Positions 1 to 50,629 of a stretch of DNA of 50,629 nucleotides are shown piece by piece (position 1 is the first letter of the stretch; each line of letters begins with the position of its first letter). Below the pieces are notes generated by a model that saw nothing but the letters and a program-made list of their open reading frames with translations, ran no database searches and was not told the DNA's origin. Source of the stretch: Desulfobulbaceae bacterium (GTDB lineage: Bacteria; Desulfobacterota; Desulfobulbia; Desulfobulbales; Desulfobulbaceae); assembly GCA_024763055.1 (NCBI GenBank), contig JANTGH010000008.1, positions 1 through 50,629 on the forward strand. The letters are read 5' to 3'. The translations under genes and the position numbers were made by a program.

Positions 1-7
1 TAAAACT

Positions 8-117
8 TGTAACTGGTCAGGGGTGCTGCAGATTCGTGCAGGCGCGGCTGGCCGCTATAGCCCCTCTATGCGTACAGTCGCGACCGCGCGAAGATGCGGT
101 GCCCCTGATCAGTTACA
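8..117. repeat. 110-nt imperfect hairpin (large intergenic palindrome)
   Basis: Position i pairs with position 125-i almost throughout. Bases 8-26 pair with 99-117 without interruption, and of the 47 positions 9-55 I count 41 pairs and 6 mismatches. Six of the pairs are G.T in the plus-strand reading, which an RNA read in that direction would tolerate; on the minus strand they would be A.C mismatches. The stop codon of the minus-strand glycosyltransferase lies inside the right arm (109-111). No T-run follows, so it is not a typical intrinsic terminator. It could be a REP-like or other palindromic repeat, or a structured RNA. No second copy was noticed in this window. Confidence 0.7.
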
Positions 118-900
118 TAAATGTTGCTTCAAGCCGTGTTCACACCAACGGAGTTTCTGTTTGATGGTTTGCTGAAGGATATTATCATTCTCAATCAAAT
201 TTCTACGATCACTGATAGGATGATAGAGGTGATAGGCAAGGGCATTAAACTTAACATTCTGTCTGCGTATACCGATGTTCATCAGGCGGACGGTAAATTC
301 AGAGTCCTCTCGGCCCCAACCCACAAACTCCTCGTTAAAACCGTTAACTCGAACGGCATCCTCCCGCCAGAAGGCAAAATTACAGGTTTTGATTCCCCGC
401 AGCCTTCTACTTTGAAATGAAAAAAATCGCGCCAAGATATCCGAGCGCAGGCAATTTTTCCTGTTTCCCACCCCGTGACTGCAACAATTTGCTGATAACG
501 CACCGGTCCGAATGACCTGTTCCGACAAGGCAGGGGTCAGCAATACCCGTGTTCCCTGGACAAACAAACCAGGTCGGGCAAACTTATAGTGATCCTGAAT
601 AAAGTGGCGTTCCACCATAATGTCCCCATCAATGAGAATAATATATTCTCCCCTGGCCCGGACAATGGCGCGATTCCTGCTTCTCGCTAATCGAAATCCT
701 TTATCCTCTTGCCTGGAATGAACAATTGGTATCGGGGAATCTGCGGCAATGGTCCGGACAGCATCTGCAGTGTCCGCCGTCGAACCATCATCTGCAATAA
801 TAACCTCAAGGGGAAGGACCTGCTGCCTCAGAACACTTTTCAGGGACAACTCAAGCGCCTCTTTCCAGTTATATGTTGTAATAATTAAACTGATATCCAC
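109..900 (-). CDS. Glycosyltransferase family 2 (LPS core/O-chain type)
   Basis: This 263-residue protein has the GT-A fold signature of family 2: the opening strand ISLIITTYNW, the DDGS nucleotide-binding segment near residue 37 and a DGD metal-binding motif at 91-93. A GWGREDSE block at 194-201 matches the C-terminal catalytic segment shared with galactosyltransferase-like (Glyco_transf_7C) enzymes. It has no membrane segments and should act on the cytoplasmic face, adding one sugar to a lipid A-core or O-chain acceptor. The start is GTG and lacks a strong ribosome site. It is the last gene of the LPS block, 21 nt after the GT9 gene. Donor and acceptor cannot be read from the sequence. The stop codon falls inside the terminal hairpin. 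Confidence 0.9.
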   Translation of the reverse strand: MDISLIITTYNWKEALELSLKSVLRQQVLPLEVIIADDGSTADTADAVRTIAADSPIPIVHSRQEDKGFRLARSRNRAIVRARGEYIILIDGDIMVERHFIQDHYKFARPGLFVQGTRVLLTPALSEQVIRTGALSANCCSHGVGNRKNCLRSDILARFFSFQSRRLRGIKTCNFAFWREDAVRVNGFNEEFVGWGREDSEFTVRLMNIGIRRQNVKFNALAYHLYHPISDRRNLIENDNILQQTIKQKLRWCEHGLKQHLCN

Positions 901-921
901 AAAATTTGCTCAATACAAGGA

Positions 922-1956
922 TCAATTCATTCCCGAATCAATTGTTGGCAGGATGGCTTCCAATACCTTGTTCACGGAGAGATCTTCCATACAGCGCCAA
1001 TGGGAACAGGGTCTTTGTCGATAACAGGGAGCACAAGACATTTCTTTTCGGATAATCTTATGTCCGGAGCCATATGGCCCGGTTCTCGTCGGATTTGCCG
1101 GGCCGAACAGGGCGAACACTGGAATCCCAAGGGCTGCGGCAATGTGCATCGGACCGGTATCATTGGAGACAAAAAAACCGGCTCGGGAAATCAAGGTCAC
1201 CAATTCTTTTAATCCGGTTTTACCGGCCATGGAGATAGCCCTACCCTTGCCGGCGGCAACAACCTCATCAACAATCGGCGCATCAGCACCGTTGCTGATC
1301 ACAACCGATGGTACTGGTAACCGGGCGGCAAGCTGCCCGAAACGCTCGGCAGGCCACCTGTTCGCCTCTTTGCCCGCAGAGGGAGCAATGATACAATACT
1401 CCTCGGGCAGAAAGGCAAAGCCGGGAACATCGACAGGACAAGGCGGCATGGGATGACGGACGGGGGCAATATCACAGCCCATCAATTCTGCCAGTTTCAA
1501 ATAGCGGTCAATGGCGTGAATATTCCGGCCGCCACGAATTTTCTTCGTATAGAAGAACGGACTTCCCTCATCGGAATCGGAGAAACCAAGCTTTTCCCCT
1601 GCGCCCGCCGCCCAGGTAATCAGACCGCTGCGTAACAATCCGGAAAGATCAATAGAAACATCAAATTGTTCCGCTGCCAACGTTCTAACGAAACGAATCA
1701 TTTCCGGTAGGGATTTGTGCAGACGGGAGGGTTGTTTCCACGCATCCTTATCCATCACCCAGAGTTTACTGATCATGGGATGCCCTTCAAGAAAGCGGTG
1801 CAACCCCCTGGCCACAACCCAGTGAATCTCCGCACCGGGAAATCTCTGATGCAGAGCGTTAAGAAACGGCAGGGTATGGACAATATCGCCGAGTGCGCTG
1901 GGTTTAATGATCAGAATTTTATTATAATCTACCTGCATAAAATGTATGACATCCAA
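922..1956 (-). CDS. Glycosyltransferase family 9, heptosyltransferase-like
   Basis: The 344-residue protein matches the ADP-heptose:LPS heptosyltransferase family (GT9, WaaC/WaaF type). It has the N-terminal IIKPSALGDIVHTLP loop (17-30), the nucleotide-sugar site NDTGPMHIAAALGIP (265-279) and the following LFGPANP (283-289), as in WaaC/WaaF. In the family, heptose is transferred to Kdo or heptose of the inner core on the cytoplasmic face. The start used is TTG with AGAAGG just upstream; an ATG at 1938 would remove six residues and matches where homologues usually begin. It sits 9 nt after the GT4 gene and 21 nt before the last GT2, consistent with an LPS core operon. Which heptosyl position it serves is not resolved. 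Confidence 0.9.
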   Translation of the reverse strand: MDVIHFMQVDYNKILIIKPSALGDIVHTLPFLNALHQRFPGAEIHWVVARGLHRFLEGHPMISKLWVMDKDAWKQPSRLHKSLPEMIRFVRTLAAEQFDVSIDLSGLLRSGLITWAAGAGEKLGFSDSDEGSPFFYTKKIRGGRNIHAIDRYLKLAELMGCDIAPVRHPMPPCPVDVPGFAFLPEEYCIIAPSAGKEANRWPAERFGQLAARLPVPSVVISNGADAPIVDEVVAAGKGRAISMAGKTGLKELVTLISRAGFFVSNDTGPMHIAAALGIPVFALFGPANPTRTGPYGSGHKIIRKEMSCAPCYRQRPCSHWRCMEDLSVNKVLEAILPTIDSGMN

Positions 1957-1965
1957 CGCACCTTC

Positions 1966-3021
1966 TCAACAGACGAGTGCTTTGAGTTTCTCTATATGTT
2001 GGCAAATACTCAAACCATTGCGGTGAACAAAACCGGGAGGCACCCTGGTTTTATCTGATTTTTCAATGGCATGGGCAAGGATTTCAGGGCTGTTTGACTC
2101 AAGAACGACTCCCTCACCGGAATGCAAAAGTTCCGCAGCCCCTACCTGTCGGGTCACCAAGACAGGAGTGCCGCAGTGCAGGGATTCCACCACGGCCAGG
2201 CCAAAGGGTTCATAATGGGAAGGGAGAACAGTATAATCCACGGCCGAATACAGAGCGGATAAATTGTCAACATAACCGACATATCGTACATGCGCTGGAA
2301 TATCGACAAACCCGCTCATTTTTTCCCCGGCCACAAGCAGTGCAAACTTTTTCGGATTAAGCTGGGCAAAGGCAGCCAGCAGTTCCTCAAGCCCTTTTCT
2401 CCGATGGCCCTTGGAGGGAAAAAGCAGTGTCATCTTCGCGGAATCAATCTGATACCGCTGTTTCGTTTGAAGGAGCTCATCATCCTTAACTCGCGTAAAA
2501 AAATCCGTATCAATCGGAGGATACCCTACGGTAATACGCTTTAAATCCGTTTCTGGATAATAGGTTGAAATCTCCCCGGCGATTCTCTTTGAATGGGCGA
2601 GTATCCGTGGAGTTTGCGCAAACATATTTCGTTCAAATTTTGTTTCCATCCTATCGTAGAATCGACGTATACAATGGCTCCTTTGTTGGCGCATACTCAC
2701 GGAGGCAGGATGAACCCCGCCTACAACGGCAATATGGGCGCTTGCAGTCCGGGTCAATGCCAGAGAAAGATCATAAGATTTCCTGTCAAAATGACGATTG
2801 CACAGGTGCAGAAAACAATATTTTTTCCATCGGCCCGGCAAAGAAAACAGCTTCTTTCGATGGATGATTACAGGTAAACGGGCCGCCAGCTTTTTATCCA
2901 CATCATAAGTATGAATATGCACCTCGTCACCGGCGGCCAAAAAACCACGAATCAACGCCAGCATATAGGCCTCCATACCTCCACTGCTGCGCAATTGATT
3001 ATGAAGAATGGCGACCTTCAC
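1966..3021 (-). CDS. Glycosyltransferase family 4 (WaaG-like)
   Basis: A 351-residue GT-B retaining glycosyltransferase. The N-terminal acceptor domain opens with VAILHNQLRSSGGMEAY (glycine-rich loop 13-16). The donor domain shows the phosphate-contact segment KGHRRKGLEELL (204-215) and the EPFGLAVVES E-x7-E motif (271-279). The organisation and the 350-residue length resemble WaaG/RfaG core glucosyltransferases. It starts with GTG and overlaps the upstream GT2 gene by 4 nt, so translation is probably coupled. Inferred role: hexose transfer to the LPS outer core, on the cytoplasmic side of the inner membrane. Sugar specificity is unknown. Confidence 0.88.
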   Translation of the reverse strand: MKVAILHNQLRSSGGMEAYMLALIRGFLAAGDEVHIHTYDVDKKLAARLPVIIHRKKLFSLPGRWKKYCFLHLCNRHFDRKSYDLSLALTRTASAHIAVVGGVHPASVSMRQQRSHCIRRFYDRMETKFERNMFAQTPRILAHSKRIAGEISTYYPETDLKRITVGYPPIDTDFFTRVKDDELLQTKQRYQIDSAKMTLLFPSKGHRRKGLEELLAAFAQLNPKKFALLVAGEKMSGFVDIPAHVRYVGYVDNLSALYSAVDYTVLPSHYEPFGLAVVESLHCGTPVLVTRQVGAAELLHSGEGVVLESNSPEILAHAIEKSDKTRVPPGFVHRNGLSICQHIEKLKALVC

Positions 3022-3902
3022 TTTCTCTCTAACCCCATTGTACTCCCATACATTGCGGTAATGACCGAATATCTAACCAGTTTTTTCCTGTTTTCATCCG
3101 TTAATTTAAAAAAAACAGCAACGGTCCGCAGACAAAAAATCCGCCACCAGGCCTCTAACAGGCGCACACGCCTAATTTTTTGCACGATATCGATTTCATA
3201 ATATTTATTGAGAAAAATCAACTCAGACCGGATCTTACGTTCCATAACCTCGACAAAGGAGGCCTGCTTTTCGCTCTGCCCTTCGAGATGCATTACTTTC
3301 GCCTTCGAAATTATTGCAAGCGGCCACCCTTTTTCCCTAATCCTCAGACAAAGATCTATATCTTCGGCATAAAGAAAAAAACGCTCATCAAATCCCTGCA
3401 CATCGGCAATTATCTCCCTGCGGGCGACCATGGCCGCGCCCAGTATCCAGGCAATATCTCCAGGCAATTTATCAAACAGACCCTGTCCATAACGAGCTCC
3501 CGGATAGCTGTATTCAACAGAACAATGTGGACTGCCATCCGCATTGAAGATGGCCGGACCAGCCATACCCACCTCCGGGTGGGCAACCATAAACTCCCTG
3601 ATTGCATTGAGGCATCCGGATTGCAGTTCTGTGTCCGGATTGAGAAAAAAAAGCAAATCATCCCGGGTTTTGCCAATGGCCTGATTATTTGCCGCCGCAA
3701 AGCCAAGATTGCTTTTATTAACAATGAGATGAACCTCAGGATACCCGGCACGCATGCGTTCAACACTGTCATCAATGGAAGCATTATCCACTATGATAAC
3801 CCTACAATGCTGATCAGCCTGTGTCCTGATGGAATCCATACAACGGGTCAACTGGTCGCAGGTATTATAATTAACAATTATTATGGATATAGAAGGAGTC
3901 AT
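3018..3902 (-). CDS. Glycosyltransferase family 2 (WbbL/rhamnosyltransferase-like)
   Basis: About 294 residues. The family 2 GT-A core is clear: SIIIVNYNTCDQL at the N-terminus, IIVDNASIDDS, NLGFAAANNQAI (66-77) and the LNPDTEL metal-binding segment (88-94), a pattern common in WbbL-like rhamnosyltransferases. FDERFFLYAEDIDLCLR near residue 175 is the usual acceptor-side catalytic region. I choose the ATG at 3902, because GAGGG lies 4 nt upstream and the start shares a base with the stop of the preceding methyltransferase gene (TGATG). A TTG one codon earlier is also possible. Rhamnosyl specificity is only suggested by the resemblance. Confidence 0.88.
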   Translation of the reverse strand: MTPSISIIIVNYNTCDQLTRCMDSIRTQADQHCRVIIVDNASIDDSVERMRAGYPEVHLIVNKSNLGFAAANNQAIGKTRDDLLFFLNPDTELQSGCLNAIREFMVAHPEVGMAGPAIFNADGSPHCSVEYSYPGARYGQGLFDKLPGDIAWILGAAMVARREIIADVQGFDERFFLYAEDIDLCLRIREKGWPLAIISKAKVMHLEGQSEKQASFVEVMERKIRSELIFLNKYYEIDIVQKIRRVRLLEAWWRIFCLRTVAVFFKLTDENRKKLVRYSVITAMYGSTMGLERK

Positions 3903-4702
3903 CAATCCCTCTTTTTATGACAGGCAATCATAACGCTGGATCCGGGAAACAAGCCGGCAATCATACGCGCCAGAGGTCGGGTAAAAAAATTGCGGGATAA
4001 ATTTCTTTTTATGTAGCCGCAATGATAGGAATTGCGACCGATAATCTCAAGACCTTGCTGCCGAACCAGCAGTTCCAACGACGAACGGGTGAAATGATGA
4101 CAGTGAAAAGGCACGTCCCAGCCCGGCCACGCATTCCCTTCAATAAAGGCATCAATAGAGGCATGATTTGGAACTTCAATAATCAGCACCCCACCTTCAG
4201 CCAGCAAATCGGAAGAAACAGTCAGCTGCCGGCCAGGGTCAACAAAATGTTCCATACTGTGCCAGAAGGTAATCACATCAAAACGGCGCCGGTCCAGCCC
4301 GGCAAGATCATCGATAAATTCCACCCCTAATTGCCGGGTGATAAAATCACGATTCACCGAACTTACATCATATCCGGTTGTCCGAAAAGCTCTCCGGCCG
4401 GCATAGAGAAAATAGCCGCGACCGCATCCAACATCGAGTAATGCACCGTGTTTTTTAAACTTCCGGGCAAAGCGTATCCGATGCTCCTCCTGGCGTATTC
4501 GCCTGGCAAACCGTCTATCATCAGGGAAAATCACCTCATAATGGGCTGCAAAATACTCTTTGTCATACAACCTTGTCAATTCTTCACTGCCGGGCATGGG
4601 GTCGGTCACGGCGTGCCCGCATTGCTGACAGCAGGCAAGCTGATAGTCGCCAATGGTATATGTTACAAAAACTTTATTATGACCACAAATGGGACAACTC
4701 AT
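3902..4702 (-). CDS. Class I SAM methyltransferase with N-terminal zinc-ribbon
   Basis: The protein has 266 residues. The N-terminus carries two CxxC pairs (CPIC at 3-6 and CQQC at 25-28), which should form a small zinc ribbon. A Rossmann methyltransferase domain follows, with motif I LLDVGCGRGYFL (88-99) and FWHSMEHFVDPG (147-157). Proteins of this layout are common in O-antigen and capsule loci and methylate sugars or lipid-linked glycans, but the substrate cannot be deduced here. The gene overlaps the O-antigen ligase gene upstream by 4 nt (ATGA) and abuts the GT2 gene downstream, so it belongs to the LPS operon. Confidence 0.85.
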   Translation of the reverse strand: MSCPICGHNKVFVTYTIGDYQLACCQQCGHAVTDPMPGSEELTRLYDKEYFAAHYEVIFPDDRRFARRIRQEEHRIRFARKFKKHGALLDVGCGRGYFLYAGRRAFRTTGYDVSSVNRDFITRQLGVEFIDDLAGLDRRRFDVITFWHSMEHFVDPGRQLTVSSDLLAEGGVLIIEVPNHASIDAFIEGNAWPGWDVPFHCHHFTRSSLELLVRQQGLEIIGRNSYHCGYIKRNLSRNFFTRPLARMIAGLFPGSSVMIACHKKRD

Positions 4703-5961
4703 CTCATTGATTCCAACGCGCCGGACTTTTCACAGCCACACATTTTTTCATCTTGCGGGAGAGTATAAAAGACCGCTGTAAAAAGAGAGAAAAAAAATCC
4801 AATCTCATAGACCTTCAGGTAGGACTCCGTCAGCATGATGGTAAGAAAAAACAAGGGAAAGGCAAAACGAATTCGCCTCCAGTGATCGTCAATGATCCAT
4901 GCCTCGCGAAACATTACCACAAAAATCAGCAGCAGGGCAATTACCCCTGGAATACCTACCATTGCCGCAACCAGCACATACTGGTTGTGGGGATTATCCG
5001 TTGCCACACAGGATGGACTGTTATCGCGGTTCACCCTGGCGTAGGCCTCCTGAAAGCCGCCGGTTCCCACACCTAACAGGGGATTATGTCGGATAATCCG
5101 CCAGGAGTTGCACCAAAACTGCAGTCGCTGACCGACCGAGGTATTGGGATTTTTTTGAAAGTGAGCAACCTCGAGATAGGCGATGTTTATCCGTTGCTTG
5201 AAAACAGGGCTTAAGCTATATCCAGCGCAAAACAAAACCGGCATCAACAAACAGGCTGCAGTCACAGCCTTAAATCGATTTTTGGGAAAAATCTGAAACA
5301 AAAGAAGAGTAATGAGCACAAAAAAAACCAACTGTCCGGTACGTCCTTCGGTGATGAACATATCAACAGTCATAAGCGCAGCAAGAACAACCAGGCCCAT
5401 ACGCGTCCTTTTTTTCACCCGGCCCCATATTGCCTCATGCAGGACCAGATAGATGCCAAAGGCCAGCAGAGGATTATACACCACATGAAAGGTCTTGGGT
5501 GTCAGATGTTCCGGCGTGACATCAGCATAGTGAAGAACACCAAACCAGGCCAGATAGGTCATAAGCATAACCACGATGAGCCCACCAAGAAAACCGGTAA
5601 TGTATAATGGGCGTTGTCTCTTACTGATAGCAGTCAAAAACACAGGAAGCAGCGCAATTTTCCACCGTGCCTGCAGAACTGATAGACCGGTTTGGAGATC
5701 CGGACTCCAGAGCAGACCGAGTGCGAGAATACCAAGATAGGCAAGCACTGATACTACAACCGGGTTAACAGAGATTATACCCCATTTTTTTTTAAAATTA
5801 CCTTCGAACAGCCAGAACAACAAAATTAAAATTGCCAGAACGGTAAGTGCGGAGGTAGACAACGGCAGCGCGCAGGCAAGAAGGGCCGGCAAGAAGGTGT
5901 TCACCCTGCCCGCGCTTTTCCTGAGCCGCTGAATCTTTCCGGTTGCCGGCACCTTAGTCAC
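4699..5961 (-). CDS. O-antigen ligase family membrane protein (WaaL/Wzy_C)
   Basis: A 420-residue polytopic inner-membrane protein with about ten hydrophobic segments. The periplasmic loop contains the Wzy_C hallmarks SVGQRLQFW (275-283), HNPLLGVGTGGF (292-303) and NPHNQY (323-328). WaaL-type enzymes join undecaprenyl-diphosphate-linked glycan to lipid A-core in the periplasm; Wzy polymerases and some protein O-glycosylation ligases share the domain. Its position between msbA and core glycosyltransferases favours a ligase role. It starts with GTG 36 nt after msbA. Ligase versus polymerase cannot be decided from sequence alone. Confidence 0.83.
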   Translation of the reverse strand: MTKVPATGKIQRLRKSAGRVNTFLPALLACALPLSTSALTVLAILILLFWLFEGNFKKKWGIISVNPVVVSVLAYLGILALGLLWSPDLQTGLSVLQARWKIALLPVFLTAISKRQRPLYITGFLGGLIVVMLMTYLAWFGVLHYADVTPEHLTPKTFHVVYNPLLAFGIYLVLHEAIWGRVKKRTRMGLVVLAALMTVDMFITEGRTGQLVFFVLITLLLFQIFPKNRFKAVTAACLLMPVLFCAGYSLSPVFKQRINIAYLEVAHFQKNPNTSVGQRLQFWCNSWRIIRHNPLLGVGTGGFQEAYARVNRDNSPSCVATDNPHNQYVLVAAMVGIPGVIALLLIFVVMFREAWIIDDHWRRIRFAFPLFFLTIMLTESYLKVYEIGFFFSLFTAVFYTLPQDEKMCGCEKSGALESMR

Positions 5962-5997
5962 CTGTCTTTCGCTTTGGAGGCCGCATCCGAAGGAATA

Positions 5998-7728
5998 TTA
6001 CTGCGCGTACTGCATGTTATGCAGCCCTTCGTAGACACCATGCCGATCGAGAAGTTTGTCATGGGTTCCCTCTTCCACCAGTCTGCCGTCCTGCATGACA
6101 ATGATCCGATCGGCATTTTTAATGGTGGATAACCGATGGGCAATGACAACAGTGGTCCGGTTTTCCATCAAATTTTCCAGGGCCTTCTGTACCTTGCGTT
6201 CCGACTCGGTATCAAGAGCCGATGTCGCTTCATCCAGCACCAGAATCGGCGCATCTTTTAAAATGGCCCGGGCGATGGAGATGCGCTGTCGCTGGCCGCC
6301 GGAAAGACGCTCCCCGGATTCACCAATTATGGTTTCAAATCCCTCGGGCAACTCTTCAATAAATTTCAAGGCAAAGGCGGCATCGGCTGCCCGGCGAATA
6401 TCCTCTTCACTGCAGTCCGGACTGCCATAGCCGATATTACCCCGAACCGTATCGTTAAAAAGAATGGTCTGCTGGGTCACAAGAGCAATCCGGCTGCGGA
6501 GCGAGTGCAGGGTCACATCCCGGATGTCATGGCCGTCAAGAAGCACCGCCCCTTTGTCGACATCATGAAACCTTGGCAGCAGGTTGGCAAGTGTCGTCTT
6601 GCCGCCGCCGGACGGTCCGACAACGGCCAGCACCTCTCCCCGCTTTACTCTCAAATTGATATCGCGCAGAACCGGCTCATCTTTGCCATAGGAAAAAACC
6701 ACATTCTTATATTCAATACAATCATGAAAGGGCGGCAATTCGATTGCGCCCGGTCGTTCAACAATATCAGGTTGAATATCAAGAAGGCTGAATATTCGCG
6801 TCGCCGAAGCCATGCCGGACTGGATGGTGGAATTAATCTTGCTTACGCCTTTGACCGGTTCATAGAGCATGATCAGGGCTGTTAAAAACGACATAAACGT
6901 ACCCGTGGTCGAGGTTCCTTTCAGCACCTGCATACCGCCAAACCAAATGATGAGGGCCATGCCGACGCCACCCATAAACTCGATCATGGGATGAGACAGG
7001 CATCGATATTTTGTTTCAGTCATCAGGGTAGTAAACAGATGATTCACCCGGTCCGAAAAACGTTTTTCCTCCGCCTTTTCCATGCAGAATGCCTTGACGA
7101 TCCGGGCGCCGCCGATGGTCTCATGCAGGATATTGGTTGCCTCACCGATACTCTTTTGATAACGGGTGGAAATAGACCGAAATTTCTTCCCGAAAATAAC
7201 AATGGGCGCAGCCGCCATGGGCAGAAAAATCATTGACATCAGGGCCAGGCGCCAATCCATGACAAAAATCACGACGAGCAGGCCGGCAACCGAAACAAAA
7301 TCCCGCAAAATACGAATCAGGGCATGGGAAACCGCGCCCTGGAGAAGGGTCACATCATTTATGATCCTTGAGATAAGCTCACCGGTCGGGGTGTTATGAA
7401 AAAATGAGAGGGACAACCGGTTCAGATGAGCAAACAGCCTGTTACGCAGGTCTCGGATAACACACTGTCCCACCCATTCAAGGAGATAAGAATAGATAAA
7501 ATAAAAAATACCCTTGATGAGAAACAAAGCCAGCAGGGCCAGAGGCAAAATATTGAGCAGCGTTTTATCCTTGTTGACAAAAATCTCATCAAGAAGCGGC
7601 TTGACCATATAGGCCTGGGCGGCATTAAACCCGGCGACGATCACCATTCCCACCATGGCAATGACAAGTTTACCACTATAGGGTTTGAGTACCCTATACA
7701 GCCGGGCTATAATCTCTTTATTCGTCAT
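5998..7728 (-). CDS. msbA: Lipid A export ABC transporter, ATP-binding/permease protein MsbA
   Basis: The 576-residue half-transporter has the usual MsbA length. Six transmembrane helices lie in residues 20-300, followed by an ATPase domain with Walker A GPSGGGKTT (371-379), signature LSGGQ (475-479), Walker B ILVLDE (495-500) and the switch histidine in IAHRLS near 531. MsbA homodimers flip lipid A-core from the inner to the outer leaflet of the inner membrane. Its place in front of the ligase and core glycosyltransferases supports this over a generic multidrug exporter. The leader is 146 nt after the U32-family gene and shows no clear Shine-Dalgarno at the ATG. Confidence 0.9.
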   Translation of the reverse strand: MTNKEIIARLYRVLKPYSGKLVIAMVGMVIVAGFNAAQAYMVKPLLDEIFVNKDKTLLNILPLALLALFLIKGIFYFIYSYLLEWVGQCVIRDLRNRLFAHLNRLSLSFFHNTPTGELISRIINDVTLLQGAVSHALIRILRDFVSVAGLLVVIFVMDWRLALMSMIFLPMAAAPIVIFGKKFRSISTRYQKSIGEATNILHETIGGARIVKAFCMEKAEEKRFSDRVNHLFTTLMTETKYRCLSHPMIEFMGGVGMALIIWFGGMQVLKGTSTTGTFMSFLTALIMLYEPVKGVSKINSTIQSGMASATRIFSLLDIQPDIVERPGAIELPPFHDCIEYKNVVFSYGKDEPVLRDINLRVKRGEVLAVVGPSGGGKTTLANLLPRFHDVDKGAVLLDGHDIRDVTLHSLRSRIALVTQQTILFNDTVRGNIGYGSPDCSEEDIRRAADAAFALKFIEELPEGFETIIGESGERLSGGQRQRISIARAILKDAPILVLDEATSALDTESERKVQKALENLMENRTTVVIAHRLSTIKNADRIIVMQDGRLVEEGTHDKLLDRHGVYEGLHNMQYAQ

Positions 7729-7874
7729 ATCAGGTCATATCATCGAATCTTCCGATGGAGAAGGCTGCACTATTTTTCGGCTGCACCCCATGATTTGGAA
7801 ACAAATACAGCATCGCCAAAATTGTCAGTAGTAGCCAACACAATCTGCATTGTCAAGTCAGAGCAAAGTCGCAG

Positions 7875-10130
7875 CTACATGAGGATACCGTCAAAATTTC
7901 CCGACAACACCGGCAGCCGCCGCATCCCTCCGGCCAGAAGCGCACTCACCGTTGAGCTCTCTTTGCGGACCGGCCCGCCGCTGAGATCAAGGAGCAGGTA
8001 ATCAACACCCATTTCTGCAAGTTGCTGTTGCCGGTCAAGAAGAGAAAACGGTCGGATGGAACGGGCCAGGGTGAGTCCATTTAGGTTCTCAAGGGTAAAC
8101 TGTTCTTTTTTCGGGCTGACAAAAGGCCGGTGGTACTGAAAATGATCGCTCTGCATTTTAGAGGTAAATAATGGCGGATGTCCATAGACATAGAGCCCCA
8201 GCTTCATGCCCTGTTTTTTCTTTCTTTTACCCTGCCTTTTTCTAAAATGGGCGATGGCGGCGGCCAGATTACCTGCCTCGGTTTCCAGGGAAAACAAAAC
8301 GCCTTGATACCCTAACAGCGCGGTTGCCCTGAGGGCTGCGGAATTCATCAGATTAAAGCTGTAGGAACCATACAGTTCCAGATTGTGCCCTTGAATGCCA
8401 TCATTATGAGACGCGAACAGGCCATACTGACTTATATGGCCAAGCTCAAAACGTTTGTACCCACTGTCAATAAGTTGTCCCATCCGCTGCCGGTACCAGG
8501 CCAGGTCGGCCTGATGAATCACGGACGGCAGGCGCCAGATAATCCGTGAACTCTGTTTTTTTATCTTTGTCCCAAGATGCAGAGGCCGGTCCATGTCCTC
8601 TCGGGTAACAGGAACAATAATTCGCGCCGGACGAACCGGCAGACGTTGCCTAAGATCTGCAAGTCCGGCTACAGCCACCCAGAATGGAAGCTTATTGGCA
8701 AACCTCCGACGACCGTTCCGGCGAGGATTTCCCCCCTTTCTACCCCGCTTGGGTCGATGATTATCAACCTTTCCCTTTGTCCAGGAAAGATGGGTAAGAA
8801 TCTCCTCCACCCTGTGCCGGTCCGGGAGAACTTTGCGCCCGGCAAGTTTGCTGCTCCGCCTGCGGCCGATTCGTTCTCCGACAATACGGGAGCCCACATC
8901 CACCTTGTACAGGCTGCCCCGAAATTTTTGATTCGTCCTCTCTTTGAGAGCAGCAACCAAAGAAATATTTGCCATCTGCCCGGACTTCCCGGTTTTTCGA
9001 TTGTGATCCTGTACCCGCAGAGTGCGCAGGGTAAAACTTATTCGCTCACCACTGTTTTCGTCATGCAGACGCAAACGGTCACCCATGGAAACAGGAGCCG
9101 CCAGGGTCAACTGGAAGGTCAACCTGCTTTTGCCGTCTCGATCCGGTTGTATTTGCGCCTTATTTACCCGTCCAAGCAGTTGACCGCTGGATCCGGACAG
9201 TTTGGGCGATATTGCCCCCTTTGGTTGTTCGGAAAGCAGATACCCGGTAGATCTGTTCCTGGCCATGGCCCCGTCGAGTAATCTATGCGCCTTGCGCAGG
9301 ATATGCTCCTGCTGCTCATCGGGTAAATCCATGCCATCCAGGGCCATGCGATATGCGGCCACGGTATTGGCCACATAGCGGGCGCTCTTCAGCCGGCCCT
9401 CAATCTTCAGGCAGGTAACACCGGCTTCACGCAGGGCGGGCAGCATATCCACCCCACAGAGATCATTCATGGAAAACAGATAGGAGGCCGCTGATATTTT
9501 TCCCCGGCCTTTGCCCGGTTTTCCCGGCGCAAGCCAGGAGTAATGCCGCCGGCATGGTTGCACACACTGGCCGCGCAGACTTGACTTCCCCCCATGCAGG
9601 CTTGAAAACATGCAGAGTCCTGAATAGGAAAAGCACATGGCACCATGGACAAAAACTTCCAAATCTACCTCTGTCTTCTGGTGAATTTCCGCCATTTCCT
9701 CAATGGTCAACTCACGGGCCAGCACCACCCGGGAAGCGCCGAGACGGGTCAATTCCTCCGCGGCGAGAGAATTATGTACCGACATCAGGGTGGAGGCGTG
9801 CAGGACAAGCTTGGGAAACCAGGTGTGGGCGAGATAAAACAGGCCGATATCCTGGACAATGAGGGCATCGGGTCGCAACTGCTCAAAACAGGACAGGGCC
9901 TCAACTGCCCGGTGAAGCTCATCCTCCTTGACCAGGCTGTTCATGGCAATATAAAGCTTCACCCCCTGCAGATGAGCCTGCCTGATCATGGAATCAATCT
10001 CGGCAAAAGTGAAATCACGGCTGAGCGCCCGGGCATTAAAACCCGGCGCCCCGACATAGATTGCATCCGCACCCTGCTCAATCGCCGCCTCAAAGGCCGG
10101 AAAACTGCCCGCCGGGGCGAGTAATTCCAT
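7875..10130 (-). CDS. U32-family protein (RlhA-like, large form with C-terminal DUF3656)
   Basis: About 751 residues. The N-terminal half is a classic peptidase U32 TIM-barrel: MELLAPAGSFPAFEAAIEQG at the start, and a cysteine-rich stretch from CFSYSGLCMFS to CVQPCRR near 190-215 that would hold an Fe-S cluster. The C-terminal half is a long basic plus barrel-like extension, as in the E. coli 23S rRNA C2501 hydroxylase RlhA (about 667 residues). Prephenate-dependent rRNA hydroxylation is therefore more likely than proteolysis, by family knowledge. I use the ATG at 10130, which has GGAG 8 nt upstream; a longer reading from 10199 would overlap the preceding glycosyltransferase gene. Its presence between glycosyltransferases and msbA is unexplained. 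Confidence 0.82.
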   Translation of the reverse strand: MELLAPAGSFPAFEAAIEQGADAIYVGAPGFNARALSRDFTFAEIDSMIRQAHLQGVKLYIAMNSLVKEDELHRAVEALSCFEQLRPDALIVQDIGLFYLAHTWFPKLVLHASTLMSVHNSLAAEELTRLGASRVVLARELTIEEMAEIHQKTEVDLEVFVHGAMCFSYSGLCMFSSLHGGKSSLRGQCVQPCRRHYSWLAPGKPGKGRGKISAASYLFSMNDLCGVDMLPALREAGVTCLKIEGRLKSARYVANTVAAYRMALDGMDLPDEQQEHILRKAHRLLDGAMARNRSTGYLLSEQPKGAISPKLSGSSGQLLGRVNKAQIQPDRDGKSRLTFQLTLAAPVSMGDRLRLHDENSGERISFTLRTLRVQDHNRKTGKSGQMANISLVAALKERTNQKFRGSLYKVDVGSRIVGERIGRRRSSKLAGRKVLPDRHRVEEILTHLSWTKGKVDNHRPKRGRKGGNPRRNGRRRFANKLPFWVAVAGLADLRQRLPVRPARIIVPVTREDMDRPLHLGTKIKKQSSRIIWRLPSVIHQADLAWYRQRMGQLIDSGYKRFELGHISQYGLFASHNDGIQGHNLELYGSYSFNLMNSAALRATALLGYQGVLFSLETEAGNLAAAIAHFRKRQGKRKKKQGMKLGLYVYGHPPLFTSKMQSDHFQYHRPFVSPKKEQFTLENLNGLTLARSIRPFSLLDRQQQLAEMGVDYLLLDLSGGPVRKESSTVSALLAGGMRRLPVLSGNFDGILM

Positions 10131-10170
10131 AGAGTCAACTCCGGTGTCCTGGTTTGAGTTTCCTGCCGTA

Positions 10171-11265
10171 TTATCCGACCCTGACACCACGCTCCCCATA
10201 CACCCGCAGAATAGTCTTGATCATTTTTTCCATCCCATATTTTTCGGCAATAGCCTGCCGCTGACAGGAAATCTGTTTTTCATCTCTTTGTAAATCATGC
10301 GCCAGCTCAAGAAGCCCCTGTTTCGCCGCCCGGGTGTCATCATAGTCAACAACCTTAACTTTCCGCACATGCTCAAGCGGCTCCATAATAGAAGGGGTCC
10401 GACAGGTGAGCAGTGGAAGGCCGTAGAGCAGGCCCTGGATAAAAGACTGGGATATTCCTTCCCCTTCATAGGAGGAAAAAAAGATAATATCCATGGCGGA
10501 AAAAAACCGCTCCGGATCTTCCCGATGGCCGGTGAGGATAAAACGGTCCCGTACTCCGGCCCGCTTAATCGTTTCCTCAAGAAGCGGACGGTCATCACCG
10601 CCGCCGACAATCATAAATTTAAAATGTTTCGGCATGAGCGCTGCGGTGCGAACAATAAAGTCATGGCCCTTGTAATGACGCAAGAAGGCAACATTACCCA
10701 CCAGGACATCCTGATCACCAATATTATAGCGTTTGCGAACCTTCTGCCGATCGTTTTTAGAAAACCGGAACCGCTGTTCATCAATGCCGGTGGACTGAAC
10801 GATTATCTTTCTGCGGGACACGCCCTGGGTCGATAACTGTTTGCCGATGGACTCACTGCAGGAAAAAATGACATCAAAAAAAAGATTATAACTCAGAGAA
10901 CTGGAGATCGGGGCCAGAACGTGCCGGGTTTTGACAACCAACGGAACCCTGAGCAACCGGGCCACACAACCGGCCATCCAGGAATCTTCCGAAGAATGGG
11001 TATTGACCACCGCGGGCGCAAGCCGTTTGATCAACCGATACAGATCCCGCCAGGCTTTAATGTTAAATTTGGAAGAAAAATCAATGAAATAAACCGGAAT
11101 ATTCTCTTCCCTGCCTCGCCTGGCCAGCTCAGCGCCTTCGCGCACAATCAGACCGACACGAAATCCCTGTTGTTTCATTGCACGCAATTCAGTAAGCGTC
11201 CGTATTTCCTGCCCGCCCCAGGCACAAGACCAGTCGGTGTGGACGATAAGCGGTGGCTGATTCAT
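10171..11265 (-). CDS. Glycosyltransferase family 4
   Basis: From the ATG at 11265 the product is 364 residues. It begins with PPLIVHTDWSCAWGGQEIRT, the glycine-rich N-terminal loop of GT4 enzymes. It contains VNTHSSEDSWMAG, the donor-domain segment NVAFLRHYKGHDFIV, and SYEGEGISQSFIQGLLYG, the equivalent of the usual E-x7-E segment. It resembles glycosyltransferases of LPS core clusters. The start is uncertain: the frame stays open upstream to 11442, overlapping the kinase gene, and none of the ATGs has a good ribosome site; the one chosen is where family members usually begin. It is followed after 40 nt by the U32 gene. Confidence 0.82.
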   Translation of the reverse strand: MNQPPLIVHTDWSCAWGGQEIRTLTELRAMKQQGFRVGLIVREGAELARRGREENIPVYFIDFSSKFNIKAWRDLYRLIKRLAPAVVNTHSSEDSWMAGCVARLLRVPLVVKTRHVLAPISSSLSYNLFFDVIFSCSESIGKQLSTQGVSRRKIIVQSTGIDEQRFRFSKNDRQKVRKRYNIGDQDVLVGNVAFLRHYKGHDFIVRTAALMPKHFKFMIVGGGDDRPLLEETIKRAGVRDRFILTGHREDPERFFSAMDIIFFSSYEGEGISQSFIQGLLYGLPLLTCRTPSIMEPLEHVRKVKVVDYDDTRAAKQGLLELAHDLQRDEKQISCQRQAIAEKYGMEKMIKTILRVYGERGVRVG

Positions 11266-11359
11266 TGCAATAGGAAAAGGATTGGCGGCAAGGCTGGAAA
11301 CCAGGAGAAAGAAAAAATTCCCCTGCATTGAAATCGAACCGGCCGGATTTGACAGCTGA

Positions 11360-12829
11360 TCATGAAGAAGTAGTATATCCGGTGGGAGGGGCAGGTAAAA
11401 TGAAATAAAAATTATTCCCCCCCGCAGTCGGCTCATACCCAACTATGCCGCCATGCAGTTCTATCACATGACGGATAAAGGAAAGGCCATGACCAGTGCC
11501 GGGGATTCCCTCGCAACTGCGCCCACGGGCACCTTCCTTGAAAAGACTTTCTCCTTCTTCCGGAGTAAAAGCGGAACCGGTGCTGAAGACGTTAAATTTT
11601 ATTCCCTGCCTGTCGGGCTGGAGAAAATCATTGACGACTTCCCGGCCATAAGCAACAGCCTTACGGGGGATGCCGTTATGCATGATAATCTCTTTGGTAT
11701 ATTTGGCGGCATTGGAAAAGAGGTTGGCATACACCTGGGCAAGAAGACCAACATCCACCATAATCTGAAACTCCTCATCCAGCATATTTTCAGGACGCTC
11801 AACGGAAATACCTGCCGCTCGCAGGCGACCGGCATAATGTTCAAGCTGGGGCAGAATAATTTCTTTTTCCACAAAACAGCGTTTTGGATGCAAAACAAGA
11901 TGCCCCTTCTCAAAATGCTCCCGCCGGAAAAGACTCTCAAGAAAAAGGCTGATATTGGCATGATGTTTGACCAGTTCCCGGTGATACCGAGCCAGATCAT
12001 GATATAATTTTCCGCAGTGATCGAGACAGGGATCCCATGACGTTGTTTTTGAATCTTCGGCCGCTCTATTCCGGAATTCCTCCTCAAGGTCTCCGAGTTC
12101 AACAATTTTCTTTTTCAACTGATTAAACAGGTGGAGAAAATACATATTGGGCACAATAACATTATGCTCAATATCCATAACCAGGGTGTTTATAAACTTC
12201 AAATGATCAATATTCTGACGGGCAATCAACCGATTATCAAGATTAAATCCTATTCGGTTCACATATTTTACAAAGAAGAATTTGTCCAGCTCAGACAGCC
12301 GGGACAACGGCCCGACCTCAAACATACCGAGAATCCTTCCCTGCCCGCAAATTCCCTTTACACCGCACCACAACTCAGTTCGTCGCGAACCTTCAGGGCT
12401 GATCTCCTGGTGAAGCGAAGCATTCCCCGCCGGTTGCTTGCTGCAGATGGGAATCACATAACCGTCTTCCGTTTCATAAGGATATTCCTGCAGCCGGATT
12501 TCAGCACCAGCCAAAACCTGTTCTTCCGGAACTCCTCGTACACTGTCACAAACCAGCTGCAGGGACTCCCCCTCACTTTTCACCAGGTACAATGCGCTGG
12601 AGAGACCTACCATTTCCAGCGGTACCGCCACGCAGATCCGATAAAAATCTTCAAGCGAATCAAACTCCTGGGCCAGATCAAAAAATGCCTTTAAAAAATC
12701 ATTGAATTTACTGCTGAAATTATATTGATCGTAACTCTCGGACTTCTCCCGAACCCGGTGACAGATGACGGCCAGGTCCGTAGGACGGGATTGTCTATGA
12801 GAAACCGGCATATCACTCTTTTGCCCCAT
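11360..12829 (-). CDS. Cytoplasmic GAF-type sensor histidine kinase, divergent
   Basis: About 489 residues without membrane segments. Residues about 45-215 look like a GAF-type sensor domain. A helical region contains MDIEHNVIVP, which aligns with the phosphoacceptor H-box but has Asn where Glu or Asp normally follows the His. A long helical insertion follows, then a HATPase_c domain with N-box NLFSNAAKYT and a glycine-rich GTGHGLSFIRHVIELHGG. The usual DxGxG box reads STGSAF, lacking the Asp that contacts adenine, so ATP binding may be atypical. The ATG at 12829 has GAGG 9 nt upstream and overlaps the end of pyrR by 17 nt; an ATG at 12811 is an alternative. No response regulator lies nearby. 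Confidence 0.75.
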   Translation of the reverse strand: MGQKSDMPVSHRQSRPTDLAVICHRVREKSESYDQYNFSSKFNDFLKAFFDLAQEFDSLEDFYRICVAVPLEMVGLSSALYLVKSEGESLQLVCDSVRGVPEEQVLAGAEIRLQEYPYETEDGYVIPICSKQPAGNASLHQEISPEGSRRTELWCGVKGICGQGRILGMFEVGPLSRLSELDKFFFVKYVNRIGFNLDNRLIARQNIDHLKFINTLVMDIEHNVIVPNMYFLHLFNQLKKKIVELGDLEEEFRNRAAEDSKTTSWDPCLDHCGKLYHDLARYHRELVKHHANISLFLESLFRREHFEKGHLVLHPKRCFVEKEIILPQLEHYAGRLRAAGISVERPENMLDEEFQIMVDVGLLAQVYANLFSNAAKYTKEIIMHNGIPRKAVAYGREVVNDFLQPDRQGIKFNVFSTGSAFTPEEGESLFKEGARGRSCEGIPGTGHGLSFIRHVIELHGGIVGYEPTAGGNNFYFILPAPPTGYTTSS

Positions 12830-13352
12830 GAAGAACGACCTCATCCCGCCCGTCTTTTTCAGCAAGCAGGACGTCCACCCGTTCGCCGGCATCGGCATTG
12901 ACATTAAGTCCGACATAATCAGGTCCGATAGGCAACTCCCGACCTCCACGGTCGACAAGAACAGCGAGCTGAATGGACAGGGGCCGGCCGTAATCCATGA
13001 TGGCATCCATGGCGGCGCGAATGGTACGACCGGTAAAAATCACGTCATCCACCAGCACTACCCGACGGTTTTCCACCTGAAAATCAATGTCTGTTGTCCG
13101 GACAATGGGATTCTGAGAAATCAGGCTCCAGTCATCCCGATACAGGGTGATATCGAGATGCCCTAAGGGGAGGTCACCCTGCTCATGGTCAACTATTTTC
13201 TTATGGATTCGCTCGGCAAGAAAAACACCACCAGTGTGAATACCGACAATCGCCAACTCATCAATGCCATGATTTTTTTCGAGAAGTTCCAGACTGATCC
13301 GATCAAGACTGCGATCAATATCCCGCCCGCTCATGATAGTTTGCGTTGCCAT
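12813..13352 (-). CDS. pyrR: PyrR bifunctional pyrimidine regulator / uracil phosphoribosyltransferase
   Basis: About 179 residues, as usual for PyrR. The PRPP-binding motif of type I phosphoribosyltransferases, VVLVDDVIFTGRTIRAA (98-114), is complete, and the PyrR-typical RGGRELPIGPDYVG follows. In Gram-positive bacteria PyrR attenuates pyr operons by binding mRNA; in many other bacteria only the UMP-forming activity (uracil + PRPP) is certain. No pyr attenuator is visible here. I choose the ATG at 13352, with AGGGCG about 8 nt upstream; a GTG three codons earlier exists. It lies between purN and the sensor kinase, overlapping the latter. Confidence 0.88.
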   Translation of the reverse strand: MATQTIMSGRDIDRSLDRISLELLEKNHGIDELAIVGIHTGGVFLAERIHKKIVDHEQGDLPLGHLDITLYRDDWSLISQNPIVRTTDIDFQVENRRVVLVDDVIFTGRTIRAAMDAIMDYGRPLSIQLAVLVDRGGRELPIGPDYVGLNVNADAGERVDVLLAEKDGRDEVVLHGAKE

Positions 13353-13357
13353 AACGC

Positions 13358-13933
13358 TCACGCCCTGTTCCAGAAATAATCAATACCCTTCTCCGCTACC
13401 AGATTAATGGCTTCGGGAAAGGCCTCACACTCGGCGGCAAAAACCCTGTCGGCGATATCATCGGGCGTATCCGCATCACTTAGGGCCACACATTTCTGGA
13501 CGACTATAGGCCCTTCATCATAAATCTCGTTGGCAAAGTGCACTGTGCAACCGCTGACCTTGCATCCCCTGGCCTTGACCGCCTCATGGACATAATGACC
13601 ATAGAATCCGGCCCCGCAAAAAGACGGAATCAGGGAAGGATGGATATTAAGTACTGCCCGTTGCAGATGTTTTGGCGGCTCATAAAGCTTAAGATAACCG
13701 GCAAGAGCAATGATGTCGATATCATAGTCGGCAAGGATTTTATTCACGGCGTTGCTACCGACCGCATGAAAGGCAGGATATTCATATTTTCTTGCCTTTT
13801 TCAGACCCAGGGCATCGGCAACATTGGAGCCCACCACCTGAATTTTGGCATGCAGGGACCCCGCTTCGATGCGTTCATGGAAATTATCCAAAGTTCTCCC
13901 TGAGCCGGAAAGCAGAACCGCCATATTCAGCAT
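13358..13933 (-). CDS. purN: Phosphoribosylglycinamide formyltransferase
   Basis: The 191-residue product has the length of PurN. The catalytic formyltransferase residues are in NIHPSLIPSF (Asn96, His98) and in GCTVHFANEIYDEGPI with the catalytic Asp at about 139. The N-terminal LSGSGRTLDN is the phosphate-binding loop. It transfers formyl from 10-formyl-tetrahydrofolate to glycinamide ribonucleotide in de novo purine synthesis. The ATG at 13933 has GGAG about 9 nt upstream and lies 4 nt after the end of the IMP cyclohydrolase gene, so the two purine genes are translated in tandem. Confidence 0.9.
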   Translation of the reverse strand: MLNMAVLLSGSGRTLDNFHERIEAGSLHAKIQVVGSNVADALGLKKARKYEYPAFHAVGSNAVNKILADYDIDIIALAGYLKLYEPPKHLQRAVLNIHPSLIPSFCGAGFYGHYVHEAVKARGCKVSGCTVHFANEIYDEGPIVVQKCVALSDADTPDDIADRVFAAECEAFPEAINLVAEKGIDYFWNRA

Positions 13934-13937
13934 TTTT

Positions 13938-14558
13938 TCACTCTCCGGAAAAATAGGGATTGGCATTAACATCGACCTTGACCAACCAGTCGGCAATCGT
14001 GGTGTCATAGGTGGAGGTCAGCTGAAAAACCTTGACCGCCAGACGAAACCTGGTTTTCAACGTGGTATTACCGCTCTCTCTAATTTCAGCCAGCACCTGC
14101 TCATAGTCGGCGGGATCAACAATCACGGTCACATCTCTGAAATTTTTGGCCGAGGCCCGCAACAGGGTCGGGCCGCCGATATCTATATTTTCAATGGCGT
14201 CGGCAAGGCTGCAGTCCGGATCAGCCACGGTTTTTTCAAAGGCATAGAGATTGACGGCAACGATATCTATATCGCGAATACCGTGCTCTTTACATTGTCT
14301 TTGATGATCGGAATTCTCGCGCTGGTTGAGAATGCCTCCATGAACAAGCGGATGCAGGGTCTTGACCCGGCCATTAAGCATTTCAGGAAATCCTGTAAAC
14401 TCGGAAACATCGGTCACGGTAATACCCGCATCACGCATCTTCTTTGCCGTGCCGCCTGTGGAGAGTATTTCAACACCAAGATCGGTCAGCGCCCTGGCAA
14501 ATTCTTCAATTCCTGATTTATCCGTTAAGCTGATCAACGCCCGTTCTACTTTTTTCAT
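13938..14558 (-). CDS. IMP cyclohydrolase (stand-alone PurH N-terminal domain)
   Basis: Some 206 residues that correspond only to the N-terminal MGS-like half of bifunctional Pur[50 protein letters not shown] and [16 protein letters not shown] are all present. The C-terminal AICAR transformylase half is absent and the gene ends normally before purN, so this is a split enzyme rather than a truncation. It closes FAICAR to IMP. A separate AICAR formyltransferase must be encoded elsewhere. The ATG at 14558 has GAGG 6 nt upstream; a TTG four codons earlier is less likely. Confidence 0.88.
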
Positions 14559-14573
14559 CGTCTTCCTCAACTG

Positions 14574-14960
14574 TTAATCTTTGCGTAAAAATTTTCTGAT
14601 CTTTTTGCGATCACGTTTGTCCGGTCGACCCTGAGGACAAACAGCAGGTCCATAAATCTGCCGTCGTTCCTGCCGATCTCTCTCACGGGCCGTTATTGAT
14701 TCAAGGGTTTCTTCATAAAGCGTTACAGCCACTTTGGCCGGCCCGCGTTTACCGCTGATTCCCAACACATTTACGGTAAACTCCTGCTCACCACGACGAA
14801 TCACCAGACAGTCGCCTTCCTGAACAGGACGAGCGGCTTTAACCCGGCTGCCGTTTACATGCACATGACCGCCGATCACGGCTTTTGTGGCCAGCGACCT
14901 GGTTTTAAAAAACCTTGCCGCCCATAACCACTTATCGATACGAACCTTTTCCCCTGCCAA
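14574..14960 (-). CDS. hslR: S4-domain RNA-binding protein, Hsp15 (HslR)-like
   Basis: About 128 residues. The S4 RNA-binding fold is clear: VRIDKWLWAARFFKTRSLA, VIGGHVHVNGSRVKAARPV and GDCLVIRRG. A basic tail ends with KKIRKFLRKD. In E. coli, Hsp15 binds 50S subunits carrying a stalled nascent chain and helps recycle them. The start is not certain: a TTG at 14960 has GGGAG upstream at good distance, while a TTG at 14984 has none. It is the first gene of the minus-strand string, divergent from folE2, 15 nt before the IMP cyclohydrolase gene. Confidence 0.85.
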   Translation of the reverse strand: MAGEKVRIDKWLWAARFFKTRSLATKAVIGGHVHVNGSRVKAARPVQEGDCLVIRRGEQEFTVNVLGISGKRGPAKVAVTLYEETLESITARERDRQERRQIYGPAVCPQGRPDKRDRKKIRKFLRKD

Positions 14961-15211
14961 GGCAACTCTCCCAGACAAACTCAATAAAATAATAACCTAC
15001 CATACTTTCCAGTATGCTTCAAATAAACCAGCCTTGCCGAACCAGATTTTCAGTTCTCAGCCGTAATAAACACGCAAAGATATTGACAATGAAAATTAAT
15101 GCAGCACCTCTATTGCACTGCCGACTCAACAACACAAAAACAAACTTGAACTCTGGACCCGATTCTCAAAACCTCTTGAGCATGAACATAAAATACGGTA
15201 AGGAAAAGCCC

Positions 15212-15982
15212 ATGAAGCTTGACGCCGTTGGTATCAACAACTTTACCTGTCCAGTCAGCATCAGGGAAAAAACAGGTTCTCGTCAGCAGACGGTCGCCAC
15301 CATCTCACTGCAGGCAAAAATGCCCCTCAGGTTGCGCGAATCCTGCGTTTCCGTCTTTACGGACATCCTGGCCGGCTATCGGCAGGACATGCATGCAGCC
15401 CTCTTCCCGCAACTGCTTGGCAAGGTCCGCTCACAGCTGCAGGCCAGGCAGGCAAGTATGGAAATGCAGTTTCCCTATTTTCTGGCCAAAAAGGCCCCGG
15501 TCACCGGAACCGGCAGCCTGATGGAGTATCAATGTTCCTTTAAAGGGACCACTGAAAAAGGGACTGCTGAGGGAAGGCAAAAACTCCTGCTCAAGGTTGA
15601 GGTCCCGGTAACAACCCTTTGTCCCTGCTCAAAAGAAATCAGCGAAGCCGGGGCCCACAATCAACGGGCCGAAGTGGGTCTGACCGTGGAACCCAGAAAA
15701 TTTCTCTGGCTGGAAGACCTGATCGAACTGGTTGAAGGGTGTGGCTCCTGCGAACTGTATGCCCTGCTCAAACGACCTGATGAAAAATTCGTTACAGAAG
15801 CCGCTTACAAAAATCCGATGTTTGTTGAAGATGTGGTCAGAATGGTAGCCCAGAAAGCACTGGCTCACCCGGATATCGGCTGGTTTTCCATCGGCGTGGA
15901 AAGCTTTGAGTCGATTCACAAGCACTCAGCCTATGCCTATGTAGACAGCAGAGATCTAAAGCAGTCCTTCGAAAATTCCTGA
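15212..15982 (+). CDS. folE2: GTP cyclohydrolase FolE2 (type IB)
   Basis: 256 residues. The FolE2 active-site region is TLCPCSKEISEAGAHNQRAE, with Cys137, Cys139 and His149 at the spacing expected for metal and substrate binding. It converts GTP to 7,8-dihydroneopterin triphosphate for folate and/or queuosine. Unlike zinc-dependent FolE, type IB can use other metals. The ATG at 15212 follows AAGGAA by 6 nt, better than upstream in-frame starts. A small inverted repeat (15001-15016, CATACT/AGTATG) lies in the divergent hslR/folE2 spacer. No folate or queuosine genes adjoin. Confidence 0.93.
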   Translation: MKLDAVGINNFTCPVSIREKTGSRQQTVATISLQAKMPLRLRESCVSVFTDILAGYRQDMHAALFPQLLGKVRSQLQARQASMEMQFPYFLAKKAPVTGTGSLMEYQCSFKGTTEKGTAEGRQKLLLKVEVPVTTLCPCSKEISEAGAHNQRAEVGLTVEPRKFLWLEDLIELVEGCGSCELYALLKRPDEKFVTEAAYKNPMFVEDVVRMVAQKALAHPDIGWFSIGVESFESIHKHSAYAYVDSRDLKQSFENS

Positions 15983-16035
15983 TCCACGAATCAACTCGGA
16001 AATAAAAGAAAAGGATAATATCCGGAAACAATACA

Positions 16036-16088
16036 TCGCGCAAAAAATATTTTTTGTCTTTTCTTCCCGTCCTTGCAGCGTTGCGCGA
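16036..16088. other. Nested inverted repeats between convergent folE2 and gabD
   Basis: Eight-base arms TCGCGCAA (16036-16043) and TTGCGCGA (16081-16088) enclose a 16-bp AT-rich palindrome, CAAAAAATATTTTTTG (16041-16056), which partly competes with the left arm. The 212-nt spacer between folE2 and gabD holds nothing else I recognise. The hairpin could end transcription from either side, but neither side has a clean T-run directly after a GC stem. Confidence 0.3.
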
Positions 16089-16194
16089 GATATTAAACTT
16101 TTGTTTTCATCGCCGTTGTACCCGGATTGCCGGGGATGACAGCCTATCCGCGCGCATCAGTGGTTTCTCAGCGGAGACTGAAAATTCTTCATCT

Positions 16195-17655
16195 CTAATT
16201 CTCAATTCCCGCCAAGCAGAGATATTTCATTTCCAGATACTCATCTATTCCGTACCTTGATCCTTCCCGACCAATACCCGACTCCTTGATGCCGCCAAAC
16301 GGAGCCGATTCTGTGGACATAATACCGGTGTTTATACCGACCATTCCATATTCAAGCTGCTCAGCCACACGCCAGACTCTTCCCACATCACGGCTGTAAA
16401 AATAGGAGGCCAGACCGTAGGGGGTGTCGTTGGCCAGAGCCACGGCCTCCTCTTCTGTTGTAAAGGAAAACAGAGGCGCCACAGGGCCAAAGGTTTCCTC
16501 TCGGGCAATACGCATATCAGAGGTCACATCGAGCAAAATGGTGGGCTCGAAAAAAAACCCGGAATTTCCGACCCGTTTTCCCCCGCATCCGATGCGAGCA
16601 CCTTTATCAAGCGCGTCCTGAATCTGCTCTTCTACCTTGGAAACCGCATTCAGGTCAATAAGGGGTCCCTGGTTCACACCTTTATCAAACCCGTTACCCA
16701 CCTTCAGCCGGGCCTGGACTTCTTCTATCAACTTATCGGCAAAGAGATCATACACTCCCTGCTGAACAAGAAACCTGTTGGCACAGACGCAGGTCTGACC
16801 GGAATTTCGATACTTGGAGGCAATGGCCCCTTCTACAGCCGCATCAAGATCTGCGTCATCAAAAACAAGAAAGGGCGCATGACCACCGAGTTCGAGAGAG
16901 ATTTTTTTCACTGTACCTGCACACTGCCGCATCAACATCTTGCCGACCTCGGTCGATCCGGTAAAACTGAGTTTGCGTACAACCGGATTGGTGGTCAGCT
17001 CGCCGCCTATTTCAGCGGCAGGACCGGTAAGCACGTTAAAAACCCCGACCGGCATCCCGGCCTCATTTGCAAGTTCAGCAAGGGCCAGGGCCGAAAACGG
17101 GGTCTGAGCCGCCGGCTTTATCACGACCGGACAGCCTGCCGCAAGGGCTGGTGCCGCCTTTCGGGTAATCATCGCCGAGGGGAAATTCCACGGCGTAATA
17201 GCCGCGCAGACACCGACGGGCTGCTTAATGACGATAATGCGCTTGCCGGATTGTGCCATGGGAATGGTATCTCCATACACCCGCTTAGCCTCTTCAGCAA
17301 ACCATTCGACAAAAGCGGCCCCGTACAACACTTCGCCGAGGGACTCAGCCAGAGGTTTTCCCTGTTCGGCGGTCATAATCACAGCCAGATCATTCTGATA
17401 TTCTACAATCAAATCATACCAGCGCCGGATAATCCGGGCCCGCTCATGGGCTGTCATGGCTCGCCACTTTGGCCAGGCAGTACCAGCGGCGTCTATTGCC
17501 AGGGCGGTTTCTTTTCGTCCAAGAGAAGGCACGGTGCCGATCAACTCTCCGGTCGCGGGATTATGCACATTCAAAGTTGCTCCCGAGGGAGAGGAAAGCC
17601 AGTTGCCGCCTATGAAACATTGCTGCCGAAATAGCTGAGAATTTTTCAAATCCAT
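16195..17655 (-). CDS. gabD: NAD(P)-dependent succinate-semialdehyde dehydrogenase
   Basis: A 486-residue aldehyde dehydrogenase. The catalytic Cys is in NSGQTCVCANR and the general-base Glu in LELGGHAPF; the cofactor region includes AAITPWNFPSAM and SFTGSTEVGK. The second Cys two residues after the catalytic one (TCVC) and the overall pattern fit the GabD succinate-semialdehyde dehydrogenase branch. It oxidises succinate semialdehyde to succinate. The ATG at 17655 has AAGGAG 7 nt upstream, clearly better than the longer reading from 17706. No GABA transaminase or transporter lies beside it. An 8-bp inverted repeat lies in its leader. Confidence 0.87.
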   Translation of the reverse strand: MDLKNSQLFRQQCFIGGNWLSSPSGATLNVHNPATGELIGTVPSLGRKETALAIDAAGTAWPKWRAMTAHERARIIRRWYDLIVEYQNDLAVIMTAEQGKPLAESLGEVLYGAAFVEWFAEEAKRVYGDTIPMAQSGKRIIVIKQPVGVCAAITPWNFPSAMITRKAAPALAAGCPVVIKPAAQTPFSALALAELANEAGMPVGVFNVLTGPAAEIGGELTTNPVVRKLSFTGSTEVGKMLMRQCAGTVKKISLELGGHAPFLVFDDADLDAAVEGAIASKYRNSGQTCVCANRFLVQQGVYDLFADKLIEEVQARLKVGNGFDKGVNQGPLIDLNAVSKVEEQIQDALDKGARIGCGGKRVGNSGFFFEPTILLDVTSDMRIAREETFGPVAPLFSFTTEEEAVALANDTPYGLASYFYSRDVGRVWRVAEQLEYGMVGINTGIMSTESAPFGGIKESGIGREGSRYGIDEYLEMKYLCLAGIEN

Positions 17656-17683
17656 AATAACTCCTTTATATCGCTCACTCATC

Positions 17684-17724
17684 CTGCACAGGACATACGG
17701 TAGCAAAAGCGCATCACTGTGCAG
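17684..17724. promoter_or_regulatory. 8-bp inverted repeat upstream of gabD
   Basis: CTGCACAG (17684-17691) and CTGTGCAG (17717-17724) are perfect inverted repeats separated by 25 nt, in the divergent spacer between gabD (minus) and the PilZ gene (plus). They could be half-sites for a regulator or the stem of a leader hairpin. The sequence does not distinguish these. Confidence 0.3.
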
Positions 17725-17809
17725 ATTCGTTCTTTTTTTATTTATGAATTCCCCTGAATGTGATAGAAAGAGAGTGTTCTTAACCTTTCCCTCTCAACAC
17801 TGGTAAAGT

Positions 17810-18253
17810 ATGATTACTGAGCTGAGACGATCAAAACGAATAACCGACTATCTCCCCATTCTGGTATCCGCAAAAAAAGGTGACACCGGCGCTCTTCTTG
17901 CAGGGCCTTTTTCCGGCCGCATAATAGATATCTCTGAATATGGAGCCTGCCTGCTCATGTCCCAGGTTATGAAAGATACCTACCATGTCTTTCATTCAAC
18001 TCGTGAAGATGATACCAGGATACTGCAGCTCACCATCAATGTCCCTCCCGATAACATTCCCTTTTCCATCACCGCCCATCCGATATGGCTGGACCTTTTT
18101 CGTCAGGATCAGATACGGGCCTTTAAAATGGGTATAGAATTCATAGCCAGCCCGGAAGGCGAGCTGATGAAACAATTGCAGAAGGCCATGAAGATCCAGC
18201 AGCGAAAACGAGGGAACTGGTGGACATCCCATATGCTTACCGGAAGCGCGTAG
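17810..18253 (+). CDS. PilZ-domain protein (c-di-GMP receptor candidate)
   Basis: 147 residues, a single small soluble domain. The two PilZ c-di-GMP contact motifs are present: RRSKR (RxxxR type) at residues 6-10, and DISEYGACLLM (D/NxSxxG type) near 44. FKMGIEF near the end of the barrel is also typical. It should bind cyclic di-GMP and pass the signal to an unknown partner. The ribosome site is weak. It ends 11 nt from the convergently transcribed cyclase gene, with no terminator between them. Confidence 0.8.
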   Translation: MITELRRSKRITDYLPILVSAKKGDTGALLAGPFSGRIIDISEYGACLLMSQVMKDTYHVFHSTREDDTRILQLTINVPPDNIPFSITAHPIWLDLFRQDQIRAFKMGIEFIASPEGELMKQLQKAMKIQQRKRGNWWTSHMLTGSA

Positions 18254-18263
18254 CGCCTTTGTG

Positions 18264-19793
18264 TCACACGCTGAAAACCTTTACCCTCTGTTCCACTCCC
18301 CGAAGCAAAAGATTACCCACATCTTCCGTTGGGATATCGCCGCAAACGGCCTCACGAACCGGTGCCGTCACATAGATTCGGCATTGTGAAGATTCTGCGG
18401 CAAGACGTTGCGCTATATTGACCGGAGTGCCGATCACGGTATAATCAAGACGTCTGTTTGAGCCGACATTTCCAATATACATCCGACCACTGGTCACGGC
18501 TATTCCGAGATCAACGGTTTGAAAATTCTCTACATGCTCTGCCCAACGGCTCCGTAATGCCTCAAAACGCTCCCGCAGAAGGAGAGCTGTCCGCACAGCC
18601 GCCCGGCTGGCATTTTCAAGTTGAACAGGAGCCCCAAACACGGCAAGAACAGCATCCCCCATGAACTTATCCACTGTGCCACTATGCTGGAAAATGGTAT
18701 CAGTAAAAACCTGGAAAAATTCATTGAGAAACATACGCAGATCTGAAAGCTCAAGGTGCTGAACAAGACTTGTAAAATTGCGAATATCGGCAAAGAGTAC
18801 CGTAGCCTTTTTAATCTCTCCAAGGCCCATGATATTTGCATCACCGGCCAGCAGAATTTCGGCAACTTCGGGTGCCACATACTGCTCAAACAGGGTTCGC
18901 ATTCGGGTAGTCTTTTTTGCCATTTCCAGCGAGCGGACATTTTCAAGGGCCAGGGCCGCCTGTCCGCAAATAATGCCAAGCATCTCCTTGTCCGACTCTG
19001 AAAAAAAAACATCCTCGGCAGTCCTGCTGATATTGAGAACCCCAAGAATATCTCCCCGGACAATAAGAGGAAAAGAAATGGCCGAGGTAATTTCCGTTCG
19101 CTTCAGCAGGGGAGCAAAGATAGACTCTTCCTGAGTATCACGATTTAAAATAACCGGTTTCCCCTGTTGAAAGACCCAACCGGCTATCTGATCACCGGGC
19201 CGGATACGAATAGATCGGGCAAGTTCCCGGTCCATACCTCTGGCAGCGGCTATACGCAGGCAAGCCTCTTCAGCATCAAAAAGCATCACGGAAACATGCC
19301 CTGCACCGGTCTGCCGGACTACCTCGTCAAGCAGACCGGCAAGCACCTCATCTTCAGTGGTAGATGAGAGCAACTGTTCGCCGAGGCTGTAGAGAGGCAG
19401 CAAGGTGTGTAAACGCTCATTTTCCCGGCGGAGCAAAGCTGCATCCATGGCCCTGGATACCTGATACTTCAACTGGTCGACTTCAAACGGCAGTTCAACC
19501 AGACCGCTTATGCCTGCTTCCATGGCCCGTCGCAAAAGCCCATTATCCACTGTACCGGCAAGAAGCAGCCCGGAAATAACAGGACACTGCCTGCGCAGAT
19601 CATGAAAAAGCGTACAACCGTCATGTCCGTTTACCTCTTCGGCGATGAGTACCAGAGTAACGGCATGCTTTCTGCAGAGTACTTCTCCATCAGCAACAGT
19701 CGTGCACTGATAAATCTCATATTCTTCAAACAACCGACAAATCTTGCCGGAAGATGATGTATTTTCCGCAAACAGCAGGATCGATTTATGCAT
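18264..19793 (-). CDS. Class III adenylate/guanylate cyclase with pseudo-receiver and GAF domains
   Basis: About 509 residues in three parts. Residues 3-115 have a response-regulator receiver fold, but the phosphoacceptor strand reads LVLIAEEVNGHDG, with Ala in place of Asp, and the conserved Lys-Pro reads Leu-Pro, so it should not be phosphorylated normally. Residues about 140-285 form a GAF domain. Residues 330-509 form a class III cyclase domain with metal-binding Asp336 (VLFADIRNFTSL) and Asp380 (DKFMGDAVLAVFG), and NIAQRLA further on. Catalytic residues look intact; cAMP is the likely product, cGMP not excluded. The ATG at 19793 is chosen because the receiver starts there. Confidence 0.85.
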   Translation of the reverse strand: MHKSILLFAENTSSSGKICRLFEEYEIYQCTTVADGEVLCRKHAVTLVLIAEEVNGHDGCTLFHDLRRQCPVISGLLLAGTVDNGLLRRAMEAGISGLVELPFEVDQLKYQVSRAMDAALLRRENERLHTLLPLYSLGEQLLSSTTEDEVLAGLLDEVVRQTGAGHVSVMLFDAEEACLRIAAARGMDRELARSIRIRPGDQIAGWVFQQGKPVILNRDTQEESIFAPLLKRTEITSAISFPLIVRGDILGVLNISRTAEDVFFSESDKEMLGIICGQAALALENVRSLEMAKKTTRMRTLFEQYVAPEVAEILLAGDANIMGLGEIKKATVLFADIRNFTSLVQHLELSDLRMFLNEFFQVFTDTIFQHSGTVDKFMGDAVLAVFGAPVQLENASRAAVRTALLLRERFEALRSRWAEHVENFQTVDLGIAVTSGRMYIGNVGSNRRLDYTVIGTPVNIAQRLAAESSQCRIYVTAPVREAVCGDIPTEDVGNLLLRGVEQRVKVFSV

Positions 19794-19937
19794 AATTTTC
19801 TTTAAGCCGACATGGCCGTGTTCGTTGTTCCCGAGACTTTTTAAATGAACAAAAAACACGATTGTACGATGCAGTTACCTTACCATCATGGCTATCGCAA
19901 GGCAAGGAATAGACAGCAAAAAAGCAACACCATTCCC

Positions 19938-19966
19938 TTGACGAAAGAGTAAATCCAGTCAATAAT
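19938..19966 (+). promoter_or_regulatory. Sigma70-type promoter of rarA
   Basis: TTGACG (19938-19943) and AATAAT (19961-19966) each match five of six consensus bases, with the ideal 17-nt spacer. Transcription would begin near 19973, about six bases before the rarA ATG, leaving almost no leader and no Shine-Dalgarno site. Confidence 0.6.
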
Positions 19967-19978
19967 AGAAACGAACTT

Positions 19979-21316
19979 ATGAAAAAATATTATCAGTATA
20001 ATGCACCCCTTGCCGAACGGATGCGGCCAAAAACTCTGGATCTTTTCGTCGGCCAGAGACATCTCACGGGAAAGGGCCGCTTGCTCAGCAGTCTGCTTGC
20101 TAAGGGAAAAATCCCATCACTGCTGCTCTGGGGACCACCGGGATCAGGTAAAACAACCCTGGCGACGATTCTGGCAAACACTCTGTCTGTCGATTTTATC
20201 TTTTTCTCTGCTGTTCTCTCCGGAGTCAAGGATATAAGGCGTATTGTTGCCGAAACTGAAAATAAAGACGACAACGTAAAGAAACAAACCATTCTCTTTG
20301 TCGATGAGATCCACCGTTTCAACAAAGGGCAGCAGGATGCCTTCCTGCCCCACGTTGAAAGCGGCCTGTTGACCCTGATCGGCGCGACGACCGAAAACCC
20401 TTCCTTTCACGTTATCGCACCCCTGCTCTCCCGCGCCCAGGTACTGATCCTTCAGCCACTAACCGGTGAGGATATCAAAATCATTGTCAAGAGGGCACTT
20501 ATCGATACAGAGCATGGCCTGGGTAAGCTTGGTCTCAGCGCTGAAGCTGAAGCACTGGAAGCTCTGGCCACGCTTGCCGATGGTGACTGCCGAAGAGCGC
20601 TGAACTGCCTGGAAACAGCAGCTGCCCTCATTTCTGCATCCGCTGATCAACAGGTAATCTCCCTGTCGCTTATTCGTGAGGCCGCTCAACAACAAAACCT
20701 GCGCTACGACAGCCAGGGCGAAGAACATTACAACCTTATTTCCGCGCTGCATAAGAGTATGCGCGACAGTGACCCGGATGGGGCCGCTTATTGGCTACGG
20801 CGGATGTTGAAAAGTGGAGAAAATCCCCTCTATATTGCCCGTCGCCTGATCCGCTTTGCCAGTGAAGATGTCGGCAATGCCGATCCACAGGGTCTGCAGG
20901 TGGCCCTTAACTGCCGGAACGCTTTTCACATGCTTGGATCGCCGGAAGGAGAACTGGCCCTCCTGCAGGCGGTCACTTATCTGGCTACCGCCCCCAAAAG
21001 CAATGCCCTCTATGTCGCTGAGAAAAAAATAGATAGAGATATCAAGGCAACAGGATCTTTGCCGGTACCCATGCATCTGCGTAACGCGCCTACCGGCCTG
21101 ATGAAAAAAATCGGCTACGGCAAGGGGTACCAATATGCTCATGATCAAAAAAATGGCCTTGTCGACCAGGAACACCTGCCGGAAAAACTTTCCGGAACAA
21201 CCTATTATGATCCCACTAATCGGGGCTTTGAAGCCGTTATCCGTGATCGCCTGATCAAATGGCGCAAACTATTACAACAAAGAGCAAAAAGCCATGCAAC
21301 ACCAACAAAAAAATAA
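19979..21316 (+). CDS. rarA: Replication-associated recombination protein A (RarA/MgsA)
   Basis: A 445-residue AAA+ ATPase of the clamp-loader-like RarA/WRNIP1 family. Walker A is WGPPGSGKTT (51-60) and Walker B ILFVDEIHRFNKGQQD (105-120), followed by GATTENPSF, a RarA hallmark, and SRAQV as sensor region. The C-terminal part, containing DVGNADPQ and YLATAPKSN, is the tetramerisation domain. It acts at stalled replication forks. A strong promoter lies directly upstream and the mRNA may be nearly leaderless. Its 3' end overlaps the next gene by 23 nt, so the two are probably co-transcribed. Confidence 0.93.
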   Translation: MKKYYQYNAPLAERMRPKTLDLFVGQRHLTGKGRLLSSLLAKGKIPSLLLWGPPGSGKTTLATILANTLSVDFIFFSAVLSGVKDIRRIVAETENKDDNVKKQTILFVDEIHRFNKGQQDAFLPHVESGLLTLIGATTENPSFHVIAPLLSRAQVLILQPLTGEDIKIIVKRALIDTEHGLGKLGLSAEAEALEALATLADGDCRRALNCLETAAALISASADQQVISLSLIREAAQQQNLRYDSQGEEHYNLISALHKSMRDSDPDGAAYWLRRMLKSGENPLYIARRLIRFASEDVGNADPQGLQVALNCRNAFHMLGSPEGELALLQAVTYLATAPKSNALYVAEKKIDRDIKATGSLPVPMHLRNAPTGLMKKIGYGKGYQYAHDQKNGLVDQEHLPEKLSGTTYYDPTNRGFEAVIRDRLIKWRKLLQQRAKSHATPTKK

Positions 21317-22910
21317 CCTGATTTTTTTTATTATTTTCTTGTTCCTTATTCCTGTCCTGACAGCACCGACCTGCAGCCAGGCGGCAAACAAACTGCTCGT
21401 TATGTACAGTAATGATGTCCGCGGAGAGCTTGAAGCCTGCGGCTGAAGCAGCAGTCAACTGGGCGGGCTGTCCAGAAAAGCATACCAGCTTCAACAATAT
21501 TCTGAAAAAAAACATCGTCCCACCCTTATCTTAGACAGCGGGGCGTGCTTTTTTAAACATCCGACTATTGCAAAGAATCAGCAGGCGGCGGCGACACGTA
21601 CCGCACAGGGAATTGCCGAGGCAATGGGCGTCATGCACACCCGGGCTGTGGGTATTTCCCCCTATGATCTTGCCGGCGGACCCGATCTTCTCCGCCGGCT
21701 GTCTCAAAAAAACAACCTGACCCTTCTTTCCATGAACCTTTACCCCGAACATGGGGCAGCTCCCCTGTTCCGTCCTTATCTACTGACCCGGATCGGTGGC
21801 ATGAACGTTGCCATTCTCGGCTTGACAGGAAGTTTTATTAATAAACAAATGAACAAGGGATTCCATATACTGCCCTGGCAGGAAATCCTGCCGGATATAC
21901 TTGGAACAGTCGAAAAAAAGGCTGATATGGTTATTCTGCTCTCCAGTGCTGCGAGGAGGACCAACGAGGAAATTGCCCGAAAATTTAAAAACATAAATAT
22001 CATATTTCAATCCGGACAGGGCAATGGCAATCAGGCCCCCGTTAACATCAATAATACCCTCATTTGCCGGACGGCAAGCCGGGGAAAATATTTAGGCGTT
22101 TTACATATCAACTGGAATCGTTCAAAAACCTGGGGTGAAAACATTCCTGACCAACTGAAAAAAGAGCAAAATCGTCTTGACCGGATAAACTGGCAGATCG
22201 GGCGAATGCAGAAACGACATCCAGCAAGTAAACTTGAGAGTAACAGCCAATTTCAACGGCTCATCAAGGAAAAAAACAAAGTAGAACAAGGTCTCAACCA
22301 GCTAAGACAACAGCAGACCAACAGCAAGAAGCCCTGTCGTTATACAAACAGTTTTATCGCCATGAAAACATCACTTCCCGAAGATAAAACCATCAAAGCC
22401 ATTGTTGATAAGACCAGGCGTGAAGTTAATCAGATCAATAGAAAAATGCAAAGGGAGCGAAAAAAAAGAAGAGAAACGCAGCGGCAAACAACGACCGGGC
22501 AGGTATTTTCCGTGCCACTGCAGGAAATGGCCGGCAGTCAGACCTGCCAGGAATGCCATCAGGCTCAGGTCGCTTTTTACCTGCAGACCGACCATGCCCG
22601 GGCCTGGCAAACCCTGGTTGCAAGAGACCAACAGTATAATCCGGAATGCCTCCCCTGTCATGTGACCCTGCCTCTTTATAATGGCAAGCGTATTCATGAT
22701 GCAAGATTATTGACCTCTATCCCGCCGCAACTCCATAACGTCGGCTGCGAGGCCTGCCACGGACCGGCGCGCAACCATTTGCACGATCCGGACATTATAC
22801 AACCAGACAAGCCTGTGGAAATCACCTGCCGCGGGTGTCATACAAAAGAGCGTGATAAAAATTTTATTTTCTCGGAAAAAATCCTCAAGATACGATGCCC
22901 GGCAGGTTGA
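21294..22910 (+). CDS. UshA-like / tetraheme cytochrome c fusion with in-frame UGA (putative selenoprotein)
   Basis: Read through the TGA at 21444-21446, the gene gives 538 residues. Residues 1-30 are a Sec-type signal peptide. SNDVRGELEACG follows, then residue 51 is the TGA, then SSSQLGGLSRK. Relatives in this UshA-like branch have Cys in a Cys-Gly-Cys motif at this point, so the codon probably encodes selenocysteine. A metallophosphatase-like fold continues to about residue 265, with the usual metal His replaced by Arg. A coiled coil spans about 285-395, and four CxxCH heme sites lie at 418, 452, 485 and 512. Expected location is the periplasm. The start overlaps rarA by 23 nt. A nonsense mutation is the alternative, but everything downstream is intact. 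Confidence 0.8.
21446..21491 (+). promoter_or_regulatory. Candidate bacterial SECIS hairpin after the in-frame UGA
   Basis: Just after the TGA, CTGG (21459-21462) and CCAG (21472-21475) form an upper stem. Its 9-nt loop begins with G, and the loop starts 16 nt after the UGA, inside the usual window for bacterial SECIS elements. AAGC (21446-21449) can pair with GCTT (21488-21491) as a lower stem. The stems are short and other foldings of the G-rich stretch exist (for instance CAGC at 21449 with GCTG at 21467), so this is a candidate only. Confidence 0.4.
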
Positions 22911-22948
22911 ACACCTGTTTTCACAAGCCGGTAAATTAAAGGGATACT

Positions 22949-23197
22949 CTGAAAAATTAGGCTTTTCGTTAGTCGTGTTGCTTACCTACACAACGGGTGG
23001 TGCAGCTCGAAGTCTGCGCTTATCTGACTGCCTGACGAGATCAGATAAGCGCAGACTTCGAGGCATGCAAAAATAATTACCACAGACCGAATATTCCAGG
23101 ATAAAATTTTGAGCAAATGAGATAAGCAAGTCTGCAAGACTTCGGGAGATTGGGTGAGGTAAGCGAGGAACACAAGACCCCGAAAACAATTTTTCAA
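22949..23197. repeat. ~250-bp nested imperfect palindrome (MITE-like non-coding element)
   Basis: The outer arms are imperfectly complementary over about 40 bp. TGAAAAATT and TTTTCG are shared at the ends, then GTGTTGCTTACCT (22975-22987) matches AGGTAAGC-gagg-AACAC (23157-23173) with a 4-nt insertion. Inside lies a perfect 22-bp hairpin, plus a third, inverted copy of its arm with an insertion (about 23119-23146). No protein is supported here. It fills most of the 410-nt space between the cytochrome gene and ppaC, the rest being plain sequence and a terminator. A non-autonomous mobile element or a structured RNA would both fit. Confidence 0.55.
23006..23062. repeat. Perfect 22-bp inverted repeat with 13-nt loop
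   Basis: Bases 23006-23027 are the exact reverse complement of 23041-23062; the loop is CTGCCTGACGAGA. The stem is the core of the larger palindrome. No T-run follows on either strand, so it is not a standard intrinsic terminator, though a hairpin this strong could stabilise the 3' end of the upstream mRNA. Confidence 0.85.
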
Positions 23198-23258
23198 GGT
23201 GACCTAAAGAGAAAACGAGACGGCCAGACGCCGGGAACCCATAAGGTGAATTGAAAAT

Positions 23259-23297
23259 AAAAAAAAGGACGGCCCAAAGGACCGTCCTTTTTTATTT
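23259..23297. terminator. Bidirectional intrinsic terminator of ppaC
   Basis: GGACGGCCC (23267-23275) pairs with GGACCGTCC (23279-23287) with one mismatch around an AAA loop. Eight A precede it and six T follow, so it works on both strands. It lies 24 nt past the ppaC stop and also blocks read-through from the cytochrome gene. Confidence 0.9.
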
Positions 23298-23320
23298 AAC
23301 TATGCGAGGACCGCAGAAAA

Positions 23321-24244
23321 TTAACAACCGAAAGCCTTCTGCATCGCCGGAACAGTCTGTTTTTTACGGCTCATCATGCCGGGAATCCACATGGAGGTGC
23401 CATCCAACTTGGTGTCAAAAGCACCTTCAACGATGGATGGGTCATCAGAAACAACGACCAGATCAGTGCCCTCTTTTACAACATCGGTAAGCATCAGGAG
23501 GATGGTGTGATGTCCGCCCTCAGCCTTCTGCTCTTTCATGGCATTCAGCAGATCATCACGGATAGCGGCAACCTGATCAAGTGTTGCCAGCTCAAGCTGA
23601 CCACAGCCGACCTTATTGCCATTCATATCAAAATCTTTATAATCACGGTTGAGCAGATCCCTTGCAGGCACACCGTCAACAGAGCTTTTGGCTTTGAGCA
23701 TGTCCATAAACAGCTCATCAGTATCACTCACGCCGGCAATTTCTTTCAATTCCGCCACGGCTTTTTTGTCTTCATCGGTGCAGGTGGGCGACTTGAAGTT
23801 TACAGTATCACTTAAGATGGCAGCCAGCATCAATCCTGCAACCTTGGCATCAACGGCAACACCTTCAATATCATAAAGCTGTTTGAGGATGGTGCCGGTA
23901 CAGCCAACGGGTTTGAGACAGCAAAAAATAGGATTATTGGTTGTCACATCACCCATTTTATGATGATCAACTATGGCAACCACATTATTGGCATCCAGAT
24001 TGTCAGGGGCCTGAAGCAGATCATTATGGTCAACCAGAGCAATTGTTTTACCGGTGGCATCGGTCATGATTTCCGGGGCGGCAAAACCGAAACGTTCCAG
24101 GACCGTAGCGGTCTCAGGATTCATTTCTCCCTGCCTCGATGGAATTGCATCTTCCCCCTGGGCCTTCAGCAATTCGGCATAGGCAATAGCGGCGGTTACA
24201 GAATCAGTATCCGGATTTTTGTGGCCAGTTACATAAACAGACAT
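23321..24244 (-). CDS. ppaC: Manganese-dependent inorganic pyrophosphatase (family II)
   Basis: 307 residues, the standard family II length, DHH superfamily. The metal-site motifs are GHKNPDTDS (7-15), DHND (72-75), the DHH motif VDHHK (92-96) and SDTVNFKSPT (145-154). The C-terminal domain has the substrate-binding SRKKQ motif near residue 294. It hydrolyses pyrophosphate in the cytoplasm with Mn2+ or Co2+. No CBS/DRTGG regulatory insert is present. The start has an excellent AAGGAGGAG site. A candidate promoter lies at 24343-24371, and the terminator follows the stop, so it is a single-gene unit. Confidence 0.96.
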   Translation of the reverse strand: MSVYVTGHKNPDTDSVTAAIAYAELLKAQGEDAIPSRQGEMNPETATVLERFGFAAPEIMTDATGKTIALVDHNDLLQAPDNLDANNVVAIVDHHKMGDVTTNNPIFCCLKPVGCTGTILKQLYDIEGVAVDAKVAGLMLAAILSDTVNFKSPTCTDEDKKAVAELKEIAGVSDTDELFMDMLKAKSSVDGVPARDLLNRDYKDFDMNGNKVGCGQLELATLDQVAAIRDDLLNAMKEQKAEGGHHTILLMLTDVVKEGTDLVVVSDDPSIVEGAFDTKLDGTSMWIPGMMSRKKQTVPAMQKAFGC

Positions 24245-24342
24245 TAGTTACTCCTCCTTAAATCGGTTTTAATAGACTGCAATCGATGCAGTCATCCATT
24301 CAACAGTAATTCGGGAAGCCCTATATTGAGTAAAACTGAAAA

Positions 24343-24371
24343 ACTTTAGCTCGTTCCTCAAAGAGCGTCAA
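24343..24371 (-). promoter_or_regulatory. Candidate promoter of ppaC
   Basis: On the minus strand, TTGACG (24366-24371) and TAAAGT (24343-24348) are separated by 17 nt, giving a leader of about 90 nt before the ppaC ATG. The -35 matches five of six bases, the -10 fewer. Half of this gene-free stretch (24245-24556) is this leader and promoter; the rest holds the repeats and the -10 element listed next. Confidence 0.45.
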
Positions 24372-24390
24372 GAAGAAAAAGATTAGAACT

Positions 24391-24425
24391 CTGTTAAGAT
24401 AAGTTAGCCTTAACAACCTGTTAAG
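24391..24425. promoter_or_regulatory. Triple TGTTAAG operator-like array
   Basis: TGTTAAG occurs at 24392-24398 and 24419-24425 and inverted at 24409-24415. The last two form a perfect 7-bp palindrome with a 3-nt spacer. The array lies about 20-55 nt upstream of the ppaC -35 and about 70 nt upstream of the next plus-strand -10, a place suited to an activator or a divergent repressor. The regulator is not known. Confidence 0.35.
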
Positions 24426-24495
24426 AAGGAATGATTATTTATTGACTGTAAAGAGGAAAAATGCTTATTTTTCTTTTTCCATTCCCGCCGCTTTC

Positions 24496-24504
24496 TGCTA
24501 TATT
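24496..24504 (+). promoter_or_regulatory. Extended -10 element before the anchored hypothetical gene
   Basis: TGC followed by TATATT (24499-24504) fits the extended -10 pattern; no clear -35 is present. Transcription would start near 24511, about 46 nt before the ATG at 24557. Confidence 0.3.
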
Positions 24505-24556
24505 CTGATAGTAGTATTCATGTCAAAAATATACTATTCCACTTATAGAGAACTCT

Positions 24557-25513
24557 ATGGTCACTCTGGAGCGCCCTGATCCAGAGCAAGGCGGGCGAAA
24601 GAAAAAGAACTCTTTGCTCCCGATAGCTTTGATCAGCATTGTTTTATGTGGAGTCCTCACCGGTGCATGGCTGTTCTTCTCTCCATACGCGCTTTTTAAC
24701 AAAAAGCAGCTCAAACCTGCAAAACCTCCGGCAAACCAGACTTCTTCCTCCATCCAGGAACCAGCCTCCACGCCTGCACAGTTACCATCCTCACTACCTT
24801 CACTGCAATCCGACACACAGCCACCCTCGATAAAAGAGCAGTCAGCTCCGGCAACAGAAGTCCCGGTAACGGATCAACACGAAGGAAAACAAAAACAGTG
24901 CGGGCACCTTGCCGCCGGGCTTCGCACCTTTTTCACCCACCTTGACCGGCAGGAGTACATTCAGGATTTCCACTTAGGCGTTCCGGCCCAAGAGTATTTT
25001 CTCGGCCTGGCAACCAAGGTCCTCAATAATCCTCCGGTTGTTTCACGGGAATCGGATGATCTCTATACCATCTTAACAAACATGGCCCATTTTTTTCGCG
25101 TTATTGGCGGGAAAAACATCATGATAATAAAAACTATTCTGGATCGTGAACGGGATACCATTGAAGATGTGGCTGCAGAACTGTTTCAATGGACAACTGA
25201 AGCGCAATGCAACAAAGAAGACTTTTCTTTCCATGCGCCGCTGGATAAGATGTATGAATACGCAGGTTTTTTTCTCAGCAGCATGGGCGGGCGTTCGTAC
25301 CTGTTTCGCAGAGATTCCCGCTCACGGCTACTGGTCAACTATTATGCCATCCTCCTTGTTGACCGGGCAAACAGGGAACATATCAACCGGCACGGAATTA
25401 ACCTCAAGCCGTTGCTCGCAACCACTATCAAGGAAGTCGAAAACACCAACCAGTTGATATACAAAGAAAAATATCTCGATACCTTATATACCCTGGAAGA
25501 AAAATATCAATAG
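24557..25513 (+). CDS. Membrane-anchored protein of unknown function
   Basis: I do not recognise a family for this 318-residue protein. It has a short basic cytoplasmic head (Lys/Arg at 14-17), one hydrophobic segment at about 20-42 acting as a signal anchor, a Pro/Ser/Gln-rich linker at about 50-110, and a globular alpha-helical domain with two cysteines from about 113 to the end. That places the C-terminal domain outside the inner membrane. The layout recalls periplasmic scaffold or binding proteins, but nothing indicates a reaction. It is a single gene, divergent from ppaC and convergent with the Bax inhibitor-1 gene. Confidence 0.75.
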   Translation: MVTLERPDPEQGGRKKKNSLLPIALISIVLCGVLTGAWLFFSPYALFNKKQLKPAKPPANQTSSSIQEPASTPAQLPSSLPSLQSDTQPPSIKEQSAPATEVPVTDQHEGKQKQCGHLAAGLRTFFTHLDRQEYIQDFHLGVPAQEYFLGLATKVLNNPPVVSRESDDLYTILTNMAHFFRVIGGKNIMIIKTILDRERDTIEDVAAELFQWTTEAQCNKEDFSFHAPLDKMYEYAGFFLSSMGGRSYLFRRDSRSRLLVNYYAILLVDRANREHINRHGINLKPLLATTIKEVENTNQLIYKEKYLDTLYTLEEKYQ

Positions 25514-25527
25514 AAAAGGCAACGCTC

Positions 25528-25577
25528 AAAAAAACAGGGTTTCCTGCTCAGTGAACCAAATCCGAATCAGGAAACCC
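25528..25577 (-). terminator. Intrinsic terminator after the Bax inhibitor-1 family gene
   Basis: GGGTTTCCTG (25537-25546) and CAGGAAACCC (25568-25577) form a perfect 10-bp stem with a 21-nt loop. On the minus strand seven T follow it (the A-run 25528-25534). It lies 21 nt past the stop at 25599. It may also limit read-through from the convergent gene. Confidence 0.75.
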
Positions 25578-25598
25578 GTTATGAAACTTTACAGTGGC

Positions 25599-26315
25599 TC
25601 AATCGCGACTACCACCGAAAAAACGAAGAAGCATCAAAAAAAGGTTTATAAAATCAAGATAAAGGGCCAGAGCACCAATGATTGCACCTTTGCGGATGGC
25701 GCCCTCGCCCTGCTCCATAATTCCCTGTTCCCCCATGGTCTTTATTTTTTGAACGTCCCAGGCTGTCAGGCCGACAAAAACCAGCACGCCTATCACTGAA
25801 ATAGTCCAGTACAGGCTGGAACTTTTCAGAAAAATATTTACGACTGAAGCCAGGATGATGCCGATCAGGCCCATAAACAAAAAGGATCCCATTCCCGACA
25901 AATCCCGCTTTGTCACCATGCCGTAAACAGCCATGGCCCCAAACATTCCGGCAGTAATAAGAAATGTGCCGCCAATGGAAGCCCGTGTGTAGGCCAGGAA
26001 AATCGTAGACAGGGTCAGACCGTTTAGGATGGAATAGCCGAGAAACAGGCCGGTCGCGGTCCCAGCTTGTATTTTTTCAATGCGGGCGGAAAGGTAAAAA
26101 ACCAGTCCCAGCTCAACCAACAACAAGACCATAAAAAGAGGACTTGCGGCAATGGTCAGGGCAAAACCGGTGCTGGCGGTAAAAAAGGCGATGATTCCGG
26201 TCAGCCCGAGGCCCGCGGCCATCCAGTTGAAAACCTTGGCTAAAAAAACCGTTGAAGCTTCCTGGCGGGCCTGGGCAGCAGTCATTGAAGTAGTTTGATA
26301 GTGTTGTGCTTCCAT
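25599..26315 (-). CDS. Bax inhibitor-1 (YccA/YbhL) family membrane protein
   Basis: 238 residues with seven hydrophobic segments from about residue 25 to the end, the BI-1/TMBIM layout. The end of the protein has the acidic pattern typical of the family, in VGLTAWDVQKIKTMGEQG and LYLDFINLFLMLLRFFG, where the Asp residues of helices 6-7 sit. Related proteins are pH-sensitive Ca2+ leak channels or, as YccA, modulators of FtsH. The ATG at 26315 has AAGGAG 9 nt upstream; the longer open frame is not used. A hairpin-rich leader and a clear terminator frame it as a single-gene unit. Confidence 0.88.
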   Translation of the reverse strand: MEAQHYQTTSMTAAQARQEASTVFLAKVFNWMAAGLGLTGIIAFFTASTGFALTIAASPLFMVLLLVELGLVFYLSARIEKIQAGTATGLFLGYSILNGLTLSTIFLAYTRASIGGTFLITAGMFGAMAVYGMVTKRDLSGMGSFLFMGLIGIILASVVNIFLKSSSLYWTISVIGVLVFVGLTAWDVQKIKTMGEQGIMEQGEGAIRKGAIIGALALYLDFINLFLMLLRFFGGSRD

Positions 26316-26345
26316 AAAAAAATTCTCCTTGAAAAATATACATCG

Positions 26346-26392
26346 TCGGACAAAGGAGTCCGATCTTATTCCAAAAACAGGCAGTCGCCTGT
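26346..26392. promoter_or_regulatory. Two small hairpins in the leader of the Bax inhibitor-1 family gene
   Basis: TCGGAC/GTCCGA (26346-26351 and 26358-26363) and ACAGGC/GCCTGT (26377-26382 and 26387-26392) are perfect 6-bp inverted repeats 30-80 nt upstream of the ATG, between it and the candidate promoter. They could affect mRNA stability or translation. I recognise no riboswitch. Confidence 0.3.
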
Positions 26393-26440
26393 ATACTCCC
26401 AACTCCAACTCCTGTGGCAAACGGGTGAGGAGTGTCTTAT

Positions 26441-26468
26441 ATTGTAACCAATCTTTTACAGAAGGCAA
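26441..26468 (-). promoter_or_regulatory. Candidate promoter of the Bax inhibitor-1 family gene
   Basis: On the minus strand TTGCCT (26463-26468) and TACAAT (26441-26446) are 16 nt apart. On the opposite strand TATATT at 26438-26443 overlaps the same -10 and could serve cooC, so the two divergent genes may share a promoter region. Confidence 0.35.
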
Positions 26469-26485
26469 CCCAAACAGGTCAAAAC

Positions 26486-27247
26486 ATGAAAATAGCAATC
26501 AGTGGTAAAGGCGGTGTCGGCAAAACAACAATCATGGCTATGCTGGCCGGTGAATGCAGGAAACAGGGGCGGGAAGTGCTCGTTATTGATGCCGACCCAA
26601 GCCCGCACATGGCCGAGACCCTGGGATTTAAGGACGCAACAAAGATTAAACCCATTGCCGACATGACCAAACTGTTAGCTGAGCGGGCCGGTAAAACGGA
26701 AGGATCACCGTTCTATAACCTCAATCCTGATGTCAATGACCTGCTCAAGGACTTCATGATTGAGCATGACGGCCTGCGGCTTATGGTGCTGGGCGCTATT
26801 CAGGTGGCTGAGGGGGGATGTGCCTGTCCGGAGAATCATGTCCTGAAAAAAATGCTGAACAAAATGCTGCTTGCCCCCAATGAGGTCGTGCTCCTGGACA
26901 TGGAGGCCGGGGTTGAGCATCTTGGCCGTGGCACCGTGGCCGGAGTAGACCAGTTGCTGATTGTTGTTATCCCCTCACGTTCCAGTATCCGCACAGCCCT
27001 GAAAATAAAAAAAATGGCCAAGGACGTCCGGATCCCAAAGATTTCATTTATCGCAAACCTGGTCCGGGATGGAGAAGACAGAGACTTTCTCATCAAGGCC
27101 CTGGGGGAGGTACCGATTGCCTTTTTCCCTGATTCGGAGGAAATACGAAAGGCCGAGCGCGAGGAAACAGCCATTACCGAAATAGAGGGTGACCTGGAAG
27201 GAGCACCGCAACAAATTCTGCACAAAATATTTCAGGACGAAAAGTGA
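26486..27247 (+). CDS. cooC: CooC-type nickel-insertion ATPase (CODH maturation)
   Basis: 253 residues of the MinD/Mrp/NifH-like P-loop class. The deviant Walker A is GKGGVGKTT (7-15), with IDADPSPHMAETLG (35-47) as switch region and LLDMEAGVEHLGRGT (136-150) as Walker B. A CxC motif at Cys112/Cys114 (GGCACPENH) is the nickel-binding site known in CooC. The family inserts nickel into the C-cluster of carbon monoxide dehydrogenase, or the A-cluster of acetyl-CoA synthase as AcsF. No CODH gene is adjacent, so the target lies elsewhere. The ATG at 26486 is chosen because the P-loop starts there; CAGG lies 7 nt upstream. Confidence 0.87.
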   Translation: MKIAISGKGGVGKTTIMAMLAGECRKQGREVLVIDADPSPHMAETLGFKDATKIKPIADMTKLLAERAGKTEGSPFYNLNPDVNDLLKDFMIEHDGLRLMVLGAIQVAEGGCACPENHVLKKMLNKMLLAPNEVVLLDMEAGVEHLGRGTVAGVDQLLIVVIPSRSSIRTALKIKKMAKDVRIPKISFIANLVRDGEDRDFLIKALGEVPIAFFPDSEEIRKAEREETAITEIEGDLEGAPQQILHKIFQDEK

Positions 27248-27314
27248 CCGGAGACCACCAGGTACGCTTACAAATAATACCTAACCCGGATAAACCGGAA
27301 AAGAGAAACTGTGA

Positions 27315-27377
27315 ACCACGGATAGACACGGATGCACACTGATGGTAACTCAGTGTGCATCCGTGTCTATCCGTGGT
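27315..27377. repeat. Perfect 28-bp inverted repeat with 7-nt loop
   Basis: Bases 27315-27342 are the exact reverse complement of 27350-27377; the loop is TGGTAAC. The arm itself contains two CACGGAT direct repeats. It lies in the 198-nt space between the convergent cooC and WbaP-like genes. Similar CACGGAT-rich intergenic repeats are, to my recollection, scattered in many bacterial genomes. It may stop transcription from both sides, or be a REP-like element; no long T-run follows. Confidence 0.85.
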
Positions 27378-27445
27378 GAATAAAAAGAGATTCTCAATGT
27401 TCTTCCACAAAAAACACGAAAATAATAATTGAGACACAAAATACT

Positions 27446-28867
27446 TCAATATGCGCCCTTGCCACTGAACATACAAGCAATGGTCTTGGCTATTATTTTC
27501 AAATCCGTGCGCAGGGAATAGTTAAGGACATACCAGTCGTCCAAGTCGACCCGCTCCTGATAATCCTCCATATCATTGCGTTTCATCACCTGCCAGGGAC
27601 CGGTGATGCCGGGTTTCATGGACACGTACCGTCCCGCGCTCTTATCGCCGTTTCCCTTGTAATACCGTTCCAATTCACGACCAACAATGGGTCGGGCGCC
27701 AACCACACTCATCTCACCCTTCAGGACATTAATAAACTGCGGCAGCTCATCAAGGCTGTATCTTCGCAGAAAACGACCAACCCGGGTTATGCGCGGATCA
27801 TTCTTTAATTTATAATTCTTCTTCCACTCTGCCGTGAGATCGGAATTTTCCTCAAGCAATCTCTCAAGCTGCCGATCGGCATCAACTACCATGGTCCTGA
27901 ATTTCAGGCAGCCGAACTCTCGGCCTGTAGTCATGATTCTCTTGTGGCGATAGACAACCGGTCCTCGGCTGTCGAGCTTGATAGCCAGGGCGATGAGCAG
28001 TAGAAGGGGACTGCCGAAGATAAGGACAAGAGAGGAAAAGATAACATCAAAGGTCCGCTTCCAATCAGAGACCGGATTAAAGCTTAACACCAGCATATCG
28101 CCAAGGGACTGGATTTCTGCATGATGGAGGCCAAAGATATAAAGATCCGGCACCAGAAATATCTGCGCCCCAAGATCGCGGCATTCTTTTAAAATTCGAA
28201 AAATCTTCCGTTCCGCCCGCATGGGCAGGGCGACATAAACATAATCGATATCGTTGCTTTCCAGGTATTCGTGCACATCAGCAATTTTTCCAAGAAGTGG
28301 CTTCTCAATTTTGTCCAGTTCCTGCCGTGATTCCAGCTTGTCATCAAAAAAGCCAACGACTTCAATCCCGGCCCAGGGAATCTGCTCCAGGTAAGCCGCC
28401 ATACGGGTCCCAAGATCGCCAGCCCCGACAATGACGGCGTGGCGGATATTTTTCCCCTGGCGACGAAAATGCCGTAGCAGGTTTCTCACAGCCAAATGAC
28501 AACAAAAGATCAGCAGTGGCGTTGTCAATGACCAGAACATGAAGACCGCTCTGGAATAGGCCCATGATATCTTGAAAACAAAGAAATAGCAGAGCAGAAT
28601 ACCGATTACGGTGGCCCAGGCCTTAAGGATAACGATGAGTTCCCGATAATATTTCCACCCTCTCCATGACCTGTACAGTTGAAATGAATCAAAACTTAAG
28701 AAACAGAGAATAAAGGTGATAATTTCCAGGTCCGTATAATAGGGGTTCCATTCAATCCCATAAAGTAGAACCAGAACAGCGAGGTACAGGGTAACAACTC
28801 CACAGTCTATCAAATGGAGTATCTTATAAATAAGAGAACTTCGTTCCCGTAAATTCCAACTCAACAT
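27446..28867 (-). CDS. Polyprenyl glycosylphosphotransferase (WbaP/WcaJ family)
   Basis: 473 residues. Four to five N-terminal membrane segments (about 12-130) are followed by a Rossmann-like cytoplasmic domain with [12 protein letters not shown] (145-156), one more hydrophobic segment (about 275-297), and the catalytic phosphoglycosyltransferase domain. That domain has KFRTM (322-326) with the following Asp residues and [18 protein letters not shown] (368-385). Such enzymes transfer hexose-1-phosphate from UDP-sugar to undecaprenyl phosphate, the first step in capsule or O-antigen units. It is the last gene of the minus-strand glycan locus. Glucose and galactose specificity cannot be told apart here. 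Confidence 0.92.
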
Positions 28868-28886
28868 AGATGATCAACCGTCAATA

Positions 28887-29819
28887 TCATGTTTGCTTCC
28901 TTTTCCTTTTTTCCCACCATGCCGGATTCATACTCAGAAAGGGTAGAGCACTTTCCGGCAACAGGGTATGATAATACCCAAGCTTATAACCGGCAAGCTT
29001 CATCAGGTTTCGAACAAAAAAAGAGGGCAACAGAGAATATTGTTTTTCCGAAAACAGACAATTGAGCTCGGAGCGAACATAGCTTCTGCCCGCCCCTCCT
29101 GCGGAACCGAATTCTTCAATAATCCAGTGCTGCCGACGATGAAAGGCGCCGACATCAAAATACCGCTGAAGTTCTTGATATACAGAATAATTGTGAGAGT
29201 GAAAAACCTTAGCCTCAGAAACATAGGCAATTTTATAGCCTCGCTGCAAAAGACGGCCAACGGCACAGGCATCTTCCGCAAAAAGATGATTATGACCAAA
29301 GTACCCCACGTCCGCAAGGGCTGTTTTTCTATAGGCGGCACAGGAATTTGAAACAAAGATGGTTTTCAAACCCAGGCTGTCTTTGTCCTCCAAACAACGG
29401 ACACATGAATTTTCGTCATAATTAAAGATTCTAAGATGCCTGGCAAACAGAGAAGCTCCGGGATAGGGCAGCTGGCGACCATAGGTCACGGCAATATCCT
29501 GTTGTTGTTTCAGGGGTGCTATCAGATGACTGATGCAGTGTTTGTCGGCGGGAACAGCATCCTGAGTTAAAAAAACAATACATTCACCCGTTGCCATCTC
29601 CGCCGCCATGGTCCGGGTCGTGCCGTGATCAAACTCGGCTGCGGAAATTTTTATAACCCGGGCCCCATATTTCCGGGCAATTTCTCTGGTCGCGTCCGTT
29701 GAAGAGGAATCAACAACAAGAATATCAAACTCGGAGGCGCAGGTTTGCTTTTGGAGTTTCTGCAGCAGCTCGGCCAGAAGCTCCTCGCCGTTACGCGTTG
29801 GTATGATAACGGAAATCAT
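28887..29819 (-). CDS. Glycosyltransferase family 2, rhamnosyltransferase-like
   Basis: 310 residues. The GT-A fold is shown by ISVIIPTRNGEELLAELL, LVVDSSSTDAT (35-45) and the EFDHGTTR segment (62-69), which is characteristic of the rhamnosyltransferase group. LTQDAVPAD carries the metal-binding Asp. HLFAEDACAVGRLL is the acceptor-side catalytic region. Soluble or membrane-peripheral, it should extend the lipid-linked glycan started by the WbaP-like enzyme next to it. It overlaps the upstream GT2 gene by 4 nt. Rhamnose as donor is inferred from the motif only. Confidence 0.88.
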   Translation of the reverse strand: MISVIIPTRNGEELLAELLQKLQKQTCASEFDILVVDSSSTDATREIARKYGARVIKISAAEFDHGTTRTMAAEMATGECIVFLTQDAVPADKHCISHLIAPLKQQQDIAVTYGRQLPYPGASLFARHLRIFNYDENSCVRCLEDKDSLGLKTIFVSNSCAAYRKTALADVGYFGHNHLFAEDACAVGRLLQRGYKIAYVSEAKVFHSHNYSVYQELQRYFDVGAFHRRQHWIIEEFGSAGGAGRSYVRSELNCLFSEKQYSLLPSFFVRNLMKLAGYKLGYYHTLLPESALPFLSMNPAWWEKRKRKQT

Positions 29820-30781
29820 ACGCTTCCCCTCTCTGAGGAAGAAGGTGTTGATTTCCTGGCGTTTTTCTTTTTTTCCCTGGCCGTTTGAGTAAAAAGCACA
29901 GCCTTATCCAGTTGAAAGCAGAAAAGGCTTAACCTGTGGAAAGGTGAGAAAGCAAAAACAGTAGAACAGACTGTATCCAACGCCCCAAGTACAATAGCTG
30001 GAAATTTACTCAACAGATTCACAGTGGAGGCAATCCTGGTCCGATGAAAAATTTCCGAGTGAATTTCCTGCAACATTGTGAAATTACGTATAGAGTTACG
30101 CATGCGGAGAAAAGACTCTTCCTTTTCAACCAGACCGAGATGAGAACAGGTATTTTCTATGTGGCGAATTCCAAAAGTCTGGTCAAGCCGTATCCCCCAC
30201 TCAATATCCTCATATCCATAACCTGAAAACCGTTCATCGAGGACAATACGATTTAAAATAAAACGTTTTATCAGTACATTGGCCGAAAAAAAATATCGCC
30301 AGGCGGTCCGTTGACGTTCCCCGGCCGGTACCCATTCCGTTCGACGCCCTTTATAAAAATAAAAGTTATACTTTTGTTCGGTCAACAGTCGTTTCTGGTA
30401 ACTGATGCCGCCACAAACCAACTGTTCTTTTCCTTCAATACAACCTAAATAGGTTTCAAGAAAATCCGGATTGTCCGGCAGGACGTCTGCGTCCAAAAAA
30501 AGAAGGTAACGTCCGGTTGCTCTTGTTAGAAGATCATTGCGGATAGCAGCACGTCCGATATTTCGATCCAGTTCATAATAGGAGATACACTCTGCCCTCT
30601 GGACATGGATCCGGTTCAGGTCACGGTATTGTTCCTCGGAATAATCATCAGCAATAATAATTTCAACGTGTTCCTCAACTGCCAAGGAATATATTTCGGT
30701 GATCAATGCCTTGATCAGCAGGCCGATATCCCAATTTCTGACCGGGATTATAATAGATAATATCTTTTGGGCCGATGTCAT
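29816..30781 (-). CDS. Glycosyltransferase family 2 with galactosyltransferase-type C-terminal motif
   Basis: 321 residues. LSIIIPVRNWD starts the GT-A fold, IIADDYSEEQY binds nucleotide, and FLDADVLPDN carries the DxD metal site. FSGYGYEDIEWGIRL near 195-209 is the Glyco_transf_7C segment also seen in the last gene of the LPS block, so the two may be related. A basic, Lys-rich tail ends the protein. It lies 9 nt after the next GT2 gene and overlaps the one below by 4 nt. Substrates are unknown. Confidence 0.87.
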   Translation of the reverse strand: MTSAQKILSIIIPVRNWDIGLLIKALITEIYSLAVEEHVEIIIADDYSEEQYRDLNRIHVQRAECISYYELDRNIGRAAIRNDLLTRATGRYLLFLDADVLPDNPDFLETYLGCIEGKEQLVCGGISYQKRLLTEQKYNFYFYKGRRTEWVPAGERQRTAWRYFFSANVLIKRFILNRIVLDERFSGYGYEDIEWGIRLDQTFGIRHIENTCSHLGLVEKEESFLRMRNSIRNFTMLQEIHSEIFHRTRIASTVNLLSKFPAIVLGALDTVCSTVFAFSPFHRLSLFCFQLDKAVLFTQTAREKKKNARKSTPSSSERGSV

Positions 30782-30789
30782 ATAGCGGA

Positions 30790-31707
30790 CTATTCTGTTC
30801 TGACCTTTTTTACCGCAGCAAGATGTTTACGATAAAACTCAATCAATCCATTCAGGCCAAGTGATTGCAGAAGAAAACGAACATAACGCCGAGCAATAAG
30901 ATACCGAAGGTAGATGTCACCGGCGTAAAACGACCGGGGAAGATGCTGCCGGCGTGCTCTATGGGTTTCACGCAGAGCTTGTTGCCAACGTTGTTCGGAA
31001 ATTCCATCGTGCTGCATATTTGTCAAGACTGCCGAGGTACGGGCAAAAACAACATCGTTGACGAAAAATCGAAGCAGCAACTCATAATCCATAGCCAGAC
31101 GATACTCCGGATGAAATCCTCCAAAGCGGTGGTAAACACAGCTCTTTACAAAGCAAGAAGGGTGGGCCACACTCATATCTTTTGACAGTAGTTCCGGTAC
31201 GCTGTCGGTGCAATATGCCTTTTCCCGGCCATGTCTGAACTGCAATTTTCCGCAAAGCACCTCGGCATCCGAATTTTCAGAAAACCCCGATCGCACCGAC
31301 TGCAGGGCATTGCGTTCATACCAATCCCCGGCATTCAATAACCCGATGATTGTACCCCGACATAAGGAAATCCCCTTATTAAACGCGTCGCTGATGCCCG
31401 CATCCGGTTCGCTTACCCAATATTCCAGCTGAGAATCAAATTCAAGAAGGAGATCAATGGATTGATCTATTGAACCTCCATCAATAATGATGTACTCCAC
31501 TTCATCAGAAGGCCACCTGAAAACAGACTCCATGGTCTTCTGTAATTGATCGCCACAGTTGAGGGTGACAGTGACAACGCTGAGCAACGGTCTTCGTCCA
31601 TTGTCGGCTGCATCCCGCCGGTGAAGTCGCTGCCCTCCCTGCCCCTTTCTGCCGGAGACCTCAGGCAAAATAGGCACAGGAGTTATGGGAGGATATTTTA
31701 TAGACAC
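30790..31707 (-). CDS. Glycosyltransferase family 2 (WcaA/WcaE-like)
   Basis: 305 residues with a Pro/Arg-rich lead of about 40 residues before the GT-A core. The core shows LSVVTVTLNCGDQLQ, IIIDGGSIDQSID, EPDAGISDAFNKGI, LLNAGDWY at the metal site, and AHPSCFVKS, as in colanic-acid type WcaE enzymes. Its start overlaps the upstream GT4 gene by 10 nt. A later start near residue 40 would also leave a full catalytic domain. Role: a cytoplasmic sugar addition in the same glycan unit; specificity unknown. Confidence 0.85.
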   Translation of the reverse strand: MSIKYPPITPVPILPEVSGRKGQGGQRLHRRDAADNGRRPLLSVVTVTLNCGDQLQKTMESVFRWPSDEVEYIIIDGGSIDQSIDLLLEFDSQLEYWVSEPDAGISDAFNKGISLCRGTIIGLLNAGDWYERNALQSVRSGFSENSDAEVLCGKLQFRHGREKAYCTDSVPELLSKDMSVAHPSCFVKSCVYHRFGGFHPEYRLAMDYELLLRFFVNDVVFARTSAVLTNMQHDGISEQRWQQALRETHRARRQHLPRSFYAGDIYLRYLIARRYVRFLLQSLGLNGLIEFYRKHLAAVKKVRTE

Positions 31708-32798
31708 TGTTTATAAACCTTGATTGTTTCTTCTGCGCAGCGATCCCAGGAAAATTGAGCAACCCGCTGTCTGCCGGACCTGACAAGCCGTTGTCTGGTT
31801 GAAGCGGAATGAACAGTTGTTTCCATACATGCCGTTAATTCATCGACGGATAACGGATTAAAAAACAATGCCGCCTGTCCCGCAACCTCAGGCATGGAGC
31901 TGGTGTTGCTGCAAAGAACCGGACAATCACAGGCCATGGCCTCAAGGATCGGCAGACCAAATCCCTCATACAGGGAAGGATAGATCAAAGCTGCCGCATG
32001 TTGATACAGATTGACCAGTACCTTGTCATCACCGGTCATCTGTACCAGTCGTTCCGGCGCAAGGCCAAGTTCTATCACCTGGCGCAACTCCTCACTCGTA
32101 AAGGGACCACCACCAAAACAAAGCAATCGAAATTCCTTAGATAATTGATTCGACTGCGCAAAAGCCCTGAGCAGCCCTGTAAAATTTTTTACTCGACCTC
32201 GTTCACCGACATAGAGCAAATATGGCTCCTTCAGCAAAGGATCCGTTGCATGAGACCCATGCAAATCAAGGGAACAGCCCAAATGGATAACCGTGGTTTT
32301 TTCTATGGAAATCCCGGTAAGCTCAATAACATCCTGCCGCGTATGCTCGGAAATGCAGATGACCTGATCGGCACGGTTTATGGAGCGAAGTTTCGCCGCC
32401 GCTATCCCAGCCTCACCTGCCGGCATCCAGTCTGCAAATCGCTCATGAATCATATCAAAAACAGTTATCACATAGGGTATTGTCGGCGGCAAATTTATCC
32501 TGGATAGATAATAGGTACCATGAATAATATCCGGAGACTCACGGCGGATCAGCAGGGAACTGAGGACATTGTTGATGATTTGCCGAAGTAAATGGGTTCT
32601 GGCGATCATTGGCATATATCTTCCGGTTACTTGAAAATCAGCAGTTTCCCGTAACAGATTGGATATATGCAGAGGAGCAAGAATGAGCGAAGAACAATCG
32701 TCCCGCTGCTGCAACCGGGCAGCCAACTCATAAAAATACCGACTGATGCCGCCCCTGGACTGCAGGGAAAAGACGGAATGATCAAAAACAATACGCAC
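31698..32798 (-). CDS. Glycosyltransferase family 4
   Basis: 366 residues, GT-B fold. RGGISRYFYELAARL is the N-terminal loop, ISEHTRQDVIELTGI and LLYVGERGRVKNFTGLL mark the donor domain, and YEGFGLPILEAMACDCPVL is the complete E-x7-E motif. The product should be soluble with peripheral membrane contact. The start is GTG. It shares with the neighbouring GT4 the TSSMPEVAG/TSSLPEVVG ending of the donor site, which suggests duplication and divergence of mannosyltransferase-like enzymes. Sugar specificity is not known. Confidence 0.9.
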   Translation of the reverse strand: MRIVFDHSVFSLQSRGGISRYFYELAARLQQRDDCSSLILAPLHISNLLRETADFQVTGRYMPMIARTHLLRQIINNVLSSLLIRRESPDIIHGTYYLSRINLPPTIPYVITVFDMIHERFADWMPAGEAGIAAAKLRSINRADQVICISEHTRQDVIELTGISIEKTTVIHLGCSLDLHGSHATDPLLKEPYLLYVGERGRVKNFTGLLRAFAQSNQLSKEFRLLCFGGGPFTSEELRQVIELGLAPERLVQMTGDDKVLVNLYQHAAALIYPSLYEGFGLPILEAMACDCPVLCSNTSSMPEVAGQAALFFNPLSVDELTACMETTVHSASTRQRLVRSGRQRVAQFSWDRCAEETIKVYKQCL

Positions 32799-32825
32799 AA
32801 TGATTCCAGCTTCAAGTCATCGGTT

Positions 32826-34058
32826 TTATGCCCTTGTCCGGAAACCATGCCGATAGGCGGCAACCGTTTCCCGGGCACAGCGAGCCCATGAAAAGCACTC
32901 AGCCTGTTGTAATCCCTGTTTCACCATCATCTTCCGCAGGTCCGAATCATTGCGAACATCAAGCATTGCCTGAGCCAGGGCATCAATATCCGACGGCGGC
33001 ACCATGATTCCGGCTTTGCCGACGACTTCGGGCAGAGAACTTGTATTTGACGTAATCACCGGCACCCCGCACTGCATGGCTTCAAGGGGAGGTAGACCGA
33101 ACCCCTCATAGAGCGAGGGATAAACAAAGGCAACAGCATTGCTGTATATAGCGCTGAGATCCTCATCATCCACATAACCGGTAAAAATTACCCGCTCACG
33201 GAGCAGCGGATCCGTGGCGACTTCATCAAGAAGTTCATTAACCTTCCACCCCTTTGTGCCCACCAGAACAAGATACTGCTCCCCCATTCCCGGCTCATGT
33301 AATATACGCCTAAATGCATCTATGGAGGTTCGCAGATTTTTTCTATGCTCAAGGGTGGCCAATGATAGAAAATATTCCGGGGCGGGGATATGGTACTTTT
33401 TCAATATCCGTTGTTTCTTTTCCCCATCCGTCTCCGGATAATAAATCTCGGCATCGGCAGCAGGATAAGCAACGTACACCCTCTCAGGATCAATCTTTAA
33501 ATAGGAGCAAATATCTTCCTTCGAAGATTCGGAAATGGTAAGAATGCAATCTCGGCCCACTGTTACCGAAGAGAGAATCTGTTGGAATTCCGTATCAAAA
33601 TCTTCCCAGAAATATTCCGGATGCAGCACCGGGATCATATCATAAATTGTCAGAAAAGACAGAGGCAAGCCCTCGGAATCAGGCAAAGGAGAAAATGTGG
33701 AGTGAAAAACTTCCGCCTGGCCTATTATTTTCGAAATATTTCGTTTTCGAAATAGTTTTGCCACCAGACGCTGCAAAATTTTTTTCTTATCAATATCCGA
33801 GAATCCTGTTACCCGTTTGAACAATTTTTTTTCTAAATCACTGGTAGCGACAAATCTGTCCTCATGTCCCATTGCAACAAAATAATCTTCTGCCAACAGA
33901 TTAATTTCCGTTGAGGAAAACGAGGTAAAGGTAATATCACAGTCCTTTATCTTGATTAATTCTGGAATCAAACTGCTGATCACCCGGTAAATGCCCGTTC
34001 GTGCAGTTTCATAGAGCTGGGCTAGCCCGACCACTGAAACGTCAACAACTACCCGCAT
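32826..34058 (-). CDS. Glycosyltransferase family 4
   Basis: 410 residues. The N-terminus VVVDVSVVGLAQLYETARTG and the following GIYRVISSLIPEL are typical of mannosyltransferase-like GT4 enzymes in polysaccharide loci. The donor domain has LATLEHRKNL and YEGFGLPPLEAMQCGVPVIT with the E-x7-E residues, then TSSLPEVVGKAGIMV. The start is supported by GGAG 5 nt upstream of ATG. It is separated by only 27 nt from the next GT4 and by 75 nt from the propeller-like gene upstream. Donor and acceptor cannot be named from sequence. Confidence 0.9.
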   Translation of the reverse strand: MRVVVDVSVVGLAQLYETARTGIYRVISSLIPELIKIKDCDITFTSFSSTEINLLAEDYFVAMGHEDRFVATSDLEKKLFKRVTGFSDIDKKKILQRLVAKLFRKRNISKIIGQAEVFHSTFSPLPDSEGLPLSFLTIYDMIPVLHPEYFWEDFDTEFQQILSSVTVGRDCILTISESSKEDICSYLKIDPERVYVAYPAADAEIYYPETDGEKKQRILKKYHIPAPEYFLSLATLEHRKNLRTSIDAFRRILHEPGMGEQYLVLVGTKGWKVNELLDEVATDPLLRERVIFTGYVDDEDLSAIYSNAVAFVYPSLYEGFGLPPLEAMQCGVPVITSNTSSLPEVVGKAGIMVPPSDIDALAQAMLDVRNDSDLRKMMVKQGLQQAECFSWARCARETVAAYRHGFRTRA

Positions 34059-34133
34059 GTTTTCTCCAGCTCAAAAGACTGTTCATACTCCTGTAAGCAT
34101 CGTAAACACCGTCCTTTTATCAGAAAACAACGA

Positions 34134-35345
34134 CTACTTTAAAAGCAGATGATGAACAGGTACCATAACCGATGATGCGTCACTGATAGCATCAAGACGT
34201 ATGGTCGCAAGACTAATACCGCCGACCGAATTATCTCGGAAAAAAAGTAAAATGGTATTCTCGGCGACAACCAGCCTTGGCCGACGGCGTCCCTCTCCTC
34301 CGTCGGTGTAAACGCCGAATTGTTCAGGCTCGCTCCAGCTTTCGCCACTGTCCGTGGAATATGACCAGAGCAATTCTGAATTTCTTGCCTCCTTGCCACC
34401 ATCTGGATTCAGGGCCACAGCCACCACTATTGAACCATCATCGGAAGCTGCAATGGCGGATAATCCAAGTTGCAGATGCCAGGAGCCCAGTCCGGAAAAT
34501 ATCTTTCGGTCCTGGCTAAAAACACGCCGTTGATTACTGTCATACTGGTTGTAATACACTTCAAACTGGGCACCATAAGTCATATGGACTTGTCCGCTTT
34601 TATCAATATATAAATCCGGAGTTCCTTTTCTATAGTTCCCTGATGTATGAGCCTTGATGTTACCTGATAATTCATTAAAACAATTTGCTCCAGCATTACA
34701 GAAGGTAAAATAAGCGGCACCACCACCATCACATTTTCCGGAAACAATAAACACCTTGCCCTCGAATCCACGCATACGTGCATCGGTATCCGCTCGCCAG
34801 ATACCGCCTAAATCCCCAAGATGATCTGCCGACGAACCATTTTTTTCCCATGTCCGAACATCACCCCAGACGTTATCACCAGCTTTCGTATAATGCATAT
34901 AAATCGAATCAATGCCGGGAGCAGCTATGCCAACAACATAATTTCTTGCCTGCCGTGACCCCACCCGGAAGTCATCCAGCCATCCCCCTGCAGCATTACG
35001 CTTGCGATATCGAATATCAAATCCAGTGCTGGCACTTGATCCCCCATGACGCGTTATTATATGCACATTTCCCTGGGAATCAACGGCAAGAGAAGGGGGG
35101 AAGTCCATCCCACTCTGCTTGTCATCGCCTTTATCTTCGACCAAAAGTTTCCGGCCATCGACATCAAACTGATAATACGCGCTGGATATCAGATGTACTT
35201 TTCCATCCGGCCCGGCTAAGGCATCAAACTGTCCACCTTCAGCCACCTTACCATGAAATGTCCATTCGGGTATTGTCGCACGAACAACTGTAACCCCTAT
35301 AAAACTGAAAAATATACAACAACAGGCTGTTACAATATATCTCAC
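34134..35345 (-). CDS. Secreted BNR/sialidase-like beta-propeller protein
   Basis: About 403 residues with an N-terminal signal peptide (VRYIVTACCCIFFSFIGVTVVRA). The mature part shows propeller-like repeats of the form phi-A-x-D-x-x-G-x-V-H (LAGPDGKVHLI, LAVDSQGNVHII, LYIDKSGQVHMTY) and one Asp-box, WSYSTDSGESWSEP (BNR repeat of sialidases). It has no obvious catalytic arginine triad, so glycan binding, or lyase or hydrolase activity, remain open. I choose GTG at 35345 because GGAG lies 6 nt upstream; a TTG four codons earlier gives the longer form. It lies between glycosyltransferases and the MBOAT gene. Confidence 0.75.
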   Translation of the reverse strand: MRYIVTACCCIFFSFIGVTVVRATIPEWTFHGKVAEGGQFDALAGPDGKVHLISSAYYQFDVDGRKLLVEDKGDDKQSGMDFPPSLAVDSQGNVHIITRHGGSSASTGFDIRYRKRNAAGGWLDDFRVGSRQARNYVVGIAAPGIDSIYMHYTKAGDNVWGDVRTWEKNGSSADHLGDLGGIWRADTDARMRGFEGKVFIVSGKCDGGGAAYFTFCNAGANCFNELSGNIKAHTSGNYRKGTPDLYIDKSGQVHMTYGAQFEVYYNQYDSNQRRVFSQDRKIFSGLGSWHLQLGLSAIAASDDGSIVVAVALNPDGGKEARNSELLWSYSTDSGESWSEPEQFGVYTDGGEGRRRPRLVVAENTILLFFRDNSVGGISLATIRLDAISDASSVMVPVHHLLLK

Positions 35346-35477
35346 AAATATCTCCAAATTTTTCCATTTTTATAAACAAACCAGCACCACTTGGGGAGAA
35401 AGCGATCAAAACATCTCCAAGCCTGAAATGCTCGGGAAATTCGCATTATCCTGTTGCAAATCGTTCCAAGTTGCAAG

Positions 35478-36911
35478 TTAAAATTGAAAATAAATAAATG
35501 TTGACGGTGAAGGACTGCGTAAAAGAAGAATTCCCAGAAAAAGCACGGCCATAAGTAGAGGACGAACCATAAGAACGATGTCCAGCAGAGGATCCTCCAT
35601 GGTATGATTTTTACACCAATGCAGATGAAAAAGACCGTGAAACCAGATCGGTAGAGAATAAAGTAAGCTGAGAAAAAAAAGGTAGACGGCAACCTGCAGA
35701 TCTGCCCTGTCTGACTGCCAGGGCAGCAACTGAAACAACTCCATCAGGCGATTGGTGTCTGTTACCCTAAACATCAGCCAGCCAATACAGACAAGTAAAA
35801 AAGTCAGGATTCTCTTACCAGTAACAACCCCGGGAATAAACCACCCGGGTACCGAAATTTTCAGACGATCCCGAACAATCCGAAACCAGCGATTGATCAA
35901 AACCAATAGCCCGTGATATCCACCCCAGAAAACAAAATTCCAACTGGCGCCGTGCCAGAGACCGGAGAGCAGAAAGGTAAGCATGATATTGCCGGTCGCC
36001 CTTCCCGCAGAGACCCTGGAACCGCCAAGCGGAATATATATATAGTCCCGAAGCCAGTAGGACAGTGACATATGCCATCGACGCCAGAAATCTGCGGGAG
36101 ATGTGGCGAAATAGGGGTGATTAAAATTTCGTGACAGCTTAAATCCAAGTAACAGGGCGGATCCACGTGCAATATCGGTATAAGACCAGAAATCTGCCAG
36201 GATTTGAATGGCAAAGGAAAAAACACCGGCCCATACCGTATAAAAACCGGGATCGGACAGGGAAAAAACCTTATAGGCTATCAGGCCGGTGTTATCGGCA
36301 ATGACGAGTTTTTTAAAGAACCCCCAGATGACAAGCAGCAGACCATGATTGAGCATTTCCGGTGTCACCTGACGACGATGCTCCACCTGGGGCATAAGGT
36401 CTCTGGAACGTTCGATGGGTCCGGCGACCAGCTGAGGGAAAAAAGAAATAAACAGGCTGAAATCAATAAATTGTTTCTGCGGAGGAACGTCTTTACGATA
36501 AACATCAATAGTGTACGCCAGCGCCTGGAACGTATAAAAAGAGATACCCACCGGCAGTAGAATAGAGAGAGACGATTGAAAAGATGCCATTCCCATAGTC
36601 TGCAGCAAAACGGCCAGATTTTCCAGGAAAAACCCCGCATACTTGAAATATCCCAGGATACCGAGGCTGAATACCAGGGCCGAAAGCAGAATCATCTTTC
36701 TCTGTTTAGGCCATCGGCCTAATGCTCTTCCGGCAAGATAGTTTACAGATGAAACGGAGAAGATCAGCACAGTGAACCAGGGGTGGATAAAACCAAGAAA
36801 AAAATAACTGGCTGTCAGTAGGAACCCATTCTGCCACCTGTACGGTAGCAGCCAGTAAACAATAAACACAACCGGCAGGTAAAGTAGATAGGCCAGGCTG
36901 TTAAAACTCAT
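35478..36911 (-). CDS. MBOAT family O-acyltransferase (AlgI/DltB-like)
   Basis: 477 residues, about ten membrane helices. MBOAT signatures are complete: GYFKYAGFF, FPQLVAGPIERSRDLMPQ (158-175), FWRRWHMSLSYWLRDYIYIP (275-294) and LLSGLWHGASWNF with the catalytic His320. AlgI-type proteins pass acyl groups, often acetyl, across the inner membrane for O-acylation of polysaccharides in the periplasm. It overlaps the upstream SGNH-domain gene by 4 nt, the usual arrangement of an MBOAT with its extracytoplasmic esterase-like partner. The acceptor is presumably the glycan made by this locus. Confidence 0.92.
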   Translation of the reverse strand: MSFNSLAYLLYLPVVFIVYWLLPYRWQNGFLLTASYFFLGFIHPWFTVLIFSVSSVNYLAGRALGRWPKQRKMILLSALVFSLGILGYFKYAGFFLENLAVLLQTMGMASFQSSLSILLPVGISFYTFQALAYTIDVYRKDVPPQKQFIDFSLFISFFPQLVAGPIERSRDLMPQVEHRRQVTPEMLNHGLLLVIWGFFKKLVIADNTGLIAYKVFSLSDPGFYTVWAGVFSFAIQILADFWSYTDIARGSALLLGFKLSRNFNHPYFATSPADFWRRWHMSLSYWLRDYIYIPLGGSRVSAGRATGNIMLTFLLSGLWHGASWNFVFWGGYHGLLVLINRWFRIVRDRLKISVPGWFIPGVVTGKRILTFLLVCIGWLMFRVTDTNRLMELFQLLPWQSDRADLQVAVYLFFLSLLYSLPIWFHGLFHLHWCKNHTMEDPLLDIVLMVRPLLMAVLFLGILLLRSPSPSTFIYFQF

Positions 36912-38551
36912 TGCAGTAGACCGCGAAGTCGATCATAAAAAATCGGCGTATATAGGCTCGAATCCTCAATATGATCCCCCTGACCGTACATGGACAGGGG
37001 CAGCTCAGGATCGCCGGTAAAATCATACAAAACCGCCCCATTGACTGTAAGATAATCCTTCAACTCTGCAATGAACTGTTTCATTTCCGGTGTATCCCGG
37101 ACAGGACCATTATCCTGCGGCCGTTCCTGGACCCTGACAAAAACCAGTGGGAAGTTGTGTGTGCGGGCAAGTTTCAGAATTGGGGGAAGAAAAGATTTGG
37201 CAACAGAAGAAGAAAAATCAAGAATTTCCCTGCTGCCGGACCGCAGAGATTCTTTATCCATCCCAGCTCCGACATTTTTCAGGGCAAAATGTTTATTCAC
37301 CAGACTGCGTAACTGATTCCGCTTTTCCTGTCGCAACTGCCCCGTACCGGGAATACTTAACCAGAGAGCCGCATTGCCGACCGCATCTCTGACCATTTTA
37401 CGGTTTTTCTGAACTGAAAACAATGTATCCAGATATCTTTGAAAAGCACTTGCCGGGGAGGTTTCCCGGCCATGAGCAAGTCGCTCAAAAACAGGATCGG
37501 TTGCGGGGGTAATCCGCTTGATCAATGTCTCGAAATATGGACCGGTTGTACGGGCGGTCGGCTCAACAAGGGTTATGCCGCGAAAAAAAATAAAGACTCG
37601 CTTTGGCTTAATTCCAGAGGGAATAAGCAGGTATTTCATGGCCAGATAATGGATGCCGGAAAGGCCGCCGAAATTGACGATTGAATAGACAGGTACACCG
37701 CCAAGCAAATGCTCCAGCAGGGAATCGTCAATCCTGCTCCAGAGCATGGAATTACCGATAAAGACATACCTGGGCTGTTTCTGCTGCAGCTTTTTATGTA
37801 TCACCGGCCCGATATACGGTTCACGCCCGGACAGATCAGGGATCAATAAGGCCGGTGCCGCAACAAGCGCAATGGTAATAATCGTCGCATACAGCCGGTT
37901 GGCCATGGCGAGAGGGAGGAGCAGAGCCAGTAAAGAGAATCCGGCAAGGAGGCCGAAGAACCAGGTGCCCGGCCGGGAAAGACGCATGAGCCACCACCAG
38001 GTCTCCAGATGATCCCGATTCGGCATGGCAACCATGGTATTCTGCAGAGCGGTCAATCTCATAAGCGGCGGCGTTAAAAAGCCTATGGAAAACCAGCCAC
38101 CGCCATCTTTATTATAGAAATCAAGACGAAAGAGGTGGGGTCCCGGGGTAAGTTTGCACCATCGCTCCTCAACCTTTCTGGACCGGCTTTTGGGAGATGC
38201 CTTGAGAAGGGTTTTTCCGTCAAGGGTTACCCTGGAGACCGCCTCGGCGGAAAACTGTATTTTGTAAAGCGTACCTTCAGGGACAAACCAGATGATCCAG
38301 GATGTTGCCTGTTTGAAATCAGGATTAAGGGCAATGGTTCTCTCGGCCGGCAGTAACACCTCGTAGCCGTTAACCGGCAAGGGTCTCGTCGGACCGGAGA
38401 AGTGGGTCCACCAGCCCTGTTTGGCACGATCCGCTCCAGGGCCGATGGCCAGATGAAGAATAAGCGGGGGCAGATAAACACACAGGATCATTCCCAGCAG
38501 ACCTGTTGCCAGGGCATACAGGCAGTGGTTGCGTGACGGCAGTTTTCTCAC
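36908..38551 (-). CDS. Membrane-bound SGNH-domain protein, predicted partner of the MBOAT acyltransferase
   Basis: 547 residues. A first membrane segment (10-35) is followed by an extracytoplasmic beta-domain (about 60-165, with TPGPHLFRLDFYNKDGGGW resembling PA14/carbohydrate modules), two more helices (197-240), and an SGNH-like domain. That domain has block I YVFIGNSML (Ser268) and, at the very end, YGQGDHI with His527. The usual D-x-x-H of block V is changed (Gln524; Asp526 adjacent to His). It parallels AlgJ/AlgX and DltD as the transferase acting on the glycan side. The start is GTG; the 4-nt overlap with the MBOAT gene implies coupling. I know no named family for this architecture. Confidence 0.72.
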   Translation of the reverse strand: MRKLPSRNHCLYALATGLLGMILCVYLPPLILHLAIGPGADRAKQGWWTHFSGPTRPLPVNGYEVLLPAERTIALNPDFKQATSWIIWFVPEGTLYKIQFSAEAVSRVTLDGKTLLKASPKSRSRKVEERWCKLTPGPHLFRLDFYNKDGGGWFSIGFLTPPLMRLTALQNTMVAMPNRDHLETWWWLMRLSRPGTWFFGLLAGFSLLALLLPLAMANRLYATIITIALVAAPALLIPDLSGREPYIGPVIHKKLQQKQPRYVFIGNSMLWSRIDDSLLEHLLGGVPVYSIVNFGGLSGIHYLAMKYLLIPSGIKPKRVFIFFRGITLVEPTARTTGPYFETLIKRITPATDPVFERLAHGRETSPASAFQRYLDTLFSVQKNRKMVRDAVGNAALWLSIPGTGQLRQEKRNQLRSLVNKHFALKNVGAGMDKESLRSGSREILDFSSSVAKSFLPPILKLARTHNFPLVFVRVQERPQDNGPVRDTPEMKQFIAELKDYLTVNGAVLYDFTGDPELPLSMYGQGDHIEDSSLYTPIFYDRLRGLLQ

Positions 38552-38583
38552 GATAGAATATAGCCTGAACTGATCACTCTGCC

Positions 38584-40521
38584 CTATTCCACTTTGTCAA
38601 TATCAATGGATCCCTTGGGCAAAGATTCGGTCACTTGCCGTTGCCCACCAGGCTCAACCTGATGTATCTCCATCATCCCTGCCGCGACATTTCCCGTACC
38701 GTTGTAAAAAATACGCGGTTCAACCAGCATGGTATGATCAACCCTAAACGGTACTGTTGCGCCATCGCCTTTGACCTGGACAACATGCTGTTGGGCAAGA
38801 ATTATGCGGCCATGTTCCGTTGCCACATCGACAGTGATGGGTGCTTCGGCCGGCGAACCTTCCATCTGTACCAAAACATGCAAAATATAGTTACCCGGAG
38901 CGAGCCAGAAGGATTCACCATAGGCAAGCCAGTCGGCTTTATCACTGGAATCACGAGCAACTCGTTTTCCAGTGCCGTCTTCCAAAAAGACATTTCTCCC
39001 GGTACGGGAGCACATGTCTGTAACAGCACAACTATAAGAAACAGGGGTATTCTCAACAAAGGGTTGCAGCGCCAGATGTCCCTGCCTGATAACCACTTGA
39101 TAGGGCGTTCGCTCAGGGAAGGTGCCCACAAGTATTCGATTATGCAGTTTACCCGTATGGACAATCAGAGGATCGCTTGCCAGCCCCTTGGGATTAAAGG
39201 CCATTCCACGAGTCAGATAATTCATTCCCTCTATTTTCGATACAAGGATAAGGCTGTTTTTCGGTGCCTGTTTCAAAAGATTTCGATACTGACCGGCAAA
39301 ATTTTGCCAGTCACGGATAACCCTTGCCTGCTGCCAGCTGAAAAAAAGACTACCTCCCATCAGCAGCAGACATGCACTGGTTATATACACCCATTTACGT
39401 TCCTTTGGAACAACCTGCAGGTGGTATATTTTTTTCAACCCAAAGGCAAGAAAAACAAGAAGAAAAGGCAGGGTTTCATAATAGTAAACCGGCCCGACCA
39501 ACCGCACTCCCTCAAACCAGAACAACACATACCCCAACCAGACAATAACGCAGGAGGCCAGGCACAGCGGACTCCAGCGTTTGTTCCAGCCGAATATGCC
39601 AAGGCCGATAGTGAGCAGAAGAGAGCCGGGAAGACCAAGCAACCAGTGATCAAGAAGACGCAGGTTTTCCCACATCGCAGAAAGACCGTCATACAATGTG
39701 AATTGGGCCGGTATCTGACCGGCCGGACGTGGGCCGAATCCGAGAGCGTCACTTGCCTGATAGTAGAGATAGGTCGGCGTCCAGGGGTCACCAACGGCAG
39801 CATTGTTATAGACAAGAAAGATGAGAGCGCCCACTCCCGAACAGAGGGCAAAAAGCAGAGTACCGGTTAAATTCTTCCAACTGCGATGTCTGAGGAGATC
39901 GACGATGGCATCAACCCCAAAGGGTAGGGCCAGCAAGGCGCCGGTATAGGTACGGTTCAAAAAAAACCAGGCCCAGGCCAGACCTGCCATAATTGCAAAA
40001 ATACTCTTTCCTGTCTGCTTCCAACGCACATACCCCAAAAACAAAATGGAGACGGCAAGGAGCCCGGAGGTATGACTAAGCATTGTCCCGTACATAAAAA
40101 GAAAATAGGGCGAAAAGAGCAGCAAAACCGGAAACAGATATGGGGAAAAACCAAGAGTAATTCCAAGGCGGCTCAATACCAGAAAGCTGAGGAATGCGGC
40201 CAGCGAAATCATAACCCGGGGATGGTTGAAAATGATACCCGGAACCAGCCAGGCGGCGTGGGCCGGAGGATATCGGGAAAGCCAGCCGACCTGTTTCTTC
40301 ATGATTAACATTTCGCCGGGAAACATGCGCATGGGCTCAGGTACCGGCCGGGAGATCACTCCATCGGCAAAACAATGGGCTTGAAAAATATAGGCATTCT
40401 CATCGGTTGTCAGGGGAGCATCAAAAAATACCGACTGACTAAGACAATAACTGATAAAAAAGACAAAAAAACCACCAAGAACGGGAATCAGGACACAGGA
40501 AAAACGAGAGTGATCTTTCAA
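38584..40521 (-). CDS. GT-C-type membrane glycosyltransferase with C-terminal periplasmic domain
   Basis: 645 residues. About eleven hydrophobic segments cover residues 10-415. The first outer loop has TTDENAY (38-44), an acidic pair in the place of the catalytic Asp/Glu of GT-C enzymes such as ArnT and PMT. The last 230 residues are hydrophilic and beta-rich, with APGNYILHVLVQMEGSPAEA resembling a carbohydrate-binding sandwich. GT-C enzymes use polyprenyl-phosphate sugars on the periplasmic side. The start is a TTG directly after an in-frame stop. It is followed after 32 nt by the SGNH gene. Donor and acceptor are not known. Confidence 0.7.
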   Translation of the reverse strand: MKDHSRFSCVLIPVLGGFFVFFISYCLSQSVFFDAPLTTDENAYIFQAHCFADGVISRPVPEPMRMFPGEMLIMKKQVGWLSRYPPAHAAWLVPGIIFNHPRVMISLAAFLSFLVLSRLGITLGFSPYLFPVLLLFSPYFLFMYGTMLSHTSGLLAVSILFLGYVRWKQTGKSIFAIMAGLAWAWFFLNRTYTGALLALPFGVDAIVDLLRHRSWKNLTGTLLFALCSGVGALIFLVYNNAAVGDPWTPTYLYYQASDALGFGPRPAGQIPAQFTLYDGLSAMWENLRLLDHWLLGLPGSLLLTIGLGIFGWNKRWSPLCLASCVIVWLGYVLFWFEGVRLVGPVYYYETLPFLLVFLAFGLKKIYHLQVVPKERKWVYITSACLLLMGGSLFFSWQQARVIRDWQNFAGQYRNLLKQAPKNSLILVSKIEGMNYLTRGMAFNPKGLASDPLIVHTGKLHNRILVGTFPERTPYQVVIRQGHLALQPFVENTPVSYSCAVTDMCSRTGRNVFLEDGTGKRVARDSSDKADWLAYGESFWLAPGNYILHVLVQMEGSPAEAPITVDVATEHGRIILAQQHVVQVKGDGATVPFRVDHTMLVEPRIFYNGTGNVAAGMMEIHQVEPGGQRQVTESLPKGSIDIDKVE

Positions 40522-40671
40522 GGCTCAATACAAAGGATGACATTCATAATACTGCTTCACGGGAACGGCACGAAAAAGAGCAGCCAATAGACAAATCTGG
40601 AGAATTTATAAGGTTTGATCTCACTACGCAAGAAAAAAGGAGGGACAGATAGAAGTGATGAATACGAAAGA

Positions 40672-43437
40672 TTACTTATTTTTTTGTTGTATGGAAAGGG
40701 TAAACTTCCCGGTTGCCCCGGAATTCTGACCGGATGCGATGCTCTCACCTGCCGTCACCTTGCCGGTCTTTTTATTGACCAGGAAAACACTTACCAAATA
40801 TTTCCCTGATGGAGCGGTGGAAGGAACAACTATTTTATGTTGTTCAAAAAAAATCTTATGTACAGGCTGGCTCGCAAGGAAGGTAACGGGCACATATGCC
40901 AGTAACGGTGATTCTTCGACAAAACGGTATCCCCCGGGTCCAACCAGTTCGGTTCGAACAAGAAGAGGCAATCGCCCAAGGCCAGGCGGCCTTGTCCAGT
41001 AATACCGCATTTCAAGACGATTTCCGGGAACAACAAGCCCACGGGTAAGAATGGAAATACCCTCCAGCCGTATGCCGTTTGCAAATCTTCTTGCAGGCCT
41101 CTGATCTATCCCCTGAGGCGAAGTGACATACTTGGGCCAGGAAGAATTCCCCTCGGCAAGGGCTTCTTTTGCCAATACCGCATAATCCGGCTCAACCGAT
41201 CCAGTATCCGGGGAAAGAGGGTGAAAATTTCCATTGCGTGCCGTCCACGTTCGCTCTGCCCCGGCCCGGAGAAAGATCATTTCATAATCAATATTGGTAA
41301 TACCTGCCTCGGGAATAGTGATTTCATAAGAATGCCAATCATTTTCCAGTTTGACACTACCAATGACGGTGCCGTTGAGAAAAACAAATAATTTTCGTCC
41401 CGCATGCTCCTTATCGAGACTTTTTGCCTCAAAGGTGAATGATCGATTGGCCCGCAGAATATCACCCCGCACAAAACGACGATATTCCCGCATGGGCCTT
41501 ACCGGCTCATTCAATTCATAAACGGCAAAAAAACGATCCTCGTCAATCATTCGAGCCTGTTCACGAACCCCCTGTTCCGTCGTCGCATATCCATGTTCAT
41601 TTAAAGATTTCAAGGCGGTTTTATAGACCACAACCAGTGAGGGCGGCCAGATAGAACGCAGCAAACGCCAGGCCAGTAATGGATGGAAGCGCAGGGCATG
41701 GCCTATTTTTGATTGTAAAAGCGGCGCAAATCCCCCAAATCCATTAACAAGCAGGGTGTCGGTACCGCCGATGGCAAGCATGTAACGCGCATCCAGAAAA
41801 CGACGCCCCATGGGCAGGACAGTCACGGTTCTATCCGTATATTTTTTCAACAGTGCCAGGGTATTTTCAGAAATCGGTAAAGAAAATTTTTTGTATCGAT
41901 GCGGCATGGCATGCGCTTCAACAAAAAGGGCAACAAGCAGTAGTATGCACAAAAATCGCACCTGCTTTTTGGGGCCGGCCAACATGGACAAAAAGCGGGC
42001 AGCAGCCACAACAAGAAAAATCATGACAATGATGCTGAACCTGGACATTACCCGGAAACCGCTTAAAGGAAAAAAAGTACCGACAAAAGAAAAAACCAGG
42101 TTTTCAGCGACAACATGATTCGAATGGACACGCAGGTACGGTCCAAGACTGAGGATGAAGCAAAGGGATGCCGCTGCGGCAAGCCCTGCGCACAACCGAA
42201 GGGCATACGTTTCCGTCCGGGTGACAAAGGCCAGAAAAATCGTCGTCACCAGAACCAGGATGAGGGTGGTATTGCCTGCAATAAAAAGAAAACGCTCCGT
42301 TAATTGTGCCTGATCGCTCAAACAGAGGCCCCAGAGAAGAAAAATAAATACTATAACTGCGACAAAACGAAGCCAGCGAAGGAGATGAGTCGTTCGTCCC
42401 TCGCTTTTTCTTAATCCGGACCGAAAAATCCGCCTGCTATACAGGCTGTAACCGACAACCAGGATAAGCAGGGTCAAGGAGGGAAAGACGCTCATCTCAT
42501 CTGTTTTAATGGACTGAAAATCAAGATGAAAAAATATCCGGGTTAACATCTTGCCCAGATAAGCGAGAGGCTCCAGGGAATGGGTCATCATTTCTTTTGT
42601 CGTTCGCGCATACCCCTCTTTAAGCAGGGAAAGATAGGGTCCAAGATAGAGCAGGCAAAGAGGAACCACCGTCGTCAGACTGGCACCAACGGAGAGGTAC
42701 AGGCGCCGTGAACGCCCATATTTTCTGAAAAGTTCAGGAAGAAACGGCAGGATAAGCAACGGAAAAATCAGGGCCAGGATAACGGCCTGATACAATTCGC
42801 TGACAGACTGCAGCCAAAAGGCAAGGGCCAGCCCGATGGCGTTCCATACGCCCGGCTTCTTGACATATCGAATCCAGAACAGAAGAAAAAGCGGCAGCCC
42901 GAAACACATCTGCATATTGAATTCAACATAATAGCTGATGCGATAGGGGATCAGACACATGGCGGCGGCCCCGAAAAGGGAAGGCCACCTGCCCATGTCC
43001 AGTTCGCGTAACAGCAAATACATAAACAGGCCGGACAGACCCCAGAAGAACAAAAACACCAGATTATAACTTAGAATCGGGCCACAGCCTGCTGCCTTCA
43101 AAAAGGCGGCAACAACTCCCTGCGGCCAGAGCAGGGCATCGAAATAGAACTCATTGGCATAGGGGTAGTAAATATTGGTATTCGTCTCAGGGATCAGTTC
43201 ATGGTTCTGCAGCAGTTTATCTGCATCCACCTGCAATTTCCAGGCATGAAAGGGAGGATCAAAATGATCAGGGAAACCTGTCCGAAAGTGAAGAGGCCAT
43301 GGCCAGAGGGCAAGGGCAACGAGACCGCAGAGCAGTAACAAGACCAGCAGATGTTCCGGCAACTGTTGCCGATAGAGGTTAATCCGGCTCATTCTCTGTA
43401 TATTGGAATTCTCGGCAAACCAGATCATACATAGCAC
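40672..43437 (-). CDS. Very large GT-C/YfhO-like membrane protein with C-terminal beta domains
   Basis: About 921 residues. After one N-terminal helix comes DHFDPPFHAWKLQVD (about 58-72), an acidic loop at the usual GT-C catalytic place. About a dozen helices then extend to near residue 520. The C-terminal 350 residues are extracytoplasmic and hold two beta-sandwich-like units, around 660-745 (KLFVFLNGTVIGSVKLENDW) and around 795-905 (GNRLEMRYYWTRPPG). It resembles YfhO-like and other predicted polyprenyl-phosphate sugar transferases. The start is uncertain: GTG at 43437, or ATGs 3 or 15 codons later. It follows the HAD gene after 85 nt. Confidence 0.68.
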   Translation of the reverse strand: MLCMIWFAENSNIQRMSRINLYRQQLPEHLLVLLLLCGLVALALWPWPLHFRTGFPDHFDPPFHAWKLQVDADKLLQNHELIPETNTNIYYPYANEFYFDALLWPQGVVAAFLKAAGCGPILSYNLVFLFFWGLSGLFMYLLLRELDMGRWPSLFGAAAMCLIPYRISYYVEFNMQMCFGLPLFLLFWIRYVKKPGVWNAIGLALAFWLQSVSELYQAVILALIFPLLILPFLPELFRKYGRSRRLYLSVGASLTTVVPLCLLYLGPYLSLLKEGYARTTKEMMTHSLEPLAYLGKMLTRIFFHLDFQSIKTDEMSVFPSLTLLILVVGYSLYSRRIFRSGLRKSEGRTTHLLRWLRFVAVIVFIFLLWGLCLSDQAQLTERFLFIAGNTTLILVLVTTIFLAFVTRTETYALRLCAGLAAAASLCFILSLGPYLRVHSNHVVAENLVFSFVGTFFPLSGFRVMSRFSIIVMIFLVVAAARFLSMLAGPKKQVRFLCILLLVALFVEAHAMPHRYKKFSLPISENTLALLKKYTDRTVTVLPMGRRFLDARYMLAIGGTDTLLVNGFGGFAPLLQSKIGHALRFHPLLAWRLLRSIWPPSLVVVYKTALKSLNEHGYATTEQGVREQARMIDEDRFFAVYELNEPVRPMREYRRFVRGDILRANRSFTFEAKSLDKEHAGRKLFVFLNGTVIGSVKLENDWHSYEITIPEAGITNIDYEMIFLRAGAERTWTARNGNFHPLSPDTGSVEPDYAVLAKEALAEGNSSWPKYVTSPQGIDQRPARRFANGIRLEGISILTRGLVVPGNRLEMRYYWTRPPGLGRLPLLVRTELVGPGGYRFVEESPLLAYVPVTFLASQPVHKIFFEQHKIVVPSTAPSGKYLVSVFLVNKKTGKVTAGESIASGQNSGATGKFTLSIQQKNK

Positions 43438-43522
43438 CCAATCACTATGGAACCTGACCTTTTATTTTTTATACCTTTAAAAAAAGAAAAATGGTGAGGT
43501 GAAGCAATGGGGATGAAAAGTC

Positions 43523-44125
43523 TTATTCGCGAAATGGACGATAAAACGAGTGGGTGGCCATGGCAAGCATGGGTTTATCACCACTTGTGTCGCCATAAGC
43601 GTAGATTTCCTTATACTCGCTTAACCTGTACCTGTTTTGTATCTGCTTGACCTTGACCAGTCCCCGGAAATTTTCTCCTTCGATCCTGCCGGATAGTTTT
43701 CCATCTGTAACCTGCAACCGTGTTGCCAGCAGATCCAGTCCGTGCTGATGACACCAGGGGCCAAGAATCAATTCCGGCGTTGCCGAGACAACAGCAACCC
43801 TGTCACCCCTCTCCTGATGCCAGCGAAGACGAGACTCCGCCTGCCGCCGAAGAATGAACGGTACCGTCCCAAGACAGAAGGTTTCGGCGGCCTTTCTGAA
43901 TTCCGGCACCGGACATCCCTTGAAAAACCTGGTCAACACATCTTCTTTCAAATCATGATTAGGATAACACTTCAGCAGAAATCTCCCTATCCGGGGACTC
44001 AACTGCGCCATACCGGTACAAAATCGACCAAGCCCAACCGTTTTTCTTACAAACAGCAGAAAACTGTCACGATTACTGATCGTACCGTCAAAATCAAAAA
44101 GAGCAAGATTGGGTTTTCTCATCAC
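43523..44125 (-). CDS. HAD-IB family phosphatase
   Basis: 200 residues. The three HAD motifs are present: DFDGTIS with Asp11 and Asp13, the Ser of VVSATPE near 115, and YGDTSGDKPML (177-187). It belongs to the HAD-IB (SerB-like) group that is often fused or linked to UbiA-type prenyltransferases. Its start overlaps the end of the UbiA gene by 4 nt, so the pair is made together. Inferred function: removal of the 5-phosphate from polyprenyl-phosphoryl-ribose 5-phosphate. Phosphatase action on another phosphosugar or lipid cannot be ruled out. Confidence 0.85.
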   Translation of the reverse strand: MMRKPNLALFDFDGTISNRDSFLLFVRKTVGLGRFCTGMAQLSPRIGRFLLKCYPNHDLKEDVLTRFFKGCPVPEFRKAAETFCLGTVPFILRRQAESRLRWHQERGDRVAVVSATPELILGPWCHQHGLDLLATRLQVTDGKLSGRIEGENFRGLVKVKQIQNRYRLSEYKEIYAYGDTSGDKPMLAMATHSFYRPFRE

Positions 44126-45063
44126 CTTCCGGCAACTATAGTCGGCTGAAACAGTTCATGGAGCTGAGGAATGGGAATAAAGAGTAGAGCAAGCATCACT
44201 ATTCCACAAAAGATACAGTAGAAAAGAAAACCACGTTGCCGATACAGATGTTCAGGATACTGGGTCGGACTGTCTTCCAGAAAACCCAGATGGATATACC
44301 AGGCAATAAAGCCGGCAATGAAGGGGACGGAAAGAATCAGTTCCATGCGATAACGAATAAGAAAAATACCAAAAAACAGACCAAAGGCAACCGCATAGTA
44401 GATTATACTGGTCAACAACCGCTCTTCATTGTAATGGGCAAAAGACTGTCTGTAACCAGCGCTGACGGCGGGATCATTGATCCGTCGATACTCCGCAAAT
44501 CGCTTGACGGCCATAAAAAATGCCCCCACCATCCAGTAGGCAAGGACCAGAGAAATCGGCGGCAGGACGGTAATACCGGTTGCATACCAGCCCAGAAGAA
44601 GCCGCAGAGGATTGTTCACCGATTCGCTGAGCACGTCGAAATAGGGCTTGTCCTTGCTTCGAATCGGCGGAATATTATACACACATCCCATGATCCAGAG
44701 CGCAAGAGCGACCAGAAAAAACGTGCGACCCAGGGTCAAAGAGATGCCCAGGCCAATACAACCAAAAACGATCCACTGGACAAAGGCGATGGTTTTATTG
44801 ACCTGACCGGAAGGGATCGGACGATTCTTTTTAACCGGATGCAGGGCATCGAATTTAGCATCAAGCAGCTCATTGAGCACATAATTACTTGAGGCAACCA
44901 TACCGGCGGCCAGCAGAGCAACCAGAAGGGTGCCGACGGTTTTTATAGACAACAGATCCGGCTCGGCATAGAGAGCCACGACCACACCAGGCAGCATAAA
45001 GACATTTTTAAACCAGTGGTCGAATCTGGCGATTTTCATATAGGGACGTAGAGCTGTTCGCAT
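44122..45063 (-). CDS. UbiA family prenyltransferase, DPPR-synthase-like
   Basis: 313 residues with about eight helices. The first UbiA motif is N64-E-x-x-D68-x3-D72 (NELLDAKFD), followed by HPVKKNRPIPSG (75-86), which closely recalls decaprenyl-phosphate phosphoribosyltransferase of mycobacteria. The second acidic region is DVLSESVNNPLRLLLGW. That enzyme uses polyprenyl phosphate and PRPP to make polyprenyl-phosphoryl-ribose 5-phosphate, the precursor of D-arabinofuranose and ribofuranose donors. The overlap with a HAD phosphatase and the presence of GT-C enzymes on both sides support this over quinone or heme synthesis. The epimerase genes (DprE1/DprE2) are not in the window. Confidence 0.8.
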   Translation of the reverse strand: MRTALRPYMKIARFDHWFKNVFMLPGVVVALYAEPDLLSIKTVGTLLVALLAAGMVASSNYVLNELLDAKFDALHPVKKNRPIPSGQVNKTIAFVQWIVFGCIGLGISLTLGRTFFLVALALWIMGCVYNIPPIRSKDKPYFDVLSESVNNPLRLLLGWYATGITVLPPISLVLAYWMVGAFFMAVKRFAEYRRINDPAVSAGYRQSFAHYNEERLLTSIIYYAVAFGLFFGIFLIRYRMELILSVPFIAGFIAWYIHLGFLEDSPTQYPEHLYRQRGFLFYCIFCGIVMLALLFIPIPQLHELFQPTIVAGR

Positions 45064-45224
45064 AGAGAACCGGTTCCTTTTATTTAAGAGTGGAAAAAAA
45101 TCAGCAAGGCCTTATTACAAAAAATCAAGCAAATATAAAACTATTATTTTAGTTCATAACAACAAAAAGGTCGTATAATTAACTGAAATTCCGTTTTTTC
45201 AACAAGCAATCCGGAAAAATTCCA

Positions 45225-48035
45225 TTACTGAACAAACAGCCGCGCAACATCCAACCCTAAAATACGATTGTCTTGAGAGCCTGGATGAAAGGGTAGACTT
45301 TCAATGCGAATCTCTTCGATTGTCTTTTGCCCGGGCGGCAAATGAAAAATATAGCTGTTCCCCTGCCGGTGAGACAACTTCAGTTCTCTGTTATCAGCAA
45401 AAAGCCGCAGATGCAGAGCCTCAGGATCACCTGCCAGCGGTGCATAACCATGGGTTACCAGAATAAGCCTGTGCGCGTTTGTCGACAGTTGCAGGTGAAG
45501 GTTCTTTATTTTTCCCTTACCGTTAGTCCAGGAATCTGCGTAAAAACCTTTCGTCCGTTCTCCGGCCGGATCAATATGAACTATGCCGGTCCGGGAAAGA
45601 TTAATAAAAGCCAAGTCATCAAAACCGGTAAGACGCACAAGAAGATGCCCATTCCAGTACAAAAACCCTTTTTTCCCTTTTATTCTCTTCACCTGATTAA
45701 GAAAAAAGAATGAATAATGGTCAAAATCAACCCGACGGGCAATCACCTTCGGTCCATACAGAGAAATTAGTTGACGTGCGCAGTCATCGGCAATTTCCCG
45801 GGCCGGGACGAGTGCCAGTCCCTTGCGGGGAATGAGCAGGCGACTGTAGGCCTGATTATCCGCCCGGGGATTAAAGCGCGGCAGCGCCGGCAATGGGTTC
45901 CGCCCAGGCATCGCATGAATAATTGCGGCGCTGAGCCATCGATCCGTCAAGGTGAATTCGATGGAATTGTTTTGCAACAGCTCCAGAATACGGCCAAGAT
46001 CTTCAGATAGCAGGCCGGGGGTCCTGTTTTTTTCCTTTTCGAAAAACACTATCTCGCTTAAGCGTACTTTCCGGTTGCCGGGAAAAACAATTTTCAAATA
46101 ACGGGTCCGCCTGGGTTGAAATCTGCATTCAGCCCTTCCAAAAAATCCGGAAACATACACATGCCCGCCCTGAATATAGGACTTGACCACCCGGGAACTG
46201 AAGGTGGACACCACCTGAAACTTCCTGTCGGTAGAGGCAGTGCTGACTTTGTAGCCTTGCGGCAGGCCGGTTTCCTCGCCTTCCTTCCCCTCTTGAGGAG
46301 CAAAGAGCCAGAAACCGGTCAATTCACGATCACGCCCAAAATCAATCAATAAAGAGGCGCTTTTACTCTCTTCCCAGACCACTCCAGTCGAGCCGTTACG
46401 ATCGAGCAGATCAGTCCCTGTGCCGCTTTTATTTCCGGTCGGCAGAAGCAGACATTCGGATGGGGCAAGACTTTTCCCTGTGAACTGTTCGTTCAAGGTA
46501 AATGTTGAAAACAACGTGTTCTCTCCAGCCGGAATCTCCTGAAAGGATATGGCAAGAGACTTTAAGGCTGCCCGGATCTGCCGCCGGTCGCCTTTTTTAC
46601 ACATCAGGCCGTATTTCGGTTCATTTTCAACAAACTGAGCATTTTTCTGATACCTTTCTTTCCCTGAAAAGACAAATTTGATCGCATTACCGGACAGGGC
46701 GCTGAGTTTCTGCCCTTCATATCCGTACCGTTCATTGCCCAGCAAGGTAACGGCCTGTGTGCTGTTTAATCGGACCGCATCCAGGGTGTCTTGTGCATCC
46801 TGCAAGCGTTGTACTTTCACCGGAGCAACCAGACGAATAAAAAAATAATCACTTAAAGTGCCATACCCGATCCAGAAGACAAACAGCGCTGCCAGCGCTG
46901 CTCTACTTTTTTTGCCCGAAAACAGAGCAAATGAACAGGCCCATATCATGGCAGCAAACATCGCCCAGGGACCGAGTAAATACCTGGGCGAAGGGATTGT
47001 CGACATTTTATGCGGCAGGAACATTGCGAAATAGATGACGAGATATAAAAGGGGCGTGGATACCAACAGTTTCCGGCCATCGGTTTTTTTGCGGGCAAGA
47101 AAAAAAAATGTACATCCAAGAATACAAACAATCAGCGATACATAAAACACATACAACAGGGCTGGATTAAACGGCGGACTCGATCCCTGCTTCCAGAAAA
47201 CATATTGCGGCAAATCGTGCAGAAAAAGGGTTCGCAGGCTGGCAATAAGATGATGCCCGGTGAAGAGAAAACTGGAGACACTACTGCCGGATACACTTCC
47301 GTAATTAACCAGCAGATAGGGAAGCAGGCCACAGGCGGCAATCACTGCGCTACCGGCATAACAACAGAGGATTTTAGGTGAAAACCAATTACGTATAGCG
47401 TGAAGCAGAAGAAATATTGCTGTAACCAGCAAATAAGGAAGAATAAAAAAATGAACCCAGATTGCCAGTGCCGATAACAGACCAATAAAAAGACTATGGA
47501 CGCAAAGCCGGGCAGGAGATGGATTGCGCCGATACACCCGAACGCCCAACCACATAATCAGAGTGCCCAATGCAAGAATGATTGAGTAACCGCCACTGAG
47601 GGCGAAGCTGTAATACCAGGAAAAATATCCTGAGAAGATGACTGCAATAGCGGCTATCAATCCGGCTTTCCGGTCAATAATCTCAGTAAATAACAGAGAG
47701 GTGGCAATGATCCAAAGGATGGAAAATGTAATAGGAGAAAGGGTCAGGGCCAGCTCCGAAAATCCGAACAGCCTGATCATGGCTGCTGCAATATAGGCCT
47801 CCAGAGCCCCGGCATAATGCAACCCATACCAGAACAGGGGAAAATCATCACCTTTGGCAATATTAACTGCCATTAACTCAACGGTGCCGGTATCGAAATT
47901 ACCTGTAAACCCCTTCCACGAACCATAAAGGCACATAACAGCGTAGAGAACTGCCAAAAAGAGTGGAGTGACTCCGGCCATTAAGGGAGATTTTTTTTCT
48001 TGAACCGACATCATTTCACAATAGACTGATTTCAT
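45225..48035 (-). CDS. Large GT-C-type membrane glycosyltransferase with discoidin-like domain
   Basis: 936 residues, the largest protein here. About twelve helices lie between 20 and 405, with FDTGTVELMAVNIAKGDDFP (47-66) at the place of the catalytic acidic loop of PMT-type enzymes. The extracytoplasmic part has a mixed domain (410-535), a discoidin-like (F5/8 type C) beta-sandwich at about 540-667 ending in RYLKIVFPGNRKVRLSEIVF, then a further 270 residues of unknown beta-rich fold. It is the first gene of the minus-strand glycan locus, 160 nt before ubiA. It probably transfers sugar from a polyprenyl-phosphate donor in the periplasm; its target may be glycan or protein. Confidence 0.7.
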   Translation of the reverse strand: MKSVYCEMMSVQEKKSPLMAGVTPLFLAVLYAVMCLYGSWKGFTGNFDTGTVELMAVNIAKGDDFPLFWYGLHYAGALEAYIAAAMIRLFGFSELALTLSPITFSILWIIATSLLFTEIIDRKAGLIAAIAVIFSGYFSWYYSFALSGGYSIILALGTLIMWLGVRVYRRNPSPARLCVHSLFIGLLSALAIWVHFFILPYLLVTAIFLLLHAIRNWFSPKILCCYAGSAVIAACGLLPYLLVNYGSVSGSSVSSFLFTGHHLIASLRTLFLHDLPQYVFWKQGSSPPFNPALLYVFYVSLIVCILGCTFFFLARKKTDGRKLLVSTPLLYLVIYFAMFLPHKMSTIPSPRYLLGPWAMFAAMIWACSFALFSGKKSRAALAALFVFWIGYGTLSDYFFIRLVAPVKVQRLQDAQDTLDAVRLNSTQAVTLLGNERYGYEGQKLSALSGNAIKFVFSGKERYQKNAQFVENEPKYGLMCKKGDRRQIRAALKSLAISFQEIPAGENTLFSTFTLNEQFTGKSLAPSECLLLPTGNKSGTGTDLLDRNGSTGVVWEESKSASLLIDFGRDRELTGFWLFAPQEGKEGEETGLPQGYKVSTASTDRKFQVVSTFSSRVVKSYIQGGHVYVSGFFGRAECRFQPRRTRYLKIVFPGNRKVRLSEIVFFEKEKNRTPGLLSEDLGRILELLQNNSIEFTLTDRWLSAAIIHAMPGRNPLPALPRFNPRADNQAYSRLLIPRKGLALVPAREIADDCARQLISLYGPKVIARRVDFDHYSFFFLNQVKRIKGKKGFLYWNGHLLVRLTGFDDLAFINLSRTGIVHIDPAGERTKGFYADSWTNGKGKIKNLHLQLSTNAHRLILVTHGYAPLAGDPEALHLRLFADNRELKLSHRQGNSYIFHLPPGQKTIEEIRIESLPFHPGSQDNRILGLDVARLFVQ

Positions 48036-48057
48036 ATGCGCAACAAGGCATAGAGGG

Positions 48058-48073
48058 TTTTTCAGCTGAAAAA
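48058..48073. promoter_or_regulatory. 16-bp perfect palindrome in the divergent spacer
   Basis: TTTTTCAGCTGAAAAA is fully palindromic and sits 22 nt upstream of the start of the large GT-C gene, in the 209-nt spacer shared with the plus-strand exported-protein genes. It could be an operator controlling the glycan locus. The rest of the spacer holds only the promoter-like sequence listed next. Confidence 0.35.
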
Positions 48074-48120
48074 TTTACATCATGAGAATCAGTCCCGGCT
48101 GCAAACGAGAGGTTAACCGC

Positions 48121-48149
48121 TTGACGAGTGAGCAAAGATTCAGTAATAG
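48121..48149 (+). promoter_or_regulatory. Candidate promoter of the exported propeller/SGNH gene group
   Basis: TTGACG (48121-48126) is 17 nt from TAATAG (48144-48149); TAGAAT three bases later fits the -10 better but at 20-nt spacing. The leader to the ATG at 48245 would be about 90 nt. Confidence 0.35.
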
Positions 48150-48244
48150 AATCGATATTGATATTTGAAGTTAAAACGAATGGGCATACAATTTATTTCC
48201 AATCCACATAATAATCTACTCTTTTCAGAGTTCAGGTGCATCTC

Positions 48245-49006
48245 ATGAAAAAATTCATTCTTTCGCTTTTTTATTCCTCACTTGCCATTTGTTTCTTTTT
48301 TCTGCTGCCGGTATTTACAGGTACCGCAGCACCTGTTCAACAACAAACAATGGATGTTGCCTGGTCGGCATTTGACGGCCAGCGTTTTGAAATTTATTAC
48401 ACAACCGTACAGAATAAAGCCTCTGGAGGAAAAGTCCAGATAACCAATGATCAGTACAACAACATGCATCCAAGCCTGGCGATTGATGGCAAGGGCACCC
48501 TATGGCTGGTGTGGACGGCGATGAACGGCGAAAATAACAAGTTATTTTTTACTAAAAAATCAAACGGCTCCTGGAGTTTCCCAAAAGAGATAGAAACCGG
48601 ACTGCAATCGGGCATTGCCCCAACCATAGTGATCGGTCCCGGAGGCAAACCATGGATCGCCTGGGCCGGATTCAACGGCAAAAACGACGATATTTACGTC
48701 TCCAGCTGGAATGGCACAGCCTGGGCGCCGGCAAGACGCATCCATCCTGCTAACGAGGTTCCGGATATTCTGCCTGTCATTTCAATGGAAAACGGCAAAC
48801 TGACCGTTACCTGGCAGGCGTATGACGGCGACCAGTACCAACATTACACCAGTTCCTGGAATGGGCATGGCTGGTCACAGCTACAACCCGAGCCAACCTT
48901 GCTGAAGAGTCTTCGCCTGAAAGGGAAAGAAAAGAAAGAATCGCTTGAATTACAGCTACCGGCGGATATCAAGCCGGTCGGCAAACCGGCCCTGCTGGTT
49001 CGATAA
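48245..49006 (+). CDS. Exported beta-propeller-like repeat protein
   Basis: 253 residues with an N-terminal signal peptide (KKFILSLFYSSLAICFFFLL) cleaved near residue 29. The mature part has at least four repeats with a W-x-A-x-(D/N)-G core: VAWSAFDGQRFEIYY, LVWTAMNGENNKLFF, IAWAGFNGKNDDIYV and VTWQAYDGDQYQHYT, often followed by W-N-G-x-x-W. This is a propeller-blade pattern like that of the secreted protein in the glycan locus. It is too short for a closed seven-blade ring. The C-terminus is charged and Leu-rich. The start is ATG at 48245 (a GTG three codons earlier is possible). It precedes the SGNH hydrolase genes by 17 nt and is probably co-transcribed. Confidence 0.78.
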   Translation: MKKFILSLFYSSLAICFFFLLPVFTGTAAPVQQQTMDVAWSAFDGQRFEIYYTTVQNKASGGKVQITNDQYNNMHPSLAIDGKGTLWLVWTAMNGENNKLFFTKKSNGSWSFPKEIETGLQSGIAPTIVIGPGGKPWIAWAGFNGKNDDIYVSSWNGTAWAPARRIHPANEVPDILPVISMENGKLTVTWQAYDGDQYQHYTSSWNGHGWSQLQPEPTLLKSLRLKGKEKKESLELQLPADIKPVGKPALLVR

Positions 49007-49023
49007 TTCGCGGGGCCTCTATC

Positions 49024-49779
49024 ATGTTACATAAATATATCAGCACCAACAGCTGTTTTCTGCTCATCGGAACGGCTCTTGTCCTCCTCTTGTTTCCCTG
49101 CCTGTCAAACGGCGAGGAGATAATCACCGCCTTTGGCGACAGTATCACTGAGGGACACTGTCGAGGCGACTCAGGTGCCAACTGTCATGGCTACTGGGAA
49201 GTGCTTGACTCAATAATGGATGCAAACGGTCGGCAAGTGGGCATCATTAACGGCGGGCTGGGCGGCGAGTTGACCCATAACGGAGTCGGCAGGATTGATA
49301 TCTTTCTCGCTGAAAATCCAACGTATCAATACAATAATCACTGTGACTGGCAAATACAATTTGAGGGCAAACGGGGACGAATCATTCTGATCATGGAAGG
49401 GGCCAACGATGCCATTCACGGGGTGTCCTGGCAAACGACCCGTGATAACCTCCGCTATATGATTCAAAAAAGCAAGGCTGCCACGGTCATACCGGTCATT
49501 GCAACCGTTACCCCTGATTACAAATATAATATGGGGAGCTGCAACTCCGGCATCATCGGCACCTACAACAGTGCAATCCGCTCACTTGCCGTCAGTGAAC
49601 AGGTTACCCTGGCCGACCAGTGCAATGCCACCGACCCGGACTGGGGTAACCTGACCTGTGAAGGTCTGCATCCGACATATAATGGCGATGTCAGGATCTC
49701 CAATACCTGGTACAACGTCATGCCCGGGCCGCCGGTGGTAAGCCTGAACGGAACCTTACAACTTTTGCTTCGACAATAA
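49024..49779 (+). CDS. Exported SGNH/GDSL hydrolase
   Basis: 251 residues with a signal peptide (about 1-30). SGNH blocks: AFGDSIT (Ser40), NGGLGGE (75-82), EGANDA with Asn128, and GLHPTYNGD with the catalytic His. The residue three before the His is Glu instead of the usual Asp (CEGLHP). Six or more cysteines suggest disulfide bonds outside the cytoplasm. Such enzymes are esterases or acetyl-esterases acting on glycans or lipids. It lies between the propeller gene and a second SGNH gene with the same blocks, a likely tandem duplication. Confidence 0.88.
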
Positions 49780-49850
49780 TTAGCCGTCCCTCTCTTCGTC
49801 CCTATCAAAACCATGGTTCAACTCGTTCAAATCCAACCATCACGCTGATC

Positions 49851-50629
49851 ATGCTTAAAAAAACGATTTCCCTTGCAGGCGCTGTCTTTTTCGCTTTTTT
49901 ATTCTTTCTGCTGCTGCAAACCCAAGTTGCTCAAGCCGAAGAAATTATTGCCTTTGGCGACTCCATCACGCAGGGCAACATTGACCCCGCCGGCAGTGAC
50001 CACGGTGGTTATCCCCTTGTTCTGCAGCAGATTTATGACAACAAGGGGCTTGCTGTCCATGTTTATAATGAAGGTCTGCATGGAGAACGAACCATCACCG
50101 GTGTTAACAGGATATCCTCGGTACTGAACCGGCGGCCTGCAAACTTTCTCCTCCTTTTGGAAGGGGTCAATGATATTATCACTGGAATCAGCCACCAGAC
50201 TGTAATCAACAACTTGAGCATTATGATAGATAAATGCAGGGCCAAGGGAGTGACTCCCCTGCTTGCTACCCTGACCCCTGAAACAAAACATGGATTTTCA
50301 TCCTTTATCAATGCGACGGTTAACCCGGAGATCAAGGCGCTGGCGGCCCGAAAAGGCGTTACCCTGGTTGACCTGTACAGTGCGGTTGTTGCCAGCTGGC
50401 CGGCATGGAGCTGGGACGGACTTCATCCTAATTATGATGGAATGCTGGCGATTGCCCAGACCTGGTTTGCCCATATTCCTGTTGCCGGTGGCGGCGGGGG
50501 AGGAGCTGCCGGAGGTGGAGGCGGCGGTGATGACGGTGGCGGGGGCGGCTGTTTTATCGCCACAGCCGCATATGGTTCACTCCTTGAGCCGCAGGTCGTT
50601 CTCTTACGACAGTTTCGGGATCAATTTCT
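49851..50629 (+). CDS. Exported SGNH/GDSL hydrolase with glycine linker and CFI-box C-terminus (partial)
   Basis: Open to the window end: 259 residues are visible. A signal peptide (1-29) is followed by SGNH blocks AFGDSIT (Ser38), NEGLHGE (73-79), EGVNDI (Asn107) and DGLHPNYDG (Asp189, His192). A linker of about 20 residues, almost all Gly (213-233), leads to [20 protein letters not shown], the start of the CFI-box-CTERM domain, which occurs at the C-terminus of many exported proteins. The linker and tail suggest surface sorting or anchoring. It follows the first SGNH gene after 71 nt, without a clear ribosome site. The C-terminus is cut by the window. Confidence 0.88.

Follow-up and report, generated by a model that had tools for sequence, protein, structure and literature searches.

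The window, a 50,629-nucleotide stretch of a Desulfobulbaceae genome, carries a gene that probably encodes a selenoprotein working in redox chemistry and not as a hydrolase; we put the probability of this reading at roughly 80%. The predicted protein joins a 5'-nucleotidase-like domain without its metal site to a tetraheme cytochrome part, and an in-frame TGA occupies the second half of a Cys-Gly-Sec motif. An exported Sec protein with four heme sites is the very probable product, and it is a further example of a family that curators have already named and catalogued.

Gene structure and family identity

Once the internal TGA is counted as a residue, translation gives a single frame from the ATG at 21294 to the TGA at 22908-22910 (Table 1). 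The motif is Cys49-Gly50-TGA51 in an Ala-Cys-Gly-Sec context, and 487 codons are open between codon 51 and the terminator. The first-pass annotation had described a TGA interrupting an otherwise clean frame, with a signal peptide before it and 487 open codons with four CxxCH motifs after it, and the translation bears out the frame, its length and the motifs. Residues 1-31 are signal peptide-like as judged by eye, and a helix is predicted at residues 3-22. We read the second TGA as the genuine terminator, since in the family alignment (A2: the window protein plus 28 relatives, with Sec written as Cys) the 25 heme-bearing rows finish inside the last columns.

Table 1. Coordinates of the gene, its parts, its neighbours and related genes elsewhere (window positions unless a genome and contig are given).
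Feature	Position	Strand	Remarks
Receiver-like + GAF + adenylate/guanylate cyclase protein	18264-19859	-	531 residues; two genes upstream
RarA/MgsA-like ATPase gene	19979..21316	+	upstream; 3' end overlaps ATG 21294
UshA-like (seleno)protein gene	21294..22910	+	538 residues, stop included; TGA codon 51 = putative Sec
5'-nucleotidase-like domain	21387..22115	+	about residues 32-274; metal site absent
In-frame TGA, codon 51	21444..21446	+	second half of Cys-Gly-Sec
SECIS-like hairpin	21459..21475	+	6 bp stem, 5-base loop GGGCU, 12 bases past TGA
Tetraheme c554-like part	22545..22841	+	CxxCH at 22545-22559, 22647-22661, 22746-22760, 22827-22841 (residues 418-422, 452-456, 485-489, 512-516)
Manganese-dependent inorganic pyrophosphatase gene	23321..24244	-	convergent
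selD of the same genome (L018)	G000:C7:41519-42451		in-frame TGA
Shorter UshA-like gene near selA (L087)	G192:C11:13941-14987		
Shorter UshA-like gene near selA (L051)	G140:C12:5869-7077		
Shorter UshA-like gene near selA (L088)	G081:C20:26232-27293		

The read-through protein matches the NCBIfam equivalog NF041198 (NF041198.1, UshA_like_PCGU) with 560.3 bits against a cut-off of 275. The match spans model positions 2-518 of 519 and residues 12-526, Sec site and heme part included. Membership of the family is defined by a score above the cut-off and a CxU motif at the N-terminal site, and the window protein has both. All 29 rows of A2 match the model at E <= 0.001. The model consensus is Pro-Cys-Gly-Sec, whereas the window protein has Ala in place of Pro. 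Of 247 genomes sampled across the phylum, the model finds a match at E <= 0.001 in 207 and over the cut-off in 52. Weak matches were also found in 9 of 14 control genomes (none over the cut-off), and thus the weak matches include ordinary nucleotidases.

The novelty suggested by the first-pass annotation is not borne out, as NF041198 already covers the nucleotidase-like part together with the heme part. In the text retrieved from a 2026 review, the entries are 'UshA-like protein, NF041198, CxU' and 'UshA-like selenoprotein family 2, NF049981, CxxU' (PMC13188914); by word search, that text has no words beginning with 'heme'. The retrieved part of a 2022 paper lists 'UshA-like protein, COG0737, CxU' (PMC9312934), and that of a 2008 paper gives 'COG0737, UshA-like, CxU' with 76 selenoproteins, 20 samples and 92 Cys homologues (PMC2398784). 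The COG0737 UshA-like group of 2008 is likely the same family as NF041198. No paper testing the function of the NF041198 family was found in the literature searched.

Two other catalogued families are comparable. The model for UshA-like (seleno)protein family 2 covers the same N-terminal fold region of the window protein with 45.5 bits, below its cut-off of 140, and its listed motif is CxxU rather than the CxU found here. The ExtKL multiheme cytochrome (seleno)protein NF040886, also a cytochrome selenoprotein among the entries retrieved from PMC13188914, matches 4 of the 29 A2 members (best E 0.0001); at E <= 0.001 it does not match the window protein.

The codon in relatives

A profile search provided 30 loci (L022-L051, with the window gene as L026). 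A motif search recovered 29 of these and missed L051, which has Cys-Pro-Thr-Sec. TGA is present at the codon in 28 of the 29 motif-bearing loci, or in 27 of 28 when the window gene is excluded, each from a separate genome. Because this pattern is joined by a 519-position curated model that covers residues 12-526 across the TGA, we regard it as confirmed, at the level of sequence, that the observation is beyond chance. The exception is L033 (109-111, genome G111), a full-length tetraheme member with CGA and Ser-Gly-Arg. G111 keeps SelA and SelB, so this loss of Sec is not explained by loss of the machinery.

Twenty additional stretches were examined, 12 of which were chosen since the profile search showed no stop. 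The motif is Cys-Gly-Sec in two (L089 and L090, the latter the gene of L048), Cys-Gly-Cys in four (L074, L075, L076 and L080; genomes G014, G185, G208 and G209), Cys-Pro-x-Sec in five (L086, L087, L088, L092 and L091, where a stop is printed and one TGA listed) and Ser-Gly-Sec in one (L093); the other eight have another arrangement or none (L077, L078, L079, L081-L085). The Ser-Gly-Sec case indicates that the Cys is not strictly needed. G014 is of the same taxonomic family as the window, and its Cys-Gly-Cys protein has 36% identity over residues 14-280. A search with a single protein query gave two distant loci; a Poribacteria MAG (L052) encodes Cys-Gly-Cys together with the heme part. Relatives thus carry either of the alternatives raised by the first-pass annotation, TGA in most motif-bearing loci and Cys in these five (L074, L075, L076, L080 and L052).

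Selenocysteine machinery

Genome G000, from which the window comes, is an assembly of 350 contigs with 97.19% completeness and 4.89% contamination. It encodes all four components that the first-pass annotation had proposed to look for, each above its cut-off. The tRNA-Sec scores 72.3 bits (gathering 47) and is also found by ARAGORN with anticodon TCA; profile matches are 373.6 bits for SelB, 614.5 for SelA and 363.7 for SelD. In the 14 control genomes, the tRNA-Sec model has weak matches in 14 and is over the cut-off in 5, selB matches in 14 (2 over), selA in 4 (1 over) and selD in 14 (2 over). As the tRNA-Sec and selB models match weakly in every control, only matches over the cut-off are counted. 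SelA and SelB are over their cut-offs in 18 of 18 genomes tested, G111 among them.

The selD gene of this genome has an in-frame TGA itself and is probably also a selenoprotein gene. Three genomes from a single family each have a shorter UshA-like gene, with Cys-Pro-x-Sec, that is located 1.8-2.0 kb upstream of selA and is read in the same direction (Table 1); a link of these genes with the Sec machinery is possible.

A hairpin downstream of the TGA

The hairpin that follows the TGA is a likely SECIS element. A column-by-column table of base pairs was unusable because the stem register shifts between subgroups, and synonymous recoding was used for this reason. Of 500 synonymous recodings of the window sequence that follow the gene's own codon use, 23 form a hairpin as good. 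The z-score under recoding is negative in 28 of 28 TGA rows, window gene included (mean -1.80), and these rows are related and do not amount to 28 independent tests. The effect is near nil in several GC-rich rows; in L038, L043, L044, L046, L047 and L050 z is -0.13 to -0.49. The Ser-Gly-Arg member L033 has z -0.29, no better than recodings. The loop is GGGCU in the window gene versus GGUCU in most relatives.

The hairpin is included in the fold of a 60-base piece (z -1.18, with 32 of 200 shuffles as good); the minimum-energy fold of a 45-base piece is different and lacks it. Rfam gave no match at gathering scores, only two microRNA models with E 2.1 and 4.5, and the fold of the gene end gave no signal (z 0.61).

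Loss of the hydrolase metal site

The predicted structure (mean pLDDT 81.1, with Sec entered as Cys and heme absent) has residues 52-56 below 50 and ten-residue blocks of 45 to 81 from 401 on. Its N-terminal part is predicted to share the fold of UshA (4wwl, Z 32.4, rmsd 2.2, 277 aligned) and SoxB (2wdf, Z 30.7, rmsd 2.6, 276 aligned). The nucleotidase domain fills the list of fold matches, and the cytochrome part was hardly probed in this way. Profile scores for these hydrolases are far below cut-offs (53.4 bits against 550 for SoxB, TIGR04486; 18.8 against 600 for UshA), and no Pfam metallophosphoesterase domain is present in the window protein at E <= 0.001.

Seven positions, which we take to be the dinuclear metal ligands and whose motifs come from the alignments, were compared. 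The window protein retains one (D41). Across the 29 A2 rows, 0 to 4 of the seven are retained, with none in two rows and four in four rows. For the Asn of GNHE two alignment registers are possible, and the window protein keeps it in neither. The first-pass annotation had noted that the normal metal-binding His is Arg; this is the His of N-D-x-H, at Arg 43, and the loss of the site is more complete than was described. Since the ligands are lost while Cys49 and position 51 are retained in 28 of 29 rows, the sequences favour a redox over a phosphatase role.

The heme part

Pfam detects only the cytochrome parts of the protein: Cytochrome_C554 (PF13435) with 43.6 bits against a gathering score of 20.8, and Cytochrome_C7 with 28.3 bits. 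The region resembles cytochrome c554 (PDB 1bvb, phmmer E 2.9e-06), a protein of 211 residues, whereas here it forms the C-terminal part of a fusion with the UshA-like domain. The four CxxCH motifs, His 434 and His 495 are invariant in 25 of the 25 A2 rows that hold the region, as would be expected if the two His were axial ligands in a c554-like core.

In 25 of the 29 rows the UshA-like and heme parts form one fusion protein. The other four (L041, L045, L048 and L049) lack CxxCH and keep Cys-Gly-Sec. The best NF041198 matches of all five other sampled genomes of the same taxonomic family (these four and L074) are without a heme domain in the fetched DNA; in the case of L074 no frame with at least two CxxCH was found in a 2-kb stretch. 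Same-order relatives (L022-L024) have hemes. Given these heme-less and heme-bearing relatives, gain or loss of the heme part took place within the lineage, and the Cys-Gly-Sec module, on the same sequences, is not always beside hemes.

We considered a split cytochrome gene for L048, L049, L072, L073 and L074. A search for the cytochrome part, or for any frame carrying at least two CxxCH, found none within stretches of 2 to 18 kb, while it did locate those of L054 and L055.

Gene neighbourhood

Homologues of the RarA-like and pyrophosphatase neighbours each occur in 4 of 20 fetched relatives, all of the same order or family. In L073, the stretch that contains the L045 gene, RarA lies upstream as in the window. 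The cyclase has a homologue in 6 of the 20 relatives, and its distance from the gene varies. Neighbours in other relatives include aldehyde ferredoxin oxidoreductase, cytochrome/b561-like, LysM, ankyrin and DUF1684 proteins. Clustering used a length-greedy gene caller that missed the family gene in 2 of 21 loci (19 of 21 clustered). An operon-based explanation was rejected, as no neighbour is widely common among the 20 relatives. We read the locus as kept within the order, with no functional link.

Interpretation

Sec serves mostly in redox sites. The selenoprotein claim of the first-pass annotation is upheld by the complete Sec machinery, the exchange of Cys and Sec among homologues, the downstream hairpin and NF041198 membership. 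UGA codon 51 would be read as Sec by the genome's own SelA, SelB, SelD and tRNA-Sec, aided by the hairpin. It is scarcely credible that the codon is truly Cys through a sequencing error, or that the gene is dead and yields a 50-residue stub. The evidence is DNA alone and TGA is one base from a Cys codon, but the relatives with TGA come from separate genomes, the frame is otherwise open over 538 codons and the Sec machinery is full. Several observations do count against a Sec-based redox reading, namely Ser-Gly-Arg in L033 despite SelA and SelB, Ser-Gly-Sec in L093, the lack of a SECIS match in Rfam, a hairpin loop that differs from that of most relatives, the rows with a weak hairpin, the heme-less matches in the same family, and the control genomes that also match the tRNA-Sec and selB models.

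The protein would be exported. Its Cys-Gly-Sec pair is probably a redox centre close to the former substrate cleft, with a thiol, a disulfide or a sulfur/selenium compound of the periplasm as its substrate. That the protein is still a UshA/SoxB-type hydrolase whose active site has been rebuilt is very improbable: the predicted fold matches both enzymes and a few rows keep four ligand positions, but the window protein keeps one, two rows keep none, and both the hydrolase profiles and the Pfam domain search speak against it. Somewhat less remote, though still unlikely, is a selenoprotein in which Cys-Gly-Sec has a structural role or serves as a binding site for a metal or metalloid, with the hemes as an independent electron carrier. 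The heme-less rows that keep Cys-Gly-Sec indicate that the modules can exist apart, and the predicted structure, with low pLDDT at 52-56, does not put Sec close to the hemes. Against this stands the fusion of both parts in most rows. The retrieved part of the 2008 survey of marine families, in which the other major families have conserved Cys-based redox motifs, also argues for a redox site, although it names UshA-like, with SelD and FdhA, as exceptions (PMC2398784).

A more specific form of the redox reading is that a metal-less metallophosphoesterase fold has turned into a selenol redox enzyme, with Cys-Gly-Sec in the old cleft exchanging electrons directly with the c554-like tetraheme part as a periplasmic selenol-to-heme oxidoreductase. 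We hold this only tentatively, at less than even odds. A thiol/selenol-to-heme relay is plausible; we word direct transfer as inferred because the best same-family matches are heme-less in the fetched DNA and the model cannot place Sec.

In summary, the result bears out a curated annotation and extends it by the loss of the hydrolase site across the rows examined. NF041198 is a family named in the databases and over the cut-off in about a fifth of the sampled genomes of the phylum, and its functional role is putative. If the relay is real, a selenol enzyme would be wired directly into a multiheme cytochrome.
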